A DNA stretch of 36,178 nt from an uncultured Planctomycetales bacterium (GTDB lineage Bacteria; Planctomycetota; Planctomycetia; Isosphaerales; Isosphaeraceae), in assembly GCA_903926465.1 (NCBI GenBank), contig CAIYJE010000149.1, positions 1-36,178 on the forward strand. The letters run 5' to 3'. The position numbers and the translations under genes were made by a program. Shown here in pieces: positions 1-36,178 of this stretch (position 1 is its first letter; every line of letters begins with the position of its first letter). Below the pieces are notes generated by a model. It was given only the letters and a program-made list of their open reading frames with translations, did not search any database and had not been told where the DNA came from.

Positions 1-131
1 TGATGAGCGTCTTCCGGACTCTGAAACAGAGGGGCCATAACCCAGTATCCGCCGTGACGAATGCTGTTCGCGAGTACCTCAAGACCGGCCAACTCCCGCC
101 GCTTCCAGGATCAAGCACTGCATTCGGCTGA
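1..131 (+). CDS. IS66-family transposase, C-terminal fragment (partial)
   Basis: The open frame (codons in phase with position 3) encodes 42 residues up to the TGA at 129-131, beginning SVFRTLKQRGHNP and ending TGQLPPLPGSS followed by four residues. The SVFRTLKQRG and TGQLPPLP motifs are typical of the C-terminus of IS66-type transposases, downstream of the DDE core. The rest of the gene lies beyond the left edge. An ATG at position 3 is internal and not a start. Family assignment rests on this short tail and on the GTAA terminus. Confidence 0.75.
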   Translation, partial: MSVFRTLKQRGHNPVSAVTNAVREYLKTGQLPPLPGSSTAFG

Positions 132-139
132 ATGGTTAC
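1..139 (+). mobile_element. 3' end of an IS66-type insertion sequence (left copy)
   Basis: This is the right-hand end of an insertion sequence that runs off the left edge of the window. It holds the transposase C-terminus and only 8 bases after its stop codon. The outermost bases, read inward into the element, are GTAACC, and IS66-family elements characteristically end in GTAA, so I place the boundary at 139. The same sequence is present inverted at 36040-36178. IS66 elements make 8-bp target duplications, but this cannot be tested because the other end of the element is outside the window. Confidence 0.8.
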
Positions 140-2557
140 GATAAAACAGCTTCGCCGGTCAAAGGCGAAAATCTGACTGGCGAGCCTGGTTCGCCCGCCG
201 CCACTACCACGATTGACGGGAAGTATCTCCCGCCGCCACCGCTGAAGTTCGGTGGCGAGATCAACCTCAACGCCAACCAATCCAAGCCCTACTGGCCGCC
301 GCGGGTCGTCCCACCCCAGGGTGCGCCGAATGTTCTGCTGATCATGACCGACGACGTCGGATTTGGAGCTCCCAGCGCTTTCGGCGGTGTGATCCCGACT
401 CCGAATCTCGAACGCATCGGCAAGATGGGCCTGCGTTACACCAACTTCCACAGCACGGCCCTCTGCTCGCCGACGCGAGCGGCGCTGATCACCGGCCGCA
501 ACCACCACAACGTGGGCTTCGGGGTGATCTCGGAAGCAGCGACCGGTTTCCCCGGTTACAACAGCGTCATCACCAAAGATTCGGCAACCATCGGCACCAT
601 CCTGCGCGACAATGGCTACGGCACGTCCTGGTTCGGGAAGAACCATAACACGCCCGAGTTCGTGGCCAGCCAGGCCGGGCCGTTCGACCAGTGGCCCGTC
701 GGTATGGGATTCGAGTACTTTTATGGCTTCGTTGGCGGCGACGCGAGCCAATGGCAGCCGAACCTGACCCGGAACACGACACCTATTTACCCCTACATCG
801 GCAAGCCGGGCTGGAACCTGACGACGGCATTGGCCGACGAAGCGATCGACTGGATGAACCAACTGAACGAACTCGCCCCGGACAAACCCTTCTTCTGCTA
901 TTACGTTCCGGGCGGCACCCACGCTCCCCACCATGCTACGCCCGAGTGGATCAAGAAGATCGAGGACATGAAGCTCTTCGAAGAGGGCTGGAACAAACTG
1001 CGGGAGAAGATCTTCGCCAATCAGAAAAAACTGGGAGTCATTCCGCAGGACGCCAAGCTGACACCCTGGCCGAAAGACCTGCTCAAGGACTGGGATCAAC
1101 TGAACGACGACGAGAAGAAGCTGTTCCTCAAGCAGGTCAACGTTTATGCCGCGTATCTCGCCTACACCGACCACGAGATCGGCCGCGTGATTGACGCCGT
1201 GGAGAAGATGGGCAAGCTCGACAACACGCTGATCGTCTACATCAGTGGCGACAACGGTTCCAGCGCCGAGGGCTCGCCCAACGGCACGCCCAACGAGGTG
1301 GCGCAGTTCAACGGCATCGAATTCCCGGTCGAGCGGCAACTCAAGGAATTCTATGACGCGTGGGGTTCGGACAAGACCTACAACCACATGGCCGTGGGCT
1401 GGACGTGGGCGTTCGACACGCCGTTCAAGTGGACCAAGCAGATGGCCTCGCACTTCGGCGGTACCAAGCAGGGCGTGTGCATGGCGTGGCCGAACGTGAT
1501 CAAGGATGCGGGCGGCATTCGCCACCAGTTTCACCACGTCATCGACATCGTGCCGACGATTCTCGAAGCCACCGGCCTACCCGCACCGGTCTCGGTCAAC
1601 GGGATCAGTCAGAAACCCATGGACGGCGTGAGCATGGCTTACACCTGGGACAAGGCCAATGCTGCCTTGCCCTCGACGCGCAAGACTCAGTATTTCGAGA
1701 TGATGGGCAACCGGGCGCTCTATCACGATGGATGGGTCGCTTGTACCGTCCCTATCTTCGCCCCCTGGAACCTGGCGGGCACCCCGCCTCCGGACGTGGC
1801 CAACGGGTATAAGTGGGAACTTTACAACGTCGCCGAGGACTGGACCCAGGCGAACGACCTGGCCAAAACCAACCCAGAGAAGCTGAAAGAACTGCAAGAT
1901 CTTTTCTGGGTCGAAGCGGCCAAGTTCCAGGTGTTGCCACTGGACAACGCACTGGCGACCCGATTCGCCAGCGCGAAGCCCAGCCTCACTGCGGGCCGAT
2001 CCACGTTCTCGTACACCACGCGAGTTACGGGAATCCCGCGGGGCGATGCGCCGAACGTCTTGGGCCGATCGTTCAGCATCACGGCCGAGATTGACGTCAA
2101 GGCCGATGACGAAGGGATGTTGAACACGAATGGTGGCCGGTTCGGCGGCTACGGCTTGTACCTTATCAAGGGCAAGCCGGTGTTCACCTACAACGTGGCC
2201 GATTACGCTCGATTCCGCTGGGAAGGCAAGGATCCACTCTCGCCCGGCAAGCATACCGTTGCGTTCGAGTTTACCTACGACGGGCCGGGTATGGGTAAGG
2301 GCGGCACGGGAGCGTTGAAAGTAGACGGGACACCCGTGGACACCAAGCAGGCCCCCGCCACCCTTGCGATTACCACGCAGTGGGACGAGACGTTCGATGT
2401 GGGCAGTGACACCGGCACGCCTGTGGACGACAACGACTACAACAGTCCGTTCAACTTCACCGGCAAGCTGGAGAGGCTGACGGTCAAGATGGGTCCCAAC
2501 GAGATGCAGCCGGCCGAGAAGCAGGCAGTTGAGAAGAAGGTCGGCGAGCGTGACTGA
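140..2557 (+). CDS. Arylsulfatase, 5'-truncated by the insertion sequence
   Basis: Formylglycine-dependent sulfatase that would hydrolyse sulfate esters, probably exported and acting on sulfated glycans. The frame is open from the IS junction, and the region 197-343 encodes the usual pre-domain (ATTTIDGKYLPPPP, then WPPRVVPPQGAPNVLLIM). An ATG at 344 exists but sits inside the first beta strand, so it is not a natural start; the signal peptide and true start are lost. Counting from that ATG, the metal-binding Asp pair is residues 3-4, the CSPTR formylglycine motif has its Cys at residue 41 (464-466), a GGTHAPHH motif follows, and GDNGSSAEG carries the second metal-binding Asp/Asn. The C-terminal 160 residues form the beta-rich domain of large arylsulfatases. 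The enzyme core is complete, but without its start and export signal it is probably not made or not exported. Confidence 0.93.
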   Translation, partial: DKTASPVKGENLTGEPGSPAATTTIDGKYLPPPPLKFGGEINLNANQSKPYWPPRVVPPQGAPNVLLIMTDDVGFGAPSAFGGVIPTPNLERIGKMGLRYTNFHSTALCSPTRAALITGRNHHNVGFGVISEAATGFPGYNSVITKDSATIGTILRDNGYGTSWFGKNHNTPEFVASQAGPFDQWPVGMGFEYFYGFVGGDASQWQPNLTRNTTPIYPYIGKPGWNLTTALADEAIDWMNQLNELAPDKPFFCYYVPGGTHAPHHATPEWIKKIEDMKLFEEGWNKLREKIFANQKKLGVIPQDAKLTPWPKDLLKDWDQLNDDEKKLFLKQVNVYAAYLAYTDHEIGRVIDAVEKMGKLDNTLIVYISGDNGSSAEGSPNGTPNEVAQFNGIEFPVERQLKEFYDAWGSDKTYNHMAVGWTWAFDTPFKWTKQMASHFGGTKQGVCMAWPNVIKDAGGIRHQFHHVIDIVPTILEATGLPAPVSVNGISQKPMDGVSMAYTWDKANAALPSTRKTQYFEMMGNRALYHDGWVACTVPIFAPWNLAGTPPPDVANGYKWELYNVAEDWTQANDLAKTNPEKLKELQDLFWVEAAKFQVLPLDNALATRFASAKPSLTAGRSTFSYTTRVTGIPRGDAPNVLGRSFSITAEIDVKADDEGMLNTNGGRFGGYGLYLIKGKPVFTYNVADYARFRWEGKDPLSPGKHTVAFEFTYDGPGMGKGGTGALKVDGTPVDTKQAPATLAITTQWDETFDVGSDTGTPVDDNDYNSPFNFTGKLERLTVKMGPNEMQPAEKQAVEKKVGERD

Positions 2558-2568
2558 GTCCGGTGAAT

Positions 2569-2598
2569 GCCGTGAGGCGCTTCGTCGAGCCTCACGGC
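2569..2598 (+). terminator. Hairpin after the sulfatase gene, possible terminator
   Basis: A perfect 10-bp stem (GCCGTGAGGC at 2569-2578, GCCTCACGGC at 2589-2598) with a 10-base loop lies 12 bases after the sulfatase stop. There is no T tract, so intrinsic termination is uncertain. Confidence 0.4.
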
Positions 2599-2800
2599 AA
2601 CCTACTCCACCGATCTCACTTACGCCTATGTATAAGGCCATTTGCCTGTGAGCTTTGGGTCGGCGATGAGTAACATCATGCGCCGATCCCAGGCCTCCAG
2701 ATCACTGATAAAAAGTTCAAGAGCCGCCTTGTCGTCCCGATTTTTGGCCTCGCACGCTGATGAAGATCCAGAAACACTGATCCATTCGGAGTATAAACCT

Positions 2801-3460
2801 GTGGTTTCTGGAGCGTTCCACCTCCTCTTCACGGAACCGGCGACACACCCGGAACAGGTCGCCCAGTGGATCAGCACCACAAACATCCGGGCGGAAAACC
2901 GGCTTCACGTCGCCAGGGTGGATGATCTACGAGCGCCGCAAGTGTCGGAGCTTCTCGGCAGGTTATGCTTCTCGCTTCAGCCGCACAAGATACCGGAGAA
3001 CATTGTGGACGTCTGCCTTGGGGGCGATTCACTGCTGGTCCGCGGTCCGAGGCACCGGATGCTTCACGTCCCGATCGATCATCTTTCCTCACTGCGCGGT
3101 CAACCGCCACGGGTGCTCCGAAACTTTCAAATCGATCCGGATGGTTCGTTCGTCTACTGGCCTGATATTGACGTTCACCTGGGCTGGAACCAGTTCCTTC
3201 AGGCCGTCGATCCCGATGAGCTGAGAAGAGCCCAGCAGCGGGGCGCGGGATTCAACCAGCGCTATGGCGCGGCGATCCGGACGGTTCGAGAGGGCTTGAA
3301 GATTTCTCAATCCAAGGTCGAAGGGATCACCGAAAGTCAGCTTCGCCGAATCGAGCAAGGAGAGTGCCGGGCAACGGCGGGGGCATTGGCCGCACTGGCG
3401 GAGGCGCACGGCCTGCCGGTGCACAACTATCTGGACCTGCTCTCAAAGTCGATGAGGTGA
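2801..3460 (+). CDS. DUF2442-like domain protein with C-terminal XRE helix-turn-helix
   Basis: Probable small DNA-binding regulator. The first part resembles DUF2442: a beta-rich segment followed by DPDGSFVYWPDIDVHLGW, the usual closing motif. The last 70 residues form a Cro/C1-type helix-turn-helix (ITESQLRRIEQGECRATAG) with a typical C-terminal helix. The frame is open from a TTG at 2642, but its first 50 codons are Ser/Arg-rich and look non-coding. I prefer the GTG at 2801, which has CGGAG nine bases upstream; a GTG at 2918 is also possible because recognisable homology begins near 2905. DUF2442 proteins often pair with DUF4160 in small two-gene modules, but no DUF4160 partner is visible here. 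The regulated target is unknown. Confidence 0.75.
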   Translation: MVSGAFHLLFTEPATHPEQVAQWISTTNIRAENRLHVARVDDLRAPQVSELLGRLCFSLQPHKIPENIVDVCLGGDSLLVRGPRHRMLHVPIDHLSSLRGQPPRVLRNFQIDPDGSFVYWPDIDVHLGWNQFLQAVDPDELRRAQQRGAGFNQRYGAAIRTVREGLKISQSKVEGITESQLRRIEQGECRATAGALAALAEAHGLPVHNYLDLLSKSMR

Positions 3461-3628
3461 TCTGGAGCCATTGAGCCAGGGCGGCTGTCCTAGATCGGAA
3501 GAACATGGCTGGAATGCCATGACACGGGGCTCAATGTCAAAACAGTACGGCCGCGAGTAGAATGCGATCTAGAGTTTCGTGGTAACAACCTGACCGCACC
3601 CCATCCCCGCGCCAAGGATCACGGAATC

Positions 3629-4633
3629 ATGCTCAAATCGAAGAAGATCCTCAACGACCCCAGGCACGTTGTACCCGAGTTGCTTGAAGGGGTTGTCGCC
3701 GCAGCGCACGGGCGACTGGCCCTGGTGGATGGAGCGACGGCCGTAGTGCGTACGACGATTGCTCCAGGGAAAGTCGCGCTCTTGATTGGCGGAGGTAGTG
3801 GCCATGAACCACTCTTTCCCGGCCTGGTTGGGGACGGCATGGCCGATGGTGCCGCGTGCGGACACATTTTCGCCGCACCGTCGCCAGACGTCATTCTGGC
3901 CGCCACGCGTGCTGTCCACCGGGGTAAGGGCGTACTTTACCTTTATGGAAACTACGCCGGCGACAACATGAACTTCGACATGGCCGCAGAACTCGCCGCC
4001 CAGGAGGGAATTGTTACGCGGACGGTCCGGGTCTGGGATGACGTGGCCTCAGCACCTCCCGAACGGATGGACGATCGGCGAGGGATTGCCGGTGACCTGC
4101 TGGTCGTGAAGGTGGCGGGGGCGGCTGCATTGGTGCTGAACGATCTGGATGAGGTTGCACGGGTGGCAACAAAGGCCCGCGACCAGACGCGAACGATGGG
4201 CGTGGCCCTGTCTGCCGGGTCGATCCCCGAGACCGGCGAGCCGACCTTCACGCTGGGGGCAGACGAGATCGAGATCGGTATGGGTCTGCACGGTGAGCCG
4301 GGCGTGACGCGCGGGAAGCTCTGTACCGCCGACGAGCTTGTCCAGGAGATGATCACTCGGATCATCGCCGACTTACCGTTTCAGGCCGGTGACGAGGTCT
4401 GTCTACTTGTGAACGACCTTGGTTCGACAACCTGGATGGAAATGCTGATCGTGGCTCGCCACGCTCACCGCCTTCTGCGAGACATGGGGATCGTCATCAA
4501 AGACACTCAGATAGGCAGTTTCTGCACGTGCCAGGAGATGGCGGGCGTTTCGCTGACACTGATGAAACTCGATGAGGAACTGTGGCGGTACTACGAAATG
4601 CCCGCGCGTTCCCTGGCCTTCGTGAAAGGGTGA
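3629..4633 (+). CDS. dhaK: Dihydroxyacetone kinase subunit DhaK
   Basis: Substrate-binding subunit of dihydroxyacetone kinase, which holds dihydroxyacetone through a covalent hemiaminal to a histidine while DhaL supplies the phosphate. The residues of the E. coli site are present with identical spacing: His59 in GGGSGHEP, Asp112 in GNYAGDNMNF and His221 in GMGLHGEPG (E. coli His56, Asp109, His218). At 334 residues it is slightly shorter than E. coli DhaK (356). The ATG at 3629 begins MLKSKKILND, which fits the family N-terminus. The stop lies four bases before dhaL, so the two genes are certainly co-transcribed. Related kinases accept erythrulose or other short ketoses, so the in vivo substrate is not proven. 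Confidence 0.95.
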   Translation: MLKSKKILNDPRHVVPELLEGVVAAAHGRLALVDGATAVVRTTIAPGKVALLIGGGSGHEPLFPGLVGDGMADGAACGHIFAAPSPDVILAATRAVHRGKGVLYLYGNYAGDNMNFDMAAELAAQEGIVTRTVRVWDDVASAPPERMDDRRGIAGDLLVVKVAGAAALVLNDLDEVARVATKARDQTRTMGVALSAGSIPETGEPTFTLGADEIEIGMGLHGEPGVTRGKLCTADELVQEMITRIIADLPFQAGDEVCLLVNDLGSTTWMEMLIVARHAHRLLRDMGIVIKDTQIGSFCTCQEMAGVSLTLMKLDEELWRYYEMPARSLAFVKG

Positions 4634-4637
4634 CCTT

Positions 4638-5279
4638 GTGAGTAAGCTCTCGCTGACGACGGACGAGGCCCGGCTGATGTTGGTGCACGTGGCCTGCCAG
4701 ATGATTGCCAGAACGGACGAACTGACGCATGCAGACCAGGCCACCGGCGACGGGGATCACGGGATTGCCATGGCACGCGGCTTTGAAGCCGTGCGAGATC
4801 AACTTGGAAGCCATACGTATCAAGACCTGGGTGCGTTGCTGAAGGCCGTGGGTATGACGCTCATATCGCAAGCGGGAGGCGCATCGGGAGCGGTTTTCGG
4901 TACCCTCTTCGTTGGCGGCTCTCGAAATCTTGCCGACAAAAGTACCTTCGATTCCGGTTCTCTGGCGAGTTTTCTGGGCGACGGCATGCAGGCGGTGCAG
5001 GAACGTGGCAAGGCACGCCCGGGCGACAAAACGATGGTCGACGCCCTGGCACCGGCAGCCCAGTGCTCACAGGAGATGGCGGCCGCCCCGCTCGAAAAGG
5101 CAATCGTTGCCGTTGCGGCGGCTGCCGGCCGGGGTGAGGAGGCAGCCAGAGCGTTGGTGGCTCGTGTCGGCAAGGCAAAAACACTGGGCGAGCGATCACG
5201 GAATCATCCTGATCCTGGAGCGATTTCGTTTACCATCATTCTCCAGGCCATGGCGGAGTTTATTGTCGACGCCGGGTGA
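4638..5279 (+). CDS. dhaL: Dihydroxyacetone kinase subunit DhaL
   Basis: Nucleotide-binding subunit of dihydroxyacetone kinase. The ADP/Mg-binding motif THADQATGDGDHG gives Asp33, Asp38 and Asp40, with the same spacing as the E. coli Mg ligands Asp30, Asp35 and Asp37. SQAGGASGAVFGTLF is the nucleotide-binding glycine-rich segment, and DPGAISF closes the fold. The 213-residue length is normal. Translation starts at GTG 4638, four bases after dhaK. No DhaM phosphotransferase subunit follows in the window. Either DhaM is encoded elsewhere, or this DhaL exchanges ADP for ATP directly, as single-chain kinases do. Confidence 0.93.
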   Translation: MSKLSLTTDEARLMLVHVACQMIARTDELTHADQATGDGDHGIAMARGFEAVRDQLGSHTYQDLGALLKAVGMTLISQAGGASGAVFGTLFVGGSRNLADKSTFDSGSLASFLGDGMQAVQERGKARPGDKTMVDALAPAAQCSQEMAAAPLEKAIVAVAAAAGRGEEAARALVARVGKAKTLGERSRNHPDPGAISFTIILQAMAEFIVDAG

Positions 5280-5647
5280 AATGGAACACCCGCTTGCCCG
5301 CTGAGCGGCTGTCTCACAACCTGATATCCCATCAGCGAATCCCAGTTCAACTTCTGACAGAATTTGGACTGGTCGGCCATTTCAGACCTGACTACACCCT
5401 TGGATTTCGGTTGTAGAGTATGGAGGAGGAAAAAGGGCAGGCGATGTAAGATCCCTTACACCAAGAAAGCGCCCGCGACTGGTGAGAAGTCTCCGTCTTG
5501 CCGTTATCGCTATCGGTAAGCGAACGGAAACCACTTATGGCACTGCTCGAAGTCTGATCCGCCAGGATGACGAGTTGGATACTTTTGTGCGAACTGCTTT
5601 GAGCGGTGGACACTCAGCCCTGTAATCGTAATTCCATAATCCAATGC
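5280..5647. other. Gene-poor stretch after dhaL, probably degraded coding DNA
   Basis: No complete gene is visible. The base composition is less GC-rich than the flanking genes. One + frame stays open for about 70 codons and ends at the TAA at 5623-5625 (near its end it reads GKRTETTYGTARSLIRQDDE), but I cannot assign it. The small frame on the opposite strand is Ser-rich and looks like a shadow. Since a broken toxin-antitoxin pair and an insertion sequence follow, this is probably decayed accessory DNA. Confidence 0.4.
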
Positions 5648-5707
5648 CGATTGAAGATGCTTGAGGAATTGTCTGCCCTCGATCAGGAACTTGGACTCGG
5701 TTACTGA
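5648..5707 (+). pseudogene. C-terminal remnant of the antitoxin partner of the PIN toxin
   Basis: One frame reads RLKMLEELSALDQELGLGY then TGA at 5705-5707, two bases before the ATG of the PIN remnant. The ALDQELGLGY ending matches my recollection of how the helix-turn-helix (excisionase-like) antitoxins paired with this type of PIN protein end. The upstream part is not recognisable in this frame, which closes at a TGA at 5600-5602. Assignment relies mainly on position and on the short tail. Confidence 0.4.
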
Positions 5708-5709
5708 GA

Positions 5710-6125
5710 ATGAGCCAAGTTGCCGTTGTTTACGACGCTTGCATCGACCTGATGAAATGGCATGTGCGTGAGTGGCTGGTCACGGGCTATGAACCTCTGA
5801 TAGATGCCCTGAATCTTCCTGATCCAAACGATAGGCATGTTCTAGCTGCCGCCATTCGCGCCGGTGCGGAGCCATGGTAACGTTCAACCTGAAGGACTTT
5901 CCCGAGGAAGAACTCACGCCTTATGGCATTCTGGCGCAGCACCCCGATGAATTCCTGACGTGTCAGCTTGATCTTGCCCCAAATCTTGTCTGCTTTGCTT
6001 CCAAATAGCATAGGAGCAACCTGAAAAACCCACCGATCAGTGCCGAAGAATATGTCGCGTCGCTGGAACGCCAGGGACTTCCTCAAACTGTCTTCGGTCT
6101 TCGCGAATTCGCGGAACTCATATAA
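5710..6125 (+). pseudogene. PIN-domain toxin (VapC-like RNase), decayed
   Basis: Remains of a PIN-family ribonuclease toxin. The frame from ATG 5710 begins MSQVAVVYDAC, the first PIN strand with its catalytic Asp, then jumps directly to a LVTGYEPLIDAL segment, so about 55 central residues are missing. It continues through LPDPNDRHVLAAAIRAGAE, which carries the later acidic residues, and stops at a TAA at 5878. A one-base shift near 5873 restores the downstream frame (MVTFNLKDFPEEELTPYG), which runs to an in-frame TAG at 6006-6008. The same frame then resumes (HRSNLKNPP to LREFAELI) and ends at TAA 6123-6125. Three separate lesions make this a clear pseudogene. Confidence 0.8.
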
Positions 6126-6180
6126 AGCTGATAAACGACGTTACACTCCTGTTCTCTCATACGACTTGAGATCTTGCCTA

Positions 6181-7089
6181 GAAAAGGTGGCGAAATGAGT
6201 TTCACTGGGCACACGGGTTGCATCTCTTAACCCCCCCGTCGGGTCAAGCACCTCTGGGAGTCCCAGTCATGGCCGCACCTCTGTTGAGTGATGAACTGTG
6301 GTTACGCCTTGAATCATTACTTCCACCCGTGAATCCTCGCCGCTTCGATCACCCTGGTCGCAAACCTTTGACCGGTCGACAAGTTCTGACTGGAATCCTC
6401 TTCGTGCAGAAAACGGGTCTCCGGTGGAAGGATCGTCCTCGTGCGATGGGTTGCGGTTCCGGTAGTCGTTGTCGTCGTTGGCTCAAAGCCTGGACTGAAG
6501 CAGGGGTTTGGTGCCAATTGCACGAAGTCCTGTTGGCCGAACTCCATGATGCTAGAAAGATTGATTGGTCACGCGCTGCTGTTGACAGCTCGTATGTTCG
6601 CGCACGAGTGGGTGGGGACGATACAGGTCCAAGTTCTGTAGATAGGCGAAAAGTGGGAAGCAAGCATCATGTCGTAGTCGATGCCCATGGAATCCCATTG
6701 GCTGCAACTCTCACTTCCACGAATAGGCCTGATATCGCTGAGCTTGAGAAGGCTGTTGATGCCGTCCCACCTGTGCGAGGGAAACGAGGGCATCCACGCA
6801 AGCGCCCGAAACGGCTTCTTGGAGATCGAGGTTATGACAGCGACCCCCATCAAAGAAAAATGCGGCGTCGAGGTAGATTGGCAAGGTTCGGTCGCAGAAG
6901 GGCTCCACATGGGAGCGGTCTGGGAGAAGCGAGATGGCTGGTCGAGCGCTTCTTCAGTTGGTATCACCGCTCTGGGCGTCTCCGAATTCGAACTGATATC
7001 TTATCAAAGATGCACAGACCACTGATGATGCTTGGATATTCGCTCATTTGCATGCGATTCTTGTAGCGTTCATTTCGTCATCGTTTTTC
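6181..7089 (+). mobile_element. IS5-family insertion sequence with imperfect terminal inverted repeats
   Basis: A transposase gene is flanked by imperfect inverted repeats: GAAAAGGTGGCGAAATGA at 6181-6198, and the complement of GAAAAACGATGACGAAATGA at 7070-7089. They share GAAAA and CGAAATGA with a two-base length difference between them. The exact outer ends and target duplication are not certain; I see no convincing short direct repeat beside these coordinates. The element lies just after the decayed PIN gene. Confidence 0.6.
6269..7066 (+). CDS. IS5-family transposase
   Basis: DDE transposase of the IS5 family, 265 residues from the ATG at 6269. This start gives the usual beginning MAAPLLSDELWLRLESLLPP; an upstream extension to 6218 lacks a standard start. 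The DUF4096-like N-terminal domain is followed by the catalytic region: IDWSRAAVDSSYVRA carries the first Asp, LLGDRGYDSD the second, and GEARWLVERFFSW the Glu. There are two slight contractions relative to common family members, near the region before RRRAPHGSGLG and near LRIRTDILSKMH. The frame is uninterrupted, so it may be active, but I cannot judge this. Confidence 0.88.
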   Translation: MAAPLLSDELWLRLESLLPPVNPRRFDHPGRKPLTGRQVLTGILFVQKTGLRWKDRPRAMGCGSGSRCRRWLKAWTEAGVWCQLHEVLLAELHDARKIDWSRAAVDSSYVRARVGGDDTGPSSVDRRKVGSKHHVVVDAHGIPLAATLTSTNRPDIAELEKAVDAVPPVRGKRGHPRKRPKRLLGDRGYDSDPHQRKMRRRGRLARFGRRRAPHGSGLGEARWLVERFFSWYHRSGRLRIRTDILSKMHRPLMMLGYSLICMRFL

Positions 7090-7224
7090 AGGCCGGTGGT
7101 TCTTGTGAGCGGTGCTTTCTACTTTTAGAAAACCACGAGTATGCCAGAAGCCTTACTAACGCATCGCTCAGACCTGAGGCTTAAGGGATGACGCGGTGCT
7201 GTTGTAGGTGAACGGAGGTTGGCC

Positions 7225-7494
7225 ATGACGACCAGGACACGCGAGATCGCCAAGTTCCTCTCGGGGATCGCCTTTCATGAAACGCTTGGCCACTGGTGGC
7301 TGGGCACCTGGGGCAAGGAGATGCTGCCCTGGAAGTTGAGCTGGTTCACGTTCACGACCGCCATGAATAATGCGTGCATGGTTGTGTGGGCGGTTATGTT
7401 TGTGGCTCTTGTGTGGTTCGGATGGGTGAGAAAGCTGGAGATCGAATCCGACACTACGCCCGCCCTGGCCGGCAAGAGGCTTTCAGGAGTTTGA
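7225..7494 (+). CDS. Small conserved membrane protein of unknown function
   Basis: An 89-residue protein. The ATG at 7225 is preceded by CGGAGG at seven bases, a strong ribosome-binding site that rules out the TTG at 7219. The N-terminal half contains an amphipathic segment with HETLGHWWLGTWGKE, rich in Trp and His. A clear membrane helix follows (CMVVWAVMFVALVWFGW), then a short basic and polar tail, presumably cytoplasmic. I do not recognise a characterised family. It is followed 60 bases later by another small membrane-anchored protein in the same direction. Confidence 0.6.
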   Translation: MTTRTREIAKFLSGIAFHETLGHWWLGTWGKEMLPWKLSWFTFTTAMNNACMVVWAVMFVALVWFGWVRKLEIESDTTPALAGKRLSGV

Positions 7495-7554
7495 TCTCTC
7501 ACTCAGCGGGTCAGGGCCGCAGAGTATTGTCGTCAGGTGGCCGCGGAGTGAGTT

Positions 7555-7902
7555 ATGGCAAGAAGGCCGTTGGGTGGGCTCAGGGTCCGCCATTTGATGA
7601 TCGGAGTGGCCGTTTTGGCCCTTGGGTTATTCCTCTGTCGTGGCCTGTGGGACATCGTTGAGCACGATCTCTACTTCCCATCCTCGGCCGGGATCTTATC
7701 CCCTGGGGAGCCTGTGATCACGGTCGGCGACCATCGGGATGGTACCGCCGTGTCGTCCGGCACGCCCTGCGTCGTCGAGAGCGATCTGGCTGTGGACCTG
7801 GACGATTGCTTCGATCGGCGAATCATCACCGTCAAAGTCATGGCGGGGCACAATCAGGGGGCGATCATCGAGATCCCCCGTCGGCTCCTCCGTAAGCGAT
7901 GA
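7555..7902 (+). CDS. Small membrane-anchored protein of unknown function
   Basis: A 115-residue protein from ATG 7555, with GGAG seven bases upstream. A basic N-terminus (MARRPLGGLRVRH) leads into one membrane helix (LMIGVAVLALGLFLCRGLW), leaving about 80 residues probably outside the cytoplasm. The soluble part contains SPGEPVITVGDHRDGTAV and ends in a basic stretch. Product, partners and role are unknown. Its spacing suggests it may share a transcript with the 89-residue protein upstream. Confidence 0.55.
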   Translation: MARRPLGGLRVRHLMIGVAVLALGLFLCRGLWDIVEHDLYFPSSAGILSPGEPVITVGDHRDGTAVSSGTPCVVESDLAVDLDDCFDRRIITVKVMAGHNQGAIIEIPRRLLRKR

Positions 7903-8423
7903 GGCCGCCTGACCTCGCGCTGCAGCCGACCCCGTACCGCTGCCATACTGCCTGCTATCATTGAGATTAGTCTGGGGCGGGAGAGCTGAGCTTGAGTGGG
8001 CAGCCGGTAACCAACATGTTTTCAAGCGATAATTCGCCGCAACCCGGTTCCCCTACCCTTGCACACCTTGAGAATACGTTGACGAGCCGTCTCGACGCTC
8101 CGGACTCCCAGGGATCAATTCGAGAGAGCGAAAATATGCCCGCTAGCTGCTTCTAACCTTGCCTGGACAGTTAAGTTGGCTTGGAATCGGCCAAGCGGTA
8201 TCTGCTTGGGGAATGATTCGTGGTTGAGGCCAATGATATCGGGGTGGGAATCTTAAATGGCTTTGTATGGCCAGTTCTTCGGATTACGCGGACGGCTGGA
8301 ACTGGGACCCCAAAACTTCTGCCCGTCGTACCCTGAGTGAGGGTGTGCGGCGTTGCGACGATCTGCCGCACCGACTATGCTCCAGTTTATGGGGTCAATT
8401 CGTCTTCCAGCAGAGGAGCGATC
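7903..8423. other. Intergenic region before the oxidoreductase gene
   Basis: No supportable gene. A reading frame extends upstream of the oxidoreductase start to 8337 but has no homology to that family. The region must hold the promoter for the gene at 8424; I see no convincing -35/-10 pair. The only clear signal is the ribosome-binding site GAGGAG at 8413-8418. Confidence 0.4.
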
Positions 8424-9830
8424 ATGTCAGACACAGTGAATCGTCGCGGGTTCCTGGGCGCATCGGGCGCAGGACTCGGTTATTTTTTCACGGCACCGGC
8501 CCTTTCGGCCGCCCGGATGGGCCGCAAGCCCAATGAAACCCTGCACTTTGCGGGAATTGGTGTGGGTGGCAAAGGTTCGAGTGATATCGATCAGACGGCC
8601 AATCTCGGTGAGATCATTGCTATCTGCGATATTGACGACACCCGGCTGGCTGAAAAGGCCAGCAAGTGGCCGTCTGCCAAGAAGTTCAATGATTTTCGTA
8701 AGCTTTTCGACGAGGTCGGCCAGCACATTGACGCCGTGGTGGTAAGCACCCCAGACCATACCCATGCCTGGCCGTCTCTGCGGGCCATCCGCATGGGCAA
8801 GCACGTTTATACCCAGAAGCCCCTGGCGCATTCCGTGTTTGAGGCTCGGTTGCTGCGTGAAGAGGCCAAAAAGTACAAGGTTTGCACCCAGATGGGGAAC
8901 CAGGGCTCGGCTCATCCAGGGCTCCGTCGGGCCGTTGAGCTGATCCAGAGCGGTGTGATTGGGCCGGTGCGAGAGGTTCACTCCTGGACCAACCGTCCCG
9001 TGTGGCCTCAGGCTCCCAAAATCATCGCACGTCCAGATAAGGCCGATCCTGTACCAAACTCGGTGCACTGGTATGAGTTCCTGGCCGGTGCGCCTGATCG
9101 GCCGTATGTGGACGGTGTTTACCATTCCTTCAACTGGCGAGGCTGGTGGGACTTTGGCACCGGCGCCATTGGCGACATGGCCTGCCACACCGCCAACATG
9201 CCGTTCCGGGCCCTCAAGCTTGAGTACCCAACGGGGGTTGTTGCGGAAAGCGGCCTGGTGAATCCAGAGACCTACCCCGAGTGGGCTCACGTCACGATCG
9301 ACTTCCCAGCCCGTGGTGATATGCCGGCCGCCAAGGTGCACTGGTATGAGGGGCGCAAGGACGGCAAGCTGGTTCTGCCTCCCGAGGAACTGCTGGCCAA
9401 GGTCCCCAAGACCCGCAAAGATGGCGACAAGATGGAACTGTCCGATAGCGGTTGCATGCTTGTTGGTGACAAGGGGATTCTCTTCTCACCCAATGACTAC
9501 GGCGCAGACTTTGTGCTGCTGCCCGAGGCCGATTTCAAGCAGGTGACTAACCGGACTCAGCCCGAACGGCTCCCCAAGAATGCCGATGGCGGCGATCAGG
9601 GGATGAAGAACGAGTGGGTTGAGGCAATCAAGGCCGGCAAGCCCGAACTGGCGTACTCCAATTTCGATATCGCCGGCCTGCTGACCGAAACGTTCCTGCT
9701 TGGTAACGTGGCCATCAAGTCCGGTAAGCGGCTGGAGTGGGACGGCCCGAACTGCAAGATTACCAACGATGTAGCGGCCAACCACCTCATCAATCCCGCC
9801 TACCGTAAGGGCTGGGAAATCAGCCGGTAA
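8424..9830 (+). CDS. Gfo/Idh/MocA-family oxidoreductase, Tat-exported
   Basis: NAD(P)-dependent dehydrogenase-like protein of 468 residues, probably acting on a sugar or cyclitol outside the cytoplasm. It starts at ATG 8424 with GAGGAG six bases upstream. Residues 7-8 open a twin-arginine signal (RRGFLGASGAGLGYFF), and the processed form would begin near residue 31. The Rossmann fold shows GIGVGGKG at 44-51 and AICDIDD. The lysine motif reads YTQKPLAH rather than the more common EKP. The C-terminal half is the alpha/beta domain typical of planctomycete members, with GGDQGMKNEWVEAIKAGKPE near the end. It appears monocistronic, with a strong terminator 36 bases after the stop. The substrate is not predictable. 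Confidence 0.92.
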   Translation: MSDTVNRRGFLGASGAGLGYFFTAPALSAARMGRKPNETLHFAGIGVGGKGSSDIDQTANLGEIIAICDIDDTRLAEKASKWPSAKKFNDFRKLFDEVGQHIDAVVVSTPDHTHAWPSLRAIRMGKHVYTQKPLAHSVFEARLLREEAKKYKVCTQMGNQGSAHPGLRRAVELIQSGVIGPVREVHSWTNRPVWPQAPKIIARPDKADPVPNSVHWYEFLAGAPDRPYVDGVYHSFNWRGWWDFGTGAIGDMACHTANMPFRALKLEYPTGVVAESGLVNPETYPEWAHVTIDFPARGDMPAAKVHWYEGRKDGKLVLPPEELLAKVPKTRKDGDKMELSDSGCMLVGDKGILFSPNDYGADFVLLPEADFKQVTNRTQPERLPKNADGGDQGMKNEWVEAIKAGKPELAYSNFDIAGLLTETFLLGNVAIKSGKRLEWDGPNCKITNDVAANHLINPAYRKGWEISR

Positions 9831-9866
9831 TCGGCGGCTCCGGTTCGTCGCTTTTCTCGGAACTCC

Positions 9867-9914
9867 CAGACGCCAGCGTTACCTGAAAAGGTGGGCTGGC
9901 GTCTGTTTTTTTTT
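9867..9914 (+). terminator. Rho-independent terminator of the oxidoreductase gene
   Basis: A perfect 11-bp stem (CAGACGCCAGC at 9867-9877 and GCTGGCGTCTG at 9895-9905) is followed directly by nine T residues (9906-9914). It lies 36 bases after the stop at 9830 and is one of the strongest terminators in the window. Confidence 0.92.
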
Positions 9915-9982
9915 CACGCGAGAGCTTCGCAGACCGGATCCCGTTTCACCGCAGTGCCAAAACAGAGACTCTTGCTGGCTGG

Positions 9983-10861
9983 TTACTCAGACTGCTTTTC
10001 CAAGACTGGGGGCTGTCCAGCCGCCTCTGCCTGGGGTGCCAGGCTCAGTACCCCGCACGATCGGATCAGAAAGACCAGCAGGAACAGGGTGAACACGGCC
10101 ACGCTAATCATGGGCCAGGTGTAAGCACGTCGTAGCGTGATGCCGGCGTCAGATAGGTCTGGCTGAGTGACCGGGACGGAGCCCAGCGGTATGGGCTGGG
10201 TCGGTTTCTCTCGCGCCTGGATGACCTCATCGTGAGGCGGTTCAAACTGCGTGCTGGGGCCGCTGAGCAATTTCATGAGTTCGGGCGGAAGGGCCTCGCG
10301 GAGCGGAGCGGCCTGCGTCTGAAGAAACTCGATGGTTTGCTGAGGTGTGAAGGCTCGTGCCCGCATCTGCTGGCCCACAAACCCCACCACCGCCGGTGTC
10401 AACAGGTCAAGGAGCGGGCCGAGGGCTGAGCGGCCGACCTCGGTTGCATGCCCTAGCGCATTCAGAATTCCGCCGTATCGGTTGCCGAAGATTTCCTGGG
10501 GACCCACAGAGGCAAGCCCTGACTTAGGCTGAGCCTGGTGTTCCAGATTCAAATTAGACGGCGTGGCTCCAGACTCGGTTCGCTTCAGGAATTGAGCGAG
10601 TGCCTGCTGGCCACTGGCCGTCGATGCCAGTTGCACCAGTCCCGCGTAAATGGTTGTGGATGCGGCGCCAAGAACATCAGGCAGATGGGCCGGCACGGTT
10701 CCCATCTCCGCAGCCAGAATTCGTTCCGCCGAGGGAGTGACCGAGTCGCGAAACTCGGTGCGTACGGCCTCAAGCAGACTTGGGGGCGCCACGGTTGCTG
10801 TTGTTGAGCCAGACGCAACAAAGTCACGCGGTATCTCTGAGGGTTGCGAGTCGTTTCGCAT
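9983..10861 (-). CDS. DUF937-like membrane-anchored protein
   Basis: A 292-residue protein from ATG 10861, with GGAG ten bases upstream. The first 180 residues are Ala/Leu/Gly-rich helices with an arrangement like DUF937 proteins (AASTTIYAGLVQLAST, GRSALGPLLDLLTPAVVGFVGQQM, LPPELMKLLSG). A linker rich in Pro and charged residues leads to one membrane helix near residue 245 (WPMISVAVFTLFLLVFLI) and a short tail. Its architecture parallels the helical half of the protein encoded at 11032-12342, including the LPPELMKLL/LPAELTKSL segment, so the two are probably paralogues. It lacks the fasciclin domain. The function of DUF937 is unknown. Confidence 0.7.
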   Translation of the reverse strand: MRNDSQPSEIPRDFVASGSTTATVAPPSLLEAVRTEFRDSVTPSAERILAAEMGTVPAHLPDVLGAASTTIYAGLVQLASTASGQQALAQFLKRTESGATPSNLNLEHQAQPKSGLASVGPQEIFGNRYGGILNALGHATEVGRSALGPLLDLLTPAVVGFVGQQMRARAFTPQQTIEFLQTQAAPLREALPPELMKLLSGPSTQFEPPHDEVIQAREKPTQPIPLGSVPVTQPDLSDAGITLRRAYTWPMISVAVFTLFLLVFLIRSCGVLSLAPQAEAAGQPPVLEKQSE

Positions 10862-10957
10862 TGAGTGAGGCTCCAGATTTCAAGTTGGACCGAACACGGT
10901 CGTTCTGGAATACCATGCAAATCTTGTCCCAATGCCGGATCGTTGAGCTGGTGCCAC

Positions 10958-10993
10958 AAAAAAAAACCGACCCCGGGATTCACCTAGGGTCGG
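10958..10993 (-). terminator. Rho-independent terminator of the DUF937-fasciclin gene
   Basis: Read on the - strand, CCGACCC and GGGTCGG (10987-10993 and 10967-10973) form a 7-bp stem with a 13-base loop, followed by nine T (A at 10958-10966 on +). It separates the gene ending at 11032 from the paralogue starting at 10861. Confidence 0.88.
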
Positions 10994-11031
10994 CTTGCGT
11001 ACGTAGGGATTGAACTTACCCGGCAACCGGG

Positions 11032-12342
11032 TCATTTGGCGGGCGGAAGCAGCACGGTGTCAATGACGTGAATCAGGCCGTTCTTGCTACGCACGTCGGC
11101 CTTGGTCACGGTGGCACCACCGATTGTCACTTTGCCATCCTTGACGGCAATGGGGGCAAAGGCCCCGCTGAGAGTTTTGACCTCTTTGCCGTCCAGGCCC
11201 ACGGCCTGAGCCGCCGGAACCGCCCCTTCAATAACGTGGTACTTCAGAATTTCGACCAGCTTGTCCTTGTTTTCCGGCTTGATCAATTCGGCAAGCTGAT
11301 CCGCGGGAATCTTGGCGAACGCCTCATCGGTCGGGGCGAACACCGTGAATGGTCCAGCGCCCTTGAGGGCATCAACCAGTCCGGCCTTGGTGAGCAGGTC
11401 AGCGAGGGTTTTGAAGGAGCCGGCCTTGAGCGCGGTATCCACAATGTCCACTTCTTCGACGATCTCTGTGGCGGGAGTTTCCGGCAGCGGCACCACCGCC
11501 TCGCGGGGCTTGTTGACCTTGGTCACCGCCGCGGGCTCGGCCACGGCGTTATCGGTTTTCACAACTTCGGGTGTGGCCGTCATACCCCGGTACAGCAGCA
11601 AGCCAAGCAGTCCCAGGGCCAGCAGGCCCAGTAGCGGAATCAGCCAACTGGGGAAGCCAGACGAGGCATTGGCGGCGGTTTTCATGGTGTGTCCGGCAGC
11701 CTGGCCGGTATTCCGGACGGCGTCGGCACCCTGCTGAGCCACCCGGTGCGAGGCGTTGGCCGCTGCGCCCACTGCCTGGCTACCGAGGTCGGCCAGGCTG
11801 TTGATCCCCAGAGATTTCGTGAGTTCGGCTGGTAGTGCACCCTTCAGGAAACCAGTCTGGCTGGTGAGCAGATCGGTAAGGCCCTGCGCACCCAGCCCTT
11901 TGGAAAGCACCTGCTTGGCAATGAGGTTCATGAGCAAGGGCGCGATCATCCCCAAGAGCGGGGTAATCACCGTCTTGCCCAGACCAAGCACGCCACTAAG
12001 TGCACCCAGCACGGCACCCAAGTTGGGGCCCAGAATCTGGCTCGCAAGATCTCCCCCTTTACGCTCGAATTCCCCACGCTTCTGAGGCGAACCGAGGATC
12101 TCGGGCAACTGGCTCAAAATGTCTGGGCTGCCGGCCGGTGCCTGGTTCCGGATCAAACCCAGAATCTGGTCCGCGCCACCCGGCAAGTTGGCTTTTTGGG
12201 TGAGTGCTGCCAGCAGCGTGGCTGCCGTTGTGCCAATGGCGCTGGTGGCTTTTCCAGAATCGAGCCCGAGTTGCTGGGAAACCTGGCCCAGTGCCGCACC
12301 CGTGAGTTGAGACTTGAGAGCGTCAATCAGATTCTCGGCCAT
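11032..12342 (-). CDS. DUF937-like domain, membrane helix and fasciclin domain fusion
   Basis: A 436-residue fusion. Start chosen at ATG 12342 (MAENLIDALKSQL), where DUF937-like homology begins; the frame extends to 12555 without recognisable sequence. Residues 1-180 are a DUF937-type helical domain (SQQLGLDSGKATSAIG, then Gly/Leu-rich helices). Residues 180-232 are an Ala-rich linker, 233-251 a membrane helix (WLIPLLGLLALGLLGLLLY), 252-297 a Pro/Val-rich spacer, and 298-434 a fasciclin domain with GPFTVFAPTDEAFAKIP, LKYHVIEGA and NGLIHVIDTVLLP. Fasciclin domains mediate adhesion, so that part is expected outside the cytoplasmic membrane while the DUF937 part stays inside. The gene has its own terminator and neighbours a paralogue without fasciclin. 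Confidence 0.85.
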   Translation of the reverse strand: MAENLIDALKSQLTGAALGQVSQQLGLDSGKATSAIGTTAATLLAALTQKANLPGGADQILGLIRNQAPAGSPDILSQLPEILGSPQKRGEFERKGGDLASQILGPNLGAVLGALSGVLGLGKTVITPLLGMIAPLLMNLIAKQVLSKGLGAQGLTDLLTSQTGFLKGALPAELTKSLGINSLADLGSQAVGAAANASHRVAQQGADAVRNTGQAAGHTMKTAANASSGFPSWLIPLLGLLALGLLGLLLYRGMTATPEVVKTDNAVAEPAAVTKVNKPREAVVPLPETPATEIVEEVDIVDTALKAGSFKTLADLLTKAGLVDALKGAGPFTVFAPTDEAFAKIPADQLAELIKPENKDKLVEILKYHVIEGAVPAAQAVGLDGKEVKTLSGAFAPIAVKDGKVTIGGATVTKADVRSKNGLIHVIDTVLLPPAK

Positions 12343-12937
12343 AGTGAAATTACCCTGATCACGAGCTTGGTTTCCCATCCATTTGGAAACCGAAGCATCA
12401 TGGATTGTCTGAACACATCCATCCCTGGGATGTTCGGAACGGATTCGTACTTGCGTCGACCTTGAGGGGGAAGTGAGACAGTGAGTTATTTTTACCCCGT
12501 ACGTCTTGTGAATCCAGTGGTCAGGGAGAAGTTTACGATTTCCAGACCCAACCAATTCACCGACAACAGGGCGTGGCTCTGGGTTTGAGGAGTGACCAAG
12601 ATTCGGGGATCCATCGAGTTTTGGCGAGGGCCCAAGGTCGGAATTTTCCAGGAAAAAGTGCGAGAAGCTAAGTCAAAGTCCAGGTCCGCAGAAACGAAAG
12701 AATTTCGTCGACGCTCAGGAAACGGAATGCGAAAAGTCCGGCCTGGTCAGTCTGAAATTGGGATCGGGACAAATGGCGGACGGACAACGCCGATCAGCCG
12801 TGAGCGTCAGAAGATCTGGGAAGCGTCGGGCCATGTTCTTGACATCTCCCAGACGTATCCTCTAGATTGATCGGACTGTCAACGGGGCCGTTTATGCGCG
12901 CCTGGCCCGCACCCCGAATGCCTTCTTCCCCATTTCA
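12343..12937. other. Divergent intergenic region between the DUF937-fasciclin gene and tex
   Basis: About 600 bases between divergent genes, which must contain both promoters. A + frame at 12592-12870 is rich in Arg, Lys and Ser, has no ribosome-binding site and resembles nothing I know, so I do not call it. No convincing -35/-10 pair, riboswitch or repeat was found by eye. Confidence 0.35.
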
Positions 12938-15900
12938 ATGGGATTGAAGGCCTGTAATCCCTTGATCCCCTGCCCGATGGATCACCCCATGGAAACCCCG
13001 ATTCCGGTCGATCTGGGCCGGATCGCACAGGACCTTCAGATCCGACGCATCCAGGTCGAGACTGTCGTCCAGTTGCTTGATGAAGGCAATACTGTTCCGC
13101 ACATCGCTCGCTTCGCCAGAGAACGTACTGGTGGGCTTGGAGAGGCGCTTGTTCGTGAAATTCAGAGCCGCATGGTGCGAGCTCGTGAGTTGACCGAACG
13201 CAAACGCACGATCCTCCAGGCGATTGAGGCGCAGGGCCGGCTCACCGAAGAGCTTGCCACGGCCATACGAAATGCGGACACGCCCAAGCGGCTGGATGAC
13301 CTGTATCTCCCGTATAAGTCTAAGAAGAAGAGCAAAGGCGCCGAGGCTCGCGAACAGGGCCTGGAACCTCTGGCTTTAAGAATCTGGAATCGGGACGAGA
13401 CCCTTGCGGATCTGGATGCTGCGGCAACCGAATTTGTTAACCCTGAGAAGGGGCTCGAGTCACTCGAGACCGTTCGGACCGGGGTTGGGAATATTCTTGC
13501 CGAGTCGATTCACGAACTGGCCCACGTGCGGGACACCATTCGCCGAGCAGTTTGGAGGCTTGGCAAGGTCGTGACCTCCAAGGCTGAGAATCTGGCGGAA
13601 GGCAAGGGACAGGATTATCGGGATTATTTCTCGTATTCCGAGCCGGTTGGAAATATTCCTCCTCACCGGGTTTTGGCGATCAACCGGGGTGAGAAGGAAG
13701 GAACACTCAAGGTCAAGCTTGAGGTCCCCCAAGGGGATCTGGAACGGTTGATGCTTGAGCTTTTGCCGCTGGAAGATCATCCCCATCGTGATTTTTTCAG
13801 CTCGGCCACGCTCGACTCGCTCAATCGCCTGCTGGTGCCGGCGCTTGAACGCGAGATCAAGCGTGATCTGACCGAGGCGGCCGAGCGTCATGCGGTTGAA
13901 GTGTTCGCCAGGAATCTTCGCAGCCTTCTGCTTCAGCCCCCGCTTGAGCACAAGGTGGTACTGGCCATTGATCCAGGCCGCAAAGGTTGCAAGCTCGCCG
14001 TGCTAGATTCCAGTGGTGCGCTTCTGGAACACGCTCAGATTCAGCCATTCTCGCCTCAAAACCGTAGGTTTGAGGCCAAGCAGACTATCAAAGACCTTGT
14101 CGGTAAGCACCACGTTGAAGTGGTGGCAATTGGCAACGGAACAGCCTGTCGAGAGATGGAGGAGCTGGTGGCCGAAGTCATTGCCGAGGCAACGCACTTC
14201 GTAAACAACCCCGGCGTGCCCTTCCCGGTTTCTCGCAAAAGCCAGAAGGAAGCAAGCGGTGATGCATCAGGACAGGCCTCCAAGGGTTCTGCTCCCGTGG
14301 TCTCCGAATCTGAACCGGTTCTTTCGAACGATCCTGATACCGGAACTTCCGAAGTGACTCACTCCCACGCTGAGACTCATGTTGAGCATGACGTCCCTGC
14401 CAGTGACGTCAGCACGCACGAACACGCAGAGGTAGATGCCTCAGTGGCGAGTGACACTCCTCCGCCAATTTCAGGCGGCTCTGGTGAACCAGGTGAAGGC
14501 CACCACGGATCTTCTGACTCCAGTGACTCCGAAAAGGTTGAAGATTCGCTGGCGACTCCTCTGGGTGATGCCGTTGGGGAACTGCCTGTTTCTGTACCCA
14601 ATGCCGATATTGTGACCGTGACCGAGGTCATTTCCCACCACGCGGCCCATGCTGTCACGGAAGTGATTTCGTTCGCGGCTGTAGCCTCGAATCTGGATCT
14701 CTCTGAACCTCATGAGGTTCATGGATCCCAGACCGAGGTGGCTGTGAGCTCGGATGGCGGTTCTGCGGAACAGGCCACTGCGGGTGTGGCTCCCTCGTTT
14801 GCCACCCCACTGACTCAGCCACCCAAGGGCAGTGGCAAGCCTGGCAAGCCAGAAAAAGAAAAAGAAAAAGAGAAAGACAAAGAGAAGGAAAAAGATCGGG
14901 AGCCCCGGCCCCCCAAGGTCAAGACTCCTCCTCAGCCACCGGCACCCCACGCTGCCGATGCCCTGATCTCTCAGCTTTCCTACATCATCGTGAACGAAGC
15001 TGGCGCGAATGTTTACTCGTCCAGTACTCTTGGACGTGAAGAACTTCCTGAGGTTGAGGCTGAACTTCGTGGCACGATTTCGATCGGACGTCGATTGCTG
15101 GACCCGCTCACCGAACTGGTGAAAGTTGATCCCCAGAACGTGGGTGTTGGCCAGTACCAGCACGATGTGCATCCCAACCAGCTCAAGGAAAGCCTGAAGC
15201 AGGTCATTGAGAGCTGTGTGAACTTCGTCGGCGTTGATCTCAACACCGCCAATGCCACATTGCTGTCTCACGTCTCAGGCCTGAACGATCTTCTGGCCCG
15301 GCGAATCGTTGAATTTCGCAAGGAGAAGGGTCCGTTCCGGCTCCGTGAACAACTCAAGGAAGTGGAAGGGGTTGCTGAGAATATCTACCGTCAGGCTGCA
15401 GGTTTCCTCAGGGTTCATGGCGGCGAAAACCCGCTCGATCGTACCTGGATCCACCCTGAGAGTTATCCGATCGCTCACAAACTTTTGGCGGCTATTGGGG
15501 TTGGCCCTGAAGCGTTGGCCACCTCAGAGAGCGTAGATGAGCTTCGCGGCAAACTGAACCAGCTAGACGTTCCAGAGCTTGCCAAGTCGCTCGAACTGAC
15601 AGAGCCTGCGCTGCACGAGATGTTGACAGCATTTGCTCAGGCTGGTCGTGACCCTCGTCAGGACCTACCCAAGCCTATCTTCAAGCGTGGTCTTCTCAAG
15701 CTCGAAGATCTTCAGCCTGGTGTTGAGCTGAAGGGGACCGTTCTCAACGTTGTCGACTTTGGCGCATTTGTCGACATCGGTTTGAAGGATTCTGGCCTGG
15801 TCCATATCAGCCAACTTGCAAATCGTTATGTCAAGAGCCCTCACGATATTGTCAGTGTTGGCGATGTTGTAAGCGTGTGGGTGATGACGGTTGATAAAGA

Positions 15901-16591
15901 GCGGAAACGTGTCTCTTTGACGATGATTGAGCCTGGAACTGAACGGTCTCGAACTCCAGAACGTCCCGAGCGACCAACCGCTCGTGGTCCCCGTGGTCGT
16001 TCACAGGGTGGCCCTCCACCCGCAGGTGATGCACCGGCACGTGAGCGGCCAGCCGTTCGTGGTCCCAGACCCGAAGGCCCCGCAGCTAGTCGCCAGGGTG
16101 GTCCTCGTCGTGAGGGGGGTGATGCTCGGTCTTCCGAACAAGCATCATCCACGCCGCGACCAAGCAACCGCGTTCCTGGGCCTCCACAGCGAGCTCAGCA
16201 AGGCGGCAGGCCTGGCATGGGTGGTGGTGGTGGCCGTGGCGGTCCCGGTCGAGGCGGGTTTGGTGGTGGCCGTGGACCTGGGGGTGGTAAGCCTGGTGGA
16301 GCACGTGATGCTGCCGCCGATCGCGCTGCCGACACAACCCCTGTCACGCCTCGTAAGCCGAAGCCGGCCCCTGGCCCTTCTCCGCTGACCAAAGACGTGA
16401 TTGCCGGTGCCGCTCCTCTTCGTTCGTTCGGTCAGCTCAAGCAGTTGTTCGAATTGCGAACCACAGACGAGCCTGCTCCCGAATCTGGCGGGGTGGCATC
16501 GCCGGTTCAGGATTCAGCTTCACCTGTCCAGCCAACGGCTCCTGTTGAGGATGCACGGCCGGCCGGTGGTGATGATTCCACTTCGTCCTGA
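12938..16591 (+). CDS. tex: Tex-family RNA-binding protein with large internal insertion and RG-rich tail
   Basis: Transcription accessory protein Tex, a cytoplasmic nucleic-acid-binding protein related to Spt6. Homology begins at METPIPVDLGRIAQDLQ, so ATG 12989 or 12977 may be the real start; no Shine-Dalgarno decides it and I give the longest frame. Numbered from 12938: Tex N-terminal helices to about 340; YqgF/RNase H-like domain (VVLAIDPGRKGCKLAVLD) at about 343-420; an insertion at about 423-672; return to Tex at YIIVNEAGANVYSSS; helix-hairpin-helix (GLNDLLARRIVEFRKEKGPF) near 780-800; S1 domain (LKGTVLNVVDFGAFVDIGLKDSGLVHIS) near 930-1000. A tail of about 215 residues has RGP, RPE and GGGRGG repeats. 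Tex is usually about 770 residues; the 1217 here are explained by the insertion and tail. Confidence 0.95.
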   Translation: MGLKACNPLIPCPMDHPMETPIPVDLGRIAQDLQIRRIQVETVVQLLDEGNTVPHIARFARERTGGLGEALVREIQSRMVRARELTERKRTILQAIEAQGRLTEELATAIRNADTPKRLDDLYLPYKSKKKSKGAEAREQGLEPLALRIWNRDETLADLDAAATEFVNPEKGLESLETVRTGVGNILAESIHELAHVRDTIRRAVWRLGKVVTSKAENLAEGKGQDYRDYFSYSEPVGNIPPHRVLAINRGEKEGTLKVKLEVPQGDLERLMLELLPLEDHPHRDFFSSATLDSLNRLLVPALEREIKRDLTEAAERHAVEVFARNLRSLLLQPPLEHKVVLAIDPGRKGCKLAVLDSSGALLEHAQIQPFSPQNRRFEAKQTIKDLVGKHHVEVVAIGNGTACREMEELVAEVIAEATHFVNNPGVPFPVSRKSQKEASGDASGQASKGSAPVVSESEPVLSNDPDTGTSEVTHSHAETHVEHDVPASDVSTHEHAEVDASVASDTPPPISGGSGEPGEGHHGSSDSSDSEKVEDSLATPLGDAVGELPVSVPNADIVTVTEVISHHAAHAVTEVISFAAVASNLDLSEPHEVHGSQTEVAVSSDGGSAEQATAGVAPSFATPLTQPPKGSGKPGKPEKEKEKEKDKEKEKDREPRPPKVKTPPQPPAPHAADALISQLSYIIVNEAGANVYSSSTLGREELPEVEAELRGTISIGRRLLDPLTELVKVDPQNVGVGQYQHDVHPNQLKESLKQVIESCVNFVGVDLNTANATLLSHVSGLNDLLARRIVEFRKEKGPFRLREQLKEVEGVAENIYRQAAGFLRVHGGENPLDRTWIHPESYPIAHKLLAAIGVGPEALATSESVDELRGKLNQLDVPELAKSLELTEPALHEMLTAFAQAGRDPRQDLPKPIFKRGLLKLEDLQPGVELKGTVLNVVDFGAFVDIGLKDSGLVHISQLANRYVKSPHDIVSVGDVVSVWVMTVDKERKRVSLTMIEPGTERSRTPERPERPTARGPRGRSQGGPPPAGDAPARERPAVRGPRPEGPAASRQGGPRREGGDARSSEQASSTPRPSNRVPGPPQRAQQGGRPGMGGGGGRGGPGRGGFGGGRGPGGGKPGGARDAAADRAADTTPVTPRKPKPAPGPSPLTKDVIAGAAPLRSFGQLKQLFELRTTDEPAPESGGVASPVQDSASPVQPTAPVEDARPAGGDDSTSS

Positions 16592-16634
16592 GCCCGTTCT
16601 CTTCCGTTTCAGGTTTCTGATCTGACGAGAGTAC

Positions 16635-17255
16635 ATGCTCGATAAAGCTATTCGTGATGCGCTTATGCTCTGGGCCACGGTCGATCCAATCGGCACGTTG
16701 GCCCTTTTTGCTTCCCTGACCGCTGGCTATCAACCGGCGGAACGGAAACGGATTGCGACCCGGGCAACGGTAATTGCCGGGTCGATCTTGCTGATCTCCA
16801 TCGTGGTGGGTGAGATCATTCTGAGCGGGCTCGGAATTCGACTGATCTCGCTTCAGCTTGCTGGCGGAATCGTTCTGTTTCTGTTCGCGTTGCAGATGAT
16901 TTTCGGGATTGGAACGGGCCATGGCTCGGACCAACCGGAAGATGGCCATGACGTCTCGGTGTTTCCGCTTGCGATCCCATCGATGGCTAGCCCAGGGGCT
17001 ATCATGGCCGTGATTGTGTTAACAGACAATCACACCTATTCCATACCGCAACAGGCAATCACTGCGCTGGTGCTGTTAGCGGTGCTGGGGGTTACGTGGT
17101 TGCTGATGCTGGTGGCCGATCCGTTTCTCAGGATCATGGGCCGCACGGGAGCGGCTGTCTTGATCCGGGTCATGGGGATGATTTTGGCCGCACTCTCGGT
17201 TGAGGTGGTGATGGTGGCAATTGGTGCTCACCGCTGGCTTGAGCCTGGCCCCTGA
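16635..17255 (+). CDS. MarC-family integral membrane protein
   Basis: A 206-residue inner-membrane protein of the MarC (UPF0056) family, six predicted helices. Family hallmarks are the opening ALMLWATVDPIGTLALFASLTAG, the central LAGGIVLFLFALQMIFG, the SVFPLAIPSMASPGAI motif and the ending RVMGMILAALSVEVV. The ATG at 16635 lies 43 bases after the tex stop on the same strand, so it may be co-transcribed with tex. MarC was once thought to confer antibiotic resistance, which was later disproved; the transported substrate is unknown. Confidence 0.92.
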   Translation: MLDKAIRDALMLWATVDPIGTLALFASLTAGYQPAERKRIATRATVIAGSILLISIVVGEIILSGLGIRLISLQLAGGIVLFLFALQMIFGIGTGHGSDQPEDGHDVSVFPLAIPSMASPGAIMAVIVLTDNHTYSIPQQAITALVLLAVLGVTWLLMLVADPFLRIMGRTGAAVLIRVMGMILAALSVEVVMVAIGAHRWLEPGP

Positions 17256-17291
17256 GTGGTTCTGAGCGGTTGTTTTCGATTGGATCAGTAC

Positions 17292-18197
17292 TCAGGGAGA
17301 GACGGTCCAGTGTTCACGGGCCACTTTCAAGAGATACGTGAAGGTTGGATTCACGAACTGAGTGCAACGGGCCTCAAGGACTTGTCCGAGCCAGAGGTAG
17401 GCCTCTTGTCGAGTCCAGCCGTCCTCTTCCATCCAGCAGATCATGGCCTCCAGCCCTGCCCGAAATGCGTCTTCGGCGGGTCGCCCTTGGGCGGCGATCA
17501 TCTTGTGGGTTGAGTTCTCGATGCGTGGCCATGAAAAGCTCGGTGGCGTTGGAGCGAGTTCACAGACCAGTTCCACGGTCCCTGATGCTTCAATCCCTCC
17601 TGCCCCGCAGATCTCACCGTCGCCTTGGATGGCGTGCATGTCTCCCACATGCAGCAGCGCACCCGGAACATGGACGGGTAAAACCACGGAGGCACCTGTG
17701 GTGACCTCCTGGACGTCCAGGTTGCCTCCATAGGTGCCGGCCCAGGTGTTTCCCCAGGTTTCAAAACTGGGTGCTGTGGCTACGAATCCCAGCATGGGTC
17801 GAGCGATCAGGGATCGACCGTTCCCCCAGTCAATTCGATCCCCCTGAATTGCGACAATGCGTGAGGCCTCGCCGATTCCCGTCCCGCCCAGCCAGCCAGG
17901 CATTGCACCATTCTGGCCCCGAAATCGTGTAAATGCGAGTCCGTCAAGCGCAATTGGTCCGACCTTCACGATCAGCACCATACCCGGCTCGGCCCCCTCG
18001 ATCTGAATACATCCACTCGACGGATTGCCGCCTCTGAGCAAGGCCCGTAACCGATCCCCGTCAGGATGAGCGTCTAGCCAGGGTCCACGATTCAACTGGG
18101 TTTGCACCTGAAAGGGTTCACCCGGCCGAACGGTGAGCGTGGGGCGATTGCAAGGTCCCGTCTCAAAGTAGAGGATTTCAGGCGTGGCAATTTTCAT
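17292..18197 (-). CDS. Acetamidase/formamidase family protein
   Basis: A 301-residue member of the FmdA/AmdA family, which hydrolyses short amides such as formamide or acetamide to ammonia and the acid. Start at ATG 18197 (MKIATPEILYFE), preceded by GGAAAG; the frame extends to 18278 but the extra residues look non-coding. Family features include PGMVLIVKVGPIALDG, the Met-Leu-Gly segment (MLGFVATAP), the NTWAGTYGGNLDVQEVTTGASVVLPV region with the metal-site Asp and Glu, and GDMHAIQGDGEICGAGGIE. It converges with marC, 36 bases away. Specific substrate is not predictable from sequence. Confidence 0.9.
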   Translation of the reverse strand: MKIATPEILYFETGPCNRPTLTVRPGEPFQVQTQLNRGPWLDAHPDGDRLRALLRGGNPSSGCIQIEGAEPGMVLIVKVGPIALDGLAFTRFRGQNGAMPGWLGGTGIGEASRIVAIQGDRIDWGNGRSLIARPMLGFVATAPSFETWGNTWAGTYGGNLDVQEVTTGASVVLPVHVPGALLHVGDMHAIQGDGEICGAGGIEASGTVELVCELAPTPPSFSWPRIENSTHKMIAAQGRPAEDAFRAGLEAMICWMEEDGWTRQEAYLWLGQVLEARCTQFVNPTFTYLLKVAREHWTVSP

Positions 18198-18262
18198 GAC
18201 CAGACTTTCCAGGGGTTGGTACGGAGTGTGGTCAGACTTGTGGCCGGAGAACGGAAAGTCCC

Positions 18263-18290
18263 TTGGCCGGTTGGTCATTTTGACTATAAT
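18263..18290 (+). promoter_or_regulatory. Probable sigma-70-type promoter of the FtsX-type permease gene
   Basis: A perfect -10 TATAAT at 18285-18290 with a -35-like TTGGCC at 18263-18268 (four of six consensus bases) and a 16-base spacer. It lies in the 201-base gap between divergent genes and points at the permease ATG at 18399, giving a leader of about 100 bases. Planctomycete promoters are poorly defined, so this rests on the consensus match alone. Confidence 0.45.
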
Positions 18291-18398
18291 CTATCCTGCC
18301 GCTTGAACATGCCAAACGTGCGAGTCTGGTTTTTGGACCTGGCAACCCTTGGGATTCGATCACCTGCCGGTCTTAGTCCCTATTCCGATACGGGTTCC

Positions 18399-19643
18399 AT
18401 GTGGAAATTTGCCTGGCGAAACCTGCTGACCCGACCCCTACGCACGGCTCTAGCCCTGATCGGCCTGTCGATTCCGATCCTCGGGGTGATTGGCCTGTTT
18501 AGCCTGTCTGAGGCGATGCGGAATCTGATTGGAACCACCCTGAGCCGAGTCCAGGGCGTGGTAGTGCTGCGTGAAGGGGCGTTCAGCCCGGTTTTTAGCG
18601 ACCTGACCTCGGATCTCCTCGAGAAGATTGCGGCCGTGCCGGGCGTGCGGGCCGTGACGCCCGAGATCTGGAAGATTGCTCCATCGGTCGAAGGCCGTTC
18701 GGCTGCGGGCAATATTGTGCGCAACGTGCTGACGCGCGACCCCAAAGCGCCGAGTAAGCAACTTCAAAATATGCTGGATCAGCCGATCATCGTGGGCCAA
18801 GATCCAACCCGCCGTGCTCAGATCAAGAGTGAGGTATTCCCCAAGGCACTTCTCAAGGGAGAAGCGGGTGGGCGTTATCTTGAGCCCAGTGATGTCGGTT
18901 CGAATCACGTTGTGATCAGCACCAAGATCGCCCGAGATAACCCCATGCCGGACGGTCAGCCTCGTAAGGTTGGTGACTTCATTGACATCGGCGGTAAGCC
19001 GTTCGAAATCATCGGGCTCTACGAGACCGGTTCCATGTTTCTCGACGTGGTTGTGATCATGCCCATTGATACCGCCCGAAAGCTTCTGAATGTCAGCCCC
19101 GATACGGTCTCGTCATTCTATGTCGAGGGAGATAACCCGGCCCTCAATGAGGAACTGACCGCGCGGATTGAACAGGCACTTGATGGGGTGGATGGCCGGA
19201 GCCCAAACGAGTTCGCCTCCAACTTCGGGAGCCTGATGAGCCAGCTTGATCTGTTCCTGCTGGCCACCGTTTCTCTGGCATTGCTGGTGGGTGTTGTTGG
19301 TATCATCAATACCATGCTCATGAGTACCACCGAGCGATTCGCTGAATTTGGCGTCCTACGCACCAATGGCTGGTCTCGCCGTCACGTACTTACTTTGGTG
19401 ACTGCCGAAAGTGCTTACCTGGGGCTCTTGGCTGGCGTGGTTGGCTTTGTACTGGCACTGGTGTTCACACTGGTCGCCAATCAATTCCTGACCTCCACTG
19501 GTTTAAGCCTGACGATCACTCCCAGAAATGCGTTGCTGGGAATCTTGTTGTCTCTGGTCATGGGGATGCTTGGGGGCTTCTATCCTGCTTGGAAAGCCTC
19601 GCGAATGGTTCCAATGGCCGCGATTCGACTGGGTGCTTCCTGA
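18399..19643 (+). CDS. ABC transporter permease, FtsX/MacB type
   Basis: A 414-residue permease. The start is ATG 18399 (MWKFAWRNLLTRPLRTALALIG), the classic N-terminus of MacB/LolC-type permeases; the frame runs further upstream to 18102 but overlaps the divergent amidase gene and is not homologous. One helix (about 15-37) leads to a large extracytoplasmic MacB-PCD-type domain (about 38-275), then three helices: LFLLATVSLALLVGVVGIINTML, ESAYLGLLAGVVGFVLALVFTLV and ALLGILLSLVMGMLGGFYPAW. It is followed after 55 bases by its ATPase. Such pairs extract lipoproteins, export peptides or drive mechanotransmission; the cargo is unknown, and no membrane-fusion adaptor gene is adjacent. Confidence 0.92.
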   Translation: MWKFAWRNLLTRPLRTALALIGLSIPILGVIGLFSLSEAMRNLIGTTLSRVQGVVVLREGAFSPVFSDLTSDLLEKIAAVPGVRAVTPEIWKIAPSVEGRSAAGNIVRNVLTRDPKAPSKQLQNMLDQPIIVGQDPTRRAQIKSEVFPKALLKGEAGGRYLEPSDVGSNHVVISTKIARDNPMPDGQPRKVGDFIDIGGKPFEIIGLYETGSMFLDVVVIMPIDTARKLLNVSPDTVSSFYVEGDNPALNEELTARIEQALDGVDGRSPNEFASNFGSLMSQLDLFLLATVSLALLVGVVGIINTMLMSTTERFAEFGVLRTNGWSRRHVLTLVTAESAYLGLLAGVVGFVLALVFTLVANQFLTSTGLSLTITPRNALLGILLSLVMGMLGGFYPAWKASRMVPMAAIRLGAS

Positions 19644-19698
19644 GATCCCCGAGCCGGTTTCGACAAGTTCCTACCAGTCCACCACGGGGAGTTAGCCG

Positions 19699-20394
19699 AT
19701 GATCGCGGTCGAGAACGTTCGCAAGACATTCCGTAGCGGTAGTCATGATGTTGAAGCGCTTCGCGGATTATCTTGTAAGATCGACCGCGGCCGCCTGGCG
19801 TTCATCGTTGGTCCATCCGGTTCAGGCAAAAGTACGCTGCTGTACCTTCTGGGTGCCCTCGACCTACCCTCATCCGGCTCAATTTTGGTGGATGGTCATG
19901 ACCTGACCAAGCTCTCGGAAACGGATACGAACACGTATCGGCGTGATCATGTGGGCTTCATCTTTCAGTCGTTCAACCTGATCGGCAATCTGACCTGTGT
20001 TGAGAATGTGCTGATTCCGTTTCTGCCCAGGGGCGTCACGGCTGCGCAAAAAGCGAGGGCCGTGGAGCTGCTGACCGATGTTGGCCTGAAGCACCGGCTG
20101 GACCATCGACCTCGCCAGCTCTCCGGTGGCGAACAGCAACGCGTAGCCATTGCCCGTGCGCTGGTGAAAGACCCCAAGCTGCTGCTGGCCGACGAGCCAA
20201 CTGGCGAACTGGACTCCAAGACCGGTGATGAAATCTACAAGATTCTTCGCCATCTTCAGGCCCAGCGGCAAACTACCCTGGTGATTGTGACCCATGACCG
20301 CCGGTTCATCACCTCCAATGATCAGGTGATCGAGATCCAAGACGGGCAGCTTGTGGGCGAAGATCTCTACCAGACTCGCGCCGACCTTCGCTGA
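19699..20394 (+). CDS. ABC transporter ATP-binding protein, LolD/MacB type
   Basis: A 231-residue ATPase that energises the preceding permease. It has Walker [10 protein letters not shown] (about 38-46), Q-loop [13 protein letters not shown], signature [15 protein letters not shown], Walker [13 protein letters not shown] and the H-loop VIVTHD, all intact. [15 protein letters not shown] and [12 protein letters not shown] are typical of the LolD/MacB/FtsE subgroup. The ATG at 19699 has GGGGAG upstream, and the gap to the permease stop is 55 bases, so the two form an operon. Confidence 0.95.
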
Positions 20395-20446
20395 GCAGAG
20401 CCATTAGCTCATTGTGGCCTGGAAGGTCGTTCTGGTTCGAGATCCA

Positions 20447-21436
20447 TCATGGGGTGAGCACGATCTTCCCAAAGGATCGGTTTAACTCCATGTGCTGGGC
20501 CGCTTGCTGGATTTGCTCAAAGGGATAAACGGAATCAAGCACGGGCCGGACGGTTCCCTGGGCCAGCCAGGGGAGAACCGTGCTGGCAAAAGCCTGGGTG
20601 GCCAGGATTTTTTCTTCCAGCGGTCGAGACCGAAGGACCGTACCAACTACGTGCAGGCGTTTGCTCATAAGCGTGCGCAGGTCGATTTCGGCATGAGCGC
20701 CGGCGAGCAAGCCCACAACCACCAACCGTCCCTGAGATTTCAGGCAGGCAACGTTGCGGCTCCAGTAGACGCCACCCAGGAAGTCGATGACCAGATCGAC
20801 ACCGCGCCCACCGGTTTCTTGCTGGATTGCTTCCTGGAATGGTTCCTGGTCCGGCGAAATATCGATCGGATGATCCAGTCCGAGCAGCCTGGCGCGTTCC
20901 AGCTTTGCGGCGGTTCGTGACGTACCGAACACCTGGCAACCCATGGCGTGTGCCAGTTGAACCGCGGCCAACCCCACGCCCCCCCCTGCGCTGTGAATCA
21001 AGACAGTCTGGCCGGGTTTCAGGCCCCCCTGATGGATCAGAGCATCGTGTGCGGTGATGAAGGCTTCTGGAACGGCTCCGGCCTGGGTGAAATCTAGATT
21101 TGCGGGGATAGGCACGGCCAGGCGTTCATGTGTCAGAACATATTCGGCCAGCCCGCCCCCGCCCACAATACCGAAGACCCGATCGCCAACTTGGGCTGGC
21201 CCGGTGCAGTTATTACCCGTTGCCACAATTTCGCCGGCGAATTCCAGGCCGGGGATATTCTGGGGGGCGCCGGGAGGCGCGGGGTAGAGCCCTCGGGCCT
21301 GGAGAAGTTCGGACCGATTCAGGCCGGCGGCGTGGACCTTTACCAGGATCTGTTCCCCTTGGGGCTGTGGCGTGGGAACCTCGCGGAGGAGTAACGACGC
21401 GATCCCATCGGTTCCCTCAATGACCACTGCACGCAT
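20447..21436 (-). CDS. PIG3-like NAD(P)H quinone oxidoreductase
   Basis: A 329-residue zinc-independent medium-chain dehydrogenase of the quinone oxidoreductase group, closest in pattern to human TP53I3 (PIG3). It would reduce quinones with NADPH in the cytoplasm. Features are the opening MRAVVIEG, AGLNRSELLQARGLYPAPPGAPQNIPGLEFAGEI in the GroES-like domain, the dinucleotide motif IHSAGGGVGLAAVQLA, and a Rossmann end (GRLVVVGLLAGAHAEIDL). The zinc-ligand cysteines of alcohol dehydrogenases are absent. CGGAG precedes the ATG at 21436. It converges on the ABC ATPase with a 52-base gap and lies 30 bases downstream of the HGSNAT-like gene, so it may be the last gene of that transcript. Confidence 0.92.
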   Translation of the reverse strand: MRAVVIEGTDGIASLLLREVPTPQPQGEQILVKVHAAGLNRSELLQARGLYPAPPGAPQNIPGLEFAGEIVATGNNCTGPAQVGDRVFGIVGGGGLAEYVLTHERLAVPIPANLDFTQAGAVPEAFITAHDALIHQGGLKPGQTVLIHSAGGGVGLAAVQLAHAMGCQVFGTSRTAAKLERARLLGLDHPIDISPDQEPFQEAIQQETGGRGVDLVIDFLGGVYWSRNVACLKSQGRLVVVGLLAGAHAEIDLRTLMSKRLHVVGTVLRSRPLEEKILATQAFASTVLPWLAQGTVRPVLDSVYPFEQIQQAAQHMELNRSFGKIVLTP

Positions 21437-21466
21437 GGTTGGCTCCGTTTCGCGGAAATGAACCGA

Positions 21467-22555
21467 TCAGAGGCGGAGAAAGAGACTGCGTTTTTCAAGT
21501 GAACGCAGGAATAGCCAGCAAATGCCCAGATACACCAGCAGGCTGGAGATCACGTACCAGGCGGGGGCGTTATTGGGCACGAATCGGGACACGCAGTTGT
21601 TCACCGGATCGTGGATCACGTAGGCGGCCAGTGCATTGGTGCCGAACGTGGCGAAGAGCGTGGAGTGGTATTGCAGCAGGTCGCAGGCGAGTACGAACAG
21701 CCCCATGACTGCCAAAGAGAACCCAGCGGAGAAGATCTGGTAAGAGACGCTGCCGGTGCGCTGGCTCATGGTCCAGTGATCGACCGCGCGTGATTCAGGC
21801 AATATCCAGAACGGCGGCGGCGCGAATCCATCGGGGCCGAGGCCGGTGAGGAGCTGGCCGAGCAGCATGGCGGCTGCTCCTACCGCGAGGTAAGCGGTCC
21901 AGGCCTTGCGCGGGCCGAGTGACTTCCAGGCATCGCAGGCCAGAGCGCCGACTAGAGTCGGAATACTCCAGCCGATGAATCCAAGCGGACCACCGTCAAT
22001 GACAGGCACACGCCAGGCGAAGTCAAAGTAAAACCAGTTCAGGACGAACGCGTAAAGAACTGTGGAGAATCCCAGGTAGGCGAAGATTCCCAGCGAGCGA
22101 GCTGCGATTACCGGGGTGATCCAGAGCGATGCCAGGCCGATATGCACGAGTGCCTGGAATGGTTGGCGTTTGAACGCTTGCCCGAGCACGGCGAGCGGCC
22201 CTTGCTCTACGAGCGCGGTCCAGGTGGTGGCCCTGAAATCAGGCTGATAGAGCACTACCCCGAGTAGGATCAGACCCAGGCATCGCATGACGGCATGCCA
22301 ATACGCATTGGATGCCCCATCACGTTCGACTCGTTTGCGGAACGTAAGCCGATAGGCGAATCCGACCGCGAAGAAGAAGCCGGGCATGATCGTATCGGCA
22401 TAGCTGCAATGCCTGGTGTCGTGCTTGAGGATTGTGGGTACGACCTCGTATCGGCCCAGGAAGTTTACCACCAGCATGGCCAGCACGGTGTAGCCGCGGA
22501 ACTGATCGAGCGAGATGATTCGCCCGCTCGACCCAGGGGACCTGACGCCACTCAT
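21467..22555 (-). CDS. HGSNAT-like (DUF5009-type) multipass membrane protein
   Basis: A 362-residue membrane protein with about ten helices, related to the acyltransferase-like family of human HGSNAT. The signature is the N-terminal SLDQFRGYTVLAMLVVNFLGR, where SxDxxRG starts the first helix, followed by SYADTIMPGFFFAVGFAYRL. GGPLGFIGWSIPTLVGALACD and FGTNALAAYVIHDPV also fit the family. Related proteins transfer acetyl groups across membranes to sugars, but most bacterial members are uncharacterised. Its ATG (22553-22555) overlaps the stop of the upstream FG-GAP gene by four bases (ATGA), so the two are translationally coupled. Confidence 0.85.
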   Translation of the reverse strand: MSGVRSPGSSGRIISLDQFRGYTVLAMLVVNFLGRYEVVPTILKHDTRHCSYADTIMPGFFFAVGFAYRLTFRKRVERDGASNAYWHAVMRCLGLILLGVVLYQPDFRATTWTALVEQGPLAVLGQAFKRQPFQALVHIGLASLWITPVIAARSLGIFAYLGFSTVLYAFVLNWFYFDFAWRVPVIDGGPLGFIGWSIPTLVGALACDAWKSLGPRKAWTAYLAVGAAAMLLGQLLTGLGPDGFAPPPFWILPESRAVDHWTMSQRTGSVSYQIFSAGFSLAVMGLFVLACDLLQYHSTLFATFGTNALAAYVIHDPVNNCVSRFVPNNAPAWYVISSLLVYLGICWLFLRSLEKRSLFLRL

Positions 22556-23859
22556 CGAGCGGCCTCGCCCTTTGGTGTTTTGTTCCAGTAAATCTTGACG
22601 TTATGGGTCGCCCGGCCGCCGGCCACCACATCGATGCGCCCATCACCGTCAAGATCGACGGCCAAGGCATCTTCGCAGGCCATGCCGCCGTTATCAATTG
22701 TCACCTTTTGCGCCTTGGGCAGTTCACCGGCCGCCGGTTTTGTGAACTGATACACCCATACGCCGGGTCCTTTGGGGGCGGTGTCGTCGGTACGCGGGTC
22801 GCGCTGACCGATGATCAGTTCGTCCCCCTGCACTCCATCAAGATCTGCAAACCAGACGGCGTGGCCCCAGATCACACCATCGTCAAGCACACGGCGATTC
22901 CAGAGGCCGCCAGCAAAGAGAGCCGCAAGGGGTGCATCTGGGGACCAATTGGTGGGCTCGTAAAGCACGACTTGGCGGCCGTGCCAGGGCTCAATGGTGG
23001 CAATGACAGGTGCACTCGTGGGTAGCCGGCCGATTTTGAGTTCGCTGGCCCCTTTGTTCGGCAGTTCAGGGGCCTGGTACCCCTCGCCAATCTTCGTTCG
23101 TTCCCAGTCGCCGGCCGCAGTTCTGTTGAGCAGGAACACCCCTTCCCAGCCAGCGAGCAGAATTTCTTGCGCCGGATCGTTGTCGAGATTGATCAGTTGA
23201 AAGTTATGGATGGTATGAACCGTGTCATCGGCAACCACCACGGGCCAATCGGGCGAAGCGGGGTTGGTGGGGATGCTGTAAATCAACACCTTCACACCGG
23301 CACCGTTGCCCCAGTTGGGGGCTTTGGTCCCGCGCCCCTGAAGTGGAACCACCACAAGTTCCGGCTTGCCGTCGCCCGTGACATCGCCCCAGCGGATCCG
23401 GTGCACGGTTGGTTCTGCGCAGGTTATTGGGTGAAGCTGCCAGGCCCCTTGCTGGTCTCGCCCCAGCCACTGGAGTGTGCTGGCGCCGGCGGTATCGGCC
23501 GGCCGCCAACCGGCCCCCAGAGCAAAGTCAATCTGGCCGTCGCCGTCGATATCGTGTGCAGCAATGCACACGTTATCACGCTCGGTTTTGCCCCGGATAA
23601 TCTCATGCTTCTGCCAGGTCGGGTTCTGGAACCAGACCACGGCCTCTTCGGTCACGGCCACCACGTCGGGCTTCTGGTCACCGTTGACGTCGGCCGTGGT
23701 CACGGCATAACACACGTTCCCAACGTGCGGGTCCAGTTCTTGGGTTTCGAACTGCAGCGTTGGGGGAGTATCGTCGGCAATGGCCTGCGGGGCGATGGGT
23801 ATGATGGCCATGGCGAGTAGCGCTAGGCTCCGGCCACGAGCGAGCTGGGCAGTAAGCAT
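22552..23859 (-). CDS. Secreted FG-GAP/VCBS repeat protein
   Basis: A 435-residue exported beta-propeller protein. I choose ATG 23859 because it gives a textbook signal peptide (LARGRSLALLAMAIIPIAPQ) cut near PQAIA-DD; the longer GTG start at 23916 would bury it. At least six calcium-type FG-GAP motifs are visible: DVNGDQKPDVV, DIDGDGQIDFA, DVTGDGKPELV, a degenerate NLDNDPAQEIL, DLDGVQGDELI and DLDGDGRIDVV. These repeats build a seven-bladed propeller, common in planctomycete exported proteins and used for binding other proteins or glycans. The partner could be the coupled membrane protein downstream, but this is inference. Confidence 0.88.
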   Translation of the reverse strand: MLTAQLARGRSLALLAMAIIPIAPQAIADDTPPTLQFETQELDPHVGNVCYAVTTADVNGDQKPDVVAVTEEAVVWFQNPTWQKHEIIRGKTERDNVCIAAHDIDGDGQIDFALGAGWRPADTAGASTLQWLGRDQQGAWQLHPITCAEPTVHRIRWGDVTGDGKPELVVVPLQGRGTKAPNWGNGAGVKVLIYSIPTNPASPDWPVVVADDTVHTIHNFQLINLDNDPAQEILLAGWEGVFLLNRTAAGDWERTKIGEGYQAPELPNKGASELKIGRLPTSAPVIATIEPWHGRQVVLYEPTNWSPDAPLAALFAGGLWNRRVLDDGVIWGHAVWFADLDGVQGDELIIGQRDPRTDDTAPKGPGVWVYQFTKPAAGELPKAQKVTIDNGGMACEDALAVDLDGDGRIDVVAGGRATHNVKIYWNKTPKGEAAR

Positions 23860-23978
23860 GGTTCTGAACCGGCTAGGAAGGGTGGGAACGATGGTTCGCG
23901 GCGCATTCGTGCGCACTTGTGAGTGAGTCGCCCCCTATCATCCTCAGCAGGCAGCCCGAACGCATTCCCCTACCGCCG

Positions 23979-24018
23979 AAAACCGACCCGGCCCAAGCGC
24001 TGGCAACGCCGGGCCGGG
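23979..24018 (-). terminator. Possible terminator after the copper-storage protein gene
   Basis: Read on the - strand, an 8-bp stem (CCCGGCCC at 24018-24011 and GGGCCGGG at 23994-23987) with a 16-base loop lies ten bases after the stop at 24028. Only a short T run follows (A at 23979-23982 on +), so termination strength is uncertain. Confidence 0.5.
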
Positions 24019-24027
24019 CCTTTGGGA

Positions 24028-24555
24028 TCAGGGTTGGTTGGGCGCGTTGCCACCAGAGCCAGATTCCGTACGGCTTGCCCCGCCTCGGCCGCCCCGGGCG
24101 TGTCGGCCCGACATGCCCCGGCAATGTTCCTCGCAGCGTTGACACGCCGTCATGCAGCGATTCACGATCTCCGAATCCTTGGCATGCTTCTGGCAAGTCT
24201 CAGCGCAAACTTTACAGGCATCGGCCACGGCGGCATGTCCGATCATCGCCAGCGGATTCCCCTCCGCCTCAAGCTTGGCTGCAATCAGGCAAAGCTCTGC
24301 GCACCCAGAGGCGGTTTCGAGCAGGGTCACCGTTTGGCTGGGGTCGCTGGCCCCTTGCTTGAGATCGATCATGCAATGCTTGACCGTCTCCGCACACTCC
24401 TCAGCGCAGTCAAGCATTGGCCGAGACTGTGAATGCTGGGCATGAGTGCCGGGCTTGCCCGGATGTTCCGGATCCTGCCCGGCCAAGGCCTTTTCAGTGA
24501 TTGCCAGCCCAGCCATACCCAGGCCAAGGCTGCTCATCATGTGCCGTCGATTCAT
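24028..24555 (-). CDS. Csp-type copper-storage protein (four-helix bundle), Tat-exported
   Basis: A 175-residue protein of the Csp (DUF326-type) family, four-helix bundles that bind many Cu(I) ions through inward-facing cysteines. Twelve cysteines are present at residues 50, 54, 61, 85, 89, 114, 117, 121, 134, 138, 141 and 145, in CxxxC and CxxC spacings on successive helices. The N-terminus (MNRRHMMSSLGLGMAGLA) is a plausible twin-arginine signal, so this is a Csp1-like exported form rather than a cytosolic Csp3. A His- and Pro-rich linker precedes the bundle and a Gly/Arg/Ser tail follows it. GGAAGGAG lies six bases before the ATG at 24555. No copper transporter gene is adjacent. Confidence 0.9.
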   Translation of the reverse strand: MNRRHMMSSLGLGMAGLAITEKALAGQDPEHPGKPGTHAQHSQSRPMLDCAEECAETVKHCMIDLKQGASDPSQTVTLLETASGCAELCLIAAKLEAEGNPLAMIGHAAVADACKVCAETCQKHAKDSEIVNRCMTACQRCEEHCRGMSGRHARGGRGGASRTESGSGGNAPNQP

Positions 24556-24681
24556 CGGTTGCTCCTTCCGTGCTAAACGGTGGACGAGACGAGTAGCGGG
24601 AGGGCCGCTCGCCTGAGGCTTGAAGGAGCAAAAGCCACGCCGAACCTAGCCGAACCAGGGGTCTTCGTTTGCTGAGCGCGT

Positions 24682-26661
24682 TCAGCCTGCGGTGTCTGGC
24701 TGAGGTGGAATCACTGGCGGCATAGGGCAATCAAGAGCATCGGCCACCGCCCTCAATAATTGGCCCTCCTCCACGGTAATTGTGCCATCGTGGCCAATAC
24801 AGGTAGCGCAGCCGAGCAGGAACTGCTGCTTGAGAGGGGGAATGGCTCCGGCGATCAGGTTCAGGGCCCGATCGACCTCGTTCAGGGTCGTCTGGCTGGT
24901 AGCCAGCAGTGGTGGAGCCGTTCCCCAGTTGGTGGCCGCAAACCCTTGCTGATAAGCCTCCTCACACAGGTGGCCATCGGCCCCCAGCCTGGCCAGTGCA
25001 GAAAGCACCAGCGATGCAGGCTCAACGAGCTGGCTGGCATTTTTGCGAGTGGCGGCCGGTGGCTGATACCAGCCAAACTGCGGGCCGAGTGCACGCATCA
25101 GGAGCCGCCTGAGGGCGTATTCGAACAGGGTGATTCTCCGGTCCGCCTCCATCAAAAGCCTGAGTGTTTCCACAAAAGACCGGAACTTGGCGGGTGACAT
25201 TCGTGCCAATCTTGGCAGGGTCAGCTCGACCAGCGGGAGCCGGACTTCGGGTCCAAGGGCATCGAGCTGGCCGGCAATCTGGCCCACATATTCAGCCTGC
25301 TCTGCGCTCCAGTGGCTGGTCATGGTTTCGAACTGGGCGGCCCGTACCTGGGGATCATCCCGGTCCAGGAGCAAGGCATAAACCAGGGCTCGGGCCGAGT
25401 CCTGATCTCTGGTCAGGGCTGCAATCGGTTCGGGAATTCCCTCAAGAAGCTGGGTTGCCCTGTGGATGTTCCCAGCAGAGGGATTGCCAATGGCCGCAAC
25501 CGAACTGGCGGGATCAAACGCAAATCGGGCGCTGGCGGACACTGGTTTGGGGGTGCCGCCTTCCCCCATCTTCGCGCCAATCCAGCGTGGCAGTTTCAGG
25601 CCAGGGGCGGTATTTCCCTCAGGAGATTGTGGGCTCGCTAGCGAAACCCGTGAGAAGTCTCCATCAAAGCTGGGATCCAGCCGTTTGATCCGCTCAACCA
25701 GCGGTGGGTGTGTTGAGAGCGGGTTCCAGCTTGAGAAGCCCAAGGCATCTCCAAAGAACAGGTGGCTGGCTTCCTCGGCGTGTGCGGAGCGGATCTGAGA
25801 GCCGTCGTTCAGAGCGCCAATTTTCTTGAGGGCACCGGCCAGTCCCAGTGGATTGCGGGTGAACTGCACGGCAGAAGCGTCTGCCAGGTATTCACGCTGA
25901 CGAGAGACCGCAGCCTTGATGAACCGGGCGAAAAAGACCCCGATGTACCCCACGATGTAAAGGCCCAGGCCGATCAGCGGTAACGGGTTGGCCCGCTCAC
26001 GTTCTTTGCCGTCTGAGTCCCGAACGCGGATGCTTGAGCCCGACGTGGTTCGGAAGATGGTCCATCCGGTCATGCTGATGAGCAAGATTCCAAAGAGCAG
26101 GCCCATCAGCCGCAGGTCGAGCTTCATATCTCCATTGAGAATATGGCTGAACTCGTGCCCGAGTACCCCTTGTAGTTCATCGCGCGAGAGCCGGTCGATC
26201 GCCCCTCGGGTAAGTCCAATCACGGCATTGTTGGAATCGTGACCGGCCGCAAAGGCATTGATTCCATCTTCATGATCCAGCACGTAGACCGGTGGTACCG
26301 GGCAGCCAGACGCCAGCGCCATTTCCTCGACCACATTGAGGGCGCGGCGTTCCCCCAGGTCGGTGGTGTGGGGATCAAGGGGCCGTCCCCCCAGCATCAG
26401 GGCCACCGGCTTGCCGCCCGACGCCAGAGAGGCAACTCGGTACAGGCTGCCACCCCCAATCAAGGCCGCGGTGCCCAGGCCAGCCAGCGCCAGCATGCCA
26501 CCATCTTGAGCCAGGGAGAAGGAATTTCCCTGTGTGGCTGCCAGTCCGGCCGCAACCACACCGCAGACCGCCGCCACGATCGACAGCGTGGCCACCAGCA
26601 ACGACACGATCAGGAAGATGGTCTGCTTACGCGCAGATTCCTGCTGGGCAAAGAAGTCCAT
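24682..26661 (-). CDS. M48 metallopeptidase (HtpX-like) with TerB-like C-terminal region
   Basis: A 659-residue membrane protease. Two N-terminal helices (TIFLIVSLLVATLSIVAAV and GMLALAGLGTAALIGGGSLY) precede the zinc site HEFSH at residues 169-173, with the third ligand in SRQREYLADASAVQF; two further helices lie between (LLFGILLISMTGWTIF and LIGLGLYIVGYIGVFFARF). The first half matches HtpX, which degrades misfolded membrane proteins. The second half, about 300 residues, is helical and ends with LLGCATCIGHDGTITVEEGQLLRAVADAL, which resembles TerB-like tails of large M48 proteins. It lies 76 bases downstream of lemA; LemA and M48 proteins are a recurrent pair. No good ribosome-binding site precedes the ATG at 26661. 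Confidence 0.93.
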   Translation of the reverse strand: MDFFAQQESARKQTIFLIVSLLVATLSIVAAVCGVVAAGLAATQGNSFSLAQDGGMLALAGLGTAALIGGGSLYRVASLASGGKPVALMLGGRPLDPHTTDLGERRALNVVEEMALASGCPVPPVYVLDHEDGINAFAAGHDSNNAVIGLTRGAIDRLSRDELQGVLGHEFSHILNGDMKLDLRLMGLLFGILLISMTGWTIFRTTSGSSIRVRDSDGKERERANPLPLIGLGLYIVGYIGVFFARFIKAAVSRQREYLADASAVQFTRNPLGLAGALKKIGALNDGSQIRSAHAEEASHLFFGDALGFSSWNPLSTHPPLVERIKRLDPSFDGDFSRVSLASPQSPEGNTAPGLKLPRWIGAKMGEGGTPKPVSASARFAFDPASSVAAIGNPSAGNIHRATQLLEGIPEPIAALTRDQDSARALVYALLLDRDDPQVRAAQFETMTSHWSAEQAEYVGQIAGQLDALGPEVRLPLVELTLPRLARMSPAKFRSFVETLRLLMEADRRITLFEYALRRLLMRALGPQFGWYQPPAATRKNASQLVEPASLVLSALARLGADGHLCEEAYQQGFAATNWGTAPPLLATSQTTLNEVDRALNLIAGAIPPLKQQFLLGCATCIGHDGTITVEEGQLLRAVADALDCPMPPVIPPQPDTAG

Positions 26662-26737
26662 GGGCGTGGTGGCTCTGTCGGGCGGTGAGGTGGGCGTTTA
26701 CTTTTCCACTTGGATGACCGTTGCTTGAGTTTCGTTC

Positions 26738-27364
26738 TCAGGAGAATGAAACCTTGGGAACTTCACGTTCCTGCGGTGAAGCGAGTTCAAAGAGCTGCGC
26801 GGGAGCGAACCCGCCGCCGTTAGCCACGAGACTGCTGGGAAAGGTTTCACGGGCCGTGTTGTAAACCATCACAGCATCATTGTAGGCCTGACGAGCGAAC
26901 GCGACCTTGTTCTCGGTTGAGGCCAATTCCTCCTGCAGGGCCAGCATGTTCTGGTTCGCCTTGAGGTCTGGGTAAGCCTCTGCCAGGGCAAATAAACGTC
27001 CCAGTACCCCGTTCAACTGAGATTCCGCACCAGCGAGCCCCTGCATGGCCGTGGGGTCGCCGGGATTGGCTGCGGCCCGCTGGTTGGCCTGAACCGCCAC
27101 GTTACGGGCTTCGATCACGGCCTGCAGGGTCTGCCGTTCATGGCTCATGTAACCTTTGACCGATTCAAGCAGGTTGGGAATCAGGTCATACCGGCGCTTG
27201 AGCTGAACGTCGATCTGGCTGTAGGCATTGCGGTACCGGTTCCGCAGGCTCACCAGGTTATTGAACATGCCAATGGCGAACAGGATCGCCAGCACGCCAG
27301 CCACCATAATGCCGATCAGAATCGACGGAACCGAACCGATTGCAGCGAATAAGGGCACGGCCAT
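26738..27364 (-). CDS. lemA: LemA-family membrane protein
   Basis: A 208-residue protein with one N-terminal membrane helix (about 12-35, ILIGIMVAGVLAILFAIGMF) and a long helical domain. The LemA signature is clear: NNLVSLRNRYRNAYSQIDVQLKRRYDLIPNLLESVKGY, then ARNVAVQAN and LKANQNMLALQEELASTENKVAFARQAYNDAVMVYN. GGGAG lies upstream of the ATG at 27364. The gene immediately precedes an M48 protease on the same strand, the arrangement seen in many bacteria. The molecular role of LemA is not settled. Confidence 0.95.
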   Translation of the reverse strand: MAVPLFAAIGSVPSILIGIMVAGVLAILFAIGMFNNLVSLRNRYRNAYSQIDVQLKRRYDLIPNLLESVKGYMSHERQTLQAVIEARNVAVQANQRAAANPGDPTAMQGLAGAESQLNGVLGRLFALAEAYPDLKANQNMLALQEELASTENKVAFARQAYNDAVMVYNTARETFPSSLVANGGGFAPAQLFELASPQEREVPKVSFS

Positions 27365-27535
27365 ATTTCATAACTCCCGTAACTAAGGGACGAAGAACGC
27401 GGCGTCGCTTCGCCCCTGGATCATGGTCGAAGCTGGTAAATCTGTTGTCGCCCAGCGGAGACCCAGCCACAAGGGTGCACTCACACGCTGGGGCCTGATT
27501 TTCGTGCGCGGGCCAAGGCTGGAACCACAGACTCC

Positions 27536-27572
27536 AAAAAAACCCCAACCAGGGGAGGCCTGGTTGGGGTTT
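27536..27572 (-). terminator. Rho-independent terminator of the Bax-inhibitor-1 gene
   Basis: On the - strand, an 11-bp perfect stem (CCCCAACCAGG and CCTGGTTGGGG, 27569-27559 with 27553-27543), extended by A-T pairs, has a five-base loop and ends in seven T (A at 27536-27542 on +). It lies 29 bases after the stop at 27602 and separates this gene from lemA. Confidence 0.92.
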
Positions 27573-27601
27573 AGATTGAACGAGTTGTCTAACTTTTGGG
27601 C

Positions 27602-28360
27602 TCAGTCTCGGTCCTGAAGTTTGCTCAGCAGTCTGAGAATTTCCATGTATAGCCAGACCAGGGTGACCATCAACCCAAAAGCGCCATACCATTCCAGTGA
27701 TTTCGGGGCACCACGCTGGGCCTGCTTCTCAATGTAGTCAAAATCGAGAAGCAGATTCATGGCCGCCAGGGCAATGGCTACCACGCTCACACCCAGACCC
27801 AGCAAGCCAGAGCCAAACAGGCCGAGGTCGATGTGGAACAGGCTGAGCACAAAGCTCATGAGGTAGGTCACGCACAGGGCACCGGTTCCGGCAATCACCA
27901 TGCGGGTGAAGCTCTCGGTAACCTGAACCATGCGTGTGGAGTACAGGGCCAGCATGGTGGCGGTAGTACCAATGGTGAAGGCCACAGCCTGGATGGCAAT
28001 GCCGGGGTAGCGGAGGTTGATCACACTGGAGATTGCACCCAGAAAGAAGCCTTCGGCGGCTGCGTAAAGCGGGGCCGTGATGAAGGCGTACTTTGGCATG
28101 AACGTGGTGACCATGGCCAGCACGAAGCCAGCAATGCCCGACCCCATCAAGATCCCGCCGCTCAACTGGCCGTTCTGCACCTGGCCCCACGAGACCGAGG
28201 CGCAAACCGCAAGAATGGCAAGCAGCAGAGCACCCTTGGCGGCCGTTCCCTGCACGGTCATGGTGGTGCTACGGCTATCGGTCCGCGCCCAGTCATCGAA
28301 AACCGTACCGCCCATGGTGAAGGCTGGATTATTGGTTTTCATGTTTCCGAGTGAACTCAT
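27602..28360 (-). CDS. Bax-inhibitor-1/YccA family membrane protein
   Basis: A 252-residue inner-membrane protein with seven predicted helices. The start at ATG 28360 has AAGGAG nine bases upstream. After a polar N-terminus (NNPAFTMGGTVFDDWA, typical of the YccA-like branch), helices include GALLLAILAVCASVSW, YAFITAPLYAAAEGFFLGAIS, VIAGTGALCVTYLMSFVL and VVAIALAAMNLLLDFDYIE. The ending GAPKSLEWYGAFGLMVTLVWLYMEILRLL is diagnostic. YccA in E. coli is an FtsH substrate and modulator; other members leak calcium. It has its own strong terminator but sits directly upstream of lemA and M48, both linked to membrane-protein quality control. Confidence 0.95.
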   Translation of the reverse strand: MSSLGNMKTNNPAFTMGGTVFDDWARTDSRSTTMTVQGTAAKGALLLAILAVCASVSWGQVQNGQLSGGILMGSGIAGFVLAMVTTFMPKYAFITAPLYAAAEGFFLGAISSVINLRYPGIAIQAVAFTIGTTATMLALYSTRMVQVTESFTRMVIAGTGALCVTYLMSFVLSLFHIDLGLFGSGLLGLGVSVVAIALAAMNLLLDFDYIEKQAQRGAPKSLEWYGAFGLMVTLVWLYMEILRLLSKLQDRD

Positions 28361-28569
28361 TTATCTCGCTCCTTAAAAGTTGCGTGCAACCGGCTCGTCA
28401 ACCGACCGGCCGGAACCGCTCCGTACGGCGTGCCTGGATGCACGAACATCAATAACAGCCTAAGCCGAATCTCCCCAAAACGTCGAGTGCGATCTCTGGC
28501 CGTGGGCCGATCGCAGGGCGTGGAGGTCTTGGCGTATGAATGAGTATACGACGGGCCAGCCAGACCGGT

Positions 28570-30246
28570 TCACGGTTCGTCCCCGTTCTTGTGGGGATTC
28601 CGGCGGGCCCAGACCTGAAGGAACGTTCCATTCAGTGTTCGAGTGTACTCTTTTTCTGTCGCTCGCTCCAACTCTGGGTTGTGGCCCCAGAGCACAAGCC
28701 GATCAATGGCAGGATGATACGTATCCAGAAGTGTCGTCCAGCGGGCCAACCGTTCCGGGGCGTCCTTTGGGGCATCCATGATGGATATAGCCTCGAACTC
28801 CCGGATGGGCGGTGTATCTGGCCCAGGCCTGACCCGTACCGGGAAGTAGTAGTAGGCTGCCTCGTAGTTGCTCCAGACCACGTTTTGGGTGCCAACCCCA
28901 AGCCAGCAATCCAGGTGCACAAGCGGGTTGGCTCGAAACCGGCCCCGGAGATCCAGGAACAGGCCGGCCAGGCGTTGCTTCTGCCCAACGGCGGGCAAAG
29001 CTTTGGTGTAAGCGTCAAAAAGCCGGTTCGATTCGCGGGCGTAATCCCAGACAAATGCGGTTTGGACCACGAGTGCGATACCAAGGCATGCTGTAGGCAG
29101 GCGGAGTGAGCGCGGGCTGGGCCCACCATTCCCGCCGACGGTTGCCAAGGCCGGCACCAAGAGCATCAGGCCCAGCCATACTACTCGCTGAGTGAGGTAA
29201 TGGCCGTGGGTTGGCCCCATGCTGTCTGGCGCAAGGAATGCCAGGCCCAAAAGGGCTGCCGATGCCAGGAACCAGGGCCTGGGCGAACGGCACTGACGCT
29301 TCCAGCAGTAAAACAGCAAGCCAAGTCCAAGCCAGAGCGCTGGGGCCGCCAGGCCATTCAGCCGGGATTCCGAGCTTGCAAACGGTAACGCGGTCCGGCG
29401 ACCCAGGGTGATCGGTTCAATCCAAAGCAGACGCTCGGCCACGGAGGCGAGTCCGAATCCCTTGGAGAAACCGGCCCAGGTGGGGGCCAGTTCCCCCCCT
29501 GCCCCCATCAGTCGCCGGTAAGTAAGCCCAAGCGGGATCAGAGGCGTGAACCCAATCACGGTCCAGAGGGCACGGGTAAGCCAGCCCTTTCCGGTTGAAC
29601 TCAGGCAGAGAACCCCAAGTGCTAGCACCGTCAGCGTCAGGCTGATCGGATGACAGAAGTAGCCCACAATCATGAGCAGGCCAACCAGAAGCCCAAGCCG
29701 TGGCCCCGGTTGGTCCCGGAGCCGCCACCAGCAACCCACGGTCAGCAGAAACGCCATCGACCCCAGCAAGAAGCTGTAAAAGCCGAGCAGCCAGAGCCAG
29801 TTCAAGCCAAGCAAGGCGCACAGAATGACCATGGGCCAGGGCAACGAGCCTCCGCGCACCGTTCTGGCCAACCAGATGCAGAGTGCCGCTGGTCCAATCA
29901 AGGTCAAAACAATCATCGCCTGGTCAGCGGCCCGGGCCGGTAATACCGACAAGAGGCCAATCAACGTGGCATGTCCGGCCCAGTTTGGCAAAGGTTCGAG
30001 CCGGGTATCAAAGGCCGTCAGCGGGAATGCCTGAGCCCCGTGGAACGGAGTGAGTGTCTGGCGTAGGATCTCGGCGTTATAGACGTGCGCGGGGCCGTCT
30101 TGAGTGATGAAACCGGGACGAGCCAGAATGGCGGCAATGGTGGGAATGAGCAGAATGAGCAGACGTAAGTAGTCTGTCAGCGGAGAGGTGAAAGGCTCAG
30201 GTTTCGCAAGAACATCAGAAGTGCGCACAAGGGAGACCGGCATCAT
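28570..30246 (-). CDS. Large multipass membrane protein, glycosyltransferase-like topology
   Basis: A 558-residue protein from ATG 30246 (the next codon is also ATG). The frame extends to 30498, but those residues are Arg/Pro-rich and overlap three hairpins, so I reject the longer start. At least ten membrane helices run from about residue 23 to 400, followed by a soluble C-terminal region of about 150 residues. The first outer loop contains GFITQDGPAHVYNAEIL, a DGxxH arrangement that recalls GT-C glycosyltransferases. I do not recognise the family securely; proteins of this kind occur widely in planctomycetes. The soluble tail has aromatic and charged motifs (NYEAAYYYFPVRVRP, WTTLLDTYHPAIDRLVLWG). 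Function unknown. Confidence 0.7.
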   Translation of the reverse strand: MMPVSLVRTSDVLAKPEPFTSPLTDYLRLLILLIPTIAAILARPGFITQDGPAHVYNAEILRQTLTPFHGAQAFPLTAFDTRLEPLPNWAGHATLIGLLSVLPARAADQAMIVLTLIGPAALCIWLARTVRGGSLPWPMVILCALLGLNWLWLLGFYSFLLGSMAFLLTVGCWWRLRDQPGPRLGLLVGLLMIVGYFCHPISLTLTVLALGVLCLSSTGKGWLTRALWTVIGFTPLIPLGLTYRRLMGAGGELAPTWAGFSKGFGLASVAERLLWIEPITLGRRTALPFASSESRLNGLAAPALWLGLGLLFYCWKRQCRSPRPWFLASAALLGLAFLAPDSMGPTHGHYLTQRVVWLGLMLLVPALATVGGNGGPSPRSLRLPTACLGIALVVQTAFVWDYARESNRLFDAYTKALPAVGQKQRLAGLFLDLRGRFRANPLVHLDCWLGVGTQNVVWSNYEAAYYYFPVRVRPGPDTPPIREFEAISIMDAPKDAPERLARWTTLLDTYHPAIDRLVLWGHNPELERATEKEYTRTLNGTFLQVWARRNPHKNGDEP

Positions 30247-30584
30247 CCGTGAAGCAAAGGTGCGTGCAATCGAGCTTGAAAAGAGGCCACCCAGCCCCCT
30301 GGTATGAGCAGGGGGCTGGGACGGGTGCGTAACAACCGGACGGACGACCTCAAAGTGGCCACCGAACCGGATCGGTGGAGGTCGGGTCGCAGCCACTGCT
30401 GTGCGGCAAGGTCCTAAATCACGCGGTGCAAACCGACGCCGGGCAACAAGGGCCCGGCCTGGCGATGTTTGATTATATCCCACGAATGGAAGAGGCAAGC
30501 AAGATTTTTACAGGGCCCTGCAGTTTGGTTCCTGCCGGCTGAGGCTGGTCGCTTTGAACCGCCTGCTGACACCGGTACCGCCAG
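30247..30584. other. Intergenic region with three GC-rich hairpins
   Basis: This 338-base gap contains no gene but has three inverted repeats: CCCAGCCCCCT with its complement at 30290-30320 (11-bp stem, nine-base loop), CCACCGA/TCGGTGG at 30359-30378, and GCCGGGC/GCCCGGC at 30438-30458. None has a T run. They lie in the probable 5' leader of the membrane protein gene at 28570-30246 and after the secreted protein gene ending at 30585, so they may be a structured leader, weak terminators or a small RNA. Confidence 0.5.
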
Positions 30585-31214
30585 TCAGTTGGCGAGCTTG
30601 ACCGTTCTGGCCGTGGTGTCGGTGGCGAGCAGGGTTTGGCCCTGGTAATAGCGCACCTGGAGCAGGGTCATACTGGAAACCCGGTTATCTCCAAAGCTGG
30701 GACCGGAGCTGGCCACACTCACGTCGGGGCTGTAATTGTCCAGCACGGCGATCGGTGTGGGGGCGGTCAGGGCAAGCTGGGTGTCTGTAGAGCCAAAGGG
30801 CCCCCAGGTGGTGGATTGGCCACCGGTAATCTTGAAGTTCAGGTTGCCGCCAGAGAGGCTCAAACGCTGGGTCCAGGTGACCGTTTCACCGGCCGTCTGG
30901 AACTGGCCGGTTCCCTGGGTGGAGCTGACCAGCGTCTGGTCTCCCTGAAGGATCTTGGCCTGGACTCCCCCCGGTATGAACGAGGGAAAGTCTTGATAGT
31001 TCAGAGAGAACACGCAGAAGGGAGATGAGTTCGTTGCATCGAGCTTCATGGTGGTGGAGAGCTGGGGGCACGTTAGATCAGGGTCGGGAGTGGCCAGAAT
31101 CAGTTGCCAGTCTTCCTCGACCCTGTCGGCCCCTGCCGGGCCCAGGGTAACTTTTCCCGTGAAGTACGGCAGCGGCACCAGCAGCATGAGCGTGACCGAG
31201 AGTACGCGAAGCAT
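30585..31214 (-). CDS. Secreted protein of unknown function in the Tad locus
   Basis: A 209-residue protein with an N-terminal signal sequence (LSVTLMLLVPLPYF). The ATG at 31214 has a near-perfect AAGGAGG upstream. The mature part is beta-rich and Ser/Thr/Gly-rich, with two cysteines at 49 and 67 that could form a disulfide. Its start (VEEDWQLILATPDPDLTCPQ) is followed by FGDNRVSSMTLLQVRYYQG near the end. It lies 21 bases after the TadG-like gene and in the same direction, so it is very likely the last gene of the minor-pilin operon. I do not know a characterised homologue; a pilus-associated or surface role is inference from context. Confidence 0.7.
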   Translation of the reverse strand: MLRVLSVTLMLLVPLPYFTGKVTLGPAGADRVEEDWQLILATPDPDLTCPQLSTTMKLDATNSSPFCVFSLNYQDFPSFIPGGVQAKILQGDQTLVSSTQGTGQFQTAGETVTWTQRLSLSGGNLNFKITGGQSTTWGPFGSTDTQLALTAPTPIAVLDNYSPDVSVASSGPSFGDNRVSSMTLLQVRYYQGQTLLATDTTARTVKLAN

Positions 31215-31235
31215 GAGATCCTCCTTGGGGGTTGG

Positions 31236-32396
31236 TCAACGGGTCAGAAGCACAAAAACCACCCCACCCTCAGACCACGGATTCAGGTGGGTGGTATCCG
31301 GGGTGAAACTCAGATCACTGATGGATGCAGGTTGAACGATCACATACTTGTCATTGCCGGTCATATTCACGGCAACAATACGCGCGGGGGCAAAGAACTT
31401 GATCTCATACCAGGCATTGTTCCCCTTGCCGCCCGAGTTGTAATAGATGGGAATTGCCACCGGTTTACCAATAATGCTGGTCAGGTCATCCTTGATCCCT
31501 GCACTGATACCGGGGTTAGCAGAGAACTTGTATGTGGTCGACCCGGTTTCCAGGGGCAAGTCTGTTCCCGCGGAAAATCCAGCCGCGTTCATCTGAGCGC
31601 TGGTCATTCCATTGCGAATCTGAGAACCCAGAATTGCCGTGCTGTTATTGGATACGCCGAAGTTAATGGTGCCCCAGTTGCCCTCAAGGCCAGCCACCAC
31701 AGGGTAGGCCACCGATTCTAGACTCTTATCAGCTCCCAGAGAGACCCCGTTCGAAGCGGGTGGGTTGTAATTCGCTGCGGTAAAACTATATTTGTCACCG
31801 CCTCCTGCAAGTGTGCCTATCATCAGGCCATAGGCAGTGGTATCCATGGTGATGGGTAAGATACTCGTGGTATACCCAATGGCGTAGAGCCCCACCGTTG
31901 CGGTGCTGCTTACCGTGACGGTTGAACCTGTGGAACGAAAAATTGACGCGAAGAACGCTGGAACGGTGATACTGGCCGTGACCTGAACCGAATTGTAGTT
32001 ATTGTTTGAAGGATTCTGGTCAATCGGCACACTGGGATTGGCCGGACTGGTATTGATGTAGCCAACCACGATATTTGTGCTTGTGAGTGCGGCGGCTTGG
32101 GCCAGCACGGAATTGGCATTGCCGGTAGAAATGGCTTTGTTAATGGCCGCCGCGATTTCAATATCAGGATAGATTGGGACCGAACTGACCCGGCGGTCGC
32201 TGGCCAGTTGGCGGGCGCCGGCCAGGGCCGCGGCATCGGTCACGGTTTTGAGCTGGGCCTGGGCCGTGGCGATCATTCCGAGATCCACTGCCAGGGCCGT
32301 GAACCCCAGCAAGCAAACCACCAATAACGCCAGAAGAACCAGGATCGTGCCGCGACGACGGGTGTATTTCAAAACTTTCTCCATGTAGGCCTGCAT
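31236..32396 (-). CDS. TadG-like pilus assembly protein
   Basis: A 386-residue protein of the TadG/putative Flp pilus-assembly group. The N-terminus is diagnostic: RRRGTILVLLALLVVCLLGFTALAVDLGMIATAQAQLKTVTDAAALAGARQLA, a membrane helix followed by the heptad segment of TadE/G proteins. The rest is a secreted Ser/Thr/Asn-rich beta domain; I see no von Willebrand A metal site, which longer TadG proteins carry. Starts at ATG 32396 or 32384 are both possible. It is 25 bases downstream of a tadE gene and 21 bases upstream of the secreted-protein gene, forming one operon. It probably helps anchor or assemble the Flp pilus. Confidence 0.85.
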   Translation of the reverse strand: MQAYMEKVLKYTRRRGTILVLLALLVVCLLGFTALAVDLGMIATAQAQLKTVTDAAALAGARQLASDRRVSSVPIYPDIEIAAAINKAISTGNANSVLAQAAALTSTNIVVGYINTSPANPSVPIDQNPSNNNYNSVQVTASITVPAFFASIFRSTGSTVTVSSTATVGLYAIGYTTSILPITMDTTAYGLMIGTLAGGGDKYSFTAANYNPPASNGVSLGADKSLESVAYPVVAGLEGNWGTINFGVSNNSTAILGSQIRNGMTSAQMNAAGFSAGTDLPLETGSTTYKFSANPGISAGIKDDLTSIIGKPVAIPIYYNSGGKGNNAWYEIKFFAPARIVAVNMTGNDKYVIVQPASISDLSFTPDTTHLNPWSEGGVVFVLLTR

Positions 32397-32421
32397 CGGT
32401 TAGCCCTCTTGTTTATTCAAA

Positions 32422-32841
32422 CTAGGGTCGCTCGCTAGTGTGCGTGGCAGAGGCCTTCAAAGTCGTGCTTGAAAGAAACATGGGCGTGAGCCAGGCAATG
32501 TTGCTGTAAGGCACACTGATGCTGACGGTGACGGCATCGCCATGGTGAGTGGTGGTCACGTTGGCGGGCGTGGTTGCCAGCGTGTAGGAGTTGGGAGCGA
32601 TCCCTCCCGACGCCAGGATGCTCTGAGCCCGGGTGGTAACATCGGCCTGGGTATATCCATCGATCACGGCAATCCGGCAACTCTGAATGGCGGCGTTGGT
32701 GATCAGTTGAAAGGCCATTCCCATCCGTGCCATTTCCATGAAGCCGAAGATCAGCAGCACCAAAACTGGGAGCACCAAGGCCGCCTCGACCATGGCCGCA
32801 CCGGAACGACCGAACGCGCTTGTCTTTCTGGAGAGCAGCAT
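32422..32841 (-). CDS. TadE-like minor pseudopilin (second copy)
   Basis: A 139-residue TadE-family protein. The prepilin-like segment GAAMVEAALVLPVLVLLIFGFMEMARM has Gly at the expected cleavage point and Glu five residues later, followed by one hydrophobic helix. The remainder is a small extracytoplasmic beta domain (VTVSISVPYSNIAWLTP). AAAAGGA lies before the ATG at 32841. It sits 115 bases after the other tadE and 25 bases before the TadG-like gene. TadE proteins are processed by the prepilin peptidase TadV and are needed for Flp pilus assembly. Confidence 0.9.
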   Translation of the reverse strand: MLLSRKTSAFGRSGAAMVEAALVLPVLVLLIFGFMEMARMGMAFQLITNAAIQSCRIAVIDGYTQADVTTRAQSILASGGIAPNSYTLATTPANVTTTHHGDAVTVSISVPYSNIAWLTPMFLSSTTLKASATHTSERP

Positions 32842-32956
32842 GCTAGGTCCTTTTGGTTCTGATTTGTTTCTGGTTATGGCGCTGAGCCATGCGATTGTGC
32901 GTGGTGCTTCATGGGCGGTCTGGCCCGAGAAACAGACCGTGAAACCGTGCTGCTTT

Positions 32957-33391
32957 CTAGGGTCGTTGGCTCAACATCACTGCGGTAGCGGTGATGGTTC
33001 TGGATGAGAAGAAGAATGGCGGTGCCAGCCAGTCTACGCTGCTGAAGGGAACCGACAGCGTGAGGCTGATCGGCGTATTGAGCCTAGCTTGAGACAAATT
33101 TGGATAATTGAGCGTTTCGGTGATCAGGGGATAGATTCTGGTGTCGGAGGCGTCTAGCGTGGCCTTGACCCGAGCATCAACATTTGCAGATGTTGTGCTA
33201 TTGTTAACGGCCACCCGGCATCCTTCGCGTGCGGCGTTGGTAAGCAACTGGGCCACCATGCACATCCGGGTGGCCTCAATTACTCCGAAGACGAGCAAGA
33301 TAAGCATGGGAGTGACAACCGCCATCTCTACCAAGGCCGCGCCCCGACTTCTGCGAAGGTGTTCAGTTCGTGGATGCTGTGGGCTGAGCAT
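32957..33391 (-). CDS. TadE-like minor pseudopilin (first copy)
   Basis: A 144-residue TadE-family protein. ATG 33391 (MLSPQHPRTEHLRRSRG) is preferred, with GGGGGAG about 11 bases upstream; the longer TTG start at 33430 adds 13 residues without support. The pilin-like segment is GAALVEMAVVTPMLILLVFGVIEATRM, with Gly and Glu in prepilin spacing, then a beta domain ending with LTLSVPFSSVDWLAPPFFF. It is similar to the second tadE in layout, and the two likely arose by duplication. It is the first gene of the pseudopilin operon. Confidence 0.9.
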   Translation of the reverse strand: MLSPQHPRTEHLRRSRGAALVEMAVVTPMLILLVFGVIEATRMCMVAQLLTNAAREGCRVAVNNSTTSANVDARVKATLDASDTRIYPLITETLNYPNLSQARLNTPISLTLSVPFSSVDWLAPPFFFSSRTITATAVMLSQRP

Positions 33392-33785
33392 GGCGCTCGG
33401 TCTCCCCCTGGTTCTACAGTGTTTCTCCAATAATCATGCGAGCAGATGATGTGCCGTGCATTACGCAGAATCATTTTGTCGGGCGAATCGCTACGGGCGG
33501 CCCAGGTGGTTTTGTCGGGCGCGATGTCAATTTCAGACAGGTTAGCTATGCGTGTTATTGATCGTTTGAGGAAGCCGTTTGCCCAGCTCAGCCGATGCCG
33601 TACGTATTCGCAAAAGTTGCCAGTGACAGGTTTTTGTACAGAGTTGGCACTCCCCAGACGCAACCCTGAAAGTTTCAGCAAACAACGGTCGATACAGTTA
33701 CGGGCTCGAATGACTTAATTAGGCTAGTCGCTTGGCAAGGCTCACTTGCCGGGCATGCTTGCCGAAATCCAGAGGCGATCAATCC
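33392..33785. other. Divergent intergenic region of the Tad locus
   Basis: A 394-base region between the tadE operon and a small secreted protein on the opposite strand, so it should hold two promoters. It contains the exact direct repeat TTTTGTCGGGCG at 33474-33485 and 33510-33521, 36 bases apart start to start. A consensus -35 (TTGACA on the - strand near 33525-33530) lacks a matching -10. No gene is supportable here. Confidence 0.45.
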
Positions 33786-34154
33786 ATGAACCGGCCAGTT
33801 GCCCGTAGATCTTTGCAATGCCTGACTCTGACCGTGGGCCTGCTGTTTCCTGCACTCTCGGCCAAGGCCGGTGGATGGTTCGGTCATAAGACCTGGCAAG
33901 CACACCCGTCTGAGGGATATACCGTGCCGATCCAGCAGGTGGTTCAATTTCCAGCCGTGACCATCCGTCAGCCCTGTTCTTCGTTGTTTCATCCGGTGCC
34001 GTTTCGTTATGAGGCACTTTATCCTGGCCTGGGTGGTTCGGCCTGGCATGCCAGCAGCTATGGCGCAACGGTGGCCCCTTCAGCCACGATCATCGATGCC
34101 ACCCTGCTGCCCAGCGTGGGCTCGTCGATCATGGACGGGTCGGCTTTTCCATGA
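33786..34154 (+). CDS. Small secreted protein of unknown function
   Basis: A 122-residue protein from ATG 33786, chosen because it gives a clean signal peptide (MNRPVARRSLQCLTLTVGLL, cut near SAKA-GG); the frame extends to 33732 without support. The mature protein is rich in aromatic residues, Ser, Pro and Ala (GGWFGHKTWQAHPSEGYTVP) and has no recognisable domain. It is the only + strand gene in the right-hand 15 kb and sits convergently between tadC and the tadE operon. A surface role is possible but unproven. Confidence 0.55.
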   Translation: MNRPVARRSLQCLTLTVGLLFPALSAKAGGWFGHKTWQAHPSEGYTVPIQQVVQFPAVTIRQPCSSLFHPVPFRYEALYPGLGGSAWHASSYGATVAPSATIIDATLLPSVGSSIMDGSAFP

Positions 34155-34182
34155 GCGCACACCCGTGCCATTGGCCTGTGTG

Positions 34183-35124
34183 TTACTTCGGAAACGCCGT
34201 CATGAACCGATACACAGCCGGCCCCAGAATGACCACGAACATGGCGGGAAAGATGCACAAGATGGTTGGAAACAGCACCTTGACGGCCGCCTTCTGGGCC
34301 CGTTCTTGCGCATGCTGATGTCGCCTGAGTCGTAAGGTCTCTGCATGCACCCGGAGTGCCCGCACCAGGCTGGCGCCAAACCGATCGGACTGGTTGATGA
34401 CCGAGGCCAGGGTTCGCATTTCTTCCAGGTCGGTTCGTGCCCCCATGTTCAGAAACGCTTCGCCGGGTGTTTGCCCGAGCTGGATCTCTCGTTCGATGAT
34501 ATTCATTTCGCGGGCAAGCAAGGGATGGGCCGTTTTCAGTTCGCTGGAAACCCGCTGGACGGCGGCCTGAAGGCTTAGCCCCCCCTCCAGGCAAATCACA
34601 ATGCCGTCCATGGCGTCTGGAATGGCACGCCGGAGCTGCTCTTGCCGCTTCTTCTTACGGTAATCGAGCCAGAACCCTGGTCCGATCAGTCCCATAATGC
34701 CCAGTGCGCAGCCCACCAGGAATGTGTTCTGCATGGGATAAAGGCCGAGAACCCCGAGAAGAGCTCCGGCCAGAGCCGGCCCGACAATGAGTAACAGTTT
34801 GACTCCCAAGAACATTGGCATGGCCTGGCGGCTATAAAGCCCCGCCTGAATTAAGCGGGTCTGGAGCTGGGTCTGCTCTTCTTCATTAGCTGGCATCAAG
34901 GCCGTGCCAACCTTGGGAAGCGTGGCCTTGGTGATACTGACCAGGGTGGCTGCCGCCTCAGCATCGGCGAGTTGCGGCCGAGGTCCGCCTGGAAGCCAGT
35001 TTTCAATGTCCTCGAGCCGAGCATCAATGCGAGACCGGCGATTGCCAATCAGTGCATACGCAAGTACCACCATGCTACTCACCGCCAGGAAAACCATCAG
35101 GCTGACAAATCCGGGATTGTTCAT
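34183..35124 (-). CDS. tadC: TadC-like inner-membrane platform protein
   Basis: A 313-residue type II secretion F-domain protein of the TadC branch. Start at ATG 35124 (MNNPGFVSLMVFLAV), with GAGGAAA eight bases upstream; the frame runs back to 35172 without homology. It has an N-terminal helix, a cytoplasmic linker (RRSRIDARLEDIENWLPG), two central helices, the T2SSF domain with LRRAIPDAMDGIVICLEGGLSLQAAVQRVS and GEAFLNMGARTDLEEMRTLASVINQSDRFG, and a final helix (ILCIFPAMFVVILGPAVY). With TadB it forms the membrane platform on which the TadA ATPase drives pilus assembly. It follows tadB by 69 bases. Confidence 0.93.
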   Translation of the reverse strand: MNNPGFVSLMVFLAVSSMVVLAYALIGNRRSRIDARLEDIENWLPGGPRPQLADAEAAATLVSITKATLPKVGTALMPANEEEQTQLQTRLIQAGLYSRQAMPMFLGVKLLLIVGPALAGALLGVLGLYPMQNTFLVGCALGIMGLIGPGFWLDYRKKKRQEQLRRAIPDAMDGIVICLEGGLSLQAAVQRVSSELKTAHPLLAREMNIIEREIQLGQTPGEAFLNMGARTDLEEMRTLASVINQSDRFGASLVRALRVHAETLRLRRHQHAQERAQKAAVKVLFPTILCIFPAMFVVILGPAVYRFMTAFPK

Positions 35125-35193
35125 GGATGGATTTCCTCGGTGGGTAAAATTGGGCTGATTCGGTGGCGCCACAGGTCGCCAGCCGTGTTCGAC

Positions 35194-36039
35194 TCAAACA
35201 TCGAAGTTCACAATCTTGCGGATCCAGAGCGCACCCACCCCTTCAAAGGCCAGCGTGGTCATGATCAATGTGGGATGGGCCATCAATTCACTGATGTAAT
35301 CGCGATTGAGAAAGAACATTGCAAAAAATAGGAGCACCGGCAGGCCAAGCAGGATCATGGCTTGCAGCCGTCCCTCGGCGGTGAGCGCTTTGATCTCGCC
35401 CCGGAGGCTGGCCCGTTGACGGATGATGGTGGCCAGCTTTTCCAGCAATTCGGTGAGGCTACCCCCGGTTTGTTGCTGCACCAGCAGCGCCATCACAAAG
35501 ATCTTGATCTCTAGCAAACCGGTTCGGCGGGCCAGGTCACGCAGCGAGAGTTCGGGCGAGAGCCCCAGGTTCTGCTGCTCTGCGCAATATGAAAATTCAC
35601 CACCAATTGGCTGCGGAAACTCTTCGGCCACCGTGAGGATTGCCTGCGAGGTGGTTTGGCCCGCGCGCACCACACGGCTCATGAGGTCGAAGGCCTCTGG
35701 CAACTGGTCAAGAATTCTGGCGAGCCGAGCCTTGCGCTGGTATTGCACGTACAGGAAGGGTAGCCACAAACCAATCAGTCCCGTAACCAGTCCAATGATT
35801 ACATTATGCCTCAAAAATCCTACCAGGCCGCCCAGCACCAGCGCCGCCAGCAGTGAGTATCCCAGCAGGGCCTCCACGCTTAGTTCCAGGGCCGCTTGCC
35901 CAATCATGGACTCTAGTTTGGGCCGCAGGCCGATGGTGGCCTCGTCGTTGCCCAGGTTGGAATCTTGTCGGGCAAGATTGCGAAACAACAAAGATTGTTC
36001 AACCTGCTTCCGTTGTTTGCGCCGGAATTCATCATCGAC
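35194..36039 (-). CDS. tadB: TadB-like inner-membrane platform protein, 5'-truncated by the insertion sequence
   Basis: Type II secretion F-domain protein of the TadB branch, partner of TadC. The frame is open from the IS junction at 36039 (VDDEFRRKQRKQVEQSLLFR), and no proper start codon precedes the conserved part; a TTG at 35989-35991 is unlikely to be natural. The remaining 281 codons cover two helices (LLGYSLLAALVLGGLVGFL and IIGLVTGLIGLWLPFLYV), the T2SSF domain (RILDQLPEAFDLMSRVVRAGQTTSQAI and QQQTGGSLTELLEKLATIIRQRA) and two C-terminal helices. The missing N-terminus should hold a first membrane helix and linker. The F domain is intact, but without start and promoter the gene is probably inactive. 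Confidence 0.88.
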   Translation of the reverse strand, partial: VDDEFRRKQRKQVEQSLLFRNLARQDSNLGNDEATIGLRPKLESMIGQAALELSVEALLGYSLLAALVLGGLVGFLRHNVIIGLVTGLIGLWLPFLYVQYQRKARLARILDQLPEAFDLMSRVVRAGQTTSQAILTVAEEFPQPIGGEFSYCAEQQNLGLSPELSLRDLARRTGLLEIKIFVMALLVQQQTGGSLTELLEKLATIIRQRASLRGEIKALTAEGRLQAMILLGLPVLLFFAMFFLNRDYISELMAHPTLIMTTLAFEGVGALWIRKIVNFDV

Positions 36040-36178
36040 GTAACCATTCAGCCGAATGCAGTGCTTGATCCTGGAAGCGGCGGGAGTTGGCCGGTCTTGA
36101 GGTACTCGCGAACAGCATTCGTCACGGCGGATACTGGGTTATGGCCCCTCTGTTTCAGAGTCCGGAAGACGCTCATCA
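36040..36178 (-). mobile_element. 3' end of an IS66-type insertion sequence (right copy)
   Basis: Exact reverse complement of bases 1-139. The GTAA end lies at 36040, directly against the tadB coding frame. The rest of the element lies beyond the right edge. Confidence 0.8.
36048..36178 (-). CDS. IS66-family transposase, C-terminal fragment (partial, right copy)
   Basis: Same 42-residue transposase tail as at 1-131, on the opposite strand, with SVFRTLKQRG and TGQLPPLP motifs and a TGA at 36050-36048. The gene enters from outside the right edge. Confidence 0.75.
   Translation of the reverse strand, partial: MSVFRTLKQRGHNPVSAVTNAVREYLKTGQLPPLPGSSTAFG

Follow-up and report, generated by a model that had tools for sequence, protein, structure and literature searches.

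What does a long disordered stretch do inside a core domain of the transcription factor Tex? Tex is widespread in bacteria, binds RNA and is related to Spt6. To our knowledge, little is established about the partners of Tex or about what its YqgF domain does. The stretch of DNA analysed here (36,178 nucleotides from an uncultured planctomycete of the Isosphaeraceae, referred to as the window) carries a tex gene whose YqgF domain is interrupted by approximately 262 residues. We found no published description of this insert in the open-access literature.

A preliminary description of this DNA had noted the interruption and proposed that it could recruit partners, bind metal or promote condensation with RNA. 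That interpretation is partly supported by the analysis presented here. The main feature of the insert is a short conserved motif, which was overlooked at the time. We describe the insert, its motif and its distribution, and we weigh the explanations that could account for them.

The tex gene and its divided YqgF domain

The gene is a single frame without interruption (Table 1), and the insert is real, intact and in frame. The protein has the domain set of Tex in the usual order, namely Tex_N, Tex_central_region, Tex_YqgF, HHH_3, HHH_9 and S1, each above its Pfam cut-off, together with an RG-rich tail. It aligns with the Tex of Pseudomonas aeruginosa (PDB 3bzc) at an E value of 1.8e-157 and is the only Tex in its own genome. 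The Pseudomonas protein (PDB 3bzc, 3bzk and 2oce) has the same domain order and matches in sequence over all core domains, and the acidic residues of beta1 and beta5 are retained in the window Tex. Pseudomonas Tex, however, has approximately 5 residues where the window Tex has approximately 262, and it lacks the motif-bearing insert.

Table 1. Features of the tex gene and its insert in the window
Feature	Coordinates	Strand	Evidence
tex gene, 1217 aa	12938..16591	+	ORF, Pfam domains, 3bzc alignment
YqgF first part (beta1 to alpha2), ending at helix REMEELVAEVIA	13952..14185	+	PF16921 profile 1-83; 3bzc alignment to residue 407
Insert, residues 417-678, disordered by composition	14186..14971	+	3bzc alignment, composition
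N edge EATHF; consensus EGT-x-F	14186..14200	+	E and F invariant, 44/44 inserts
Conserved short motif PPPISGGSGE, residues 508-517	14459..14488	+	44/44 inserts
Basic last 60 residues, with Glu-Lys run and C edge PP-x-PH-x-AD-x-x-LA	14792..14971	+	charge, conservation, repeat
YqgF second part, strand 5 with relocated acidic residue (IIVNEAG, E687)	14972..15097	+	PF16921 profile 83-125; conservation
C-terminal tail motif PLRSFGQLKQLF, outside insert	16415..16450	+	by eye, printed tails

The Tex_YqgF family (PF16921) is matched in two stretches, one covering profile positions 1-83 (residues 339-420) and the other positions 83-125 (DNA 14969-15097). The continuous YqgF that is usual, if not strictly defining, for Tex is thus split at about profile position 83. 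Because both halves are present, the protein is counted as a variant Tex. The alignment with 3bzc breaks at query residue 416 (target 407) and resumes at 679 (target 413), which puts the insert between helix 2 and strand 5 of this RNase H-like domain. In Tex an acidic residue of the domain has been relocated to strand 5 (PMC3985635); within the order this residue (E687 in the window Tex) is conserved in every one of the 43 sequences that extend to it.

The boundaries first given for the insert, 14203-14955, are nearly exact, and the flanking anchors ACREMEELVAEVIAEA and YIIVNEAGANVYSSS are correct. It was also said to nearly double the domain; the domain is indeed enlarged, but the size was understated, as the insert is about twice the 126-position domain. 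Among the main ORFs of the window, disordered-type stretches longer than 62 residues occur in Tex only.

The tail of the protein has features of its own. An RG/RGG-rich low-complexity stretch lies at 16180-16310; such stretches are typical of RNA-binding tails. The net charge of the tail is positive across the order wherever the tail is complete. Versions of the tail motif (PLRTFGELKALF, PLQGFDQLKALW and PLRSFGDLAQFL) close the Tex tails of most families in the class, whether or not an insert is present, and the motif looks like a second, older docking helix. Immediately downstream of tex and on the same strand is a gene for a MarC-family membrane protein (16635-17255, +). On the minus strand there is an adjacent pair of DUF937 proteins (9983-10861 and 11032-12555), the second of which is fused to a fasciclin domain.

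Composition, charge and edges of the insert

The order Isosphaerales comprises one family here; 45 genomes fall in both, and 44 of them have Tex. The inserts of these 44 Tex proteins are approximately 170-420 residues long, high in Pro, Ala, Glu and Ser and low in aromatic and aliphatic residues. By the charge-hydropathy boundary all except one fall on the disordered side, and only 2 of 11,909 insert residues are Cys. The disorder that had been read from the window sequence is therefore backed by composition. No Pfam domain was found in the two inserts searched. An AlphaFold2 model of residues 333-822, made from the single sequence with no alignment, reached a mean pLDDT of 44 and a pTM of 0.25.

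The sequence and length of the spacer drift freely; the edges and the charge layout are conserved. At the C edge the H and D are invariant (His in 43/43). The body of the insert is acidic, with a net charge of -24 to -60 in all 43 complete inserts, and the last 60 residues are positive in 42 of the 43 (shuffled sequences: mean 0.18, maximum 2).

The elements that stood out in the window sequence on its own (SHAETHVEHD, the Ser/Asp-rich and Val/Thr-rich parts and the Glu-Lys run) are all present. The Glu-Lys repeats are private to the window species. They correspond to a DNA tandem repeat, AGAAAA x 7.5 at 14851-14895, giving 17 consecutive charged residues compared with 6 or fewer in the 43 relatives; only the net positive charge of the last 60 residues is conserved. 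The His-rich SHAETHVEHD is not shared either. The proposal of metal binding finds no support. His makes up 0.4-6% of the inserts (median 2.2%), Cys is almost absent and no conserved His/Cys ligands of the kind expected in a metal-binding His-rich region were found. The invariant His of the C edge does not make a metal site, since one residue makes none.

A ten-residue motif in every insert

Within the drifting spacer lies one short motif. Its consensus across the order is E-x-[LP]-P-P-I-[ST]-G-G-[AS]-P-[DE], in which P, G and G are invariant and the I/V/L and A/S positions hold in 44 of 44 inserts; as a peptide, the Tex motif sequence is EELPPISGGAPDE. The core P[ILV]-x-GG-[AS] is found in all 44 inserts, compared with a mean of 0.22 and a maximum of 3 of 44 in 2000 shuffles. 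Three inserts have two copies. The distance of the motif from the N edge ranges from 48 to 162 residues. Third codon positions of the motif vary, and the codons for the invariant Pro and Gly are constant at their first two positions, which indicates that selection acts on the protein. The motif has the properties of a short linear motif: it is short, conserved far above its surroundings, embedded in disorder and freely spaced.

Outside the order the motif was found in none of 44 Tex proteins examined, and the loosest form of the pattern gave one unrelated match among them, in the core of L161. DNA pattern scans of the organism's own genome, in which not every codon choice was covered, recovered Tex and two other places; judged by the listed ORFs, neither of the two is in a coding frame, as they run antisense to these ORFs or fall outside them. 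The scanned genomes of other family members gave about as many matches as a reversed control pattern. Given the own-genome scan and the control-level counts in relatives, the motif does not serve as a signal common across the proteome. No match to it was found in the PDB.

Distribution and origin of YqgF inserts

An alignment of relatives had been called for, and it shows that the insertion site is conserved: each of the 44 Tex genes found in the order has its YqgF interrupted at about profile position 80-87, and none of them has lost the insert. The 45th genome, which is 89% complete, gave no Tex match. A search for relatives in a collection of genome contigs matched S1 domains only.

The wider comparison covered 297 genomes of the class. 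A continuous YqgF is found in many families (f2, f3, f4 and others), and two YqgF matches are frequent in f83, f84, f86 and f97. Several f3 genomes also gave two YqgF matches in these class-wide counts. Two sites are involved. Site A, between alpha2 and beta5 as in the window Tex, is the site in most f83 and f97 genomes, and site B, between beta3 and alpha1, is used in f84, f86 and three f83 genomes. None of the Tex proteins in the sample examined has inserts at both. Elsewhere in the class, YqgF is free of inserts, carries one at the same site that looks unrelated, or carries one in the beta3-alpha1 loop.

Tex of the families f83, f84 and f86 (perhaps Gemmatales, at a guess) also has its YqgF domain extended by disordered inserts, in some cases at the same site. 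The shared-site inserts are shorter, have different edges and lack the P-P-I-x-G-G motif. The disordered beta3-alpha1 inserts are roughly 70-340 residues long (L137, L138, L139, L140, L146, L150, L156, L158 and L161) and often begin Lys/Arg-rich. Three f83 genomes (G456, G366 and G423) have a second Tex of normal length (L132, L133 and L134, respectively) beside the longer copy, and these normal-length copies fall outside the class's own Tex clade.

A tree was built from 83 Tex cores with the insert columns excluded, by a quick method and with long branches. In it the family of the window forms one clade (support 100) and adjoins the f83/f84/f86 group, the joint group having a support of 88. 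Insert state changes at least 8 times on this tree, and a single gain at the base of Isosphaerales would fit. A divergent Tex from elsewhere in the phylum (L088, genome G085) has approximately 43 residues at the same site, an insert that is apparently independent by its placement on the tree.

Discussion

The insert, its site, its conservation across the order, the motif and the charge layout are observed. With modest confidence we lean towards a disordered arm that would present the docking motif to a protein partner next to the route that RNA takes between YqgF and S1. A lineage-specific arm would loop out of YqgF after helix 2 and ahead of strand 5, its acidic spacer, which evolves fast, would hold one docking motif (E-x-L-P-P-I-S-G-G-A-P-D/E), and a conserved basic, proline-rich C edge would lead back to strand 5 and the relocated acidic residue. 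The motif would tether a partner from the transcription or RNA machinery to Tex. The reading as a docking motif is suggested by the free spacing, the surrounding disorder, the occasional doubling and the few residues that are absolutely conserved. Binding in trans, the identity of the partner and any effect on RNA are inferred. Of the uses first proposed, partner recruitment is favoured because of the invariant short motif; metal binding is unsupported.

The acidic arm and its basic base may also adjust the access of RNA beside the YqgF-S1 side. The position of the insert is suggestive: it leads directly into strand 5 with the relocated acidic residue, and in the human elongation complex the exiting RNA takes a groove that separates the S1 domain of SPT6 from its YqgF/RuvC domain (PMC6832287). 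The argument draws on Spt6 and on net charge only.

Eukaryotic SPT6, whose core is homologous to Tex, offers a further parallel. The disordered elongation factors of the human complex act through short motifs; IWS1 holds the complex in this way, and an N-terminal segment of SPT6 (residues 207-230) binds IWS1 (PMC13175633). The proposed Tex arm can be likened to SPT6 and IWS1/Spn1 in working through motif-held partners. The arrangement differs in that the disordered arm of SPT6 is N-terminal and its bound segment is a helix, whereas the arm of the window Tex is inside YqgF. The tandem C-terminal SH2 domains of SPT6 were not found by Pfam in the window Tex, and the study PMC13289920 detected no IWS1 domain in prokaryotes. 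Metazoan SPT6 likewise has an insertion specific to its lineage within a core domain, S1, but that insertion is a predicted zinc finger (PMC13289920) and the window arm is disordered, in YqgF and almost without Cys. On this analogy we tentatively raise a fuller scenario, which we hold to be rather less than probable: Tex gained the arm once at the base of Isosphaerales, and P-P-I-x-G-G recruits a dedicated partner to the elongating polymerase or the nascent RNA, as eukaryotic elongation-factor arms do.

The motif could instead dock in cis. It would fold onto the body of Tex, and the acidic arm would act as a nucleic-acid mimic that shields an RNA/DNA-binding surface until displaced. The strongly acidic body in every species and the confinement of the motif to Tex are consistent with this. 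Order-specific residues of the core, however, amount to only 11 scattered positions, none in YqgF-C, HhH or S1, which outline no evident face for co-evolved docking, and the charge of the insert does not track that of the tail (Spearman 0.04). Since the single-sequence AlphaFold model is poor, docking on Tex itself keeps some weight, and we regard it as unlikely.

We consider it improbable that the insert is a functionless product of neutral expansion, in which an insertion-tolerant loop has grown by slippage and drift. Several observations agree with such growth. Because RNase H-like proteins elsewhere accept insertions at beta3-alpha1 and alpha2-beta5 (PMC3985635), both loops are permissive, and on this reading repeated insertion at two loops within the class would show no more than tolerance. 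The Glu-Lys run coincides with a DNA repeat, the spacer drifts in sequence and length, and insert state changes repeatedly on the tree. Neutral expansion is weakened by the conservation of the motif in every insert with synonymous codon change. The invariant edges, the conserved charge layout and the retention of the insert in every Tex found in the order also count against it.

Slightly less credible still is a processing site, at which a papain-like or double-glycine (C39-like) peptidase would cut the motif and open Tex inside YqgF. The motif resembles in its logic the sites of Gly-Gly-cutting cysteine peptidases, with an invariant I/V/L (P4), G-G (P2-P1) and A/S (P1') and a free residue between. 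In double-glycine leaders the C39 site has a hydrophobic residue at -4 and -7 and Gly at -2 and -1; the motif has I/V/L at -4 and GG in 44/44 and mostly L at -7. The motif is also compatible with a protease site, which is counted against docking. Such sites, however, lie in the N-terminal leader of a small exported peptide, and the motif is in the interior of a 1217-residue protein. Pro-Pro at P6-P5 and the usual Pro at P2', the two copies in some species and the failure to link any peptidase to the motif also argue against cleavage.

That the insert is an artefact (an assembly error, a frameshift pair or a misjoined contig), the case that the preliminary description had named as its refutation, is rejected as next to impossible, as nothing was found in its favour, the frame is single and open, and the same architecture recurs in 44 independent assemblies.

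Within one class, disordered insertion has been tried repeatedly at two loops of one fold. For the docking arm that we favour, an invariant motif in a drifting arm is a ready bait; the ten-residue peptide and a mutant of it could fish out the partner. The Tex of Isosphaerales would then show clearly how a core RNA-transaction protein of bacteria evolves by taking in disordered sequence.
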